Assembly: GCF_028583425.1 (NCBI RefSeq)
Contig: NC_072802.1
Coordinates: 18,547,926-18,611,925 of the forward strand
Reading direction: 5' to 3'
Length of the DNA: 64,000 bases
Source: Eublepharis macularius
Lineage: Eukaryota; Chordata; Lepidosauria; Squamata; Eublepharidae
Under the pieces are notes generated by a model, which saw nothing but the letters and a program-made list of their open reading frames with translations, did not search any database and was not told the origin of the DNA. The translations under genes were made by a program, and so were the position numbers. Shown here piece by piece: positions 1-64,000 of the stretch (the stretch's first letter is position 1; each line of letters opens with the position of its first letter).

Positions 1-228
1 ATTTACAATGAGTCACACCTAGTAAGGGAGCAAAAAAGAATGGAAAAATTTACTTTTCACTCCAGTATGATTTCATTGCATAAAAGCCAAGAAAACTATA
101 TTCAAAAAAAGGGCCATACTGCCATATTCATGTCAGTGGTGTATGTGTATGATGAAGAAGATGCATTCACACATGCATACTGACATGTCAAGTGTATTTG
201 CCAGGCTTCCAAGTCCATGCAGATGGTA

Positions 229-230
<2 letters not shown>

Positions 231-322
<92 letters not shown>
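231..322. repeat. (GT)n(GA)n compound microsatellite
   Basis: About 34 bases of GT dinucleotides run directly into about 58 bases of GA. The open frames here, with runs of Cys-Val and Arg-Glu, are artefacts of the dinucleotide repeat. Confidence 0.97.
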
Positions 323-325
<3 letters not shown>

Positions 326-671
326 TGTCATTGCAGCCAACTTATTGCAAGCTCTGCTGCAGTTTTCAAGGCAAGGGCCTAACAGAGGTGATTTTCCATT
401 GCCTGCCCCTGCATAGCAACCCTGATCTTCCTTCCTCATCACCCATCCAAGTGCTGACCAAGGGCAACCCTCAATAGCCTTTTTGATCTGATGCGATTGG
501 GCTATCCTGGGGTCTCCAGGTCAGGACCAGATGGTATCATACCACACTTTAAAAGCTCAGGATACATTTAAGACATTTTTAGATTACTCTATGTGCTTCC
601 TTTTGCCAGTTCCCCCCACCCCAACCTCCATATTATTTCTTGCAAAGTTGCAAAATTTGCTTATTTCTATA
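323..671. other. Unannotated intergenic stretch
   Basis: I recognise no gene, RNA or repeat family here. Open frames are short and have no recognisable motif. Confidence 0.5.
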
Positions 672-838
672 CAGGGCTTTTTTTCTGGGAAAAGAGGTGG
701 TGGAACTCAGTGGGTTGCCAGCACAGGGGGCAACTCTTGGCGGGAAGTGGTGCCCTCTCCAGGCTCCACTCCCCCAAATCTCGAGGAATTTCACAACTTG
801 GAGCTGACAGCTCTGCATCCGGGACCTAGCAACTAGGG
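672..838. mobile_element. Chimeric hAT remnant (family A start, family B-like end)
   Basis: It begins with CAGGGCTTTTTTT, the family A terminus, followed by the 'gaggtggtggaactcagtgg' phrase seen in other A copies. After about 750 it changes to family B-like text ('ccaggctccactcccc'). No clear target duplication is visible, so it is probably a broken or recombinant copy. Confidence 0.6.
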
Positions 839-950
839 TTGCCAGTTCCCTATACCCTCCTGGCAGGTTAAGTTGAAAGGTGCTGACTGTCTCAAAGACA
901 GCAAATAAGCTTTAGACCTCAGCGTGGATTTGAATTCCAGAACAGTAGCT

Positions 951-1202
951 GAGAGCCAGTTTGGTGTAGTGGATAAAAGCAGCAGAACTTTAATCTGGAG
1001 AACAGGGTTTGATTAGCCACTCCTCTGCTTGAAGCCAGCTGGGTACCTTGGGTCAGTCACAGCTTCTCAGAGCTCTCTCAATCCCACCCACCTCACAGGG
1101 TGATGGTCGTGAGGCTAATAACACACTGTAAAATCTTCTGAGTGGGCGTTAAATTGTCCTGAAGGGTAGTATATAAATTGAATGTTGTTGTTGTTGTTGT
1201 TG
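951..1202 (+). mobile_element. tRNA-derived squamate SINE, full-length-like
   Basis: The head (gagccagtttggtgtagtgg) carries a tRNA-like A box. It is followed by a B-box-like 'gggtttgatt', a conserved body (agccagctgggtaccttggg), a tail ending 'tgtcctgaagg...tatataaa', and a GTT microsatellite. The layout matches the tRNA-derived SINEs abundant in squamates. Closest relatives in the window are at 6665, 17284, 34511 and 59636. Confidence 0.9.
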
Positions 1203-1204
1203 CA

Positions 1205-1318
1205 AACCAGAAGTCCAGTAGTACCTTAAAGACTAACAACATTTATTCTAGCATCAAGTGAGCTCTGACTCTCAAAGGCTCATGCTGGAAATGTTAGTCT
1301 TTAAGGTGCCCCTTGACC
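1205..1318. repeat. Short inverted copy of the 'AGTCCAGTAGCACC' repeat
   Basis: The left side reads 'agtccagtagtaccttaaag' and the right side reads back 'gttagtctttaaggtgcccc', so the piece folds on itself. It is related to the better preserved copies at 24948, 27786, 32537 and 39374. The hammerhead-like core of those copies is too eroded to recognise here. Confidence 0.55.
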
Positions 1319-2026
1319 TTCTTTTTGTTATGGATTCAAACCGAAGTCTGACACACCAATCACTAGGGTTGTGCAAAACAAAACAAACAAGATAGAAATA
1401 CATCTGAAAATCACTGTTTTATTTCATTAAAGCAGCTTCAAGAACAGTGAACCAAATCCAGGAAACGAAATTATAACCACACTCTCCCACTAAATGTTTG
1501 TGTCTTTTGTTTCAGTTTGGGTCTTACCTTGCTGTGAGGGCAGCATCTTGTTTTGCTTAACGGCATTCGCCGGTTGGATCCCAAGGGGAAAGAGCCCTTA
1601 TGCTATTAATGAACTCTGTTGGCAGGAAGGGGGGATGTGTGCAATGAGCAAGAGTCCCTCTTTTTTTTTTCTGTCACCACCCGGGCAATGGCATAGTCTC
1701 CCTGCCAGTTGGGTCCTTGCAAAAGGAGACCCTACCCTGCCTATCGGCTTTGGAAACATTTGGAAGGAGGATTGTTCAATCACAGGATGCTATTCTAAAA
1801 ACACTTCCCTGTGAGTAAGCAGTATTGAATGACATGGGACTCCCATCTTAGTAGACCTGTCTAGGATTGCTTCCTTTCCCCATCCTGCAAGCCATTCGAC
1901 TACTCTGCCCTTTCTAAAACAATCCTGCCTGCCCACAGCAAAAGGAAAACTTATGGAAAAAACACAGGTCTTTCTAGGCAAGAGGCAGGATTACGTTTCT
2001 TGTCTGCACTTGGGCAATGGAGATTG
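1319..2026. other. Unannotated intergenic stretch
   Basis: No gene or repeat family is recognised. Open frames reach about 106 codons, which is not unusual for chance. Confidence 0.5.
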
Positions 2027-2034
2027 GTGGCAAT

Positions 2035-2441
2035 CAGGGGTCATTTCGCAGAAAAAGAGCTGGAGGAACTCATTAGCATAACTCAATAGCATATGCCATG
2101 CCTCTTGCCATTGCTGGAAGTGTGTCATTAGTATAACTGATCTGCATATGCCACACTAACTGATATCACCTGTTCTGCCTGTTTTGGATCCAATCCTGGC
2201 CATTCAGGGCCAAAATTGGACCCAAAATGGCAAAAAGGGGCTGAAAATGGCTGAAAAGTGGCCCAAAATGGTCATGGTCAGGCTACTCATGAGTGGGAGA
2301 GTGATCCACCACCTGTCAGAGGCCCAATACAGGCTGAAATAGGCCCAAAATGGCCGAGAGTCAGGTGGGCAGGGCCACCTGACCTCTTTGGGGAACTGCC
2401 GGAACTACATTCCTGTGCGTTCCCCCTCGAAATGAGCCCTG
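2035..2441 (+). mobile_element. Non-autonomous hAT, family E, with intact 8-bp target duplication
   Basis: The ends are CAGGGGTCATTTCG and CGAAATGAGCCCTG, a near-perfect terminal inverted repeat. The flanks are GTGGCAAT at 2027-2034 and again at 2442-2449. An 8-bp duplication is the hAT hallmark. The interior is rich in repeated 'ccaaaatggcc' words and codes for nothing. Other copies lie at 13921 (reverse) and 49379. Confidence 0.9.
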
Positions 2442-2449
2442 GTGGCAAT

Positions 2450-3727
2450 TAATGTAAGATCTCCCCTTCATCATGGGAACAATACTGCAAAGCACAAGGA
2501 AACATGGCACCAACAGAAAACAGCATGATGCAAAGGTAATCATTTACTGGCACTATAGAAAAAGAAAAAAAGTCAACATAAACCAGGATTGTTTTTAATG
2601 CTGCCACCCCATCCCCACTACCCCTTTCCCAGCTAGTTTCCCACCATAGTGTGCATCTGCCAACACTTGCCTTCTTCAGGGTCGATGATTGTGTGAGTGT
2701 AACTGAGGAAAAACTTGGTGGGCTGATGGTTTAGAGGGAGGATTCTGTTCTGTGCCATTTTGGTGCTGTTAAGTGCAAAAACAGCTGCCCAAAGGGCCTG
2801 GAAGCCCCCAATGCAAAGAACGGGGCTGAAATTCATGACAACGTGAGAAACCAAATGGATTTGATCTGAGCCAGATGGCCCCATCTGAAAAAAACTAATA
2901 ACAGTACTTAGTTCCTTCAGAAACCCTAGATCTGAAATGGAAAGAAAAACTTTTTCAATGCACACTGCCAATAACTGCTGCACCACAGTGCCTCTCACCT
3001 ACCGCCATACCCCCTTTTGCTCTTAAAATTGACCCTCTTCTACTTTAAATGTGATTGGGTCACAGTTGGATTTACATGCACCACTATTCTGTCACTGCAT
3101 GTTGTTCAAAGCCTGCAGTAGTTACAGTTACTTTTTTATTGGATTCTGCCTTTTTATTGTCTATAATATTCAAGGCAGCATGCATGTGACAAAAGTTACT
3201 GAAAATGACAAATGAGCAAAATAAATCAAAATGACAATAGAAAAAAATGGCAATAGAAAGTATCAGTCAAAGACCTGATGGAAACGTGATATTGGGGAGC
3301 AAGAAGAACACAATCATGTGAAATGGCTTGTACTTGTTGTCCCATTAAACTGGGCCCAGAGCTGCTGTACCTGCAACACACATGAGCATGCCTTCGATTC
3401 TAGCATTGTGCTGTTGTGTTAATATTGCACACAAAAGAGAACAATGAACATGAAATGATGCACATGGGTAATGTCATTTACACAAGTCTGTCTGCTTACA
3501 TGGCATTTCAATTAGGCTTTAAAAAGCAGCCAAATGATAGAATCCGGAGGTCACAGAATGGGCTGTACCATGTAAAATTAGAGTTGACATTAATGCTCCC
3601 CTGTTAAAAAATCTTCCTACAAATGAGAAAAAAATTATCACATGGTGAGGGAAGGTTTTGGCCTATCTTGTTCCCTGCTGTACTAGTTTTCTACTTGCAG
3701 GGAGATTTTCCCATATAGGCACATTCA
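2450..3727. other. Unannotated intergenic stretch
   Basis: This is AT-rich sequence with no recognised repeat. The 121-codon open frame on the minus strand at 2633-2998 has no motif I recognise and no coding signature. Confidence 0.5.
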
Positions 3728-4145
3728 AAAATCTTATCTATTGAAGGCATTTTTATCCTGCTCTCTATCAAGTGGCTCAAGGTGGTGTTAGGATTGCCAG
3801 CTCCAGCTTAGGAAATTCCTAGAGATTTTGGAGTGGAGTCTGGGGTGGGGCCTCAGCAGGTTATAATGCCATAAAGTCCACCCTCCAAAGCAGCCATTTT
3901 CTTCCAGAGAACTGATCCATGTAGTCTGGAGAATAATAGTAACTCTGGGAGAGCTCTAGACCCCACCAAGACACTGGCAACCCTCGGTGGTGTGCATGAT
4001 TTTCTCTTCTACATTTGATCCTCAAACAGCCCTGTGAGGGAGGTTAGACTAAGAGAGAATGACTGGCCCAAAGACACCTCATGAGCTTCAAGCTAGAGTG
4101 GGATTTTGAACATGAATCTTCCACACAAACCACTTCATCATGCTG
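3728..4145 (-). mobile_element. tRNA-type SINE split by a family B hAT
   Basis: The tail half is before 3788 ('ttatcctgctctctatcaag') and the body resumes at 3994 ('cagccctgtgagggaggtta', 'tggcccaaagacacc'). The two parts read continuously once the insertion and one copy of GGTGGTGT are removed, so the SINE is the older of the two. Confidence 0.75.
3789..3985 (+). mobile_element. Non-autonomous hAT, family B, inserted in a SINE
   Basis: It starts TAGGATTGCCAGC and ends near CTGGCAACCCTC. Perfect 8-bp duplications GGTGGTGT lie at 3781-3788 and 3986-3993. This copy establishes that the very common squamate 'GGTTGCCA...TGGCAACC' repeat is a hAT-type element. The internal text about Ala/Met-rich 'ggtataatgccat' and 'cagccattttc' is shared by all B copies. 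Confidence 0.9.
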
Positions 4146-4525
4146 AAATTCCAAAAAGGGGAATCTGAAATGTTACCTGGGGCCTCTGTTAACTCATTGC
4201 ACAACTGCTGTGTCCTCAAAATGCTCAGACCTGCAGCGTGGAGGAATGTTCACTATTTGATAACGTGGACTGATTCACTCATTCCACAGTCAAGTATTTC
4301 TCATTGTTAGATGTTTTCCACATAAGGTCGCTTCACAATACGATTCTCCCCAGCCAACCTTTTGAAGAAAAATTGAAGAAGAGATTTCCAGGTCTAAACA
4401 GCAGAGAGGAGGAATTCAAAACCCACACATTCCCAAATAGAGTTGCCAACCTTCAGTGAGGCCTATCAATTTCCTAGAATTAAAACCGATCTACAGACTA
4501 CCAGTGCAATTGCAATGGTGTTGAT

Positions 4526-4929
4526 TAGAGATGGGCACGAACCGGGAAAAAAACGAACCGGGTGGTTTGTGGTTCATCGTGTTTCACAAACCACGAACTT
4601 TCATGGACCTGCCCTGGTTCACAAACCGGTTTGTTTGGTTTGTGAACACATCACTTCTGGGTCAGCAAATCGTCACTTCCGGGTCAGCGGATGGTCACTT
4701 CTGGGTCAGCAGAAGGTCTGCAAAAAGCCCACCCTCTATTGTCTAGGAAACTGATTGATTGGCACCATGATGTCTGCAGTGACGAACCAAAAAATGAACC
4801 AAATGAACCAATCTAAAGTTCGTGGTGGTTCGTCAGAAATGGACTCTGTCAAACTGCCAGTTCGCGAATCACGAACCAGCCCAGTTCGTGTCGAACTTTG
4901 GTTCATATTTTGGTTTATGCCCATCTCTA
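4526..4929. mobile_element. Palindromic hAT-like element, family F
   Basis: The ends are TAGAGATGGGCACGAACC and, reversed, GGTTTATGCCCATCTCTA. Much of the interior consists of degenerate 'ggttcgtggttcg' and 'gaaccacgaacc' words, so large parts of the element can pair with each other. Flanking octamers (gtgttgat/gcgcttat) agree at only 5 of 8 bases. The longer copy at 45103 gives better evidence of an 8-bp duplication. Confidence 0.8.
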
Positions 4930-4937
4930 GCGCTTAT

Positions 4938-6664
4938 ACATTCCTTCTGGACATTCAATGGAGGAAAACAGCAAAATACAGCCCTCTGAAGGGCACAGGC
5001 AGCATAGCATGTGCATCAGAGTCTGTAGCAACCCTGGCATCATCCACCAATCAGACAGTGGCAGCCAAAGACAATGCACACAGTGGCACACAAGAGCGGC
5101 ACACACAGCTGCAGCCAATCACCAGCCATTGATCTGGCCTTTGATGCAATTTCAAACAACACCTGACCCAGCAACAGCAAAACCCCAACAGAGGCATGTC
5201 ACCCAACCACCTTCCTGCCCATAGGGGACAGACACCTATGCAGCAGACAAGAGGTCCTTCACGGGCAAGGGCCTAATGGGCAGCAAAAGTGCTGACCAGC
5301 CTCAACCACCCCTGCTCTAATCCACATGGCCTCCTCCCCAGAAAAGTAAAAATTTAAAAAAGACAGAGGGTGGCCTCAAACTCACAGCCCCCCACACCAA
5401 AGACCACAAACCTAACCACTGGGCCAAGACAGAAGGGTCAAAGGGGGCATGCCAGCAGGCACTGGATAACCCAATGAGTCCCTAGAGTCACCACCAGCCT
5501 CATGGGGCCAGGCAGCTAATATTGTATGGACAGCCATGGCTTAGTGGGAAGGCACTGGGATACTGTGGCCAGGACTCCTAGTCCAGTCTTCGTGCAGAAG
5601 CAAGAGACAGGCAAAACCCCCAGAGGTGGCATTTTGCCCCTGCAAACTGCTAAAGGAGGGGAATGGAATGGCCCAGCTGATGGGCCGCTATGAAGACTCA
5701 TTATTTTGGCCTTGATTATGCTCCAGAACACCACCCCCCACCCCAGCTGCACCCATGGAAGCACCCCCCTTGCATCCACTGTGGATTCCCAGGCGCTGCA
5801 TCAACAAGCTGCATGGCTTATCAGACGCCAGGAGTGCTATGGGAGAGCATGGGACCCAGGGACCCCTCCCTTCCCAGAGCAGCCACACATCCCACTGACC
5901 ACCCACCAGCCCATTCCCTGCACCTGGCAGCCAGCAGAATGGGGGGGGGGAGCTAAGTGGGGGATCAGCCTCCAAGGTGCTACTGGACCCCTGATATGTG
6001 TGGCAACTGAACAAAACAGAAGTCCAGAGGCACCAGAAAAACCAACCAAAACCGTGCCAGCATGGGCATCCTTGAGTCAGAGCTGAATGTGAGAAGGGGC
6101 TGCCCTGGCGGAAATCACAAATGGGCGAGGAGGTGGGGCTGAGAGGGGCATGGAGCAAATCTCATCCAGTCACAAATGAACACACAGCGACAGAGCTGTA
6201 GCACACCCCAGGCTTCACTGAACTGCAAATCATTAAGAGGCCTGATTAATTAGGTTGCCAGCTACCCATGCCCAGTATGGCACCTGTGTCTTTGAAAGCT
6301 GCTCCCAGGGGCCATGGGGAGACAAGCTGAGCCATCCTTAGCACAGCATGCATCTGAGTGAGGTGGACTTCCAGGTCCAAGTGGGCATGGCAGAGATCTC
6401 GGAGAAAGAGTCCCATGCTGTGCACCCTGTCAACTAAACCAGGGGGTGCCCTGGCTGGGTTTTATGTAGGGCTGGAAGTGACTGCGATTGGGTGCAAGGG
6501 AGGGGGTTGGCCACTGATGGGGGGGGGTAATTGGTTGCAGCTATAGTGGCATCTTGTGCTTGTCCCGGGCTTTTGGGCAAGGCTGTGCCTATGGGGGGTG
6601 GGGGGTGCTTGACCATTTCAGCTGCATGGGTGCCTATCGTCTACATCATGGGTTTTTCTGCCAT
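4938..6664. other. Intergenic stretch with weak repeat hints
   Basis: No gene is supported. A tRNA-like segment on the minus strand near 5370-5440 (A-box-like 'ggcccagtggttagg') may be an old SINE head. The 5700-6160 part is GC-rich and holds overlapping open frames on both strands that lack recognisable domains. A G-run at 5941-5950 is simple sequence. Confidence 0.4.
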
Positions 6665-6900
6665 AACAACAACAACAACAACATTTGATTTATATACAGC
6701 CCTTCAGGGCAACTGAACGCCCACTCAGAGTGGTTTACAACGTGTGTTATTATTATCCCCACAATAACGAACACCCTGTGAGGTGGGTGGGGCTGAGAGA
6801 GCTCCAAGAAGCTTTGACTGACCCAAGGTCACCCAGCTGGCTTCAAGTGGAGGAGTGGGGAATCAAACCTGGTTCCCACTACACCAAACTGGCTCTCATA
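6665..6900 (-). mobile_element. tRNA-derived SINE
   Basis: Reverse copy of the SINE at 951. It begins with an AAC microsatellite (tail side), then 'atttgatttatatacagccc', and closes with 'acaccaaactggctctca', the complement of the tRNA-like head. Confidence 0.92.
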
Positions 6901-7125
6901 ACTGTCCATTGCTGTTGGGAGGCATTCCTGGGCTGGGGTAGCTTAGGGAAGCAGTGAACTCGAGATACACTCCCTGGCCTGCCCAGAGCCATGCCAACTC
7001 AGGGATTTACATCAGCAGCCTGCCAACGGGTGGCCATAGCATAGCAGTGCTAGTGTCTGGGATCAATCTGGCGGTGCTGGAGTGCTGCACTGGCACAATG
7101 CCTGCTAAGCAGTTGTATTTCAGAA

Positions 7126-7360
7126 ATGTATTTATTTACTTCATTTCTACCCCAGCTTTCTCCCCAATTATGTAAGCCGCAGTGTGGCTTACATAATTCT
7201 CTCCTCCATTTTATCCTCTCAACAACCCTGTGAGGTAGGTTAGGCTGAGAGGTGTCATTGGCCCAAAGTCATCTAGCAAATTTCCATGGCAGAGCAAGGA
7301 TTCAAACTTGGTTCTCCCAGAGCCTAATGCAACACAGAAACTACTGCACACACTGGTTTA
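7126..7360 (-). mobile_element. tRNA-derived SINE, second subfamily
   Basis: The tail 'tatttatttacttcatttc' is followed by 'caaccctgtgaggtaggtta', 'ggcccaaagtcatc' and 'attcaaacttggttctccca'. The body differs from the 951 type but has the same tRNA-like order on the minus strand. Confidence 0.8.
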
Positions 7361-7384
7361 ACTACTAGTTGGCTCCTTAAACAG

Positions 7385-8075
7385 TATACAGAGATCAGTT
7401 CCCCTGAAGATAATTGATGCTTTGAAGAGCAGGCCCTATGGCATTATATCATCATGGCCTTGGTCCAGCATACCTACAGGACTGCCTCCCTATGTTCCTC
7501 CACAGCAACTTCGCTTATCTGAACAGGGTCTCGTGCAGGTGCCACGCTGCACATGGGCGAAATCAACAGCAGCCTGTGCACGGGTTTTCTCGGTGATGGC
7601 CCTTACCCTGTGGAACAGCCTGCCTGAGGAAGTCAGGAAAGCCCCCACTCTCCTGGCTTTCCGCAAACGATGCAAAACTGAATTATTCAAAATGGTTTTT
7701 TACTCAGATCAGACAACTGTATTGTAGGCAGAGAGTCCCAGATGCTTCGCTAATGAGTTAGGGACCGTAGATGTCACCACTATGTTGCCTTACGTACTAT
7801 CTGTTGCTTTAATTACATGTACTTAAGAGCTACCTGTGCTTCATGTTGTCTAACATCAGCTCAAGAATTGCTTATGTTCTGTTTCAGCATCTCTTTGACT
7901 CTGTAATGGATTCTTGCTAATGCTATGACTTTGTAAACTTGTATTTATTTACCCTATGGCATTAATTATGGTAATATCCTTGATATCCTTGATATTGACT
8001 GTACTAATCTCACACTGTGTAATTTGCCTTGGGTTTCAGTGAGAAAGGCGGACTATAAATGACATAAATAAATGG
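7385..8075 (+). mobile_element. LINE 3' fragment with reverse-transcriptase C-terminal domain
   Basis: An open frame at 7422-7727 (101 codons) contains 'ARVFSVMALTLWNSLPEEVR' followed by 'LLAFRKRCKTELFK'. This is the typical end of the ORF2 product of L2/CR1-like non-LTR elements (WNSLP...FK..LKT.LF). The 3' untranslated part follows and ends 'gtgagaaaggcggactataa' with an AAATAAAT-type tail at about 8075. The copy is truncated at its 5' side. The clade is inferred from the C-terminal motif only. Confidence 0.75.
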
Positions 8076-8084
8076 TCCCTGCTT

Positions 8085-8152
8085 TCCCCAGGCTCCATCT
8101 CCAGATTTCCAGGAATTTTCCAACCCAGAGTTGGACATCCTACCCCATAGTG
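8085..8152. mobile_element. Family B hAT fragment
   Basis: It contains 'ccaggctccatctccagatt', 'tccaggaattttccaaccc' and 'gagttgg', all part of the family B body. Both ends are lost. Confidence 0.55.
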
Positions 8153-8271
8153 GGGTCACACTCCCTTAGCCTGCTGAAATGGTGCCCCTAAATGAATCCA
8201 CATAATGGCCTCCAAAGGAACAAACTACGACCAGACCAACTAGAAGGATTCTTGACAACAGTATGATCGAG

Positions 8272-8470
8272 TAGGTCATATTGTAGCACAGTGGTTAAGT
8301 GGCTGGGTTGCGAATCAGCACTCTGCTGGTTTGAATCCCACTACTGCCATGAGCTCTGCAAGTGGCCTTGGGTAAGCCACTCCTCTCAACCGTAGCTCCC
8401 CGGCTCTGTTGTGGGGATAATGATAACACGGACTTGTTCAGGACTCTGAGACCTTAATAAGACCATTATA
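8272..8470 (+). mobile_element. tRNA-derived SINE, third subfamily
   Basis: The head 'gtagcacagtggttaagtgg' is followed by a B-box-like 'ggtttgaatccc', then 'ccttgggtaagccactcctc'. The related copy at 40864 is in reverse orientation. Confidence 0.75.
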
Positions 8471-8475
8471 AGAGC

Positions 8476-9735
8476 ATCCAAGTCAAGTTTGCTCCCTTGC
8501 ACCCAGAAAAGAAATGCTAATTCCAAGCAATCCTGTTTTCTTACAGTCCCACCAGCAGACAATTAGCACAAGGACTCTTTTGATGTTACATCCATATAAA
8601 CTGGGAACCCACATGTAGTTGGTGGTGGGCTCCTTGTTCATGAGGCTGTAACACCCAAAGAGGGCTACTGACAGCAAGAAAATGTAATTAATGAGGTGAC
8701 CCTTGCAAGAAGTGACGAGCATGAAACTCAATGCTATGCCAGCAGGGATCTGCGGATCAGGACCCCTGACGTTGCCTCTTGTCTCCCACGGAAGCATTCT
8801 AAAAAGGCAAACGCAATGTGGAAGCCAAGATTGATTTGTAACAGGACACAGAATTTTTGGTTTGGTACAAAACATTTATGTAAACAATACCCATAACTCG
8901 TATTGCGGGTTTTAATCAGATCGGGACCCATTTGAAATCCTGGATGCACAGAATGCAGCCGAGCCATCGTAGCCACTATCTATCTTGTATTAATACATCC
9001 AGGAAATAAAAGCTAGCACTGAGCAAACAATCATTTTAAAATGGTCCCGTGACCTCATCCTCAACTGGAAAAAAAGGACCTTGGTTTCTTGGAATGGAAT
9101 ATAGCCAAGGACAAACCACAAAGGTCAACAGTAACAAAAAGAAAGCAGAACTTCAAAAACATAGGTTAGAATTTGATCCCAATTGCCAGGTACTCCCTTA
9201 CAGTAATCCCCAGAGTTTTACCAGGATGTATCAGAGTGTCGGGTTTCTCTAGTTCTCGGGTTTTCAGTGCTAAGTCTAGAACATGCAAAGACAAAATAGA
9301 AAAGACAATGTCTCAGAGCCTGTGCAGAATGTCTTTCCCTCAGAGCTGGGTAGTTGTTGGCCATCTGAGACACTTCCGGGATAATAAAGTCTTCATTACA
9401 AATCTTGGCCTCCGAGCAAGTTTGTCCTTTAGCACCATTGTCTTTTAAAAACTTCTTTTGCTGGTTAATCCTAAAGATGCCACTGAAGAAACAAACATGT
9501 CATTACTGTCACAGAATCATTGTTAAGAGAGCTGGTAGAAACCCAAGGGTGAAGATACAAAGTTGTTTGTTTGTTTTAAGTTCATTCTCCAACACGGAGT
9601 ACACATATGCAAAGCCATCCATCCCAAAATGTCTCTCCTGGACCAATCCATATTTTCCTGCTCATCAAACAGTCAAAAGTGTTCTCAGTCATAGATGTTT
9701 CCCCTTGAACAAATGCCCAAGTCCCCATCTTCTGC
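8476..9735. other. 3' flank of the syntaxin gene
   Basis: This stretch lies directly downstream of the minus-strand syntaxin stop codon, so part of it is presumably 3' UTR. I see no AATAAA on the minus strand between 9000 and 9735. No repeat family is recognised here, unlike most of the left 51 kb. The 130-codon open frame at 8483-8875 on the minus strand is judged chance. Confidence 0.45.
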
Positions 9736-10635
9736 TCACCGCACCACACTTGGAGTTGCCATGCATGATAAGCAAGTGCAACAGGCACAGACGCCCAGCA
9801 GCGCAGACAATGCAGCAGAAAACCGGGATTGCCGCTCATATTTGAGGGCTTTTTTGACCTCCTCGTTCGACTGAGAGATGTAGTCGAGGGTGTGCAAGAC
9901 GTTGTACTCAATGCTGTTCATGGTCTCCTGCTGTTCCGCCACCAAGACCTCCATGTGTAGGAAAAGAGAATAAAGCTCGGTAATCTGAGCTTCCAAGTCA
10001 AGCAGCTGTTGGTGGCGCACTTGAGCCATGGCCAGATGTTGCTTGGCTTTGAGCACATCGAGGTCTTGTCCGACAATGCGTGGCGCCATCGGGCTCTCCA
10101 CTAGTTGCTTGATGTCCTCTTCCCGCAGACTCAAGCCTGCCAGCTCGGTTTGTCTCCTGATCTGCTCCTTCAGCTTCTCCACATATTGGGTCTCCTTAGC
10201 ATAATGGCCCGTGATGATGTCGCGATAGCGGCCAATGAGGACTGAGAGCTGGTTGTGACGGATGCGGCTGATGGCCAACCGCTGTTCACCGCCCTTGGCT
10301 AGGGTCTCCTGGATGCTGTTGAGTTTGGGCTGGATGATTTTGGCCTCCTTGGTGAAAGAGTTTTTTATCTGGCTCAGCTCCTTTTTCTCTGTGCAAATGC
10401 TTTCCTCGGTGGTACAGCAGAGCACCTGCTGCTGCTTCTTGTCAATGTTCTCGGATAATTCCTCCAGCTTATCCAAAGCCACGGAGAGGCTGGTGATCTC
10501 CTCGAAGACTTTGATCATGGGATTGCTCTCTTCCTCTTTGAAAACAGGGTTATCAAAGGAGAACGTCTCATCCAGATCAAATGAGTCCCCATCTTCGTTA
10601 ACTCGGTTCCTCAGCTCCTCCAGTCTGTCCTTCAT
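9736..10635 (-). CDS. Syntaxin-11-like t-SNARE (299 aa, single coding exon)
   Basis: This is an intact frame of 299 codons with no internal stop. The protein begins MKDRLEEL, the same opening as syntaxin-11 and syntaxin-19. Residues about 38-155 form helical segments matching the Habc regulatory domain, with a linker at about 160-195. Residues about 201-265 are a Qa-SNARE motif, with the ionic zero-layer glutamine at Q235 (LVAEQ; LVESQ in syntaxin-1). There is no transmembrane helix. The tail has cysteines at 283, 285, 286, 288 and 291, the kind of cluster palmitoylated in syntaxin-11, and then a short ATPSVVR end. Syntaxin-11 also has all its coding sequence in one exon. The start was set at the ATG at 10633-10635 because an acceptor lies 18 bases upstream; the frame stays open further but would read through that acceptor. 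The family role is membrane fusion in exocytosis. Identity outside the SNARE motif looks low, so this may be a paralogue rather than STX11 itself. In human, STX11 is not next to PHIP. Confidence 0.85.
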   Translation of the reverse strand: MKDRLEELRNRVNEDGDSFDLDETFSFDNPVFKEEESNPMIKVFEEITSLSVALDKLEELSENIDKKQQQVLCCTTEESICTEKKELSQIKNSFTKEAKIIQPKLNSIQETLAKGGEQRLAISRIRHNQLSVLIGRYRDIITGHYAKETQYVEKLKEQIRRQTELAGLSLREEDIKQLVESPMAPRIVGQDLDVLKAKQHLAMAQVRHQQLLDLEAQITELYSLFLHMEVLVAEQQETMNSIEYNVLHTLDYISQSNEEVKKALKYERQSRFSAALSALLGVCACCTCLSCMATPSVVR

Positions 10636-10660
10636 ATTCGGCTCCCCTTGAAACTGGAAA
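10636..10660 (-). promoter_or_regulatory. 3' splice site and short 5' UTR of the syntaxin exon
   Basis: On the minus strand a pyrimidine-rich run (tgcctcttcttccacc) leads to TTTCCAG, with the AG at 10654-10655. The exon would then begin at 10653 and leave 18 untranslated bases before the ATG. This implies at least one upstream non-coding exon at higher coordinates, which I could not locate. Not confirmed by transcript data. Confidence 0.6.
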
Positions 10661-11619
10661 CATCGGTGGAAGAAGAGGCAGGTGAAACACACCCATCAGC
10701 TTTTACGTGGATTTTAAGGAAGTTTAGGAAGTTTTACGTCAGCTGCTCAAAATCAGAAAAAAAGAAAACTTCCCTCCCTAGAGCGCTTGCAAATATTGAC
10801 CTGGCAATAAGCTTGTAACCAGAGTTTACTCTACATCACATGGCTAACTCAGACCGGCTGGACTAGATTCTTTGCCAGGTGTGGGTGGCACACAGCCCAC
10901 TGCTATAACGTGAGCTGGAGGAATGAACTTTGCAGGAGCAGCCATGAGGAAATGTCAAAGGGGGGGGGGGAGAGCAGAGAGCCAGAGCCAATTGATTCCA
11001 GGGTGACTCTGTGCCAGTTTTAACTATGATTACCAATGCCAAAACCGGACGCAAGATGAGCCAGAACTAAGATAAATATCACCATATTTTTTTTTTCCAT
11101 TTATGAAATTTCAATACTTTCTTCAAACAGAAATTTCAAAGCAGCATGCTTTGTCAAACAAATATAAAACCTTATAAAATATTATAAAACTATTATGATG
11201 CAAAGAGAGGACCAAAGCAAAACCAATCTATAAATAAGGAGCCAAGCAGATTCAGGTCCCAAAAATCACAAACAAAAAGACAGGTTTTAACCTACTTTGC
11301 ACAGGACAAAAGAAAGATCAAAAATTTATGAACCGAAGATGGTGGTTTTAGAATTGCCTGGATTTGTTTTGTTCTGTTAGAAAATACAATTACTGAATTA
11401 CATGAGCCCTCTGTATTGATGGGGAGAAGGGGTATTTCTAAAAAAATTTGTGTTGCTTCTACATGGGAGGAAGGATTACATCCTTTGACCTCCCTCCAGC
11501 GCAGCCTGAATTGGTTGTTTTTTGGTTACTTGCTATCAATGTTTTTAAAAATATGCTGTGTGTTTAAAAAATATATCTGTTCACAGATCTCCCAGCATCA
11601 CATATGGCATGTGATGAAT
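10661..11619. other. Unannotated stretch upstream of the syntaxin coding exon
   Basis: This should hold intron and perhaps promoter sequence of the syntaxin gene. I see only a G-run at 10960-10969, A/T-rich sequence and no recognisable exon or CpG-rich promoter. Confidence 0.4.
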
Positions 11620-11826
11620 CTGGGTTGCCGACTTCCGGGTGGAGCCTAGCGATTTCCCAGAATTACAATTGATCTCCAGAAGACAGAGGTCAGTTGTTCC
11701 ACTAAAATGGCTGCATTGGAGGGTGGACTGTATGGCATCATGCCCTGCTGAAGCCCCTCCCCTTGCCAGAACTGCCCTCCGCAGGCTCCACCCCCAGATT
11801 GCCAGGAATTTCCCAAACTATAGATA
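11620..11826 (-). mobile_element. Family B hAT copy
   Basis: It carries 'gggttgccgacttccgg', 'agaattacaattgatctcca', 'aaatggctgcattggagggt' and 'ccaggaatttcccaaacta', in the reverse order of the copy at 3789. The right terminus is degraded. Confidence 0.75.
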
Positions 11827-12925
11827 GCAGCTGTAGATGCCTCACATATTACTTCCCTTCTTTTCTCATTCCATAATCCAGATCTGAATTGGGGCCACAT
11901 ACAATAGTAGAAAAGCATTCTTGTTCAACTTTTTTTTTAAAAAAACTAGCTTTAAAAAACTCTTCTGTAACACCTCCCCCTCCCCTCATCCCATTTTTGG
12001 TACACAATAACATACATACCACTTTTTATTACTGAAAGGGTTTGCTTTTGTATGTTAGTTCACTATTGTGCTGTTGCACTCTTGCGCTATCACACTGTTG
12101 CAGAACAAAAAGAAGTGGGGAGAGGAGATACTTTGAAAAGTGGCTTACAGTGGAATCAAGACCAACAAGTAAAATTTAAAATGTAACACACAATCAAATA
12201 TGTAGTTAAAAACAAAGAAAGAGCATGCACAGTCTTGAGGAAAATTATGGTGTTCCGTCTGTCAAAAGAAAATTGTGCATTCTCACAGCCATAATTTTGA
12301 AGGATTTAACCCTTCAAGCCCCATTTGTCTTCACTAACCAAAGCTGGACTAATTGCATTTTTAACATCTTAAAGGAAAAAAATGTGTCCCGTAAAGACCT
12401 TTCTTCTTCCTTTAAAACAGCGATAACAGTGCAGTGAACCTAGTTTCAAGTTAGAAACTAAGTAGGGGTTAGTAAGGAGGGTGAAATCCCCTTTTCCTTC
12501 ATGGCTTCTAAATCATGGTTGTGGCTACCTGCATGCATCTGTTTTAGTTCTAGAAACCTGCTAGAGAGGACAAAAGAAACCAAAACAAGCTGAATGGATA
12601 GGACATAGCCACAAACAAAAATCCAAAATAAAAAAAAATCCCAAACCAGCAAAACCTAATATAACCCAACTCCAGATTACTTAAAATCAGAATCCCTGCA
12701 AAAAAAGAAGTGTTAGCCAAGGTCTTGAAGGAAGATAGGAATGAAGACAGATAATTGTCATCACAAGAGGAGTTCCATAAATGGTGTTACCACCAAGAAG
12801 TCCCTGTTGTATGTCACCCAGCAATACTGTCACAGATCCTAGAAGGCCTCAGTGTATGGGTGGGGCTTATGTTGGAATTGCTGAAATTTCCTCTTTTCCT
12901 CTCCAAAGGCTCTGTCAATTATTAA
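11827..12925. other. Unannotated AT-rich stretch
   Basis: No gene or repeat family is recognised. Poly-T/poly-A at 11930-11950 may mark the edge of a decayed retroposon. Confidence 0.4.
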
Positions 12926-13030
12926 CAAACCCTCTGAAGAGTGATCTTTGCCAGCTGTGTAGAGAGGTGAAATTAAAAAACCCTCTGAGGAGCAATCTAG
13001 TCGGCTCCATAGAGAGTGGTGAAATTCAAA
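12926..13030 (+). repeat. Two-copy imperfect tandem repeat, about 53 bp
   Basis: Two adjacent units share 'aaaccctctga(a/g)gag', a central 'atagagag' or 'gtagagag' and 'ggtgaaatt'. They are diverged, and no wider array follows. Confidence 0.6.
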
Positions 13031-13699
13031 CTATGCTTCCCTGCTAACATTGCATCTCCCTTCACTTGAGCATCCTCATGTAATTTGTCTCATGTGGCTT
13101 AGTTCTTAGTTAATATTCAGTAGATTAACAGAATGGTCAGTGCGTAGGGATGGCTGGGAGGTAAAAGGAGATTCTTTCTTCTAGAAAAAACAGATGTTTT
13201 ACTTAAGCAGAAACAGAGCTTATTTATAAGCACATAGATGTAATGGTTTCAGAGTACTTCATAATCATAATGGTCTCAAAATAGGTACAGATCTTCAAAT
13301 GTTTCTAAATGGATGCAGTCAGAAAGACTTATTCCCCACCCCCAACCCCGTTGCCCATAGGCTCTCCACAAAGAAAAGAACACAGAGACTTCTGTCAGAT
13401 TACAGCACTTCATTCCTTCTCCCTCTTTCCTCAAAATAACTCTGATCAATGCTAGAACAATGCACTGAACTCTTTCCTCAGAAATACTCTAGTTAAACTG
13501 CAGTTCACTCTGCCCTCTCGGGTACAGCTACTCTCCAATCATGGCACATTTCACTCACCCATCCTGCCCCCTTCTATCTACTCCCAGAGGCCTGAATTAT
13601 AAACCACAGTAAACATACATTTAAATACCTACATTAATTAGCTGAAATAAAACACAGACAAATATTTACATGGCAAAACATTATACCTCCTCTCTTGAA
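13031..13699. other. Unannotated stretch, possibly an old unclassified repeat
   Basis: No open frame or terminal repeat allows classification. The sequence is AT-rich, with a C-rich patch near 13330-13350. Confidence 0.35.
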
Positions 13700-13760
13700 A
13701 AACCACCCTCCCCAGGCTGCACTCCAAAATCTCCAAAAATTTCCCAACCAACCCCTCCCC
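13700..13760. mobile_element. Family B hAT fragment
   Basis: It contains 'ccctccccaggctgcactcc', 'aaaatctccaaaaatttccc' and 'aacccctcccc', diverged from the B body. It is truncated at both sides. Confidence 0.5.
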
Positions 13761-13920
13761 CAATTAGTTTGAATACAATTCGAATCCATTAAACCCCCAA
13801 TGGGCAGTGGATCTTGTCTGGATTATATTTCACTTTATTTATCACACATTATTTATCACATACCGGTGACACCACACTCCAAACTACCCTCAAGAGTTTA
13901 AATGTATTAAAATGCCATTA

Positions 13921-14365
13921 CATACATTTCAAGGGGTATCACACAGGAACGCAGTTCCGGCAGTTCCCCAAAGAGGCCACATGTCTGGTGGCCCCGCCCA
14001 CCTGACTCTCGGCCATTTTGGGCCCATTTCTGCCTGGATTGGGGCCGAAATGGCCCAGATCGGGCCTCTGATGGGTGGTGGATCACTCTCCTGCTCATCA
14101 GTGGCCCGATCCTGACCATTTTGGGCCCCTTTTCAGCCGTTTTAAGCCCCTTTTTGCCATTTTGGGCCCAATTTCAGCCCTGAATGGCCAGGATTGGGTC
14201 CAAAACAGTCAGAATAGGTGATGTCAGGGGGTGTGGCATATGCAAATCAGTCATACTCATGACACACTTGCAGTGCTGGCAAGAGGCGTGGCATATGCTA
14301 ATGAGTTATGCTAATGAGTAGTGCTAATGAGTTCCTCCAGCTCTTTTTCTACGAAATGACCCCTG
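13921..14365 (-). mobile_element. Non-autonomous hAT, family E
   Basis: Reverse-orientation relative of the element at 2035. It begins 'catttcaaggggtatcac', contains the 'cattttgggccc' words and 'tggcatatgctaatgagtta', and ends 'acgaaatgacccctg'. The left terminus is degraded and I find no convincing 8-bp duplication. Confidence 0.85.
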
Positions 14366-15059
14366 CATGTAACAAGAAATTTTTCATCCTATTTTGTTTT
14401 TTAAAAAATTCCTATAGAAATAGTAGCCATCCTTCCAAAGTATATTTACCCTGAATTCAGTCTCACTAAGATCAATGGGGGCTCACTCCTAAGTAAGTGT
14501 ACTTAGGATTTCAGCTCCAAAAGAGGAACAGTTTTTTCCCCCAGAACAGCACTTGAGGAAGGAGTGAAAGAAAACCCAGACAGAGAGCCAAATTACCTTT
14601 CTGATGTAATTCCATGTGACCGAAGCAATTTTCCTCTTTGTTTTTCATTTTACCTATCATAGCAAAAGGTCTAAAACGACAAGTCGCATGTATTTTAAGA
14701 GCCTGCCGAACAGGATCCTGGAACATTTCCAGGCACTTAAGATCTTTAAACTCCAAGGTAATCTAGTTAATGTTTTCTGTACTGCATGGTTAATTTTTTT
14801 CTTGTTAAGGATTCTAAATTATCAGACCAATGAAATACGGCAATCCTAGCATTCTGACTCAAAAATCCCTGTTTCTATTTGCATCTTGATCAAGCAAATC
14901 AAGCCCAAATCAGTTTCTATCCATAATAGTCTCTGTTTTAATCTAGATTTACTCCACTGAAATTGCTCCATTTTTTATTTACTTACTTAAAACATTTATA
15001 GCCTTTAAGGTTGCCAGCTTGAGAAAATTCCAGGATATCCAAATTAATGAGTAATAATA
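14366..15059. other. Unannotated intergenic stretch
   Basis: No gene or repeat family is recognised with confidence. Confidence 0.45.
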
Positions 15060-15226
15060 AAACATCTATAACTGATGAAAAACTGCAAGCGAATATACGA
15101 AAGGGCCCTCCTAAAAAGTTCTCTTGCATAGTCAACAGAAACATGGAGACTTTTCTAACTTCCTCTGGCAAGTAATTCTACCACGGAGGAGCTATAACCA
15201 AGAAGCCCACAGGAACCGGCTATAAC
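15060..15226 (-). mobile_element. Possible L2/CR1-like LINE fragment
   Basis: On the minus strand the sequence near 15171 reads LPEEVRKVS after a Trp-Asn-Tyr-like stretch. This resembles the WNSLPEEVRK motif of the LINE end at 7385. The match is short and the rest has decayed. Confidence 0.35.
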
Positions 15227-15405
15227 TGAGGGTTGCCAGCCTCTCAGAGGGGCCTGGAGATCTCCCTGAATCATAACTGATCTCCAGGCTACAGAGATCA
15301 GGTCCTCTGGAGGAAATGACAGCTTCAGAGGGTGGACTCTATGGAAATAATACCTTTTGATCTTCCTTCCCTCTACAGTTGCCAGGCCTGACCTGGCAAC
15401 CAGTA
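15227..15405 (+). mobile_element. Family B hAT copy
   Basis: It starts TGAGGGTTGCCAGC, contains 'ggcctggagatctccc', 'aactgatctccaggctacag' and 'agggtggactctatgg', and ends 'gacctggcaacc'. The 3' half is shortened relative to 3789. Confidence 0.75.
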
Positions 15406-15509
15406 GAAGACCAGGGACAGGGACATGGGAGCTACCATCAGCAATGCTGTAGCATCATGTATCTCTAAGAATCATCTGTATGGTAAAACCATAGAGACTG
15501 CAGTATCTG

Positions 15510-15766
15510 CAGGGCTTTTTTTCAGCAGGAACACGGTGGAACGGAGTTCGGGAACCTCTTGAAAATGGTCACATGGCTGGTGGCCCCGCCCCCTGATCTC
15601 CAGACAAAGGAGAGTTTAGATTGCCCTCCGCACTTCGCTGGTGCGGAGGGCAATCTAAACTCCCCTCTGTCTGGAGATCAGGGGGCAGGGCCACCAGCCA
15701 TGTGACCATTTTCAAGAGGTTCTGGAACTCCGTTCCACCACCTCTTTCCCCACAAAAAAAGCCCTG
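15510..15766. mobile_element. Foldback hAT, family A, perfect 8-bp target duplication
   Basis: The termini are CAGGGCTTTTTTT and AAAAAAAGCCCTG. AGTATCTG is repeated exactly at 15502-15509 and 15767-15774. Inside, about 110 bases ('aaaatggtcacatggctgg', 'ccgccccctgatctccagac') are followed by their own reverse complement around a short centre near 15637, so the whole element can fold as one hairpin. It encodes nothing. It sits between two copies of 'gtatggtaaaaccatagaga', so the target was already a small tandem repeat. Confidence 0.95.
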
Positions 15767-15774
15767 AGTATCTG

Positions 15775-16140
15775 TATGGTAAAACCATAGAGACTCCTAG
15801 GATGTCATGACATCACTTACCGTTTTTAACCTGGAAGTGACATAGATCCTCTCTAGGAATCACCAAAACCTCTATGATTTTCCATAGATTCCCCCCCCCC
15901 TTTTATTCCTAAAGGAGTATAACATCACTTCTAGGTTTTTCCCAGAGGGGACATCACACCATCACCAACTGTGTTTTATTTTTCCTCTTGCTGACCACTG
16001 GAGTGCTGCAAGGAAACGTCAGCTGGAGGTGGGAAATCGGTAGCATCGAGGTCTAAGATCCAAAATTGTGGTTGCAATTCAATGGAATTTCAGATACATT
16101 TCGCTTTGACTGCTTCAACAAGGTGTGTGTTGATAACCAG
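15775..16140. other. Intergenic stretch with possible old repeat
   Basis: Phrases such as 'aagtgacatagatcctctc' resemble text near 26180-26240 and 28540-28590, suggesting another unclassified dispersed repeat. A C-run lies at about 15891-15900. Confidence 0.35.
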
Positions 16141-16370
16141 TGTGTTGTTGTGGTTAGAGTGTAGGGCTAGAACCTACAGTCCTGAATTTGTATCCTTCTC
16201 TGCCATGGAAGCTTGCTGGGTGACCTTGGGCCGGTCACACCCTGTCAGCCTCCCCAACCTCGAAGGGTTGTTGTAAAGAAAAATGGAGAAGAGGAGAACA
16301 ATGTAAGCCACTTTCTGTCCCCATTGGGGAGAAAGACTTGATTGAAAGGTAGAAAATGAATAAATAAATT
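16141..16370 (+). mobile_element. tRNA-derived SINE, fourth subfamily
   Basis: The head 'ttgtggttagagtgtaggg' is followed by 'catggaagcttgctgggtga', 'ccttgggccggtcacacc' and the tail 'gtagaaaatgaataaataaa'. The same subfamily recurs at 44945 and 49112. Confidence 0.8.
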
Positions 16371-17045
16371 CTCCAGTTAAGTAGGGATAATCAAAACGTA
16401 CCACCATGTGCAGAAAAGAAAATTGGTTATTTATTCTGCTTGGATGAGATACCACTGAATCCATGATACTTTTGCAACCAGAACTTACATTTAATATCAG
16501 ACAAAAAAAACCCTTGATGGCTAACTTATCTGAGTATTTAAATGGTTTCAATAATTTGTAAAAGACATTAGCTATAGCTATAGATAGATAATATATGCCT
16601 TTGCACAAAAGAAGAGCCCGTCTGACCAGTTCAAATGAAATTGTAATAAATGGAGCCAAGATCCCTGTTAGAAAGCTGCTGTCATAGAAAAACTCTCCTC
16701 AGAGCTCTTTAATGTCTTGAAAAAACAACTCTCAATAACGAGATTATAATGAGGGAAGAAGCAGAAAAAATTAGTCTCTCAAAATCCCATTTGTATTGAA
16801 GAGATCAGATAGAGGGGAAAATTGTTTGCTTTTGTCTGCCACTTTAAAAAGACAGAAAGGGAAAATGGGTGGTGGGTGAGAGCTAGTAATTATTGGTAAT
16901 TTCTGACGAGAAGCTGCCTGCAGGTAAGCCAGCCACAAACAGGCTCTCCCCCTCTTCCCATTTCTAGCTGAATCTTATGCACCGGGTTCCATTTCGTGAA
17001 CTGAGCTGCATTGAAGTGTTACAAACCACAGTTTATAATAATATT
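16371..17045. other. Unannotated intergenic stretch
   Basis: AT-rich. The 161-codon open frame on the minus strand at 16174-16659 overlaps the SINE and shows no domain. No gene is called. Confidence 0.45.
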
Positions 17046-17283
17046 CAGAGCTTTTTTTCTGGGAAAAGAAGTGGTGGAACTCAGCGGGTTGCCCTCGGGG
17101 AAAATGGTCACATGGCTGGTGGCCCCGCCCCCTGATCTCCAGACAGAGGGGAGTTGAGATGGCCGCTTGGCAGCACAGAGGCCGATCTAAACTACGCTCT
17201 GTCTGGCGATCAGGGGGCGGGGCCTCCAGCCATGTGACCATTTTCAAGAGGTTCTGGAACTCCATTCCACTGTGTTCCAGCTG
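17046..17283. mobile_element. Foldback hAT, family A, right end shortened
   Basis: It starts CAGAGCTTTTTTTCTGGG and keeps both palindromic arms around about 17170. It stops at 'gttccagctga' without the terminal AAAAAGCCCTG. It interrupts the ATT-rich tail of the SINE that continues from 17284, since 'ataatatt' and 'aatattatt' flank it. Confidence 0.85.
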
Positions 17284-17530
17284 ACAATATTATTATAATA
17301 ACATTTGATTTATATACTGCCCCTAAGGACAACTTATAAACTCAGTGCAGTTCATAAAGCATGTCATTATTATCCCCACAACAATCACCCTGTGAGGTGG
17401 GTGGGGCTGAGAGAGCTAGAAGCTGTGACTGACCCAAGGCCACTTAGCTGGCTTCAGGTGGAGGAGTGGGGAATCAAACCCTAGTTCTCCAGATTAGAGT
17501 CCAACCGCTCTTAACCACGACACCAAACTA
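17284..17530 (-). mobile_element. tRNA-derived SINE with hAT in its tail
   Basis: Reverse copy of the 951 type: an ATT microsatellite tail, then 'atttgatttatatactgccc', 'cctgtgaggtgggtgggg' and 'aaccacgacaccaaacta'. The microsatellite is split from its left part by the family A insertion. Confidence 0.88.
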
Positions 17531-17862
17531 CACAACCACTGCACAAACAAGCTGCAAATCTTTGGGCTCGCCTGCTCCTTCCCTCCATCTCTATCTCCCT
17601 TACACCGTAATTTTCCTGGTTTCTTGTGACATCTAGATTCAGGTGTCTTTAAATGCAGCTCGTTTGTTGTCCAGAGGCGGGGAGTCCAAACCATAGTTTC
17701 CTCCTATGTAACCCAATTCGCGACAACATCTCCTAATTCATATGTAAAAACAAAATACAGCCGATAGATGACTCTTAGAGCAGGAGGTTCTCCGCCTTGG
17801 CTTAACAGGCAAGAGGAGTCTGGGAAGACAACAATCTCAGAACAAATTTCTTCAAGCTGCCT

Positions 17863-18544
17863 AAGAACATTGTGTAGCATAGTGGTTAAGAGTCTGAATG
17901 AAGAATGAGGAAGTCCTCCGTCTGTATCTCACCTCTTCTATGAACTCTATAAATGAAAAAGACGAGCGCCGCTTTCCGGGTTATGTGAAGGAACTGTAAA
18001 AGATGTGGTAATGGATGCAGTGGACTATATCCCTGCCCCTGAAGAAGTCCTTTTGGACGAAATCTGCGTTATCTAAAAGCCAGCCCCAGTTTGGGCTTGG
18101 GATCCTTCGGTCATCGTCCATCAGAGCATCTGCAAAAAGAAAAAGAAACCATGAAGAAACTATAAGAATACTTGTAGCATTAAGAGACTTACCTGTTGGA
18201 TTTTTCCTCCCGGAGTGACTCTTCGGATATTTGTGGACTTGAATTGTTGGGAGTGCAATGTGATGTGTATAATGTATTTTGTATATGATACTCTGGAGAT
18301 ATTCACTGTATGAATTCAGTTGTTATATTTCCTGCAATAAGCACTTTAACACTTGGTCACTTTATATTTGATAAAAGTTGTTTCTATAGAATACAATAGT
18401 CTTTATAAGAGCATTACTCCTGGCTAGAGATTGCCTTACTTGTGGCTATTTAAGAACATTGTGTAGAATAGTGGCTAAGAGTTTGAATGAAGAACGAGAA
18501 TGTCCTTGGTCTGTATCTCACCTCTTCTATGAACTCTGTAAATG
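17863..18544. mobile_element. 496-bp insertion flanked by 93-bp direct repeats
   Basis: Bases 17863-17955 and 18452-18544 are the same 93-base segment ('aagaacattgtgtag...' to 'tgaactct(a/g)taaatg') with about 9 mismatches and no gaps. The segment looks like the head of a SINE. Between them, 17956-18451 is unrelated sequence that carries a hammerhead-like core at 18039-18062. A target duplication this long is far outside hAT or typical LINE values. It fits either a Penelope-like insertion or a local segmental duplication. Confidence 0.75.
18039..18062 (+). ncRNA. Hammerhead-ribozyme-like core (fragment)
   Basis: CTGAAGA at 18039-18045 fits the CUGANGA box. GTCC at 18047-18050 and GGAC at 18055-18058 form stem II with a TTTT loop. 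GAAA follows at 18059-18062. This is the order of the hammerhead core. I could not find a well-placed cleavage triplet plus stem III, so an active ribozyme is not shown. Confidence 0.4.
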
Positions 18545-19569
18545 GTCTTAAGCAATCCATTCTTTCCTAGTTTAACTCCTGCCCTCCATTTGCAATATGG
18601 AGGTAATAATGCTATCCTATATTCCTGGTTGAGTTTGGTGGCGGCAGCTCTTTCTGCCACTGCTAGCCGCCTGGCAGCTTCAGGCCCCTCTGACTGACTC
18701 TTTCCCTCCCATCCTGCTGCCAACTACACTACCCAGGTAAACTTGTGAGAACCCAACACGTGTAGGACGTCTCGTGCAGTTTGGCCCTTACTTTCTACGT
18801 GGTCTTATAGTCAAGTGTCTCTCTAGCAGTGCATGTGTTTCCACAATGGGAGAACAAGTGTAAGATCTTTCACTTGATCCTACTTGTGTAGAGAGATTTC
18901 TTGCTTGCAGCTAATTTTCCTTGCTTTTCCCACTGGTAACCATTTGGAAACATTAACTGCTTGAGGGAGAACACCAAACAGGGAGAGATTTGAAGGTGCC
19001 TCCGGTTGCTCTTCACTTTTGGCAATTTGGCTCTCTTGATCACAGGGAAAGGCAACATGTAACCAACTGAGCCACTTCAGCTTTCTTTGCTCATAGAGAG
19101 GGAGTCTCTGGAGATCACACTAAGCAGGTCGGCCCAAGGGATTTTGGAGATCTAGCCCTCCCCCACTGCAGCCAGGCGTTCGGGACTACTGACCCCCAAT
19201 GTGCTTAGACCCAGATAAGGAAGGGGCTGCAGCCACCCTGTGAGTCAGGTGGGTGCAGAGCCTGGCCCACCTGCTCTCCCTTTCTCCTTCATCTCCCTCC
19301 TTTGGGGGGGGGGGTGTTGCAAATCAAGCAGGCCCTGGTAGCCAGTGCACCATTGATCACACTGTGCAACCAGCAGTAATGTGGACGGAGGCTCTATTTG
19401 AGGCTGCCACTTGTCACTGGCAAGCCTCTTTTAATGCCCCTGGTGCCCTGCTCTCTTGCACCCTATGCAATAGCCTAGGTCTGCCCAATAGATGGGCCAG
19501 CTCTGACACCAAGCGAAAGCTGTTGTCTTCCTTATGCATGGAGTCTGGCTCTCAGGTTACAGTTGTATA
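18545..19569. other. Unannotated intergenic stretch
   Basis: No gene or repeat is recognised with confidence. A G-run lies at 19303-19313. A 105-codon open frame at 19253-19570 has no motif. Confidence 0.45.
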
Positions 19570-19710
19570 GATTTATTTGTTGCTTTGGAGAGAGCAGCTC
19601 AGGGCAGCATACACCGTTCTCTCATCTTCCATTTTATCACCACAACCCCATGAGGTAGTTTGGCACAGCAGAAGAGGGGTTAAACCACGTCATTTTCCTA
19701 ACTTGAAACA
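19570..19710 (-). mobile_element. SINE tail fragment
   Basis: It contains 'gatttatttgttgctttgga', 'ctcagggcagcatacaccg' and 'tccattttatcaccacaac', the tail half of a tRNA-type SINE on the minus strand. The head is missing. Confidence 0.65.
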
Positions 19711-19718
19711 GCCCTGGG

Positions 19719-19924
19719 TAGACTTGCCAACTCTGGTCTGATAAATTCTGGGAGATTTGGGGGCAGTGCCTGTGGACGAGAAAATCTGGGGAGTCACCTA
19801 GAATCTATAGTGTTCCTTCAAGTTTGTCCACCAAGGCTGCCATTTTCTCCAGGGAAACTAATTGCTGGAGATCAGTAGTAATCCCAGAAGAAGTTCAGGC
19901 CTCACCTGGAAGTTGGCAATCCTA
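19719..19924 (+). mobile_element. Family B hAT copy
   Basis: It starts TAGACTTGCCAACTC, ends AGTTGGCAATCCTA and contains 'ggctgccattttctccaggg' with 'ttgctggagatcagtagtaa'. Flanking octamers agree at 5 of 8 positions. Confidence 0.75.
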
Positions 19925-20071
19925 GTTCCAGGACTCTGCTATTTGCTCTATTGAAGTCAATATACAGGTACCAATCTGTACCTGATCAAAAGCATCCCAT
20001 TCCCGATCACTACTTTTTAAAAAATGCTGGGCGTTCCAAACACTTAACTCCCACTCCTTGTGTGGTTTGGC

Positions 20072-20419
20072 TAGGGTTGCCAGGTCCCCCCACCACCTGA
20101 GCGGGAGGTGGGAGTCCTGGCACCTACCTGCTATTTGTGGTTATGCTCCTGGTCCTGAGCTGTGTGATGACGTCACTTCCAGGAAGCGACATCATCACGC
20201 AGGGCACAGACCACCCTGGGAGCGCTCCCGTACTCCACAGGGGCCCAATCCAGGCCTGATGCAGGCCCGGGTCGGGCCGCTGCTGTGCACAGGAGTGCAC
20301 TGCACAACCCAGGAGCACACCTGGGAGGTGCGTCCCCCCCGCTGGCCAGGTAAGTGGGGGCAGGGGGTGGGGGTGGGAGCAGGGGATTCCCTGTCCCTAG
20401 CAGGGAACTGGCAACCCTA
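20072..20419. mobile_element. hAT-like GC-rich element, family C, with CRE palindrome
   Basis: The termini TAGGGTTGCCAG and CTGGCAACCCTA are perfect inverted repeats. The flanks are GGTTTGGC and AGTTTGGC (7 of 8). The interior holds TGACGTCA at 20168-20175 followed by 'cttccaggaag' and 'cgacatcatcacg', a dense set of CRE-like and ETS-like words. It has no coding capacity. It shares terminal sequence with family B, so B and C may have used the same transposase. Confidence 0.85.
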
Positions 20420-20427
20420 AGTTTGGC

Positions 20428-21069
20428 CCTTAGAAAAGAACAGCTGCCTAAACAAAGAGATGCAGGAATGGGAGAAACTGCACCAGCTGATTCCTGCCTC
20501 TTTGGTAACTGCAGAAAACTCCAAGTTCCCACCTGGCTGAGGGACCCTGGCAGCGATTCTGCACGTCAGCTGAATTTGAGCTGCAACTTTTAATTAGGCT
20601 TTCCTTCCCCTCCTTTTTCCTCTTTGATCCTCAAGCATGCACTGTGGAGGCTGGACCTCTGATTTGTTTTTTTAATTTTCCAAGAAAGATCCCAAAGCAA
20701 TTACAGTTGAATTGAGTCACCTGCATCAGTACAAGAGGTACCAGTGAATCATTGACGGAGCCTTTAGGGTGGCTGAACAGGTTGTGCTCTGGCGTCACTG
20801 GGAAACCCAGAGAGCTGGAACTAAAAGAGCCATTTCCATCCTGAACTGCGACACAGAAAAAGGGAAGTGGATCCTTGGGAAGAAGACATATGGCAGCTAG
20901 CAAAATTTGCACCTTCCTTCCCAGAAAGTGTCTAGTGGTCAGCTTCCTCACCTGCTCAGAGTTCACCTGTGTTGACTCTACAATCAACTTTTATTGTGTT
21001 CAACAGGTATATCAATGACTTCCAACCTCCCTCCTCAAGTCTCAGCCTGAACTTCCTTGCTAGTATGCG
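20428..21069. other. Unannotated intergenic stretch
   Basis: No repeat family or gene is recognised. The 118-codon minus-strand frame at 20631-20987 lacks any known motif. Confidence 0.45.
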
Positions 21070-21265
21070 TTTGCATTTATTTATTTACATCCCCAGCTTG
21101 GACTCAAAGCAGCTTAGAATATCGTCCTCCCCTCTTCCACTTTCCCACAACAAAACCCCACGAGACAGGCTGGACTGAGAGTTTGTGATGGGCCCAAGGC
21201 CACCCAATGACCTTCCGTGCTAGAAGTTGGGATTCAAACCCATGCCATGCCAGGTCTCAATATAA
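21070..21265 (-). mobile_element. tRNA-derived SINE
   Basis: It has the tail 'gcatttatttatttacatcc', then 'acgagacaggctggactgag', 'gggcccaaggccaccc' and 'gggattcaaacccatgcc'. Confidence 0.75.
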
Positions 21266-21399
21266 ATTAGCTTACGGCAGAACAACTATAGGAATTGTTC
21301 GTGTTTTACACACACACATGCACATTGCACTTGGAGGCCTTCAGAGATCTATTGGAGATCCAGTCTGCTAACAGGCCCTTTCCTCTGGAGCAAGGGGCC

Positions 21400-21753
21400 T
21401 TCCCCGGCAGGGGGGAAATAACAGGGGAAACAGGTGACTCGTCACCAGCCTGCATATGATCTTACCAGTGATGTAATGACATCACTGGCAGATGCACTGA
21501 AATCACTTCTCTTTTACTCAGAAGTGATGTCAGCACGTCATGGTGAAGCCAGGGTTTGGAGGCAAGAACCACAGAATCTTTGACCAAAAACAAGAGCAGT
21601 TCCAGTGATCCATCAATGTGATGATGTAACTTCCTGAAGAGACATTATTATGTGTCCAGGGAACTCATAGAGCAGCCGGTAAGTCTCCCCACTACCCTCA
21701 GCGGTCTTCCCCCCTCACCAGTTGCTGGGGGGGGGGGGCGGGCTGGCAACCCT
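21400..21753. mobile_element. Family C-like element (left end uncertain)
   Basis: It contains repeated 'agtgatgt' and 'gacatcac' words and ends GGGCTGGCAACCCT at 21753. Its right edge abuts Bov-B sequence. The left boundary is not defined. Confidence 0.45.
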
Positions 21754-21754
21754 G

Positions 21755-21956
21755 CCATTAGCAGCACGAATCAGCAGGCTCAAACCCAGAATTACTCATT
21801 TAGTACATTTTGGTCACATCAGGAGAAGACAAGATTCTCTGGAAAAGATGATAATGCTATGAAAAGTTGAAGGCAGTAGGAACAGATGAAGACCCAATGA
21901 GAGATGGATGGTCTCAATAAAGGAAGCCACGACCTTCAGTGTGCAAGAGGTCCCCT
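21755..21956 (+). mobile_element. Bov-B (RTE) LINE 3' region, left part
   Basis: The sequence 'catttagtacattttggtca', 'aagattctctggaaaagatg' and 'caataaaggaagccacgacc' matches the well-known end of the Bov-B ORF2 (GHI..R...LEK.IM.G...GRR-like coding). It continues at 22874 after an insertion of about 0.9 kb. Bov-B is a hallmark of squamate genomes and of a few horizontally invaded lineages. Confidence 0.75.
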
Positions 21957-22873
21957 GAAGCCCAACCTAGGGGACAAGGAGGTCATGGGGAGGTAACCGG
22001 CCTCTCTCACGAGCACGTGCTCTGGGGCTTTTCCTTGTTGCTCCAGGAGTGACCGGTGCAACAAGGAAGGGAAGGCCCTCATGGAGGGCTGGTTTGATGA
22101 AAAATTGAGTTGACCCCCAAGGGGCTGATTTTCATCAAATCAGCCCTGCACAGGGCCATTTCCCTTCCTTGTTGCACTGCGAATGATGTCATTCTCAGCA
22201 CAACAATGAACAGCTCTAATGTGCACTTCCACGCATGCTCTGGAGCTCCCAAGTCCATTTCCTAGGCTTTCCCCCTCACCAGCAAGGTGAATGGGGCTGG
22301 GAGCGGGGCATCCCCTGCTCCCAGCAGGCAGGGCCGGTGCCAGGGTTTCCGGTGCCTGAGGCAGCTTCAGGGCTGTTGTTCCCCTGCGCGTGCACCCAGA
22401 CGGTGTGATGACGTCACAGACAGGGTATGCCGCTGGGAACGGTGCACGTGTGTCCTCCCAGCCCTCCAGCTCAGTTGCTCCGCGCACCACCCTGGCCGCC
22501 TGCCAGGCCTGGCCCACAGCTGTGTGCCGACGGTGGCAGCTGCTGCCACACAGGGCAACTGAGCGGCAGGGCTGAGAGGCTGCCCGCTCAGTTGCCCCAT
22601 GCTGCCGCTGACAGCATGCACTCCTGGCCGGGCGCAGCAGCTGGGGCAGCGTGCATGTGTCCTCCCAGCTTTCTGGCTCAGTTGTTCCATTCTCCACCCC
22701 AGCCGTCTGCCATGCCTGGCCTGCAGCTGTGTGCTGGTGGCGGAAGCAGCTGTGTGCTCTGTGGCACGCACCCCTGCCCCTGGTGTCCCCTCCGGCACTT
22801 TAGCACTCAAGGCGGCGGCTGGCCCGGCCTCAATGGACGCGCCGGCCCTGCCAGCGGGGAACTGATAACCCTA
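21957..22873. mobile_element. GC-rich hAT-like insertion (family C type) inside Bov-B
   Basis: It separates the two Bov-B halves. The right side ends 'ggggaactgataacccta', which fits the family C terminus. The left terminus is degraded ('ctaggggacaagg'). It is itself interrupted by the family D element at 22329-22850. Confidence 0.6.
22329..22850 (+). mobile_element. hAT-like family D element, nested
   Basis: It starts CAGGGCCGGTGCCAGGG and ends GGACGCGCCGGCCCTG, with flanks CCAGCAGG and CCAGCGGG (7 of 8). TGACGTCA lies at 22409-22416. The long overlapping open frames here (up to 185 codons) reflect high GC content and lack any domain. Confidence 0.8.
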
Positions 22874-22972
22874 GCTGTCAATGATGGGGCTTGACTGGAC
22901 ATTTTGGAAGCTATTACTTCACAGGGTTGCCATAAGTTGGAAGCAACTTGAAGGCACATAACACACACACGC
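22874..22972 (+). mobile_element. Bov-B 3' tail, right part
   Basis: It reads 'ctgtcaatgatggggc', 'ggttgccataagttggaagc' and 'aacttgaaggcacataacac', then a CA microsatellite. This is the classic Bov-B terminal sequence ('gtcgccataagtcggaagcg...'). Confidence 0.8.
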
Positions 22973-24947
22973 ACTTCCTCCAAGAAGCTTGCAGTGGCAT
23001 ATATGATTAGTTTATTTGTTTATTCATGCACAAGGTCTACAGATGATTGAATGCAAGCAGAGGCTGAGGTACTCTTTAGTAGGCAGGATCACAGGGATTG
23101 CTGAAGGAAATTTGCTCTCGCCGAGAAAGCACAGCCCTCCCGCTGTCTTTCTTAAATTTAGCTTTCTTCCTGTTTTCTATTGGAATTCAATTCTAAATAC
23201 AAACATTATCTGAAATCCAGATACAACTGAGTTAATCAATGCAAGTTTCTACTGCATGAAAATAATGGCTGGATTTCCATGAACACCATCTTGATCTATA
23301 ATTCTTTAAGAAAACTCAATCAAATTTTCATGAGCTGTATAATTCAGGAAGTATAATAAGATTCATAAATATTTAGGAAGTGGGCATTTCTTTGAGCATT
23401 AATTTAAATAAAATTGTTCAAAGTGACCATAGAAATGTTTAATATTCTTTCAAATACATTTGACTTTGGTTCATAATATCTGTTTCATTAGACTTGCAGC
23501 CTACCCTATTCCACGGCTCAGAAAAGGTAACCATTCTGTTTATTTATTTTATTTTATCATTAAAATGTAAAACAACTACAGTATTAAAAATACATGGTTG
23601 ATATCCACACAATTGAAAATGTCCCGAATAAATCAATATCCAGATTGTAAAACATTTCCATGAAGTTAAAAAAAGACAGACAGCTTTCTCAACAAGGTGG
23701 TTTCTAATCATTCCTTATCTTTGATTTGTTGGAAGAAGTTGTGCTGCCATATTAGCCTGTGCAAAATCCAAAAACAAGAACAAAATCTGTGTATTACCTT
23801 TTATCAGGGCCAACTGAATGTACACAAACACTGTGCAAGCTTTTGAGCTCACTAGAGCTCTTCATCGGGCTAGATATTATAAAAATTAAAAAGACAGGTG
23901 GATAGAAGTCGGATTTGTCAGACCGTGATTTTTTTTTATTAAAGCAAAATATTTAAATATTTAATAAAGCAAAACATTGTTGCAGTTACGTAAAGTATAA
24001 GTAAAAGGTAATGAAAATATGGAGTAGAAATAGGTTGGAACTCTTAATAGTGCTTTATTTTAAGGCTCTCAAAGGTTGGGATAATTAGTTATATTAAGTC
24101 ATAAGCAGTGTTCGTGTTAACAATTTTCCCCCCTCTCTTTATTATTACTAGAATAACAAGTAGAAATAGATTTGAACTTTGCATGTGATGCTTATTCTGG
24201 AAAAATATTCAACAGCTATTTTAATATCTATAAAGGTCATGACTCTGGTATTTTGTATTTTAATAATCCTTGTAGTACACAGTTTCACATCTGCTTGTCC
24301 CCTTTTCTCCCCTTCTTTTCTGTACCCTTTTTTTTTTGCTTTAACTACAGACTAACACGGCTAACTCCTCCAGATCTATCACCTTAGAGGAAACCGTCTC
24401 TACAGTGCCGTCTATTTAATGCCCCTTTTGTGAGCCTGTCCAGGTGATGGGCAGGGCGCAGGGATCGCAGCATCCTTGTTACGCAACCGTTCAGGAGGCT
24501 CAGAAGGCCAAGCCAGAGAGAGGGCACAGACACTCCTTCCCCGCCCCCAATCTAAAAGCCAAAGGTGTCCTTGTTACAAAGCAATCACTTCAAGTGTTTA
24601 TGGAAACCGGCACCGATTGCCGAGATAAAGTCAGGGCCAGATGGAAGATACAGGATATACAGGAAGTCAATATTCGTGCTTTTTGTGCCACGTGGCTTAG
24701 GAAGGATCATGCACTTAGAGCGATGCAGCCATCTGAAGAATGAATCATATTCAATAACACAGGGCTTTAAGAAAATCTGATAAGGACAACATATTTAGAC
24801 AAGCGAGTTGGGGAGGAGTAGAAGTACCGAATCGGCGCACAGGCAGACTGAATAAACAGACTGTACTTTCACTTAGCCTTAGGAAATGGTTATCCGATAA
24901 CACATGGTTTTGTTCTCTTCCACAAGTGCTGGCAGTCTTAACGTCAT
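22973..24947. other. Unannotated AT-rich stretch
   Basis: No gene is called. A diverged relative of the hammerhead-like repeat is possible at 23755-23880 ('caagcttttgagctcactag', 'agctcttcatcggg'). The phrase 'ctacagactaacacggctaa' at about 24346 is the far end of the same repeat type. Confidence 0.4.
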
Positions 24948-25172
24948 AGATCCAGAGGAGTGAGCCATGTTAGATTAACCAACTTTATTGTTGCATAAGC
25001 TTTCGAGAACCACAGCTCTCTTCGTCAGATGCATTGTCAGCTTTTGAGAACCACAGCTCTCTTCATCAGATGCATTGTCAGCTTTCGAGAGCCACAGCTC
25101 TCTTCGTCAGATGCATCTCACGATGCATGGTTAGTATTTAAGGTGCTATTGGACTCTTTACTATTTTGGTCT
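24948..25172 (-). mobile_element. 'AGTCCAGTAGCACC' repeat with three tandem hammerhead-like cores
   Basis: On the minus strand the element reads 'gagtccaatagcaccttaaa', then stem I, the cores, then 'gcttatgcaacaataaagtt'. Bases 24999-25121 are three 41-bp units. Each has CTGACGA or CTGATGA, an imperfect stem II (GAGAGC/GCTCTC type) and GAAA; the middle unit has AAAA instead. The family is dispersed in this window and in reptile genomes generally. I infer a Penelope-like or other retroelement origin from the ribozyme-like core only. Confidence 0.7.
25083..25128 (-). ncRNA. Hammerhead-like fold with adjoining stem I
   Basis: Reading the minus strand, ATGCATC (25122-25128), a 4-base loop and GATGCAT (25111-25117) form a 7-bp stem I. 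It directly abuts CTGACGA (25104-25110), followed by stem II (25087-25102) and GAAA (25083-25086). The base before stem I does not complete a standard NUH cleavage triplet, so activity is doubtful in this copy. Confidence 0.4.
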
Positions 25173-25348
25173 TAATATCAGTTTCCTTTGGAGGACAACA
25201 GAAGCCCTGTGTGGATGTCCAGAAGCACATGCACAGGATATGCATGAGCTCTGCCTCCAACATCTTTACATTGCACGGAAACGTCTACGGCAGCCCTATG
25301 TGCCCATAAGGGTATGCATGCAGTCTCTTCCACTCACTTGTGACCAGA

Positions 25349-25538
25349 GCCGTTTCCAGATGGCTTACCTGCCTCCAGAACGTTGCGCCATCTTGCGGGG
25401 AAAACGCGAAATATCGCATTTTCTCACGCGAGTTTTGCGCGACATCGCACAAAACTCGCACGAGAAAACGCGATATTTCGCGTTTTCCCCGCAAGATGGC
25501 GCGACGTTCCGGAGGCAGGTAAGCCGTCTGGAAACGGC
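25349..25538. mobile_element. CpG-rich near-perfect hairpin MITE, 190 bp
   Basis: The left arm starts GCCGTTTCCAGATGGCTTAC and the right arm ends GTAAGCCGTCTGGAAACGGC. The arms pair almost completely to a centre near 25443. The left half alone keeps about a dozen CpG dinucleotides (for example 'aaaacgcgaaatatcgc'), so it looks young or unmethylated. It has no coding capacity. Flanks give no certain target duplication, so the superfamily is unknown. Confidence 0.85.
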
Positions 25539-26244
25539 CCAGGATTATTCCATCCTTTCGGATTGCATTAAAGAACTTCTGTGCTGATATTTATACATGT
25601 GCAACTTGGCTGGCACATTTTCTGCCTGGTGGAGTAGCCTCACTGTTTGTTGAGGTCAGGAAGTCTGCCTCCCACTGCTATGTGCTTTATCTTCCAAAGA
25701 TGCCACTAGGCACTGCTACAAGTGAGGGGAGGGGAGGAGTGGAGTGACACCTGAGTATGAGCCAGGCCAGCTCTGCAGCTTTATGCAGGAACACCACAAT
25801 GCACGTGCATGTAGGTAAGAGACCTCTGTAGGGAGGAGGTCCCATTGCAGGCTTCTTACTCATGAGGGGAGCTGGGATGGGCGCCTGGTTCCCCTTCCCC
25901 TCATCTGTCTGTTGCACTTCCTCAACTCTCAGTAGTAATCAGTGAGAAAGTAAATACCTCATACCTTTCGCTAGTAAACACTAGTGATGTGACAAACTTC
26001 ACTGCAAAAGAGTTTGCCGAATGAACTTATCATAATTGATGGGAGCAATTCTGATCCTGGGATTAGTTTGTTGGCGTAGTAGGACTGCTGGCAAGCAGCA
26101 GGAGTCAGGGGGCATGGAGAAAAACCCGGAAGTAACCTCATGCATCTGTAGGAAGTGCTGAAAACGCAAAGGTAAAACTATAGTTTCCAGGAATTCCTAG
26201 AGAAGCATGATGTCACTTTTGGGCTTCCCCAAAACTGGAGTAAT
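25539..26244. other. Unannotated intergenic stretch
   Basis: No gene is called. The part just before the family A element (26090-26240) contains 'gaagcatgatgtcactttt', similar to text near 15830 and 28580, hinting at another dispersed repeat. Confidence 0.4.
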
Positions 26245-26252
26245 GCCATTGG

Positions 26253-26653
26253 CAGGGCTCTTTTCTGGGAAAAGAGGTGGTGGAACTTAGTGGGTTGCCA
26301 GCACAGGGGGCAACTCTTGGCGGGAGGTGGTGCCCCTGGTACCACATGTGCGCACAAAGTGCATGCATGCTCCCAGGGCCAATGACATCACTTTGGGTCA
26401 GCTGGAACAAGGGGGGGAGTTTTTAAAAGTCTAAATCGCACTCTGTGAAAATGGTCACATGGCTGGTGGCCCCGCCCCCTGATCTCCAGACAGAGGGGAG
26501 TTTAGATTGCCCTCTGTGCCGCTGGAGCGGCACGGAGAGCAATCTAAACTCCCCTCTGTCTGGAGATCAGGGGGCGGGGCCACCGGCCATGTGACCATTT
26601 TCAAGAGGTTCCGGAACGCCGTTCCACCACGTTCCAGCTGAAAAAAAGCCCTG
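26253..26653. mobile_element. Foldback hAT, family A, longer subtype
   Basis: It starts CAGGGCTCTTTTCTGGG and ends AAAAAAAGCCCTG. The flanks are GCCATTGG and ACCGTTGG (6 of 8). Compared with 15510 it has about 150 extra bases after the left end ('gccagcacagggggcaactc'), also seen in the remnant at 672. The palindrome centre is near 26520. Confidence 0.9.
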
Positions 26654-26661
26654 ACCGTTGG

Positions 26662-27785
26662 GCTGACTGCAATTTTTTAGTTTTATTTTTCTCCTGCTTG
26701 CCAATAGAGCAGCAGCAGGTAAGGGGGTTGCCAGCAAGAGGCCTGCTGTAGCAAGAGACTTGGAGCCCCTGGGCGTAGCAAACATCCTGCCATCATTCCA
26801 AACTGGTTGGCAGCTGTGCAGTACCTTTTTTGCTAGTTGGTTGATCTCCTGGCCTTATTAATAGACAGACCGGCACCCTGGCGAACCAGGTTGTTCCAGA
26901 TCCCGGAGGCAGAGTGCATAGAGTGCAGCCCTGGAACAGAAGGGGTATGCAAATGAGGGTGTGCAGTGAGCCACAAGTGATGGGAGAAGTTGGCTGGAAC
27001 AGCTGCAGATCTGATTGCAGAGAATATAAAATATGAACTTTGTAGCAGGAAAAAATATATTTCACGAAGAATAGAAATTATCCCTCAAACTCCAAAAATG
27101 AAACTGGGAGTGGGGGAACCAGCTGAGAAATGAGATGAAATTAGAGAAGAATTTTAAGAAGTAGAGGCAAGTCTATTTCAATGCATCAGAAGATTTATGC
27201 CGGCTTTTATTTTACCCCCCTCCCTCCTTCTTGTGCTGTGAGTCAGCTTTATTATCTGCTTCCTCAGCCTGCAACAGACAATAGCTCCTTTCTGGAGCAG
27301 GGCTAGCTACAGCCAGGCTTCAAAAAGTCTCTGCACAGACCCATTACAGGGACCAAACGATCTGCACAGCTGGTGCGCCTGGGTCTTTTTTCCTCGCCTC
27401 ACCGTGGAAACATCTGGGAGGCAAGGAGAAGGAAGAGGTCCTCTTTTGGCTCAGCAAATATTGTTAGGCACAGCAGTATGTGAAACTGATAGCTGTGGCT
27501 TGCTGCTGAAAAGGAAGTCACGGACGCTTTGCACGTGGTTTGATATATGCTATGAGAAGCAGACATCCATGTGCTTCCATGGGGCCAGTGTGCCTCCTCA
27601 CATCAGGTGGGAGGAACGAAATATTGCTGGGTTCCCTGGCACTATTCAACAAGCTGTCAAAAAAGCTAAGCCAGCCAGCCTAAGTTCTCCTGGTCCTTTT
27701 CTAAATTGTTTGCCCCAGCACCCCAAATACGACGCGAGACAAAAAAGACAAATCAACTGCGTGTGGGTTCAACTATAGTAAAGAT
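26662..27785. other. Unannotated intergenic stretch
   Basis: No gene or recognised repeat. A 124-codon open frame at 27404-27778 shows no domain. Confidence 0.45.
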
Positions 27786-27940
27786 GCATGCATGCATCTT
27801 TACTATGCATGCATCTGACAAAGAGAGCTGTGGTTCTCGAAAGCTTATGCTACAAAAAAGTTGGTTAGTCTTAAAGGTGCTACTGGACTCTTTACTATTT
27901 TGTAACTATAGACTAACACGACTAACTCCTCTGGGTTCAA
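27786..27940 (+). mobile_element. 'AGTCCAGTAGCACC' repeat with hammerhead-like core
   Basis: A GATGCATGCA/TGCATGCATC hairpin leads into CTGACAA (a one-base variant of CTGANGA), then GAGAGCTGTGGTTCTC as stem II, GAAA and 'gcttatgctac'. It ends with 'aaggtgctactggactcttt' and 'agactaacacgactaactcc'. Confidence 0.65.
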
Positions 27941-28299
27941 CTAGTTTTACTTATTTATTTAAATGGCTCATCTACATCACTGCTTATTTAAACAAGCCAA
28001 CCATTTTGAGGGCGGGCTCCGCTAGGCAACCACTTGAGGCACCCACCGGGCAGGTCCACCCTGGCTCCAAACTCAGTCAACAATTATCGTTGACCTTATT
28101 TATCCCAGCCTGCCGAGAGGTGCCCAGCTTCATCTGCCTCCCCTGATGGGCCACAAGGCATCTACCAGGTTCGAGAGCTGCTGCTCAGCACCCAGGACAC
28201 TCCTTCACAGAGCCACCCAGCAGGACAGCATGTGATGGCCTGCTCCAAACACCCCTGCCCCCCCCATCACCATCATGCCTCAGGGTTTCCCACATCTAT

Positions 28300-28400
28300 C
28301 TAGTCTGCTTTTATCCTGTCCTTCCTCAAAGGCACTCAGAGCAGCACACACCATTCTCCTTTCTTCCTGTTATCCTCCTACCAACCTTCTGTTCTGATAC
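28300..28400 (-). mobile_element. SINE tail fragment
   Basis: 'cttttatcctgtccttcctc', 'ctcagagcagcacacaccat' and 'cttcctgttatcctcc' correspond to the tail half of a tRNA-type SINE. Confidence 0.55.
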
Positions 28401-28416
28401 AGAAAGTGATTGGCAT

Positions 28417-28537
28417 CAGGGCTTTTTTTCAGGTGGAACACTGGTGGAATGGAGTTCCGGCACCTCTTGAAAATGGTCACATGGCTGGTGGCCCCGCCCC
28501 TTGATCTCCAGACAGAGGGGAGTTTAGATCACCCTGC
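28417..28537 (+). mobile_element. Foldback hAT, family A, left half only
   Basis: It starts CAGGGCTTTTTTTCAGG, keeps 'cctcttgaaaatggtcacat' and 'gatctccagacagagggg', and stops where the palindrome centre would be. Confidence 0.8.
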
Positions 28538-28629
28538 AGTAAAACCAGAGTGTTTCAGGAATTTCTTAGCACATCATGATATCAATCATCACTTCCTCTT
28601 CCTTTGCCTTACCCCAAAAGCTCCTCGGG

Positions 28630-29119
28630 TGGAGTTGCCAGGTCCCTCTAGCCTCCCACCAGGAGGGGTGGGACCTGGAACTTACCTTTGTCCGCCCAGT
28701 TTAAATTTTCACACGCAAAATGTGCACACGCTCCCGTGGCGGTGTGATGATGTCACATCCAGAAGTAACATCACTACATCGTGCACACGGCATCATCACT
28801 TCCCTAAGTGACATCATCACGCCGGCCGCAGGAGCGCTCCCACACTCTGCACATGTTGGATTCAGCTGGTTTGGGGCCCAAATCAGCCCCAAATGGAACA
28901 CAGGGACGCTCCCATGACCGGTGCGACGGCATCACTTATGGAAGTGACGTTGCTGTGCCAGATGGAAGCGTGTGCCATGCGTGTGCTCGTGAGGTGCCTG
29001 CCGGTGGCGGGCAAGCTCCAGGAATTTGCCCCCTCCCACCAATCGCTGAGTGATCAGTGGATGAGGGGGCAAATCCCTGGGAGTTTGCCCCTGACACTGG
29101 CAGGCTCCTGGGAACCTTA
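28630..29119. mobile_element. hAT-like family C element
   Basis: It starts TGGAGTTGCCAGGTCCC and ends TCCTGGGAACCTTA, with flanks TCCTCGGG and TCCTTGGG (7 of 8). The interior has several 'tgatgatgtcac' and 'tgacatcatcac' words arranged as inverted pairs, as in the copy at 20072. Confidence 0.8.
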
Positions 29120-29127
29120 TCCTTGGG

Positions 29128-29685
29128 GATTGAGGGCAGGTCTGGTTAACTTACCTGGCAACTTAATCCTAGCTTCCCAAGCACATCCTGGTTGACGGTG
29201 GGGCCATGTTGCGCAAGGACAGGGGCCATTTTCCTGATCTGAAATGGCCCTGGGGGCGTTATTGTTTGTCCCAAATTGAGTACACCTAGAATTCACCCTC
29301 TGGGGCCATTTCAAATTAGGGAAATGTGTGGAGGGAAGGTTTAAGCATGCTCTCCCTGCATCCCACAGTCCCAATATATCCCAGTCCCACATGTACTTGG
29401 CAATTATGGCCCTGGCAATGAATTCATAATATACATTGGATTATGCAGACCTAGGGACAATTGGGGGGAAATGTAGTAGGTAATTAGGCCTTAAAGCCTT
29501 GAGGCAAATGAACTGGTTGAAATGAAACTCTTCCTTCACTGACTCTACAGTGTTACAAAGCAGCCGTAAAGCAGCTGCTGGCTGTGCAGTTAAGCATAAT
29601 ATAGGCAGACAAATATTTATGTGACTTCTTCTGTCTGGAATATTTGTGTCCTCTGAAAACGAGGACAGCATTAAGTCCAACCATT
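29128..29685. other. Unannotated intergenic stretch
   Basis: No gene or recognised repeat. Confidence 0.45.
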
Positions 29686-29886
29686 TGGCAGGGTCTCTGA
29701 AGACCTCCCAGAATTACAATGCACCTCCAGTCTACAGAGATGTTCCCCCAGAGAAAATGGCTGCTTCGGAGGGTGGAGTCTATAGCATCGCACCCTTACC
29801 GAGGTCCATCTCCTCCCCAAACCCACCCTCCCTAGGCTCCACCCTCAAATCTACAGGAATCTCCCAACCTGGAGTTGGCAACCCTA
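29686..29886 (-). mobile_element. Family B hAT copy
   Basis: It contains 'cccagaattacaatgcacct', 'aaatggctgcttcggagggt' and 'ggaatctcccaacctggag', and ends GTTGGCAACCCTA. The left terminus is shortened. Confidence 0.8.
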
Positions 29887-30569
29887 CACATTCTTCTCCA
29901 AAGGAAGAAACTTCTGAACACTAATTGAAGAGGGATTTTTTTCCCAGTAGGCCAAAAAAATTATGGCTAACTGAAGCTCAGCAATAAACAAAGCAGATAA
30001 AGAGGTAGTTGAAGATAAAATAAGCTCATCTATGGATCTTCCCAAATGCCAGAGTTTACTGGATCAATGACTTCTGTCACAACCTGTTCGTCCCAGACAA
30101 ATTAATAGTCAAGGATGATGGTAACAGGGGGAAGATCCAGTGGTGACCCATTCATCATGAAGAAGGTTAAAGCTTCAGCATATACTTGTGAATCATCAAG
30201 ACCTTCTTCTTGTGGTCCTTTGGTTTACCATAGCAACTCAGTCTGTTGTGTTCTGGTGATTTAATTAGGAGGAAGAAGTCAGCGTAGCTCCAGCGGCTCA
30301 TTAGCAAAATAACGGTCAAAAGAGGTAATACTCTGAGAATGCTAAGTAAATAAGGGAACTTCAGTCTCTTAGGAAGGTTCATTTCAATACTCCGCGCTAT
30401 TATAATTTACCTTCTTGAGTTCCTTTGGTGATTGTGCATGTGTATAAGGCCAACAGATAATGGTGATGGGAAGGTATTGCTCACGTCTGCAGAAAGAATT
30501 TAAAAATCGATGGCTGAAAATTGCAGCTGACCTGGCCCATGAGCAAACAAAAATCTGAAAGCAACATCA
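29887..30569. other. Unannotated intergenic stretch
   Basis: AT-rich sequence without recognised repeats or genes. Confidence 0.45.
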
Positions 30570-31230
30570 TGACTCAGCAGCACTACAGCATCAGCTTTGC
30601 ACGCACAAGGTCCCAGGTTCGATCCTGAGATCTCCAGGGGAAAAGACCACATACGAGGCAATGCGAAACAGCTACCCAAGGCTCTTGAGCTGCTGGTAGT
30701 CAAAACTGACCTTGGCTGAAGGGCCAGTGTGTCCACAGAGGCAGGTCCAGCAGATGCCTCGAGCGCTGAGGCACTGGAGGGGGCTCCGGGGGTGCACGCT
30801 GCGGAGCTGGCGGTGGCAGCGCTGGAGGGCTGGGGAGCCACCCACGTGCCGCCCCGGCCATCTGCCGTGCCTGGCCCACAGCTGTTGCAGCCTCCCAGCC
30901 CTCCCGTTCAGCTGCCCCGTGGTGCCGCCGCCACCATCAGCACACGCTCCCAACTGGGAGCAGCAGCTACAGGCCAGGGGCAGCAGGCAGCCAGGGCAGT
31001 GCGCAGAGCAATTGAGCGGGACAACTGGGAGGACACACACACGCCATCCCAGCTGTCTGCTGCGTGACATCATCACGCAGTCCCGGTGTGCGCATGTGCT
31101 TTGTGCATGTGTGCGTGGGGGCAGCAACAGCGCTGAAGCTGCCCCCAGCCTCAGGCGCCAGAAAACCTGGCACTGGGCCTGCTTTGTTGACCAATGCTGG
31201 AGTCATGAATTAGAGGCTGAAGATTAAGGT
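30570..31230 (+). mobile_element. Second-type tRNA-derived SINE split by a family D hAT
   Basis: The B-box-like 'caggttcgatcctgagatct' and 'gctgctggtagtcaaaactg' precede 30718. The body resumes after 31181 with 'ttgaccaatgctggagtc'. Joined at the target duplication they read like the copy at 61292 ('gaccttgacagaccaatgct'). The insertion is therefore younger than the SINE. Confidence 0.65.
30719..31181 (-). mobile_element. hAT-like family D element inside a SINE
   Basis: It is in reverse orientation relative to 22329 and 33076. It ends 'ggcgccagaaaacctggcac' then TGGGCCTG, and begins AAGGGCCAGTG. The flanks CTTGGCTG and CTTTGTTG agree at 6 of 8. GC-rich open frames on both strands (up to 171 codons) are not coding. 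Confidence 0.75.
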
Positions 31231-31730
31231 GTAGCCTGGATGGTTTTTTTCTCCCTTCTTGGGATTTACAAAGTGATCGAAGAAGATGCAGCTATTTTCT
31301 GTATTTTTACTTTAATAGGATCTCCGTGATAGCAATCATCAGCTTGTTAATTTGTCGATAAATGAGACGGGTGTTCAATGATCATACCAGCAAGTCACAA
31401 AGTGAGTTTTGAAACCCAAGAACTCATAATGTATTTTGTTGTTGTTGTTGTTGTTGTTTTGCACTAATAAATAAAACCTTTTAAAAATTAAAGCAACAAG
31501 GAAGCGCCCCGCAGCGTGTGGGAGTGCGCTGTGGGGCTCCCTGCTCCTTCCCCACCCCCCCCACCCACCCCCGCCGGCCAGGAGAGTAGTGGTAGAGGGC
31601 AGAGGCTGGGAGCATGGGATCCCCCGCCCCCACCAGGGAAATGGACCCCTGCCCTATCCCCACAACAGCCATTTCCTCCCTTTTTAAAAATCAGCACTAG
31701 CATATTGCTGTATCAATATACCATTGTAGT
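31231..31730. other. Intergenic stretch, GC-rich in its second half
   Basis: A GTT microsatellite lies at 31437-31458. The 31494-31650 part ('cgccccgcagcgtgtggg', C-rich run, 'caccagggaaatgg') resembles the right side of family C elements, but its ends are not defined. Confidence 0.45.
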
Positions 31731-31862
31731 CAGGGCTTTTTTTCAGCTGGAACGCAGTGGAACGGAGTTCCGGCACCTCTTGAAAATGGTCACGTGGCCG
31801 GTGGCCCCGCCCCCTGATCTCCAGACAGAGGGGAGTTTAGATTGCCCTCCGCGCCGCTCTAG
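31731..31862 (+). mobile_element. Foldback hAT, family A, left half only
   Basis: It starts CAGGGCTTTTTTTCAGCTGG, with 'ggaacggagttccggcacct' and 'tctccagacagaggggagtt'. It is cut at 'ctccgcgccgctct', the palindrome centre. The following 200 bases are unclassified. Confidence 0.8.
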
Positions 31863-32248
31863 CCCAATGATCCCCACTGTGGCATCCGTGGACACTGGCA
31901 TGTTTCCCGTTATCCACTTTCTTCTTGAAAACAACCCATCCCGGTGGAATGGCTGGGGCATGGACCTGCTTGTTCCTGGCTGCACACGGCCCTCTAGAGA
32001 AGCAACCCACAAGGCGCTTTCCTTGTAGGTCAAATGTCCAGTCCATTCCTGATGTCAGGAAAAGGAAAGATGTATTTACTTTTTAAATGTATTTCCTTCA
32101 TTAACACCCCCGCCTTTCTCTCCAGTAGGGACTCAAAGTGGTTTACACCATTCTCCTCTCCTCCATTTTATCCCCACAAAAGCTCTGTTAGGCTGAGTGT
32201 GTGTGACGGGCCCGCGGTCACCCGGCAAGCTTTCAGGGCAGACGGTGG

Positions 32249-32919
32249 TAGCTTTGCCAGGTTCCTGCCAACAGCGGGCAATCTCTCAGTGATTGTGTAG
32301 CCTCTGATCATTGATCACTGGTGATCAGCAGGAAGAGGCTGGCTGCCTGGAGATTGCATGCCGCTGACGGAGGCCAGGAGGTAGGCCAGGGAAACGGAAG
32401 CAAACACGCCCATGTCCCTGGCTGATGATGATGCATCTTCTGGTGCAATCTGGAAGCAATGGTGTTGCATTGGGGCAGATTCTTTTGGAATCAGCCCCGA
32501 TGCGACCACGTCGCTTCTGGGTTACATTGGAAGTGATCAAAAAGAGTCCAGTAGCACCTTTAAGACTAACCAATTTTATTGTAGCATAAGCTTTCGAGAA
32601 TCAAGTTCTCTTTGTCAGATGCCTGATACAGAGACTGGTCAAACACAGAAGAGCAGGAGAGGGAAGAGGCAATTAGGGGGGGAGGGGGAGGGAGCAATCA
32701 AAACATTCCTTTGCTAGTATATGTAAACATCTCCTTTTAGTGTGTGTATCAGTTGGCTTCAAAGGAGTTTGCCCTGTTAGTTTGTAGAAGCCAAACAGCT
32801 AGACCATCCAATTCCAAGTGATGTCAGCAGCAGGTGCTGCAACGTGCACACACACACAAGGTGGAGAACCCACTGCCACCCTCTCTCCCACCAGTTGCTG
32901 GGGGGACCTTGCAACTCTA
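32249..32919. mobile_element. hAT-like (family B/C ends) insertion
   Basis: It begins TAGCTTTGCCAGGTTCC and ends 'gggaccttgcaactcta', degraded TAGGGTTGCCAG-type termini in inverted orientation. It fills the gap in the SINE and hosts an 'AGTCCAGTAGCACC' repeat at 32537. Confidence 0.55.
32537..32640 (-). mobile_element. 'AGTCCAGTAGCACC' repeat copy
   Basis: The plus strand reads 'agtccagtagcacctttaag', then 'ataagctttcgagaatcaag' and 'ttctctttgtcagatgcctg'. On the minus strand this gives CTGACAA, a GAGAA/TTCTC stem II and GAAA. It is inserted within the larger hAT-like element. Confidence 0.7.
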
Positions 32920-33033
32920 GCAAGGGGATTCAAACCTGTGTCTCCCAGATCCTAATCTAACATTCTCACCACTATACCACATGGGCTCTCAGATAGCAGC
33001 ATCCCTCAGTACACAGCTAGAATCCCCCCCCCA

Positions 33034-33060
33034 CAGAGAGAGAGAGAGAGAGAGAGAGAG
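33034..33060. repeat. (GA)n microsatellite
   Basis: An uninterrupted AG run follows a C-run. Confidence 0.95.
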
Positions 33061-33075
33061 AACCATGCTTGAAAT

Positions 33076-33468
33076 CACTGCCGGCGCCAGGGTTTCTGGC
33101 ACCCGTGGCAATCCCCATGTGCGCGCGCACACAGTGCACACACCCGCCCCCGGACTGCGTGATGACATCATCACGTGATGACATCATCACACAGCAAAAG
33201 CCAGGCCCATTGGTCAGCGGGTAGCTGGGGTGGCATGTGGAGGCTGCCCACGCTCCGCACGCTGCCCCAGCTGCCAACTGTTCCTGGCCCGCAGCTGCTG
33301 CGCCCGGCTGGGGGCGTGTGGCGGCAGCAGCAGCAGCACGGGGCTGGCTGGTTGTAGCAGCCACGGGCCAGGCACGCCAGCTCCATGGCATGTGCCTCCG
33401 CCCCCAGCACCCCCTCTGGTGCCCCCTCCAGCGCCCGCCTCACCGCCTCAATGGTGGCGCCGGCCCTG
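33076..33468 (+). mobile_element. hAT-like family D element, perfect 8-bp target duplication
   Basis: CTTGAAAT occurs at 33068-33075 and 33469-33476. The element runs from CACTGCCGGCGCCAGGG to GGTGGCGCCGGCCCTG. Tandem 'tgatgacatcatcacg' words lie near 33160-33190. This is the best-defined copy of family D and supports hAT membership. Confidence 0.9.
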
Positions 33469-33476
33469 CTTGAAAT

Positions 33477-34510
33477 CCTGTATATCTTTTTGTATGCATT
33501 ACCTATATGCTAAACCAATAAACTCTCACACCCCCATAGCTACCTTTGTTGAATACTTGGGTTGCTCTAATATATGTTCCTGTTGCTACCACCTAGTGTT
33601 GAGACGTGGAGTTTTCCCATACAGTACTACCAACATATACGGAATGTTTATAGAGTATCACACCTAAAATGAAGAGAAAGCCCCCTACCCTGCATTCAAT
33701 GTCAAGACCAGAGAGCTGGAGGGAGAGTAGAAATGGGGGGAAGGATAGATGTCAGCATATGGACACACGTGAGTTTTGTTTCTGCTGAGAACAAAGATTG
33801 AAAGATGAAGCTACAGGTTTCATGAAAAATCGTTGTTTCTCTTGATAGGGCCGTCCACAGTCCTCCTTTTTCAATGGTGAGGCTGCAAGATTGTTAAGTG
33901 GGCCCGAATCTTCCCCAGCTTATTTGTAGGGAGTAGTATAAAGCACCATGTCTTTTGATTGTATTTTATTTCATTTCAAGGCATTGGTGGGGAGTGGTTT
34001 TGCTAGATGAAACCATGCAGAATTGAGCCCGTTCCCCCCACGAACGTCCCTAGTTGAACTAAGAGGTCCCATAAGCTTGACACTTATCTTCTAGACAACC
34101 TGGGAAGATCCAAGTATGAATCTTCTAGTGTACGTTTTGACTTTAAGTTAAATCCTTCAGTAAAAAAGGGATGCATCTTGGCCTAATGTACATACATATA
34201 AACAATCTGTGCATGAACCCTAAAGTGCTGTGTCATGTGCCATAGCCTGTACATGAGCTGCCACAGGAACCATCGATAATGTCCTGTAGCATGATTTCTG
34301 AGCATGTCTTTAACCAAAACAGCAGACACACTCTTCGCTTTTAAAACAAGCGGAGGGAAGTTTAGATATTATTTCTGCTTTGCTCACAGATTTGTAAATA
34401 AAGAAAATATTACAAAAGTACCAAACAATTGAACTCTTTCATCCAAAGGAAACCAAACTGGGAAGGTGCAACCCCTGGAACTTCCTGCTACTGGAGTGTA
34501 CAACATTATA
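33477..34510. other. Unannotated intergenic stretch
   Basis: No gene or recognised repeat. Moderately AT-rich. Confidence 0.45.
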
Positions 34511-34760
34511 AGAGCCAGTTTGGTGTAGTGGTTAAGAGCAGCAGGACTCTAATCTAGATAACTGGGTTTGATTCCCCACTCCTCCGCTTGAAGCCAGCTG
34601 GGTGACCTTGGGTCAGTCACAGCTTCTCGGAGCTCTCTCAGCCCCACCCACCTCACAGGGTGATTGTTGCGAGGATAATAATAACACACTTTGTAAGCTA
34701 CTCTGAGTGTGGCATTAAGTTGTCCTGAAGGATGGTATATAAACCTAATATTATTATTAT
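34511..34760 (+). mobile_element. tRNA-derived SINE, complete
   Basis: Complete relative of the 951 SINE: head 'agagccagtttggtgtagtg', B-box-like 'gggtttgattcc', 'cagctgggtgaccttggg', and tail 'gatggtatataaacc' with an ATT microsatellite. Confidence 0.93.
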
Positions 34761-35204
34761 AAGTCCTGGAAGGCAGAAGAGAAGTTATTCATTAGCCACC
34801 CCTTCTTAAGGGGAGGGGATCACGTGGCACTTTATTAAAAGCAACCGTGTCCGGTAGATAGGTAGCAGGTAGGTGGAAGACAGGCAGAGCCTGTTCTATG
34901 CATTATGTCGTGAACATGTTTTGTGGGCTCTTATCTCTCCCTCTCTTCCCCTCCCAAGTTTGCACTTTCCACCCACTTGTGATGTTTGTCTTCATGACCT
35001 TGTGTGTCACAAGCTACATTAGAAAAAAAAATGACGCTGGGGAGGGGAACATTTCACAATCCAATGCAGTTACAATGATTACCTACTCATCCACAACTGT
35101 TTTTCCAATTTAAAGCCCTCAATGGAAAAAAAAACAAGTTATGAGCCAATTTGGGGAAATTCGATCACGGAGGTCAAGGGTGCTCTGTGCAAAGCACATA
35201 CCAA
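34761..35204. other. Unannotated intergenic stretch
   Basis: No gene or repeat recognised. Confidence 0.45.
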
Positions 35205-35820
35205 TTTCCTTTTTTTTAAAAAAAAATAAATGTTTATTAATGTTTCAAACTCAATATACAAAGTTGAAAAATAACTGCAAGTAAATAGTTAACTATATAC
35301 ATGTTATATATATAAATATAAACTTGTTTTTAAACATAGTTTTGTACAGAAAGAAAGTAGAGAGATAATGATCAGTAATCCAGTTTGCTAGTACAGAGAA
35401 AACTAAAGCTTAAGTGCAATTTTAGTAACCACTTTTTCAGTCTTGTACGATAAAGAGTAAATGTTTAGGGGGTTGTTGATTTGTAACAGATATGAAATCA
35501 ATGAATGGTAACCATTTTGCTATAAAGTCAGTTTCTTTTGGATAATGTTCATTTTGATATATTTTATCATATATTTTTTCTTGTATGTAATAATCGCATA
35601 CTTTCTCAAGCCATTTGTCTGTTGAAGGAACCTTCTTTGATTTCCAATTTAAAGCTATCAAATTCTTAGCTACAACTAAGAGGTTACTGATTAATTCTCT
35701 TCTAATTTGTGGGATATCATTATTGTTCCATTGATTCAAAAAGGAAATCTTCGGGTCAAGAGGGATTCTGCAGCCTGTTATTTCTTTTATGTGGTCCAAT
35801 ATATCATTCCAAAACATACC
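35205..35820 (-). mobile_element. L1-type LINE, 3' end of ORF2 plus 3' UTR
   Basis: A minus-strand frame at 35437-35817 codes 127 residues, including 'ELISNLLVVAKNLIALNWKS', 'WLEKVCDYYIQEKI' and 'FIAKWLPFIDFI'. These match the C-terminal end of L1 ORF2 (LI..LL.VAR.LIA..WKS, W...V..YYI.EK). A T-rich run at about 35208-35216 is the expected poly(A) of a minus-strand copy. The element is 5'-truncated, as most L1 copies are. The retained frame is open to its stop, suggesting a fairly recent insertion. Confidence 0.85.
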
Positions 35821-36290
35821 ACTTTCCTGACTTCAAGAAGCCCCTCAGTGCTGATATAGAATGGAGAAAGAAACAAAATATATAACCTCTCGGAAGCACT
35901 GAAGTCAAGAAAATGGCAGAGGAGAAAGGGATCAAACGCTCTCCTTTCCACTATACAGCCTCCATGTTAATCAAGATCCCCTCTATCACCCAATGAGATC
36001 TATTGTCCCAGTTTCTCATCTAATTTGGCCCTCAGAAAACAGTCCTTCAGATTGCAGGTTCAAATAATATCCAAATATACCAACTCTTTTTATACAGTAT
36101 GCATGGATGTAAGGATAAGCAGCAATAAAATATTCACAGGAAACAGAACAGACTGGGACTTCCTTCCATGCTCCAAAGAGGAAGGTAGGTAGAGTTGTTG
36201 TTGTTTCGATTTGTCATCTGCTCTCCTCGCAAGCAGGCTCAGAGAGGATTACATCCAGATAAAACACATACAATATACAATATAGACAAT
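35821..36290. other. Unannotated intergenic stretch
   Basis: It includes 'gttgttgttgtttcgatttg' at about 36195, which may be the tail of a SINE on the minus strand. No gene. Confidence 0.4.
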
Positions 36291-36442
36291 GGCCGTTTTC
36301 ACACTGCTTACCGGCCACAGAACATCATGCCAAGCGCCCGGAACAACAGCGTCTTCCTGGTGCAAAATCGCACTAGGAAGACTCTGTTGTTCTGGGAGCT
36401 TGGCGCAATGTTCCATGGCTGGTAAGCAGTGTGAAAATGGCC
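36291..36442. mobile_element. Hairpin MITE, 152 bp
   Basis: The ends are GGCCGTTTTCACACTGCTTA and its complement TAAGCAGTGTGAAAATGGCC. Interior arms ('gcgcccggaacaacagcgtc' and 'gactctgttgttctgggagc') also pair. There are more mismatches than in the hairpin at 25349. No certain target duplication. Confidence 0.75.
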
Positions 36443-36628
36443 AAAATGGACAATTAAAACTGGTAGCATTAAAAGAGCGCTTGAAATTGCACAACTGACC
36501 CTCAGCAGTGCATATTGCACAATCCTGCGTGTAATTATTTGGGCCCATGGTGGCCGATGGTAAACAACAAATAAAAACAGAAACCGGGAGGGGGTACTCC
36601 CCTCCCTCCCCGTGGGAGGCTGGGGAGG

Positions 36629-36847
36629 TAGGGTTGCCAGGTCCAGGTTGGGAAATTCCTGGAGATTTGGGGGGTGGAGCCTGGAGAGGGCAGGATTTGG
36701 GGAGGGGAGGAGCCTCAGTGGGGTATAATGCCATAGAGTTCACCCTTCAGAGCAGCCATTTTCCCCAGGGCAACAGGTCTCTGTTGCCTGGAGATCAGTT
36801 GTAATTCTGGGAGATCTCCAGCTATCACCTGGAGGCTGGCAAGCCTA
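36629..36847 (+). mobile_element. Family B hAT copy, full length
   Basis: It runs from TAGGGTTGCCAGGTCCAGG to GGAGGCTGGCAAGCCTA, with flanks TGGGGAGG and CGGGGAGA (6 of 8). It is one of the best preserved B copies and contains the complete 'ggggtataatgccatagagt' core. Confidence 0.87.
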
Positions 36848-36849
36848 CG

Positions 36850-37450
36850 GGGAGAAGGCCTGCTCGCCTCAACCACCAAAGGCCTGGCGAAACATCTCCA
36901 TCTTGTAGGCCTGGCAAAATGATAATAAATCTCGCTGGGCCTGGGTAGTCTCAGACAGAGAGTTCCACCAAGTTGAGGCCAGGGCCAAAAAAGCCCAGGC
37001 CCTGGTCAGGGCAAGACGAACCTCCTTGGGGTCAGGGACCACCAGTAGATGTTTTCCTGCTTTGCGGCGTGCTCTCCAGAGAATATAGGGTGAGAGGCAG
37101 TCCCATAGGTATGCTGTCCCAGTCCGCTAAGGGATTTAAAGGTCAGAACCAAAACCGTGAACCTGATCCGACCGGAACTCCACTGAGAGCTAGTGCAGCT
37201 GGCCCACAACAGGTATCACATGTGACCTGAATGGAGTCCTGGACTGGTCGAAAGACTTACCGCTGTGTTCTGGACCAGTTGTAAATTCCAGAGCAGGGCA
37301 GCCCAGCATAAAGGGGGTTCAGAGCCGTATATGTCCTTCTCTCCTCCTGCACTTCATTCCCCAAACAGCCCTGCAAGGTAGTCCAGACTAGGAAACAGCA
37401 TCTAAGAAGCTTCATAGCAGAAGGGAATTTAAACCCAGGTCTCATCTGGC
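36850..37450 (-). mobile_element. L2/CR1-like LINE, ORF2 C-terminal region
   Basis: On the minus strand pieces read 'SSGRIRFTVLVLTFKSL', matching the LHWLP..RI.FK.L.LTFK.L motif, and further on 'ALASTWWNSLSETTQAQ' and 'YKMEMFRQAFGG', matching the WNSLP...FK..L...F end. The frame is broken. Together these are the conserved C-terminal landmarks of this LINE group. It is a different copy from that at 7385 and older. Confidence 0.7.
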
Positions 37451-37544
37451 ACTCTAACTAGGAGAAATAAAGATGCAACTAATGCCTAGAATTGGAGACA
37501 TCCCCGAATATTAAGAGCAGATTGAATCCCAGTTCATGTTTAAA

Positions 37545-38214
37545 CTCTGAGAATACTACAATAAGAGACAGCAATTCTGCAAAAATATCATTGGAGTATA
37601 CAAGACACCCCAAGTGAACAGTGTAGGACCTACAAGTATCTAGGTCTAACTTTTAGTGAGACCCTGAAATGGGATGCCCATATAAAGCTTATAAAAGCCT
37701 CAGCGCTCAAGACCATAGGAGCAATAATGAGATTCTACTACTCTAAGGGTGGTTTCTTAATAGCACCGGCAATAAAGCTTTTTGTTTCTAAAGTCATTAC
37801 TCATTTACTGTATGGAATTGAGATCTGGGGGTGGAAGGACCCAACACTTTGGAAATAATTCAAAAAATTTTCATGAGACGTGTTCTAGCCCTGCCAAAAG
37901 GGACACCAGCTGCCTTGCTACGGGCAGAACTCGGTCTCTCTTCGATCAGAGCATGTGCCCATTTAGCGATTCTCAAATTGCAGAAAAAATACCACCTAAC
38001 AAACCCTGGTTCCTTCAGTAATTTGAGTTATTTGAGCTATCACCAGCAGCAAAGCAAGGATAAAACCCGGTCGGCCTTCCTTAATGGCATTGCATCTCGA
38101 TATACCATCCCAGACGAATTACTCCAACCTTTGGGAAGCAATGGGTATACAAAGAAGATGCCCTAATTGACAATTTTTTAATCAGTAAAACAAAATTTGC
38201 CCCATGGTATAAAA
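37545..38214 (+). mobile_element. Non-LTR retrotransposon fragment, left part
   Basis: It codes for 'YKYLGLTFSETLKWDAHI' and then 'VITHLLYGIEIWG', the thumb-region landmarks of non-LTR reverse transcriptases. A 111-codon frame (37831-38166) follows, with 'IFMRRVLALPKGTPAALLRA' and 'ELGLSSIRACAHLAILKL'. A single frame change separates the two. It continues at 38759 after a hAT insertion. The clade is not resolved. Confidence 0.75.
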
Positions 38215-38750
38215 CAGGGCTGGCCAAACTTGCTTAATATAAGAGCTACATAGAATAAATGTCAGATGTTTGAGAGCTGCAAGACATGATGCACTGAAGT
38301 GACTTCAGATGAAGAGGCGGGTTTGGGGCAGTGTCTTGAAAGTGACATCAGAAAAAGGGGTGGAGTTTTGCTGCAGTATACTGGAAGTGACATCATCAGA
38401 AGGGGTGGCGCTTGGGAAGAGCCATCACTTGACCTTTGACGTAGAAGTGACAACACAAAAGTGATGTCATATCCTTGCTAGGCTTCACCCCTGAAATCCC
38501 CAGGTATTTTCTGAGTCAGACCTGGCAACCCCAACATTTTTATTGAAAATATGAAAGACGTGGAAAGAAAGAAGGAAGGAAGGAAAAAAGGAAAAGGGAG
38601 GGAAAGACATGGAAAGAAAAAAGGAAAAGGGAGAAAAACTAAAATAAAATCAAATGTATGGCCACGGCGATACTTGGAGACTTCCAGGAGCCACACAATA
38701 TGTCTAGAAGAGCCACATGTGGCTCCCGAGCCACAGGTTGGCCACCCCTG
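38215..38750. mobile_element. Charlie-like hAT inserted in the LINE, perfect 8-bp duplication
   Basis: GTATAAAA occurs at 38207-38214 and 38751-38758. The element starts CAGGGCTGGCCAAAC and ends GGTTGGCCACCCCTG, with 'agagccacatgtggctcc' near the right end, a pattern typical of Charlie-type hATs. The interior is not coding and contains a purine-rich run at about 38558-38640. Confidence 0.9.
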
Positions 38751-38758
38751 GTATAAAA

Positions 38759-39330
38759 CCATCAAAGACCACATTAGAGCATGTTATCTGACTGATATCA
38801 CAGTCTATAAGCTTAGGGTAGCATTTACATCATTATGCTTCCAGTCTATGCCAACTGAGATGCTACTCGGGTGATTCCAAAAAAACCCCATCGATCAGCT
38901 GATATGTATCTGTGGAACCTCAATTGAGGACTTACCACACTGTGTTTTAAATTGTCCCTTATACCAGGAATCAAGGGGAAAATTTCTCGCAAATATTTTA
39001 TCTGGTCTCCGTCTTCTGTCTGACTTTGACAAATTAAATTTTATTCTTTCAGATACAGACCCTTTTATTTCGAATAGGATGGCCCTCTATGCCCTGGCTG
39101 CTAGGAAAATAAGGGCAAATGTGGTAGCCAGGAGAGTAAACACCTGACAGAGATTAGAAACCGTTTGGTTTTAATGTTGTTTAATGTTTACATTTTAGGT
39201 AAAATGCATTTTATAGTAATTTTATTTATATCTATGTAAATATATCTGTATTCTTGTATTTTTTTGTTCTGTTTTTTAATGAATGGTTTTAGATTGTGAA
39301 GGCCTGTGGCCACATACAATAAATTGGCAT
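38759..39330 (+). mobile_element. Non-LTR retrotransposon fragment, right part and 3' UTR
   Basis: It codes 'LICICGTSIEDLPHCVLNCP', a Cys/His cluster (C.C...H...C) seen at the end of several LINE ORF2 proteins. Then come 'RMALYALAARKIRAN', a stop and an AT-rich 3' UTR ending 'ggccacatacaataaattgg'. Confidence 0.7.
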
Positions 39331-39373
39331 CCTAGAATTCTGCAAATGTTGCAAGGAAGTGGATCAAGATAGA

Positions 39374-39602
39374 TCGCCGTCTTGGTTTGTCTGTAGCTCT
39401 AGAAAAGAGCAAGAGTTCTGTAGCACCTACCAGACTCACAAAATTTGTGGTAAGCTATGAGCTTTCATGAGTCACAGCTCACTTCTTCAGATCAGGTATC
39501 TCACTTCAGGTATTTGAAGAAGTGAGCTGTGGCTCACAAAAGCTCGTACCCTACCACAAATTTTGTCTTATAGGTGTTACTGGACTCTTGCTCTTTTCTA
39601 CT
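39374..39602. mobile_element. Palindromic 'AGTCCAGTAGCACC'-related repeat
   Basis: The left side on the minus strand has CTGAAGA, a GTGAGC/GACTCAT stem II and GAAA. The right side on the plus strand has a diverged version ('tttgaagaagtgagctgtgg', 'ctcacaaaagctcg'). Outer parts 'agaaaagagcaagagttctg' and 'ggactcttgctcttttctac' pair. It looks like two copies in head-to-head orientation. Confidence 0.65.
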
Positions 39603-40334
39603 GCAAGGAAGTGCGCATTCAAATTTAAGTGAGGTACTGATCCATGCTGATGTGTTTCCAAAGTTTAATGCTCTCACAAGACCCACGTAGATGTTTTCTG
39701 CTTTGGCTTCTTAGCTAAGTCTTTCTCTTTCATCTAAAACATCTTTCCCCACAGATTTAAGGCAAAATTTGCACTGCTTTTTCCACATTTTGTCATGCAT
39801 TAAATTCTTAGCTTCTGGCTGTAAATTCTTTGCAAATGCTTCCGGAAAAAGGAGGGAACACATCTTTATAGCAGTATTACCATAACAGCAGAGAAGATCA
39901 ACAGACTACAGGAAGACACTACTAGTAGCTAGTCTGCAGGGATGTATTTTTTTTAAATCAATATAAACTCTACAAAGAACTTTCCACTGATATGATAAAT
40001 GCACAGGCTTCATCAAAGCGCACCAAAAGACTTTATTCCAAAAGAAAACGGATTTCGGACCAGTAGTAAACATGACGTACGTTGCCTATTTTCAGAAGCA
40101 TTTATGAGTGTTCTGTTTGTTGCCCTTTAGGCACACAATGAGCTTCCTCGAGTAATTCTAATCGACCAGTTGCGTGGATTGAAACCAAGGAGACCGGGAA
40201 TGCTCCATTATTACTGCCAATGACATCATTAATTACAACTGAAGACAGACAGCCAGGGAGTTGGATTGCTAATTAATAAAACCAGCGACACCTCAGAGTG
40301 CTCGGGAAGAGAGTTTCGAAACAGAGGCAAGATG
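39603..40334. other. Unannotated intergenic stretch
   Basis: AT-rich, with no gene or recognised repeat. Confidence 0.45.
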
Positions 40335-40500
40335 GAGGAGCCCCCGTTTTATTCTCACAGCAACCCTGTGAGGCAGGTTAGGCTAAGAGTGAATTCCTGC
40401 CCCAAGGATGCTCTAGTAACATTCATAGCAAGCAGGGACTTGCAGTTGGGTCTCTCTAACCATACTCAACACTCTAACCCAATGGTTCTTCTGAAATATT
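40335..40500 (-). mobile_element. SINE fragment
   Basis: 'ttttattctcacagcaaccc', 'tgtgaggcaggttaggctaa' and 'caacactctaacccaatggt' match the middle and head of a minus-strand tRNA-type SINE. Confidence 0.65.
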
Positions 40501-40659
40501 AGCCTCAAATGTTTCCCAAGCTACAAGCAAGCGGGAAGCAGGACAGTATGGCCTGGAACAAAGTACTGTAATAACAACAACAATAAACTTGTATCAGCTT
40601 AGCAAGGCCAATCAATAATAACATGTCACCTCTGCTTATTGCTGATTGTGTTTCAGATA

Positions 40660-40845
40660 GTTGTTGTGGGTTTTCCGGGCTGAGACACTGAGAGATCTCT
40701 GTCTTTTGGTGCTACACCTCCGAAGATGCCAGCCACAGCTGCTGGCGAAACGTCAGGAACTACAATGCCAAGACCACGGCTATACAGCCCGGAAAACCCA
40801 CAACAACCATCGTTCTCCGGCCGTGAAAGCCTTCAACAATACATC
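40660..40845 (+). mobile_element. Foldback retroelement-like repeat with hammerhead-like motif and 12-bp duplication
   Basis: GTGTTTCAGATA occurs exactly at 40648-40659 and 40846-40857. A 12-bp duplication points to retrotransposition rather than hAT. Inside, 'gttgtgggttttccgggctg' near the left pairs with 'cagcccggaaaacccacaac' at about 40785-40804. The repeat is widespread in squamates. The centre holds a hammerhead-like arrangement (next entry). Confidence 0.75.
40701..40754 (+). ncRNA. Hammerhead-ribozyme-like motif
   Basis: In order: GTC at 40701-40703 (possible cleavage triplet); GGTG-CTA-CACC at 40708-40718 (stem I hairpin); CCGAAGA at 40720-40726 (one mismatch to CUGANGA); GCCAGC at 40728-40733 pairing with GCTGGC at 40741-40746 (stem II); GAAA at 40747-40750; then CGTC. 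Stem III would be only 1-2 pairs. Short stem III is a known trait of retroelement hammerheads that act as dimers. Activity is not shown. Confidence 0.45.
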
Positions 40846-40863
40846 GTGTTTCAGATAATTTGA

Positions 40864-41085
40864 ATAATAATAATAATAATAATGTGCTTATATACTGCTC
40901 TTCTAGACAGATTAGTGCCTCACCCAGAGCGGTGAACAAATTAGTGTTATTCTTATCCCCATAATACAGCCAGGGAACTGGGGCCGAGAGGAGTGGCTTA
41001 CCCAAGGCCACCTACTGAGCTCATGGCAGGAGTGGGATTCGAACCAGTAGTGTCAGAATGGACCTCCTATCTAGCGCTTCAAGGC
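40864..41085 (-). mobile_element. tRNA-derived SINE, third subfamily
   Basis: It has an ATA microsatellite tail, then 'gcttatatactgctcttcta', 'ggcttacccaaggccaccta' and 'gtgggattcgaaccagtagt'. It is the reverse-strand relative of the copy at 8272. Confidence 0.85.
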
Positions 41086-41270
41086 AAGCCTCTCAAGAGA
41101 CACAGGGTTAGTTAAAGCAATTACTTTCATCTCCGTTCACAAATACATAGTTTGGACATAAGAACAGCACTCCTGACAAGGCACCTTTATTTACAAAGGT
41201 ATATTTATGGTATATGCATTTAATCTCAGGCACGCGTTCAGTGAGACTCTTGTGCTTGATGGCCAGTAGC

Positions 41271-41483
41271 TACAGTTGCCAACTCCATGTTAGGGAATTC
41301 CTGGAGATGTGGGGATGGAACCTGAGGAGGGCAGGGTTTGGGGAGGGCAGGCGTCTCAGTGGGGTATGCTGCCAGAGACAGCATGCTCCAAAGGAGACGT
41401 TTTCTCCAGGGAACGGATTTCTGTTGCTTTGAGATCAGTTGTCATTCCAGATCTCCAGACCCTACCCTGAGTTTGGCAACCTG
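41271..41483 (+). mobile_element. Family B hAT copy
   Basis: It runs from TACAGTTGCCAACTCC to GAGTTTGGCAACCTG and contains 'gggaattcctggagatgtgg', 'gggcagggtttggggagggc' and 'ttgagatcagttgtcattcc'. Confidence 0.8.
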
Positions 41484-41539
41484 TCATGTCTGCCCATCCA
41501 TGCCATTATTTGATGCTGACCTGTATTACTGAACCAGTG

Positions 41540-41795
41540 TTTCATGCCATAACTTGATGCCATATTACCATGCTTTGCTTTCACACTTTCATGCCATAAC
41601 TTGATGCCATATTACCATGCTTTGCTTTCACACTTTCATGCCATAACTTGATGCCATATTACCATGCTTTGCTTTCACACTTTCATGCCATAACTCGATG
41701 CCATATTACCATGCTTTGCTTTCACACTTTCATGCCATAACTTGATGCCATATTGCCATGCCGTAACTGCTTTGCTTTCACACTTTCACAGCAGC
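41540..41795 (+). repeat. 47-bp tandem repeat, five copies
   Basis: The unit starts TTTCATGCCATAACTTGATG and ends GCTTTGCTTTCACAC. Copies start at 41540, 41587, 41634, 41681 and 41728. The first four are nearly identical and the fifth carries an insertion ('atgccgtaact'). Confidence 0.95.
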
Positions 41796-42860
41796 TGCAA
41801 ATACCTTACCAAAGGAGCTCTCAGAGCATCTGACCTTGTACACTCTGCTCACTCCCATGAATACTCTGTCTCAACTTTGATCTCCTGCTTTCTCACTGTC
41901 TGAACTTGATAATCGAAACATGCTAGTTCTCAAGAATGATTCCCGCCAAAAGTATAATTGCTGGTGAGAGGGGGGGGAGAGGAGTGATTGTCTTTAAGTA
42001 GAATGATTTTCCCTTGTATTGTTATTCCTGTCAAATTGATCCTTACTTCTTAGTAGCTTACCTTGCTTCCGAGTAACCCTATGGACATATCTGTGGAAAT
42101 GATTTGATTTCTGAATAAAACCATTTAACCAAGAGCCTGGATTCTTGCAGCAATGGTACAGGGATCTATCTGCCATAGCCTGTCCTCCATAGCCTGACAC
42201 AACCCTACCAACAGCCAATTTCTTCATGTTGGGTTTGATCCCTACTTGCTGGGTGTCACTTTTTTAAAGAGCTTGCAGGAGAAAATTGAGGGTCTGGCAT
42301 TTTATCCTCAGGGTTGGGTGTGCAGTACAAACTAACTCGTGCCTGTTGTCGGACACTATTGTGCTTGAGGAGAAGGGACTATCACAAATCCTAAATATTT
42401 GACATCCCCACCCCATTTCTGAATGCCTCCCAAGATCCATAGATAAGCTCCCTGTTAACCATGCTTTGACCACTATACTACCCTGGTATATGCTAACCGC
42501 ACACCTGCACTGCCCTGTACATGTTACCAGATGTATAGATGCTGAGTATGACAGCCCAGCCATTCAAAAATAGAATTTTTTCTAAACCTGCATTCCCCAC
42601 ACCACACCGCCCCAGTGAAGGTCGCTCGAGGAACCGATCCACCTGGATTTAAAAGACAAGGCTGTATATTATGAGCTGCTGTGTTTTTTTTCTCAGCAAC
42701 CTCAAAAGCTCTTCGAATAAAATGTATCCTGTTTCATGACAACTGGGGGGAAACTTTGATCCAAGGTTACTGGCAATTATTTGAAGCAGGAAGGCAGAGG
42801 GCTGGCGCTCGCGTTTGGGATTTGTTCTTGGAAATCCACCCTTGCCCAAGCCAGGTGTTC
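41796..42860. other. Unannotated intergenic stretch
   Basis: No gene or recognised repeat apart from a G-run near 41970. Confidence 0.45.
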
Positions 42861-42868
42861 ATCTTTAG

Positions 42869-43130
42869 CAGGGCTTTTTTTCAGGGGGAATGTGGTGGAA
42901 CGGAGTTCCGGAACCTCTTGAAAAGGGTCACATGGGTGGTGGCCCCGCCCCCTGATCTCCAGACAGAGGGGAGTTGAGATTGCCCTCTGCGCCGCTCAGC
43001 GGCGCAGAGGGCCAATCTAAACTCCCCTCTGTCTGGAGATCAGGGGGTGGGGCCACCACCCATGTGACCATTTTCTCCTAGGGCAACCCGCTGAGTTCCA
43101 CCACCTGTTTTCCCAGAAAAAAAAGCCCTG
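42869..43130. mobile_element. Foldback hAT, family A, perfect 8-bp target duplication
   Basis: ATCTTTAG lies at 42861-42868 and 43131-43138. The termini are CAGGGCTTTTTTTC and AAAAAAAGCCCTG. The palindrome centre at about 42998 reads 'gccgctcagcggcg'. Both arms are intact, though the outer ends differ, as in 47034. Confidence 0.96.
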
Positions 43131-43256
43131 ATCTTTAGTCACCATCATTTATACAGCAGCGCTCTCTGTGCACAGAGTAACAGAAGCTAAAATAGTCATC
43201 CTGCCCCCAAGGCCCTTATAATCTAGATCCATGTGAGTCCTGTGAGTCCTCCTGAC

Positions 43257-43466
43257 TAGGGTTACCAAACTCCAGGTGGAGCCTGAAAATCTCCTGAAAT
43301 TGCGACTGAACTCGATGACCGTTCCCCAGAGAAAGTGGCTGCTTTGGAGGGTGGGCTCCATGGCACTGCAGCACTGCTGTGTTCCTTTCCCTCCCCAAAT
43401 TCCACCCTCCCTAGGTTTCATCCCCAAATCTCCAGGAATTTCCTAACCTCAAGTTGAGAACCTCAG
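43257..43466 (-). mobile_element. Family B hAT copy
   Basis: It starts TAGGGTTACCAAACTCC, contains 'gaaagtggctgctttggagg' and 'caaatctccaggaatttcct', and ends near 'gttgagaacctca'. Confidence 0.75.
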
Positions 43467-44647
43467 GTGACCAAGCCAAAAGGGAGTCCCAAAGCCTGTA
43501 AAAGTGGAACCCGAGCCTTTTTTATTTTATTGATTTGTGCACGCTCTGTTTTCCTGGGTTTTTTAAAGCCGGTTCCATTAGGGGACCCAGGCCTCCCATT
43601 TTAGAAGGAGCCCTGCTCTGCCCCTGTCTCCTGCCTCCAGATCCTTGCAGCTGCCTAGTGCAGCAGTAGGAGAAACTGGATGATAACACCATAGTTTGTT
43701 GGGGGTTGGTAGAGCATGCGGCAACACAGTGGTGTCTGGAAATGAAGTTGCAACATTGTATGGCCCCGCCTCCAAAGGCTCCTGGGGGTTGGCAACCAGA
43801 GTCACCATATCAAGTAAATTTAGACTTCTAGGTCACCACACCAAAAAGGTTGGGAACCACCAATCTTGATAATGGGGGGAACAGTAAACAAGGGGAGGGA
43901 GCACAAAGCGTGTGTGTGTGTGTGTAGGGGTGTTAGAAATGTGTCTCTCTTCCACTGAAGCCCCTCAAAGGCTGTTTGAGGCAGCCAGCACACAAGGAGG
44001 GTACCAGTGTGCTCCGAGGCCTTGGCTGGCTCCCAGCTGGCATTGGCATGGGGCATGGCTGGCATTGCCTCCCATCTCATTATATAAAATACCGGTGACA
44101 ATAATTTTCTCGTCCTGGGCAGATTTGTTGATGGTTGGCAAGGTGGTAAAGGCTGGTATCCTTGAGAGGTCTGTCTGACTATTCCTGGATGGGTGAAGGT
44201 TCCTCTGGTAGAGTTTGGGTTTTCTCTTGGCTCCAGCCCTTTTCCTGGATCAAAATTCACTTCTCTCTGTGCCAGTAGTCCACAAATCAGAGGCAGGCAA
44301 CCTGTGGCACATATGCCACACAGCAGAACTGACAGACTCTTTTGCTCAGCGCGAGTTGTGCGCTGCACCGCAAATGTAGAAGCACAGCTATACAAGGATC
44401 CAGCCCAGAACACAGGTCTCCCCCTCCCCCCACACACATGATTAATTCACTAGTGTATACTGAAAAAACACCCCCCAAACGCAAGCTATATATGATCACA
44501 GGTATAAACAGCTCAAGAGTCATTGCTTTTTTTATAGTGTTTTATCAACATTCATGTGTATTGGTAAATTTATATAATCAATGAACTGAAGGAATGGAAG
44601 GCGAAAAAAACTGCTCTCATTTCAGAATCAATTTTAGAACTTTTCTT
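43467..44647. other. Unannotated intergenic stretch
   Basis: No gene is called. The 205-codon minus-strand frame at 43820-44437 has no recognisable domain and no exon-like boundaries. A short GT run lies near 43911-43924. Confidence 0.45.
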
Positions 44648-44769
44648 AGGGCCAAGCTACACATGACGAATGACACTTGAACAGCAAGTGTATTTCTCCC
44701 TGTTCACTTGCCCTCCACTCAATCCACTTGCCGTTCAAGTGTCATTCGTCATGTGTAGCTTGGCCCCTA
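44648..44769. mobile_element. Hairpin MITE, 122 bp
   Basis: The left arm TAGGGCCAAGCTACACATGA continues 'cgaatgacacttgaa' and is mirrored at the right end ('ttcaagtgtcattcgtcatg', 'tgtagcttggcccc'). The terminal words resemble those of the hairpin at 45364 (GCCAAGCTACAAGTGACG), so the two are probably one family. Confidence 0.8.
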
Positions 44770-45102
44770 GTTGACTAGCATTCAGGGAGAATGGAAAACA
44801 GCACAGAATCACACAGTAATTCTCTGAGGGCCCCTTATGACATTTCTTGAGGGAGAAGAACTTACACAACCCAAAGAGTATGAGTTAGTTTAGAAAAAAA
44901 GGGATCAAGAAGAGAAATGTCAGAGATCTATACTCTTATACAGCTCCAGTGCGGTTTAGTGCATAAAGTCTCACACTAGCATCCGGAAGGTCCAGGTTCA
45001 AATTCCCAGAAGCTTACTGGATAACCTTGGGCCAGTCGCATACTCATCCACCTTATAGGGTTGTTGTTGAGTCTAAAATGGAGAAGGGTTGGATGTGGTA
45101 AG

Positions 45103-46127
45103 TAGACATGGGCATGAACCAAAAAAATGTAATGAACCAGCAATTCATGGTTCGGTGCAGATGATGATCCCGAGGTTCGTGGTTCGCGGAACAGCCCCCA
45201 TGGCACTTAGAGAGCCCACATTCCCAGGGAGTGTTTTACAAGCTCTCCTACAGCCATCACCCAAGTTTGGACAAGATTGCAAAAGAGATCTTGGAGTTAT
45301 ACCCTCTCCAATCAAAGGCCCCCAGGAAACTCCCATAAAAATCCAAGCTCAATTATACTCTCAGAGTCAAACTACAAGTGACGTCTTACACAGGTTGGAC
45401 ACTAGTCAGCTTCCCTCAAGTTTTGATGGGAAATGTAGGCATCCTGGTCTTGCAGCTGTAATGGAGAGCCAAGCTGTAAAACCAGGGCGCCTACATTTCC
45501 CATCAAAACTTGAGGGAAGCTGACAAGTGTCCAACCTGTGTAAGGCGTCACTTGTAGCTTGGCTCTCAGTCTCTCTCCCCAAAGGCTAGCAAGTGGCAAG
45601 CAAGAGCTCTGTCCCACTCCACTGCTCACTGAAAGTGAAACCCAACCTGGGAGCCCACGGCTATTTATAAGCACAGGTCCCATTGAGCAACACAGGAGGT
45701 CTGTGTTTGGCCATCAGAGCTGCCTATCAGGGTTTGCAGGGATGAGATTGGAGTGCCCATGGCTACAGAACACCCCCTTCCCCCTCCCTTCCCTGGGTGT
45801 CTTTCTCCAAACTTGTAACCATTTTGCAGCTCCGTGGTTGGAAGGAAGACCTGCCGATCAAGGTAAGCTGGGCTTCCATTTGGGTTTCCAGGGCAACAGA
45901 AGGAGCACAGACAGAGTTCAGGCATTCCCCCAGCTCTGTTGCCAGGGGAATTGATTGCTGGCGCCTGAGTGTCTGGCTTCCCAAACCGTGGTCGAATGCA
46001 CTGAACCAGACGTCTCCCGAACGCTGGTTCGTTGGTCGTGGACAATCACAAACTGCCGGATCACGATCGCACGATCGCCAATTTCATGGGTTTTTGAAGT
46101 TTGTAATGCCGTTCGTGCCCATTTCTA
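45103..46127. mobile_element. hAT-like family F element, long copy
   Basis: It runs from TAGACATGGGCATGAACC to GTTCGTGCCCATTTCTA. The flanks are GTGGTAAG at 45095-45102 and GTTGTAAG at 46128-46135 (7 of 8). It is about 2.5 times the length of the copy at 4526, in part because it carries a hairpin at 45364. No transposase-like frame is visible. Confidence 0.88.
45364..45565. mobile_element. Hairpin MITE nested in the family F element
   Basis: The arms begin GAGTCAAACTACAAGTGACG and end CGTCACTTGTAGCTTGGCTC. About 85 bases on each side pair ('cagcttccctcaagttttga' with 'tcaaaacttgagggaagctg'). The unpaired centre lies at about 45448-45483. A 3-base TCA borders both ends, too short to prove a target duplication. 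Confidence 0.85.
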
Positions 46128-46190
46128 GTTGTAAGCCATTTGGGGTTGCAATTAAGGAGAAAGGTGGGGTATAAGTGAAGTAAATAAATA

Positions 46191-47025
46191 AAAATTATGA
46201 ACAGTGTGAGAAAATAAGCAGGGAGAAATTTCTCACACACGAAGAACTCGATTTCATGTAAAAGAATGCCATAACATTTCCCACTGAGCAGGTTTAAAAG
46301 AAAATATTTCTCCTTTTCTTCCATCACCTATATTTGGGATTTCACAGTTAAGTCACCAAGGAAATTATCCTGCCAAAAAGTTCTCAGACTACATTTGTGA
46401 TAGCACAATCGCGTCCTGTAAAGTACGCAAATGTTAGGTGTGTAGGAGGAAATCCTTATTTAAACAGCACTATCGTTCATATTTAGTAAGGGAGAGGAAA
46501 ACTACTTGATGAGAAATTGCTACTGTATTTGAAATGGAAATACGGTTTGTGGTCTCCCCATTTAGAACGTGGCACAGCAATCCAATCTTATGGTCTGCTG
46601 TAAAACCTGTGTAAAACTCTTGTAACTCACACAGATTTGTGGACAGACAGTCAGAGGGATTGTAACTTGCTGGCAGTTATGACTCATGTGGAATTTAGTG
46701 CCATAGTGTGTGGAAACTGGGCTGCAGTCCACAGGTCTGCAACCTCTTGGCTCTAAAGCCAAATCTGCAGAATCAAATACAGCTCTGCCACTTCGGTTCC
46801 TGCTTCTTTTCCCTTGGGATTATTAGAACTGGTAGAAAGCTTATCTTAAAGAAAATGACTTTTTAAAGATAAGGCATATTGTAGGGGAATTTGGAATAAC
46901 CAGGATAAAGGGACAAGCTATAATTCGTACAGGATCAAAAAGCGTCAAAGAGATGCCTACTAAAAGGGAAGTGAACAAATGCCAGTAATCCCAAGTGCAA
47001 ACCATGCAGAGATTTATACCAGTCT
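46191..47025. other. Unannotated intergenic stretch
   Basis: AT-rich, with no gene or recognised repeat. Confidence 0.45.
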
Positions 47026-47033
47026 ACTGAAAC

Positions 47034-47292
47034 CAGGGCTTTTTTTCAGCTGGAACGCGGGGGAATGGAGTTCCGGAACCTCTTGAAAATGGTCACATGG
47101 CTGGTGGCCCCGCCCCCTGATCTCCAGACAGAGGGGGTTGAGATTGCCCTCCGTGTCGCTGAGCAGCACAGAGGGCAATCTCAACTCCCCTCTGTCTGGA
47201 GATCAGGGGGCGGGGCCACCGGCCATGTGACCATTTTCTCCAAGGGCAACCCACTGAGTTCCACCACCTCTTTTCCCAGAAAAAAAGCCCTG
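47034..47292. mobile_element. Foldback hAT, family A, perfect 8-bp target duplication
   Basis: ACTGAAAC lies at 47026-47033 and 47293-47300. It starts CAGGGCTTTTTTTCAGC and ends AAAAAAGCCCTG. The left outer arm carries the 'gttccggaacctcttgaaaa' version and the right carries 'tttctccaagggcaaccc', as in 42869, so these two belong to one subfamily with unequal arm ends. Confidence 0.96.
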
Positions 47293-47534
47293 ACTGAAAC
47301 AATTACACAGGGTGCTCCTGTGTATATTTATTGTGAGACCTCACGTGTGCCACTTCCTAATAAAGGAAGCAAGACAGTGTTTGGGCTGTGAAAGCTGCAG
47401 GGATTATTAATCAGTATGTAATGTTAAACTGTATAAGCAAATGGACTTTCTTCTATTGGCTCTTTATTGATTTCTTGCTCTGAATTGTAACAAAGTTTGG
47501 CTCTTTCATTATAAAAGTTTGCTGGGCCACAATT

Positions 47535-47692
47535 CCTGTTGTGTCAAGAGGCACACTGGATGACCTTCGGCCATTAAGTCTCAGCCTAATCTACCTCACA
47601 GGGCTGTTGTGAGAATAAAAAGGGAGGATGGCGACCATGCACACCACCCTGAGATCTGTGGAGGAAGGGTGGAGTAAAAATCTCATAAATAC
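47535..47692 (+). mobile_element. SINE fragment
   Basis: 'ggatgaccttcggccattaa', 'tctacctcacagggctgttg' and 'ggaagggtggagtaaaaatc' follow the body and tail order of tRNA-type SINEs. The head is diverged. Confidence 0.65.
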
Positions 47693-49111
47693 AAATTCAC
47701 ATTATATTGCTGAAGCAATTATTGCAGCAGTTACTTCATACTCTAATGGTATGGAAAATGAAAGGTATTGCCCCCTATCACAATTAGGCAGTCCTGGGAA
47801 CACTGCTGTGAGGTCATGAAGCCTGTCTTGTACAACAATGGGTGAACTCCCCTGAATTTAGTTTGGAATCTGCTTCTCGCTCACTCTAAAAAGTGTCAGG
47901 GGGGAACTTGGGGATGTCCTTAAATACAAAAAGGAAGCCTCAATTGCTACAAAATACTGTCACTTGATTAGTGGCTGGCTTCTTGTGTGCATTCAGGCTC
48001 AATTTAAGGTGCTGATCTTGATCTACAAAGACTGGGATCTGAAAGTGCCCCCTCCCAATATCTGTCGGCGTTCATCTCGACTTCCTTGTGACATCTTTTG
48101 ATAGGCTGCAACATCTTCAGGTCAGAGAGATGTATTCTGCATCAGCCCATTTCAGAGAATTTTCGAATGCTGATCTAAAGCAAGGGTTCCCAACCCTGCC
48201 AAAGCTGTGGTACTTTAGAAATTTTGCCAACAGTTAGTGAGTGACACCACAAAATGGCTCCCTCGGGGAGCGCAACTAACCACAAAATGGTTGCCACAAA
48301 CACTGTGGCCAACCATAAAACATCGGGAGGTTCTACACCAAGCATGCTTCTGTTTCCTAATGGCTGCTCCATGAAGACATAGAGGTGATGCCTCATAACT
48401 TCTCTGAAATGTCTCTTGTTCCATTGAGATGGAGTAAAGCCAGTCCTGGCTCTGCTTTGAAGAAGGAGGAAGAGGGAACCCATGGCCCCCAGAGTTTCCA
48501 GGCTGGGGATCACTGCTTAAAGCTATGGAACTTAAAGCTCTGCTGGCTCCCAGCTCACTCTCTCTCTCTCTCTCTTTCAGAGTGGCTGACTATAAAAGAG
48601 CTATCCAGGAATCATAAATGTTGGTTTGACTGACGATGAGCTCCTGATGGCTTTAATATCAATGAATTTTAAATGCATTGTGGTGCTTATTCGTTGTACA
48701 CTCCCTCCCCCAGTCTTCGAGTCTTTCAAGAAAAGCAATTTATAAATATTTAAATAAATAAAACTTGAACTGTCCCGACAGTTCTCTGTAGCTCGTAATG
48801 TTGGCTGCACAATTGCATAACATGTTGCTGTTTCCTTGAGGATCTATAAAAAGACTTTGGCGGCTTGGTTCAGCTTTATCTGAAGTCTGATTAATGTCCA
48901 GAAACAAAGAAAAAGGATGAAATATCAACACAGTTGAAGCTGAATAGGCAATATGAGCAGGTGATTCTGGGCTGTACCATAACGCGCTGAGAAAAGCAAA
49001 AAAGCGTTCTTTGAGAAAGCTCGCAAATAATATCGAGCTGCTGTAACCAAATGGAAGCGTTCATCCCATCATGGAGTAAAGGAATTCATTATTAATTCAA
49101 TTAAACACATC
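47693..49111. other. Unannotated intergenic stretch
   Basis: No gene is supported. A CT microsatellite lies at about 48557-48577, followed by 'ttcag'. This mimics a splice acceptor, but no exon-like frame follows. Confidence 0.45.
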
Positions 49112-49330
49112 AATTCAGCATGTAGCGGTTAAGAATGTAACATTAGGATCTAGGAGACCCAGGTCTGAATCCCTGCTCTGCCCTGGAAGCTTGCGTGGTG
49201 ACCTTGGGCCAGTCATACACTCTCAGCCTAACCCAATCACACTGTAAGGATAAAATGAAGATGAGAACAACGTAAGCCAATCTTGGGACCCCAAAAGGAA
49301 GGATGTAAATGAAGCAAATACATAAATATA
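49112..49330 (+). mobile_element. tRNA-derived SINE
   Basis: It has the head 'tcagcatgtagcggttaaga', then 'aggtctgaatccctgctctg', 'tggtgaccttgggccagtca', and the tail 'gaaggatgtaaatgaagcaa' followed by an ATA-rich run. Confidence 0.8.
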
Positions 49331-49378
49331 TATGAATACATAAATATACATAAATACATAAATATATATTCATGCAGA

Positions 49379-49932
49379 AATGATCCCAGTGGAAATGGGC
49401 CCAAAATGGCCAGAAAAGGCCATTTTGGGCCCGGATCAGGTTGGCACTGGGCAGGGGAGGGTACCCCCGCCCAGCACTGACCTGATTCGGGCGATTTCAG
49501 CCCCAATCCGGGCCCAAAATGGCCATTTTGGGCCCTTTGAGACCTGGATCGGGGCCAAAATGGCCAGGACCCAGTCGGTGCCGGGCAGAACCCTGCCCAG
49601 CACTGACCCGATCATGGCTGTTTCAGCCACAATCCCGATGGAAATAGGCCCAAAATGGCCAGCCCCAGCTGTTTCGGCCCCAATCTGAGCCGTTTCAGCC
49701 CCGGCCAAAATGGGTCCAAAATGGCCGAAATGGCTGGGACCGGGTCAATGCTGGGCAGGGGGAGGCTTCCCCCACCCAGCACCGACCTGATCCTGGCTGT
49801 TTCGGCCCCAATCCCAGCAGAAATGGGCCCAAAATGGCCAAAAGTCAGGTGGGCTGGGCCACCTGCCATGTCACCTGTTGGGGGAACTGCTGGAATGGTG
49901 TTCTGGCGCGTTCCCCCTCAAAATGAGCCCTG
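49379..49932 (+). mobile_element. hAT family E, long copy with internal tandem words
   Basis: The right end 'cccctcaaaatgagccctg' matches family E. The left end is degraded ('aatgatcccagtgg'). Flanks CATGCAGA and CATGAAGC agree at 6 of 8. The interior repeats 'gggcccaaaatggcc' and 'cattttgggccc' many times in both directions, with 'gcccagcactgacc' blocks every 130-180 bases. Confidence 0.8.
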
Positions 49933-50169
49933 CATGAAGCAAATAAATCCATAAAAAGGAGATTAATGGTCTGTTCCCATGACATAATATTTCCCATGCC
50001 AGAACAACAGGACTTCAAAAGAGCAGAACTGTGCCAGCTCCCAAGATAAATTTTCACAAGTAGTAAATACAGAGGGATTCACTCCCATTATACGTAGTGG
50101 GGGCCAGTAATATAGATGACTTCTCAGGTGGGTTAAAGCAGAAACATGGATGGGCTCTTCTAAGAAAAC

Positions 50170-50480
50170 AGCGTCGCACTTACCTGTAACTGCTGTTTGT
50201 CGAGTTCTGTCTGTGCACACACACATCAGGACTGCACTTGCGCAGGCCAGCTCCAGAGATTCCTTAGCTCTAAAGCTCTGAAGGGGGCGCTTCCAATCTC
50301 TCGCGCATGCATGGTGCATTCCCACCTGACCAAGTGCAGAGACGCGGAGCGCCCCCTCATCTCTCAATTCTCCCCGCCGCCGCTGGAGTAAATAATTTGT
50401 CTCTCACAGAGGGGTAGGAGGGAGGGAACGTGCATCTGCACAGACAGAACTCGACAAACAACAGGTACATGTAAGCGCCA
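50170..50480. mobile_element. Inverted-repeat element carrying a consensus 5' splice site
   Basis: The left arm 'tgtttgtcgagttctgtctg' (about 50193-50217) is mirrored by 'cagacagaactcgacaaaca' (50441-50460). Outside the left arm, the minus strand reads CAG|GTAAGT, a perfect 5' splice-site match. The right arm has the weaker 'caacaggtacatgtaagcg'. The interior is GC-rich and non-coding. Confidence 0.65.
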
Positions 50481-50654
50481 CACTGTTCGTCGTCGTTCTG
50501 CTGTGCAGCCCCACATTGGGAGTATAAGAGGCTACTCATCAATGAGGCGGAAGTGAAGAGACCCTAAATGCCAAGTGCTAGGAGGAAACCTCGGGGGGGG
50601 AGGGGGGGGAGCCTCGGCCTGTATGCCCTGCTTGTTAGCCCTCCAGGGCAAGTG

Positions 50655-51095
50655 ATTGGATGGTGTGTGCAACAGGATGCTGGACCAGATGGGCCACTGG
50701 TCTAACCTGGCCGGGCTCTTCTTCAGTTCTCAAAACACTGAATGATGCACAGCTGGGTAATTCTTCCAAAATATTAACAAATTTGAGATCCACAACAATG
50801 CTGTCTGGAAGCAAGTTCAGAACTGATCCAAAAAAAGGCACTTCACACACTGTGTCGTTAACTTATGGAACACCCAACCACAGGACTGTCTTTCCAGAGA
50901 ATGTTGGGATTTAAATTGTTTAGGAGAACACTACTGGCTCTTTATTTATTGTTGCATAAAAAAGAGGCAATAATGGCTGGACAGCTATTGCTGCCTACAT
51001 GCTCTTCTTGTGGGCTTCCTGGAGGCCACGCTGGGGCAAGCAGGATATGGGGCCACAGAGTCCTTGGGATGGTTCAGCAGGGCCGGATCTTACAC
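50655..51095 (+). mobile_element. Sauropsid dispersed repeat, two adjoining partial copies
   Basis: 'aggatgctggaccagatggg' with 'ggccgggctcttctt' lies at about 50680-50725. A longer diverged copy follows: 'gcaataatggctggacagct', 'cttcttgtgggcttcctgga' and 'ggttcagcagggccgg'. This phrase order is common in reptile genomes. I do not know the element's class with certainty. Confidence 0.55.
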
Positions 51096-51129
51096 TTTTT
51101 GTATATACCACTTTAATAAAATACAAAAC

Positions 51130-54100
51130 AAAAATGAAAAGAGTGGAGGGATTTTTTTTTTAATTAGGATAATCCCACAGCTGGAAAAATGAACAGCCTA
51201 AATTACATTAAGCAACTTCCCCTCAGGACCCACCCTCCCAAACAAAACCCCTCTAGAAAAATTCTTTACAAATGTACATTTTTTACAATACAAAAAACTA
51301 ATAGCTCATTGCATATAAATATTACATTTGGTCTGCCATCGTCAAGTGGCATTAAAAATCCCTGAAGCATTTCATTTTAAAGGGACCTGAGAGAGCGGAT
51401 GTAAAGATATAAACATAGAGCATCCCCTGAAATGAAAATAGAAGCAAAACAATATCAGCTCAAATCTGGTTTTGTGAACACCCCCGCCCCCAGGTTTTTT
51501 TTTTTTTGGTGGAATATTTTACAGTTTTGAGATTACGTAAGACAGATACAAGAGACTTTGGGCACGCAGCTCTGCTACTCCTTCCAAGCTTAAATGTAAA
51601 AACTGGTATTTCTAAAACAAAATGGTTGCTGTTATAGATGCTGAACGTGCATCAGATATCTCTGGGCATAGAGGGGGAAACTAAGCAAACAAAGAACACC
51701 CTTGGTTATGAAAACATGCTGGATGAATGAATACCCACTTAAAGGGGGTGGGGGTGGGGACTCCGTGAGAATTTGTCAAACTATGTGAAACAGCAACAAA
51801 TGTCAAAACTTTAACAAAGTGATACATTATTAACATATTTGAATACTGACAACATTTCATTCAACCACACTCAAAGCACTCACCTTTGGGGAGGAATGGA
51901 GACAGGCAAGGCAGGAACTGCAGTTTAATAAAGACAATTATTTTTTTCCCTGTACTATTAATATTAGATGGAAAATGCACAGACCTCATAGCTGGTATAC
52001 AGCAAAATTATTTCGTGGTTTCCAGTTTGCTTAATATCAGATATGATGTACCCACATCCATGCATAAAACGTGTTTATAAGCACCATCTGATAAAATACT
52101 ATAGATTAAGGCCATGACAGCAAATTCAGCTGGAAAATACAAGGTCTCTGTCTGGCAGAAAATCTTTCCATGCTTCTTTATAACCAATGAAGTGTGGCCA
52201 GGCAAAAGGACATGAGCACCTCTGGTCGTTTTCATGCACCTTGTGCAAGAGGCATTTAACATGGATTGTGCCACTAGCTTTTCTCCCAAGAGCCATATGA
52301 ATTTTCTGTGGGCCAATACTCAATACACTAAACTGTACATGCTCAACTCCTCTTTGCATTTAGATGACTCCTTAACAGAATTGCTAAAAACACTGCAGAT
52401 TGATACCGCCAAAATTATTTTTTAAATCCTTTTTAAAAATGTAAACATCTGATACAGTAATATTTGAAAGTTAACTCCTGTAAAATGCAATCTCTTACAA
52501 TATATATATATATATATATATATGTATTTAAAAACATGATGACAACTCCCCAGACATGTATACTATCTGAACACTCTTAGGTGGTTAGCAGAGCCTTCGG
52601 TCTATAAATATTTCACTGTTTTTATAAAAAGTTTCTATGACATTTGCAGCATAAATTAAGAAATCAATGTCTTTTTAAAATAAGTATTAACATCATAAAA
52701 CACACCAAATAGAAGCCATTCTTGATAAAGCAAGGTTCTCCAAATCTAGCTCCCCTTTCCCTCATACAGTTGCAGGAATTAAACTATCCAAGTTTGCTTC
52801 AGTTTTACTTTGAATCGATTTTGTAAAAAAACAAACCACACATCTTTGCATGACCTGGATTACTGTTGAAATGTGTTCCCATCTATGACAAAACAGGATT
52901 TTGTAAGAACTGTGCTCTCTGCACACGAACAGAATGCTAAAATTTCATTTTTATCCTTCCAAAAACCTTTCTGTTTTAGGATTTGACACTACATGGACAA
53001 TGTGAAGGTACCACTTTGTGCAAGGAGACCAGATGGGTTTGTGGCAAGCTTTTGGAAGTTGGAGAACCCTTAGTTCCCCTAGGAGAGATTGTCCATTTCT
53101 CAGAGTGATGTCAGTTGTTGCAAAGAAAGAAATCTAGAAAAGGGGGACCTAGAAAACACATCTTTCTCTTATAAGAGCACTCACAATGTTGCAGACTAAG
53201 CCTTCCCTTCTTGGCAACAGAATGTTTAAAGGAAATTAAAACGTAACTCAATTTGGAGAGACATCCAAGATGCTCTTCTGACTTCAAAAACTCAACAAAG
53301 CATTCAACATGTTTCAGATGAAGTGTCCCATACTGCTCAGATGGTATCAGATGGCTGCATGTACCCCATAAAGGCAGGTACGTAAAAAGCCAAAGCTATC
53401 ATTTGCTTGGAAACAGACAGATGATGCTCAAGTCTGTGAAAAGAGATTTCCTCCCACTGCACTGGTTATTGCTCAAGATGCTACATTGCTGTCCAATTAG
53501 AAAACGACTTCTAAAATTCATGGGTCGGATTGCATAATCACCTCTGGGAGTCTCAAGGCTACAGAAGCCAGCTGTATGCCGAATAAAGAGCAGCCAGGCA
53601 CTTTATGATACAATGAGCAACCAAGAAAAATGGAACCCTTCTATTTCACTCCTAGCAATGAGGACAAAGGCCAAGTTTTGGATGGTCACAACATGTATAT
53701 GATGGAGCTTTGGCCCCTTTGTGGGATCATTTAAACCAGCTCTGCTCTGATGGTTCACTGACTACCTAATGAAACCCAGTATAATTTCCCCTTTTCTAAA
53801 TATACTTTTCCCTTTGGGAGGTTTATTGTCAAGCACAATTTGGCATCAGTACAGTAAAAGTTATTCTGTTATTGCCAGTTAGAACAATAGTTAGGCCATT
53901 TCCAAATTCACAACCAAGAACAATGATTAAGATCTGAGGAAGAAGAAAGCTAGGAAAGGGCAGACGAGAATGGAACAGAATGAAGTGCCGTCATGGTTGG
54001 GGAAGTCAGAGGAGTTAAATTAGAATTTGAAGGTTTGCAGTTCAGGGCACTCAGTTCAGGGCCAAACGTTACAGCCAAAGAGAGCAGACATTACACAGAC

Positions 54101-57100
54101 ATTCAAACCAGCAGGCAAAACAAATTTGAGAATGACAAAGGCATTCAAAATGGATACTTGTTCACTGCCTTTGGAAAAAAGGTAGCAAGAAACAGCCACC
54201 GCTGAGCTGATCTGCTCCCTTTTCTGGCTGGGTTTTTCTTTGGTTGCAAGAACAATTGCAAAGCAGGGAGAACTTAGAAGTTCGCTGATGTCATTTATTT
54301 ATCAGAAGGTGGAAACCTACTGAAACGAAGAGGGCCAAGCAAACGCAAGCAATTAGCAGCCCGTTTCTCATATAAGCACAAAAGGGTTATATTTGCTCCA
54401 CGGGTTTGGGCCACGTGTTCACACTTTTGCTTCCCTGTACAATGAACGAGCCACAAAGGTCAATCTATGTGCAGGCACCTCCAGGAGACTTGGGCAAGGT
54501 CTGTACAAGCTAAGATGAGGCAGAAATGAGATGGCAGAATGAACTGTACCACTTTCAGCTGTGGGAAGAGAGGGGGATTTGAACGCAGTCATGATTAAAA
54601 AGATAACCAAATTCTCCTTGCAAGTAGAAAACCAGGCAGCACAGACTGGCCTAAAACCTGTCTTCATGTGAGAATTGCTTGCTTGCTGGCATGTTTTCTT
54701 CTAACATGAGGTTGCATTCAAAAGGTGGGCCACCATTAGCAGCCTGAAGTGGTAGAGTCCCCACTACCATCTCAAGGTTCTACCACTGCACTCTGTTGCA
54801 TGCATAGACCAGGACAAAGCTACTGTTTGACTGGAGGACATACTGTAACGGCCAGTATGGTGTCTGGTTTGGGATGGAAGAGAACGTGGTGCCATTTTTA
54901 GCATTTGCTTAGGGTTGTACTGACCTCTTCAACATTTCCCAATTTTGATTCTGAAAAGAAATGCTTTTAGACTAATCTCATGAGGCACTAAATACTGGAA
55001 TCTAAATATTAGTTTTGCAGAACTGTTCAAACTGTGGGCAGATCAGCCCACCTGGTCTGGTGAGAGGCTATCACCAATCCCACACCTGCACTCACAGGGA
55101 CAATTAGCATCCCGTTTTGCCTTTTCACATTCAAACTGCCCACACCGAAGGTGGCAACTGCAGGACCAGGCAGCTAACATAAACAGCAGGAAAACAGAGA
55201 GGAACAAAGCTGGGAGGGCCAGCTGGGAGAGGTTCTCAAGAACCATTTGCTGAAGAATGGGCCTACTGATCCAACCTTTTTGCGAGTCCAGGCCGAAATC
55301 TAGTTCTTAAAAATATTACTACATGGCCAGTCCAGTATCAGACAGAAAATTATTCAAATACAGAACTGACCCGCAACATGAAGACACTCTTGAAGAACGA
55401 CCATGAAAGCCAAGAAATGTGGCAGAGGGGAATACTCATTAAAAAAGAATCACTCAATGCAAAGCAACTCCCCAGGGGTCTACCAAAGATTCTCATGCAC
55501 AACACACTCTATGGTTGGTGGAGGCTCTGCCACTGCAGCACCCCTGCTGTGTAGTTCTCAGAAACAAACACATATCCAGTTAATACTTATATCCCAACAA
55601 ATGGATTTGGTTTGCCATCATTTTCACACTACATTGTTAAAGCTAAACAAGAGGTAGTGAAAACATTTTGCCATATTCCAAATGTTGCTAAAATGCACTT
55701 ATGTTTTTACAACGAGTGGGGTGGGTTCCCAGGAGTCTGTCACTCCATGCTGAATACACTGATAACAGAAAACTCAGTAAGAGAAAAACTAATAGTTTTT
55801 CCTTCCATGCTGCCCAATTTCAGGATGCCAATTGTTTTAGAATAACACTATTTGTTCTCACAGCAGTTACAGCAACCCAGGTGGACTCCAGCTACATTGA
55901 TCTACAGGAGGATGAGGCTGCCAATGTTAGAAAGGGTTTTCTTTAACAGCACAACTGATTGTGAACAATCAATTGCAATACCCCACTAACTTTGGACCAG
56001 CCAACTGGCCAAAATGTACACCTAAAGACTATGTACTTAAGAATCCCAAGCCTGAACTCTATCTACATCAAATGCAAATATGGAGCACTTAAGGATTGCC
56101 CTACTAGCTTCAACAGAGGAAGCATATTCGCATGCATGCAGGATCAAAGCACAAAGGAGTATTTCGGCGGTAGGAGAGCTTCGTGTACACCTCAGAGCTC
56201 CCAAGCCTAGAAGAGATGGTTGAATTGGAACAACTGTGTTCTAAATACAGCCATATGATCCATATCTAAAATCTGGCTGTATATTAAGTACACTTTTTAT
56301 ATTCTATTAATTTCATTAATGCCATGGTGGTGATGGAGTTTTTGTGCTAACTACACATAGCAATTTAGCAAATTGCTTTCCATTTTGCCGAATCTCTGCT
56401 ATTAATGTTACAGAAGATCAGTACCAGTCCCTTTTGTACATGCGTATGTGTGACATTATATATAATGCAACTATCTTTTGGGAAAGGTTTGTCAAAATTT
56501 CTAACCAATTATGCTTGCTGAAAGATTTATGCAGAGAACTTTTATCAATTTTTTTTAACTTCCTGTCTCTTCTCTCTTTCTCAGTGCTCCGTAGCGATCT
56601 GACACTCTGAATTACAAAATCAGGAAAATGCAATTTGATTTAATATAAAAAATGGCATACAATTCAATTAATTATGGTGGTCAAGAAAAGAATGGTCCTC
56701 TCCCCTAGACTTCCCTTTTAGCATCATATGTGTTAATGGACTGTTAATTGCGGTTGTAACTAACGTACAATACTCTTTTTCAATATCATCATTAAACCAT
56801 ATGCCAGCATCCCCATCCAGAAGTACATGAAACCATCACGTTTGTGGGGTTCCTTCTTTACTGCAATGGAGGTATCCAACTGGCAGTGCAAAAAAAGAAT
56901 GGACAGACACTGAATTGGTTCCCTTTCATTGATGTGAATGGGGCAGACCTTAAAGGCAGGGAGTCGTGTGTGCGTGAGCACTGGAACGCCCCTCCAATCA
57001 GCAATATCTGGGTACCAGAACACCTGATCTGGAAGTCTGAGTTGTCACTATGGTTTAAAACATGCAGTTACAACAGCACAATTACAACAGGTTAATAAGG

Positions 57101-58247
57101 GAGGTTAATGTTTTATGGATAAATTTATAAAAAAGAATCATAGGGTAAGTAGGTGGATACTTACAAAGCTCAACTGACTGTATGAACCAAGTTATCTGTG
57201 AAAACTGTCTTGTTTCTGCTTGAACTCCATTGCAAACCTCCCCTACACACACACACTAGTTCTTTGTAGTGTCATGAACGGCTCTGCTCCTACTAGAAAA
57301 CTCATTGCTTTTCCTCCAATAATGTGACTGCAATAATGTTATCTTTGTAAAGTTTCCATTAACTGTGAGTCAGAAAATTTCTGAAGGAAAAAAAGATGAC
57401 TGTGAAGAGAAGACCTTGCATTACTGATACTAACATCTTAGTGGCAATCTCTGTTAATGCTATAAAAATATCCAGGCAGAGGAAAGAAAATAGACGTAAA
57501 GAACTTCTGCATTTGGCACCTTTAAATCTAGATATTCACCATTCTCAAGTATTCCTTTTTAAATAATGTTAATGCATGTGTTAGAATCGCACATCAAAGG
57601 TCTGCTACGTATTTACAAGGCACCAACCCTTTCTCTTTCTCTCTCTTTTTAAAACATGAAACTAAAAACCAGTGGGGAAAAGCGTATCAAGACACCCATG
57701 TATGAATGCATTTCAGTTCTGCACAGATTCATGGAAGTTTGGCCTGGTAAGATTTAAAATAATCCAGATCCTTCGCACAATAGAGAAACTGTAAACATTT
57801 TATAGCTGCCTTTAGGATCGGCTTATTGTGCAAAAGTTATTATGGTGTGTAAGGAATTCATGATGGCAGACAATGTTTTTAAAAACTCTGTAAGAAGGTG
57901 CTGTTTCTATAATGCACAAAAAAAAATCCCCCCAAACAAAACAAAAATGAACCAGGAGGCTTCACCATCATGATTCAATGCCATGGCCCTGGGACAAAAT
58001 GGACGTGTAGTGTGGGGAAGAAGTTATGGATAAGGCTTCTTTCGGCCAAGAGCATGTGGCAATCAGAAGTCTTCAATCACACAAAAAAAACCATACGAGC
58101 AAAATGGAAAAGCACCACAGAAAAACGTGAGTGGAGTCCCTCCCCCCCACAATTTGCTTAGTAGAGTTTTTTTCTGGCAAAATCCCTGCAGTAGAAGGCC
58201 ATTGAAGTCCTAACACCATTGTTCACTTCCATGGATTCCCCCCCTTA
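51130..58247 (-). other. PHIP: Probable long 3' UTR of PHIP, free of recognisable transposons
   Basis: This 7.1-kb stretch directly follows the PHIP stop codon in transcription direction. I find no SINE, hAT or LINE in it, although the rest of the window averages roughly one every 1-2 kb. Minus-strand AATAAA hexamers lie near 53822 and 54295 (TTTATT on the plus strand), and ATTAAA-type signals near 51112 and 51905 could serve as distal sites. A Pumilio-type TGTAAATA lies on the minus strand at about 57609. The extent is inferred from repeat absence, not from transcripts. Confidence 0.55.
52499..52523. repeat. (TA)n microsatellite
   Basis: About 12 uninterrupted TA units, the only simple repeat of note in the putative 3' UTR. 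Confidence 0.95.
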
Positions 58248-59036
<789 letters not shown>

Positions 59037-59635
59037 TTATATATTGATTTGTCATCAGTGCCACAGTATGGTTAAGCCTGTTTTCATAGGAAAATACACG
59101 TTTCTTCCTACTTGAAAGAGACCTGTTATTAGAACTAGTACTTTTCTCATACGTGTGCTTCTGGGGCAAGCACGTCCTCTAAAGTGATCATTCAACAAAA
59201 CCTGAATACAAGCAACAGTGAACTCACAGGAAGAATTAATAGCAGCTGAAGAATAAAAATGTACACGCTTTGCTGACTTTCCATGTGGAACCAAATTTTG
59301 TATTTAAAATATTTAGTCCATATCTTACAATTAAGCTAATCTTCTGAATAAGCAATTTAAAATAACATTTGAAATGACTACTGAGTAGCCAGCAATGAGA
59401 CATACCTTAGAAAAATTACCAATACAACCAGCAACAATAAAGCCATTCATAAGTAACAACCCCTAGCATAAAAACAACAGAAATCCAGTGATAAAAACAC
59501 AGCACAAGCATCTGTGTAATGTGACTGAACCAAAGACAAGAAAGAAAGGCATGCCCACTCCCCCCAAATATGCAAAAGCCAAACCTTCATAAACAAAAAA
59601 CCCTGGAGAAATAATATTTTCATCTGGTGCTTAAT

Positions 59636-59885
59636 AACAATAACAACATTCAAATTATATACTGCTCTTCAGGATAACTTACCGCCCACTCAGTGGTTTA
59701 CAAAGTGTGTTATTATTCTCCTCAAGATAACCATCCTGTGAGACTGAGGGACTGACAGAGCTCCAAGAAGCTGTGATTGACCCAAGGTCACCCAGCTGGC
59801 TTCAAGCGGAGGAGTGGGGAATCAAACCCGGTTGTCCAGATTAGAGTCCTGCCACTCTTAACCACTACACTAAACTGTCTCTTAA
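59636..59885 (-). mobile_element. tRNA-derived SINE in a PHIP intron
   Basis: A minus-strand copy of the 951 type: AAC-rich tail, 'ttatatactgctcttcagga', 'ccgcccactcagtggtttac', 'ggtcacccagctggcttcaa' and 'ttaaccactacactaaactg'. It has the same orientation as the gene. Confidence 0.9.
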
Positions 59886-60004
59886 AGCTCACCAAGTTTG
59901 GTGCCGGATGAATTTTGGGGGGCAGGGAGCGGGGAGATGTTTATTGTCTTGAAATCCTAGTCACAATAAAAGGAGAAAAGAAGGCATCATGATTTTTATT
60001 TTTA

Positions 60005-60835
60005 TTAGCAACAAAACCCATTGTGGGGAAAAATACAACGGGCTCTAGAAAGGGGAGGGCAGGCAGGCATTCCCTCCTCCTCTGTCACTGATCCCAGCCA
60101 GATGAAGGAGGGGGGGTGGGCATGACCACCTCCTCTACAACTGATCCTGGCTGGGTGGAGAGGGGTGGGCATTGCCACCTGCTCCACTCCTGATCCCGGC
60201 TGGGTGAAGAAGGGACGGGCATTGCCTCCTACTCCGCGCCTGATTCTGGCTGGGTGAAGTGGGGGAGGGCACTGTTGCCTGCTTTCCGCCTGATTCCAGC
60301 AGGTTGAACTGGGGGGTGGGGCACTGCCTCATGCTCCACTCCTGATCCCAGCCGGGTGAAGGGGGGTGGGCATTGCCACCTGCTCTGCTTCTGATCCCAG
60401 CTAGGTGAAGGGGGTGGGTGGGCATTTCCTCCTGCTCCACGGCTGATCCTGGCTGGGCGAAGGGTGGGGGCAGGCATTGCCACCTGCTCTGCTCCTGATC
60501 CCAGCTGAGTGAAGACGGGGAGCGGGCATTTCCACCTGCTCCCAGCTGGGAGTATGGCAGGCGGGCATTGCCACCTGCTCCACTCTTGATTACAGCTCGG
60601 TGAAGGCAGGGGATGGGCATTGCCACCTGCTCTGTTCCTGATCCCTGCTGGGTGAAGGCGGGGGGCGGGCATTGTTGCATGCTCCACGCCCGATTCCGGC
60701 CTGAGCTTTTCACCGTGTTGCGCTCTCTGGAGCAATGGCTGCCTCATCTGGGCTTCCCTCTACAGCAGCGACCTCTGGTGGTGCACCAGGGTAGGAAGTG
60801 AGTTGTCTTGAATACGCTTAGCCTTTAAATAGTAG
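60005..60835. repeat. Minisatellite-bearing element, copy 1 (PHIP intron)
   Basis: About 13 units of 50-55 bp, each containing 'gggcattgccacctgctc' and 'tgatcccagctgggtgaagg'. The unique left flank is 'tagcaacaaaacccattgtg' and the right flank 'ggaagtgagttg' to 'agcctttaaatagtag'. Both flanks recur around the array at 62984, so the array and its flanks form one unit that exists in at least two places. Minus-strand open frames up to 192 codons (Gly-Gly-Asn-Ala-His repeats) follow from unit lengths near a multiple of three and are not credible genes. Confidence 0.9.
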
Positions 60836-60852
60836 TATTTACTGCTTCTTAC

Positions 60853-61008
60853 CTTGTTTGACTGGAGTGGATTTATTTCTTACTAGTCTGTTTTTTCCGG
60901 GCTCAACATTGTTATTTCCACTACGATTCTGATTGTTTGAGCCAGATGAGGATGGCTGGCTTTCCATCTCTTCGGCGGCAGCTGAGCCTGGCGGTTCCTC
61001 AGTAGTAT
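60853..61008 (-). CDS. PHIP: PHIP internal coding exon, 156 bp
   Basis: The acceptor is TGAAGTTTCAG (AG at 61009-61010) and the donor CAAG|GTAAGA (GT at 60851-60852). The exon begins with the two bases AT that complete an Asp codon with the G left by the previous exon. It encodes DTTEEPPGSAAAEEME and a Ser/Asn-rich stretch, and ends STPVKQ plus one base. The phase (1 in, 1 out) matches both neighbours exactly. The low-complexity Ser/Asn composition suits the disordered tail of PHIP. Confidence 0.85.
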
Positions 61009-61291
61009 CTGAAACTTCAAACAAATAAAACTTAAACTTATGCAGAGAAGGAAACCAAAAAGGTGCAGGCTGGGGAATGGGCTAGCTGGCAAACAGATCT
61101 GAGCAAGAGAAGGCAACGCTCAGTTCTCTGATGAGAGGGTGTTTCTGAGACGGCAGAAGTCCCACTACCCAAGAACTTTTATTTCTTTACATGGAGATGC
61201 TACTGATTGCAGCTGCGACCTTCTGTGTTCAAAACATGAACTGTACCACTGAGCTATGAACCCTTGGTTGTGTTTACGTTGCTCAAGGAAG

Positions 61292-61460
61292 CATCTAATG
61301 ATCCATGGTTCAGTAGCAGAGCATCCACGGGTTCAATCCTTAGCATCTCCAGGTAAAAGGATCGGGTTAGTAATCATGAAAGATCTCCATCTGCGGCCTT
61401 GGAGGCCTGTTGCCAGTGACAGCAGACAAGATCAACCTTGACAGACCAATGCTCTGTCAG
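61292..61460 (+). mobile_element. Second-type tRNA-derived SINE in a PHIP intron
   Basis: An A-box-like 'ggttcagtagcagagcatcc', a B-box-like 'gggttcaatccttagcatct', then 'ccaggtaaaaggatcgggtt', 'ggaggcctgttgccagtgac' and 'accttgacagaccaatgctc'. It has the same family order as the split copy at 30570. A tRNA-like fragment may precede it at 61190-61260. Confidence 0.75.
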
Positions 61461-62116
61461 GTTTCATGTGTTCATGCAACTCTGGCATGCCTCTATATTC
61501 TTCTAATGTCCTCAACGTCTCTTCACTCACCAACAGTTACATGCATGCATGCATATTTAAACATATAAAATATCCAGTTCTTGGGGAGAGGAAGTAAAGA
61601 CAAGAACCACATACACTCACAAACTACTTCAATCTGTAAAATTTACTATAGATGGAAGGTGAAGGGAAATAAGCAGCGACTGACATTTGTCGACAATCAC
61701 GGATGTGTGGTCGAGAGCTTGGGAGATACACTCTTCCCTATCTGTTTCTCCTTAGGATGTGGGAGGAGCAGATTCCCTGTGGCATAGATTGGGAAGCCCC
61801 ACACCTATTGAAGGCAAGGAAGCAGGAGAAGGTAGGCTATAGCTAAAGCCAAGGTCAGTCTCTGGGTTAGGATGAGTTATCCTTTGTGACCACACACAGT
61901 CCTGAGGCTAAACTGGTATGTGAGCTCTAGTAAGTGAAGCGTACCTTCTAGGGCAGACTGCAGTTTTATGATGGACAAATCAAGAGGGCAAACATAATTG
62001 CCTCTTGGTCTCAGCGGTAGCCTAAATCAACTGGTGATACGTATAGAATTTGGACAGTTCAAACAAAACTCCTCGACGTTGCCATGGAAAGTCACAACTT
62101 CTGTGATTCCACTTAC
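61461..62116. other. PHIP: PHIP intron sequence
   Basis: This intron lies between the 60853 and 62117 exons. A short CATG run occurs near 61542-61553. No other feature is recognised. Confidence 0.6.
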
Positions 62117-62214
62117 CATGAGATGAAACTGAAGAATTAGTCCTAGTTAAAGGCAGTGAGGTATTCAGGTTGGTTTTAGGCTGTATCTTCGGTTGTTTTT
62201 GTTTTCCTTTGGGG
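62117..62214 (-). CDS. PHIP: PHIP internal coding exon, 98 bp
   Basis: The acceptor is CATACCTTTAG (AG at 62215-62216) and the donor CATG|GTAAGT (GT at 62115-62116), a full consensus. The first base completes a codon from an upstream exon outside the recognised set. Then come 32 codons starting PKGKQKQPKIQPKTNLNTS and ending with a TRTNSSVSSH-type segment, with one base left over that pairs in phase with the 60853 exon. The preceding exons must lie at higher coordinates, probably beyond 64000. Confidence 0.8.
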
Positions 62215-62983
62215 CTAAAGGTATGGAAAATGAACGTGTTATTCTCAACGAGGAATCTTCCAACTTCCATAAATCACCAGCTTAATCTGAGAAGCTTAAT
62301 TTCAAGGATTTGAATTAATAATTTACAATACTGAATAGTTAGGGGCAAGTTCAGACGGCATGTTTCCCTTTTCTTGCCTTAGTGACACTGGAAGTGTTGG
62401 GTGCAAATTTGATATGCCAACACTGCACGTGAACTTCAGGAGTAATCTACACTATCCCTTCTGTGTCTCCCTTTGTGGAAGACTACGCAACTTACTACAA
62501 TATGAACAAGAAAATTGTGTTTTCCCCATTCCTCTTCCTTCCTTAAAAGCCATTTTCATTTATTTTTACCCGAGTACATAAAGTGTTATAAGAAAATCAA
62601 GTGATGATGTTGGGGGTGGGGGGCGGGGAGTGTCTAGATAAACTGATTAATATATAAGGCTGGGGGAACTGCAGGAAGAAAGGCAATTTGGACTCCCTTC
62701 ATCTCAAAATCTCCCCATCTATAATTTATTAAGGGTGTTAGCAGGCTGATATCCCTTCTTTCCATTCTTTCTTTAACTGACTCAATTGCTCTCAAAATTC
62801 ACTGCATTCTGCAGCATGTTCAGACCTCATTCGATCATCTATGCATTCTCTCCGCCGTGTTAAAGTCAAAAAGTCATATTTCACTGTACACTTGGGGACT
62901 TCTAGTATGTAGAAAAATCCTACCTTAGTTTGTGGGTGGTCCTGTTGTGATCACAGTGAGGGCTAGCCACATTACTATTTGAC
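62215..62983. other. PHIP: PHIP intron sequence
   Basis: No exon is recognised. A 36-codon open stretch on the minus strand at about 62795-62905 was considered and rejected. Confidence 0.5.
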
Positions 62984-63888
62984 TAGTAACAAAGCCTGCT
63001 GTGGGAAAAAATACAGTGGGCTCCAGAAAGGGGGGGCAGGTAGGTGGGCATTGCCTCCGTGTCCGGGACTGATCCCAACTGGGTGAAGGTGGGGGTCAGA
63101 CATTGCCACCTGCTCTGCTCCTGATCCCAGCCGAGTGAAGGGGGAGGGCGGGCATTGCCACCTGCTTGGCTACTGATACCAGCCGGTGAAGGGGATCGGG
63201 CATTCCTGCTTGCTCTACATCTGATCCCAGCTGGGTGAAGGGGGGCAGACATTGCCACCAGCTCCGTGCCTGATCCCAGCTGGGTGATGGCGGGGGTCAG
63301 ACATTGCCACCTGCTCTGCTCCTGATCCCGGCCAAGTGAAGGGGAGGGGCGGGCATTGCCACCTGCTCGGCTACTGCTACCAGCCGGTGAAGGGGATCGG
63401 GCATTCCTGCTTGCTCTACATCTGATACCAGCTGGGTGAAGGGGGGCAGACATTGCCACCTGCTCCGTGCCTGATTCCAGTGGGTTGAAGGGGGAGTGTG
63501 CATTGCCATCTGCTCTGCTCCTGATCCCAGCTAGGTGAAGGGGGGAGTGGGCATTGCCCCCTGCTCCACACCTGATCGCAGCGGGGTGAAGGCGGAGAGT
63601 GGGCATTGCCACCAGCTCCGCTCCAGATCACAGCTGGGTTGGGGGGGCGGGCATTGCCCCCTGCTCCACACCTGATCCCAGCGGGGCGAAGGCGCGGTGG
63701 GTGGGTATTACCACCTGTGCCGCTCCTGATCCCAGCTGGGTGAAAGCGGGGGGCAGACATTGCTGCCGTGGCGCGCTCTTGGAGGGATGGGCTGCCTCTT
63801 CTGGGCTTCCCTCCATGGCAGTGCCCTCTGGAGGCGCACCATGGTAGGAAGTGAGTTATATGCAACATGGTTAGCTTTTTATGTAGTA
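62984..63888. repeat. Minisatellite-bearing element, copy 2, with 4-unit higher-order repeat
   Basis: About 15 units of roughly 50 bp with the same consensus and flanks as copy 1 (left 'tagtaacaaagcctgctgtg', right 'ggtaggaagtgagttatatg' to 'agctttttatgtagta'). Within it, 63091-63291 and 63292-63490 are nearly identical blocks of four units each (201-bp period), so the array has grown by duplicating blocks. It has the same orientation as copy 1. Confidence 0.9.
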
Positions 63889-64000
63889 GGACATAGCAAT
63901 TAGAAGAGGGGAACCTGCCAGGAATTGCATGGGAAGAAAATTCTATATGCCCTTTGGCACCATCTTCAGCTCAACCATCACTGCCTCTTCCACCTGGTTT

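Follow-up and report, generated by a model that had tools for sequence, protein, structure and literature searches.

Minimal hammerhead ribozymes, usually without helix III and arranged in tandem, are carried by Penelope-like retroelements (PLEs), where they are perhaps dimeric and where their role is unknown, as set out in the accessible parts of three papers (PMC7761336, PMC6155905, PMC7229834), by way of which we also know the minimal type I PLE hammerheads of Cervera & de la Pena 2014 and Luense 2017. PAc, described in 2024, is a Poseidon-clade PLE of Anolis carolinensis, a GIY-YIG element with its hammerhead at the junction of pseudo-LTR and frame (PMC11167929). According to the available portions of that paper, the PAc frame begins at stem II, the ribozyme cut lies at 26, an optional tail has 30-40 bp, the usual start of reverse transcription is an AC-rich stem loop at 111-118 bases from the beginning of the frame, and both strands of the target DNA are cut and extended. 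Furthermore, the PAc ribozyme needs the element's own protein to cut, cleavage in the presence of protein being C3/G8-dependent, and its loss is compatible with insertion in vitro, where ribozyme-dead RNA went in no less well than the wild type; no ends at the cut site turned up in RNA-seq (PMC11167929).

In bdelloid Penelope elements, as far as the accessible text goes, an inverted pseudo-LTR closes the insert, duplications are of 8-10 bp, one inverted end bears a 31-bp tail, and the head-to-head junctions, which the paper reads as self-priming, hold palindromes (PMC3846280). For amniotes, a 2018 survey of human repeats states in its available part that Penelope was not reported in any of them (PMC5753468), and a 2022 study, likewise available in part, aligned human fossils to a turtle Penelope protein (PMC9004415). 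In the literature searched, to which subscription journals mostly do not belong, no paper was found on the present repeat family, nor one joining hammerhead, Penelope and squamate, and a search with the letters of the repeat itself gave, among the matches listed, only unrelated ones.

The present repeat lies in the window, by which is meant the whole 64-kb stretch of DNA that was analysed. It is very probably the 3' end, or pseudo-LTR region, of a GIY-YIG PLE, scattered as short insertions that are often inverted fold-backs and carrying a minimal hammerhead, its Penelope-like membership following from a link to an endonuclease together with the marks of insertion. A sequence-only reading of the same DNA had supposed descent from a ribozyme-bearing Penelope-like retroelement, and this is now well supported by endonuclease-linked copies, covarying stems, a one-sided tail and target-site duplications. 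With the published minimal PLE hammerheads, in the parts of those accounts available, the repeat shares type I form, lack of helix III, thousands of dispersed copies, tandem arrangement and proposed dimers; set beside them by description, it differs in that inner units have no permitted triplet and an A precedes stem II.

The three-unit array and its hammerhead form

All copies of the repeat in the window are decaying remnants, and a Pfam search of 10 of the 61 window frames of at least 110 aa gave no PLE frame. Positions within the element are given on a map that takes the 27.8-kb copy as its reference and the base after A9 as +1. The insertion with the array is made up as follows.

24942..25168, minus strand: whole fold-back insertion, with inverted end, junction palindrome, three hammerhead units and 3' tail, GTCTTAA standing on both sides
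24935..24941, no strand: likely target-site duplication, copy 1, GTCTTAA, from the flank search
25169..25175, no strand: likely target-site duplication, copy 2, GTCTTAA, adjoining the inverted arm
25128..25168, plus strand: inverted arm, element +41 to +81 (93% identity, 41 bases)
25111..25128, no strand: palindrome ATGCATC-GTGA-GATGCAT at the head-to-head junction
25073..25116, minus strand: hammerhead unit 1, CUGACGA and GAAA intact, non-permitted triplet CUG
25032..25075, minus strand: hammerhead unit 2, CUGAUGA, G12->A (AAAA), triplet CUG
24991..25034, minus strand: hammerhead unit 3, complete minimal type I core, stem I of 5 bp, stem II of 6 bp, triplet CUU
24942..24973, minus strand: distal AC-rich tail (CTAACATGGCTCACTCCTCTGG...), of which 24952-24973 corresponds to +92 to +113 of the 27.8-kb copy (86% over 22 bases)

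The remaining copies are these.

27776..27931, plus strand: second copy, unit at 27809-27852, core CUGACAA, short palindromic inverted start
32541..32624, minus strand: third copy (32.5 kb), a single unit and arm, stopping at the proximal end +72 (94% over 83 columns)
39362..39601, minus strand: older-subfamily fold-back with a unit in each arm, 39453-39496 minus and 39508-39551 plus
1212..1324, plus strand: decayed copy with inverted end, unit at 1249-1286, part of CUGANGA lost
23831..23874, minus strand: distant cousin unit, stem II preserved through compensatory changes, nhmmer E = 1.6
24320..24370, plus strand: tail-only remnant (80% identity over 51 columns)

A 7-base match anywhere within flanks of 85 bases is common, being found at 1138 of 3000 random places, and a 7-mer fixed at one edge and found again within 40 bases is uncommon (84 of 20000). 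The second copy is flanked by the 12-bp repeat TGGGTTCAACTA at 27764-27775 and 27932-27943 and the older fold-back by the 12-bp repeat TGCAAGGAAGTG at 39350-39361 and 39602-39613, a length that 37 and 22 of 3000 random places reached in the same search for the 27.8-kb and 39.4-kb copies respectively; for the third copy, at 32541..32624, no target-site duplication was found. Model R1, built from seven window rows, finds nine window units at 1e-7 or below and its next match at 0.9, seven of the nine being its own rows, and the R1 score of the cousin unit is not independent because the cousin was one of these rows.

The window has other features besides. A single-exon syntaxin frame lies at 9736-10692 on the minus strand, with about 298 codons from the first ATG, a Cys-rich tail and no internal stop (Pfam Syntaxin 9.5e-13, SNARE 5.1e-6; best solved relative syntaxin-1A, 1.6e-30), and it recalls syntaxin-11 and syntaxin-19, which we take to be without a membrane anchor. 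Seven near-perfect palindromes of about 165 bp, two of them shorter, are 85-97% alike and look like a palindromic MITE family.

15553-15721, 17094-17253, 26440-26610, 28462-28535, 31775-31863, 42912-43075, 47077-47238: palindrome copies

Several of the seven have Rfam microRNA model matches below threshold, and the low-E Rfam matches in the window are mostly of microRNA models on palindromes. About 200 bases from the array there is a 148-bp inverted repeat at 25370-25517, 91% self-complementary, of which no second copy was found in the window at 1e-4. Minisatellites at 60111-60666 and 63046-63763 have a common unit of about 52 bp, and one at 41540-41761 has a 47-bp unit.

The array is a 41-bp tandem repeat present 2.9 times at 24998-25116 (TRF, score 217), its units being read on the minus strand with core C3 at 25110 in unit 1, 25069 in unit 2 and 25028 in unit 3. 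TRF and the alignment of the cores confirm what the sequence-only reading had seen, namely three 41-bp minus-strand units with CTGACGA, CTGATGA and CTGACGA followed by GAAA, AAAA and GAAA; as these are repeats of one another they are not three independent observations. Unit 1 is laid out as AUGCAU CUGACGA A GAGAGC-UGUG-GCUCUC GAAA GC UG..., unit 2 as AUGCAU CUGAUGA A GAGAGC-UGUG-GUUCUC AAAA GC UG... and unit 3 as AUGCAU CUGACGA A GAGAGC-UGUG-GUUCUC GAAA GC UU AUGCAA, and the stem II of GAGAGC/GCTCTC type that had been given for all three holds for unit 1, units 2 and 3 having GAGAGC/GUUCUC. In units 1 and 2 the sequence continues straight into the next unit and the triplet CUG is not NUH; the earlier statement that the cleavage triplet is not canonical overlooked the best unit, unit 3, where the permitted triplet C-U-U (24999-24997) has its predicted cut after 24997 and where UGCAU (25033-25029) pairs with AUGCA (24996-24992) as stem I. 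What had been taken for a 7-bp stem I, ATGCATC/GATGCAT, is actually the palindrome at the head-to-head junction with the inverted copy of the element's end. A type III reading with this pair as stem I was rejected, there being no UH ahead of the stem.

Among the nine window units only unit 3 has all core letters and the triplet intact together with both stems complete, and it is in form a minimal type I hammerhead with a permitted CUU triplet, at which cleavage is predicted. In the textbook hammerhead core, stem II starts directly after A9; here an A intervenes in 59 of 60 units of an older subfamily and in 49 of 50 units of a younger one, both described below. The CUGANGA...GAAA core and the NUH triplet before stem I are present, and between GAAA and U16.1 there is just GC, with no helix III within any one unit, so that of the two things whose absence the sequence-only reading would have counted against itself, an NUH triplet and a stem III, the first was found and the second is absent from the unit. 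The Rfam hammerhead models, by which that reading had proposed to check its claim, gave no match at E up to 10 in the 64-kb window, none in 20 of the 30 older-subfamily loci and none on one intact unit alone, probably because helix III is absent. The repeat is hammerhead in form, and as a strict Rfam hammerhead it fails on helix III and on the model threshold.

Folded singly, unit 3 is predicted to have stem I plus stem II as its minimum free energy (MFE) structure, at -12.8 kcal/mol, and as 8 of 200 shuffles of the unit fold equally well the folding energy alone is weak evidence. The full stem I and II form the MFE structure of four of the nine window units (unit 3 and those at 27809, 32624 and 39508), a fifth has a stem I of 2 bp and the other four fold otherwise. 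GCAU/AUGC was chosen as stem I for the 27.8-kb copy because it gives both stems; a stem III read there as GC-UUAU-GC, with cleavage at CUA, was dropped since it leaves no stem I. Two units could pair with each other in a 4-bp AGCU/AGCU helix, which predicted folds do not favour: the two-strand active fold through AGCU reaches -22.3 kcal/mol, the best dimer -33.0 kcal/mol and two monomers 2 x -12.8.

Two subfamilies can be told apart. In the older (60 distinct units from 30 loci, of which L060 and L078 are one place) the commonest letters are GGUAU CUGAAGA A GUGAGC-UGUG-(A/G)CUCAC GAAA GC UC AUACC, and in the younger (50 distinct last or only units) UGCAU CUGACGA A GAGAGC-UGUG-GUUCUC GAAA GC UU AUGC. 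The differences between them are compensatory, with U-A for C-G in stem I and U-A for A-U in stem II, and in both every invariant core position has the canonical letter most often (60 + 50 units). Core and NUH are wholly intact in 28 of 60 older and 24 of 50 younger units; H17 is C in 53, U in 6 and A in 1 of the older, so that G occurs in 0 of 60, and U in 43, G in 3, A in 2 and C in 2 of the younger. The outer two pairs of stem I are formed in 50% and 47% of older units and the innermost pair of stem II in 50%, the outermost pair of stem I being formed in 18% of the younger. The commonest change in the invariant core is G12->A (20 of 60 older, 13 of 50 younger units), as would be expected from CpG decay of CGAAA.

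It may be that the origin is the same, in a PLE, and that the hammerhead-like fold is a non-catalytic structured RNA, such as a binding site for the PLE protein. The missing helix III, the extra A, the unfavourable predicted active folds and the want of an Rfam match all suit such an RNA, as do the undiminished insertion of ribozyme-dead PAc RNA and the lack of RNA-seq ends at its cut in the available account (PMC11167929); binding of protein alone, however, would not require that the catalytic positions and NUH be canonical in both subfamilies, and with protein present PAc RNA is cut in a manner that depends on C3 and G8. We regard a wholly non-catalytic fold as a possible but unlikely account.

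Tandem arrays across the genome

The genome to which the window belongs (2.24 Gb, 72 contigs) was searched with the array and with the 39.4-kb fold-back, which have at least 112 matches (40 scored of 3432 first-look candidates) and at least 82 matches (40 scored of 4417) respectively; the match counts are lower bounds and the first-look numbers are of unverified copies. At 30 array loci the tally of runs has 171 units, three of them the window's own, and the R1 search gives 177. They form 65 runs, of which 19 are single, 11 of two, 24 of three and 11 longer, three-unit runs being over-sampled since resemblance to a query of three units decided which loci were retrieved.

The last or only units of these runs (n=65) have the triplet CUU in 54 cases, CUA in 4, CUC in 2, CUG in 3 and another in 2, making 60 of 65 NUH, whereas the inner units (n=106) have CUG in 100, CUA in 2, CUU in 2 and CGG in 2, making 4 of 106 (Fisher p = 5e-35, which overstates independence because the copies are related). 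When runs of at least two units are taken alone the last unit is NUH in 43 of 46. Intact cores are alike in frequency in the two positions (54/106 inner, 32/65 last or only), and AGCU is retained in 99/106 inner and 54/65 last or only units. Units occur on both strands in 18 of the 30 array loci, and of the 36 plus-strand runs 19 face a partner head to head no more than 200 bases away.

The permitted triplet at the end of runs, its rarity further in and the equally intact cores have led us to a tentative suggestion, one that we think somewhat unlikely to be right, that the tandem array could be a built ribozyme. Its upstream units would be catalytic strands without a cleavage site and the last unit the sole substrate, the core and an AGCU/AGCU pairing giving helix III in cis and one defined cut per transcript. 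Arrays that qualified for cis two-unit folding, by an intact inner core, a permitted last triplet and a 41-base step, number 22 of 46; in 12 of the 22 a stem I of at least 4 pairs and the full AGCU helix can form in cis, and in all 22 this fold is predicted to lie 8 to 27 kcal/mol above the MFE. Given such unfavourable predicted folds and the protein requirement of the PAc ribozyme, activity, if there is any, likely needs protein or co-transcriptional folding.

The inner junction is commonly GAAAG-CTGACRATGCAT-CTGACGA (L003-L032), with a second CTGACGA-like word ahead of each core, which may be a clue to how the unit was duplicated.

Animal non-LTR retrozymes, in the available part of their description, have in common with the present repeat tandem repeats with type I hammerheads, and differ in repeat length, in the inner triplets that are missing here and in the PLE-type ends (PMC7229834). 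A non-autonomous element of that kind, moving as small RNA circles made by the ribozyme and using PLE enzymes in trans, would account for short tandem units and for fold-backs too short to encode a PLE protein, and retrozymes and PLEs are said there to co-occur, with PLEs the suggested helper. It would seem improbable for this repeat all the same: the 41-bp unit is far below the roughly 170-400 nt of the published animal retrozymes (PMC7229834), the ends fit PLE insertion, and with no permitted triplet in 102 of 106 inner units, circles of unit length could hardly be released.

Insertion marks, an endonuclease and covariation

At 30 older fold-back loci (29 places, one of them the window's own), 18 have duplications of at least 7 bp (7-15 bp) as against 5 of 300 control places, these being stretches of 30-60 bases taken at random from those loci. 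Of the two arms in the 18 loci, the long one reaches +114 to +128 (median 122) and the short one +77 to +107 (median 87), the difference being 14-43 bases with a median of about 36, and at least 27 in 17 of the 18; in 5 of the 18 the unit of one arm is poorly matched (7-11 mismatches of 30) and its placement less sure. Downstream of the hammerhead, on the transcript strand, about 50-100 bases end in an AC-rich tail, and the combination of inverted end, variable target-site duplication and one-sided tail is that of Penelope-type insertions.

The accessible description of PAc (PMC11167929) agrees with this on several points. The predicted cut here, after +25, is like that of PAc about 25-26 bases from the start of stem II, the long-arm ends at +114 to +128 (18 loci) compare with PAc priming at 111-118, and the tail of 14-43 bases with 30-40 bp. 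Unlike the PAc frame, which starts inside the ribozyme, unit 3 has no such start codon; 41-bp tandem units go unmentioned in the available parts of the PAc paper, and the comparison is one of described features. The bdelloid Penelope elements, to judge from the accessible text (PMC3846280), share with the fold-backs the plan of inverted end, duplication, one-sided tail and junction palindrome, and carry protein frames and longer pseudo-LTRs, whereas the inserts here are of about 160-250 bp.

A GIY-YIG endonuclease domain (PF01541) has 78 matches in the genome, not necessarily all in PLEs, of which 21 were examined (15 with loci and 6 of the other 63), and the repeat module stands beside the endonuclease in two of the 21. 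At L044 (contig C3) a decayed unit, spotted by eye and matched by R1 at E = 0.28-0.7 only, comes after the endonuclease frame (PF01541 3.5e-8), with the tail behind it; some 1.5 kb farther on there is another unit (R1 2.6e-5), and across the 15 GIY-YIG loci R1 gives weak matches only, from 0.08 to 0.74. At L083 (contig C1) the endonuclease frame is itself decayed, and downstream of it, in the same orientation, stand a unit of the older subfamily (R1 1.3e-13) and the tail. The two loci can be aligned all the way from the endonuclease, across the 3' region, to ribozyme and tail, and agree at 388 of 494 aligned bases (78.5%); the alignment has many gaps ahead of the ribozyme and scores 150.5 against 36 for the best of 100 shuffles, and from motif start to C3 the loci measure 487 (L044) and 460 (L083) bases. 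The last 160-187 bases before the ribozyme are by themselves a modest match, scoring 26.5 where none of 300 shuffles exceeds 24. At the copy density of the window, about six per 64 kb, two such neighbours are expected by chance, so that the link rests on the shared alignment and the spacing; it covers the older subfamily and one further lineage. The 21 GIY-YIG loci examined gave neither an endonuclease frame nor an autonomous element for the three-unit subfamily, nor a reverse-transcriptase frame joined to the module; other GIY-YIG loci have open frames of 533-722 aa that resemble PLE reverse transcriptase by eye, none of them joined to the module.

Other elements with hammerhead-like sequence were seen along the way. 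L034-L036 (contigs C6 and C3) are long open PLE-like frames of 533-722 aa with GIY-YIG ends, two of them 3.6 kb apart on opposite strands of contig C6, and their 3' flanks have ATGAAGAAGAAG and then CGAAACG (L034, L036) or CAAAACG (L035), a hammerhead-like start region. L046 has on its minus strand, at base 524 of the reverse complement, CTGAAGA...GCGAAACGTC, a complete-looking hammerhead core in another repeat, with a stem II of 6 bp and a stem I of 3 bp.

Inverted arms and target-site duplications are also what a fold-back DNA transposon, MITE-like and with long terminal inverted repeats, would leave, and true palindromic repeats of such a look lie nearby. The ends of the present repeat are not mirror images, however, one arm being longer by 14-43 bases in the 18 loci, the duplication varies from 7 to 15 bp in length, the copy at 32.5 kb has a single arm, and an arm is continuous with the GIY-YIG endonuclease frame, all of which makes a transposon of this kind very improbable indeed.

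The stems of the hammerhead were examined by covariation. Over seven window copies, 87% of 77 cells are paired, falling to 21-45% when partners are slid, and changes on both sides occur in 8 of 11 pairs (stem I 5/5, stem II 3/6), as in 0 of 500 shuffles; of these seven rows two come from one fold-back, one is the distant cousin and one has a core deletion. Five rows, without the cousin and the core-deletion row, give 5 of 11 double-changed pairs (shuffles 0 to 7 of 500, by measure). Eight rows that include the two endonuclease-linked copies are 81.8% paired (0/500 shuffles; at most 41% when slid), again with 8 of 11 pairs double-changed (1/500 shuffles; 0 on other measures). An alignment of 150 units (A3) was kept out of the count, being fitted to structure and mostly of one subfamily. 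Within the older subfamily pairing is 0.768 against a shuffle mean of 0.754 and maximum of 0.773, not above shuffle, which would mean that single copies are not under selection and decay freely once inserted. It is between source lineages, and not within the older subfamily, that compensatory change keeps stems I and II.

A strict minimal type I descriptor, written after the sequence was seen, matches a single place in the window, unit 3, where first-order Markov controls average 0.015 matches each (200 controls), and a loose one, with up to 2 core mismatches, has five window sites, four in the family, against 1.4 per control (25 controls). Pattern scans of viral contigs gave no match, and a scan of the genome contig collection gave 2 bacterial matches, both with the stems missing by eye and about what chance would give by estimate. 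Chance likeness in an unrelated tandem repeat, for which the short core and stems and the 1.4 loose matches per 64 kb of control might speak, is extremely unlikely in the face of the covariation, the canonical core letters in two subfamilies and the rarity of strict matches in controls.

Proposed mechanism and significance

If the repeat is the 3' end of a GIY-YIG PLE, the PLE protein would have two start points for reverse transcription, both of them downstream of the ribozyme, and would prime from each of the cut strands; we suggest that such two-strand priming would produce inverted arms of which one alone bears a tail. A multimeric PLE transcript would presumably be cut by the ribozyme. 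A unit without helix III might work with a second core, the AGCU that ends GAAAGCU being self-complementary, or with the help of protein, and in arrays the last unit would supply the cleavage site whilst any unit may supply the core.

A PLE 3' end with a minimal hammerhead, which is most likely what the repeat is, belongs to a known kind, and the asymmetric arrays are the striking part. A frequent repeat, usually left unclassified according to the sequence-only reading, gains an identity and is tied to PLEs by an endonuclease frame and not by likeness alone. Since the fold-backs preserve two end zones whose spacing is close to that of PAc priming in vitro, genomic ends in large number could serve for mapping where PLEs prime. 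Finally, the one-sided loss of the triplet in the arrays means that natural sequences make the dimer hypothesis for minimal hammerheads directly testable.
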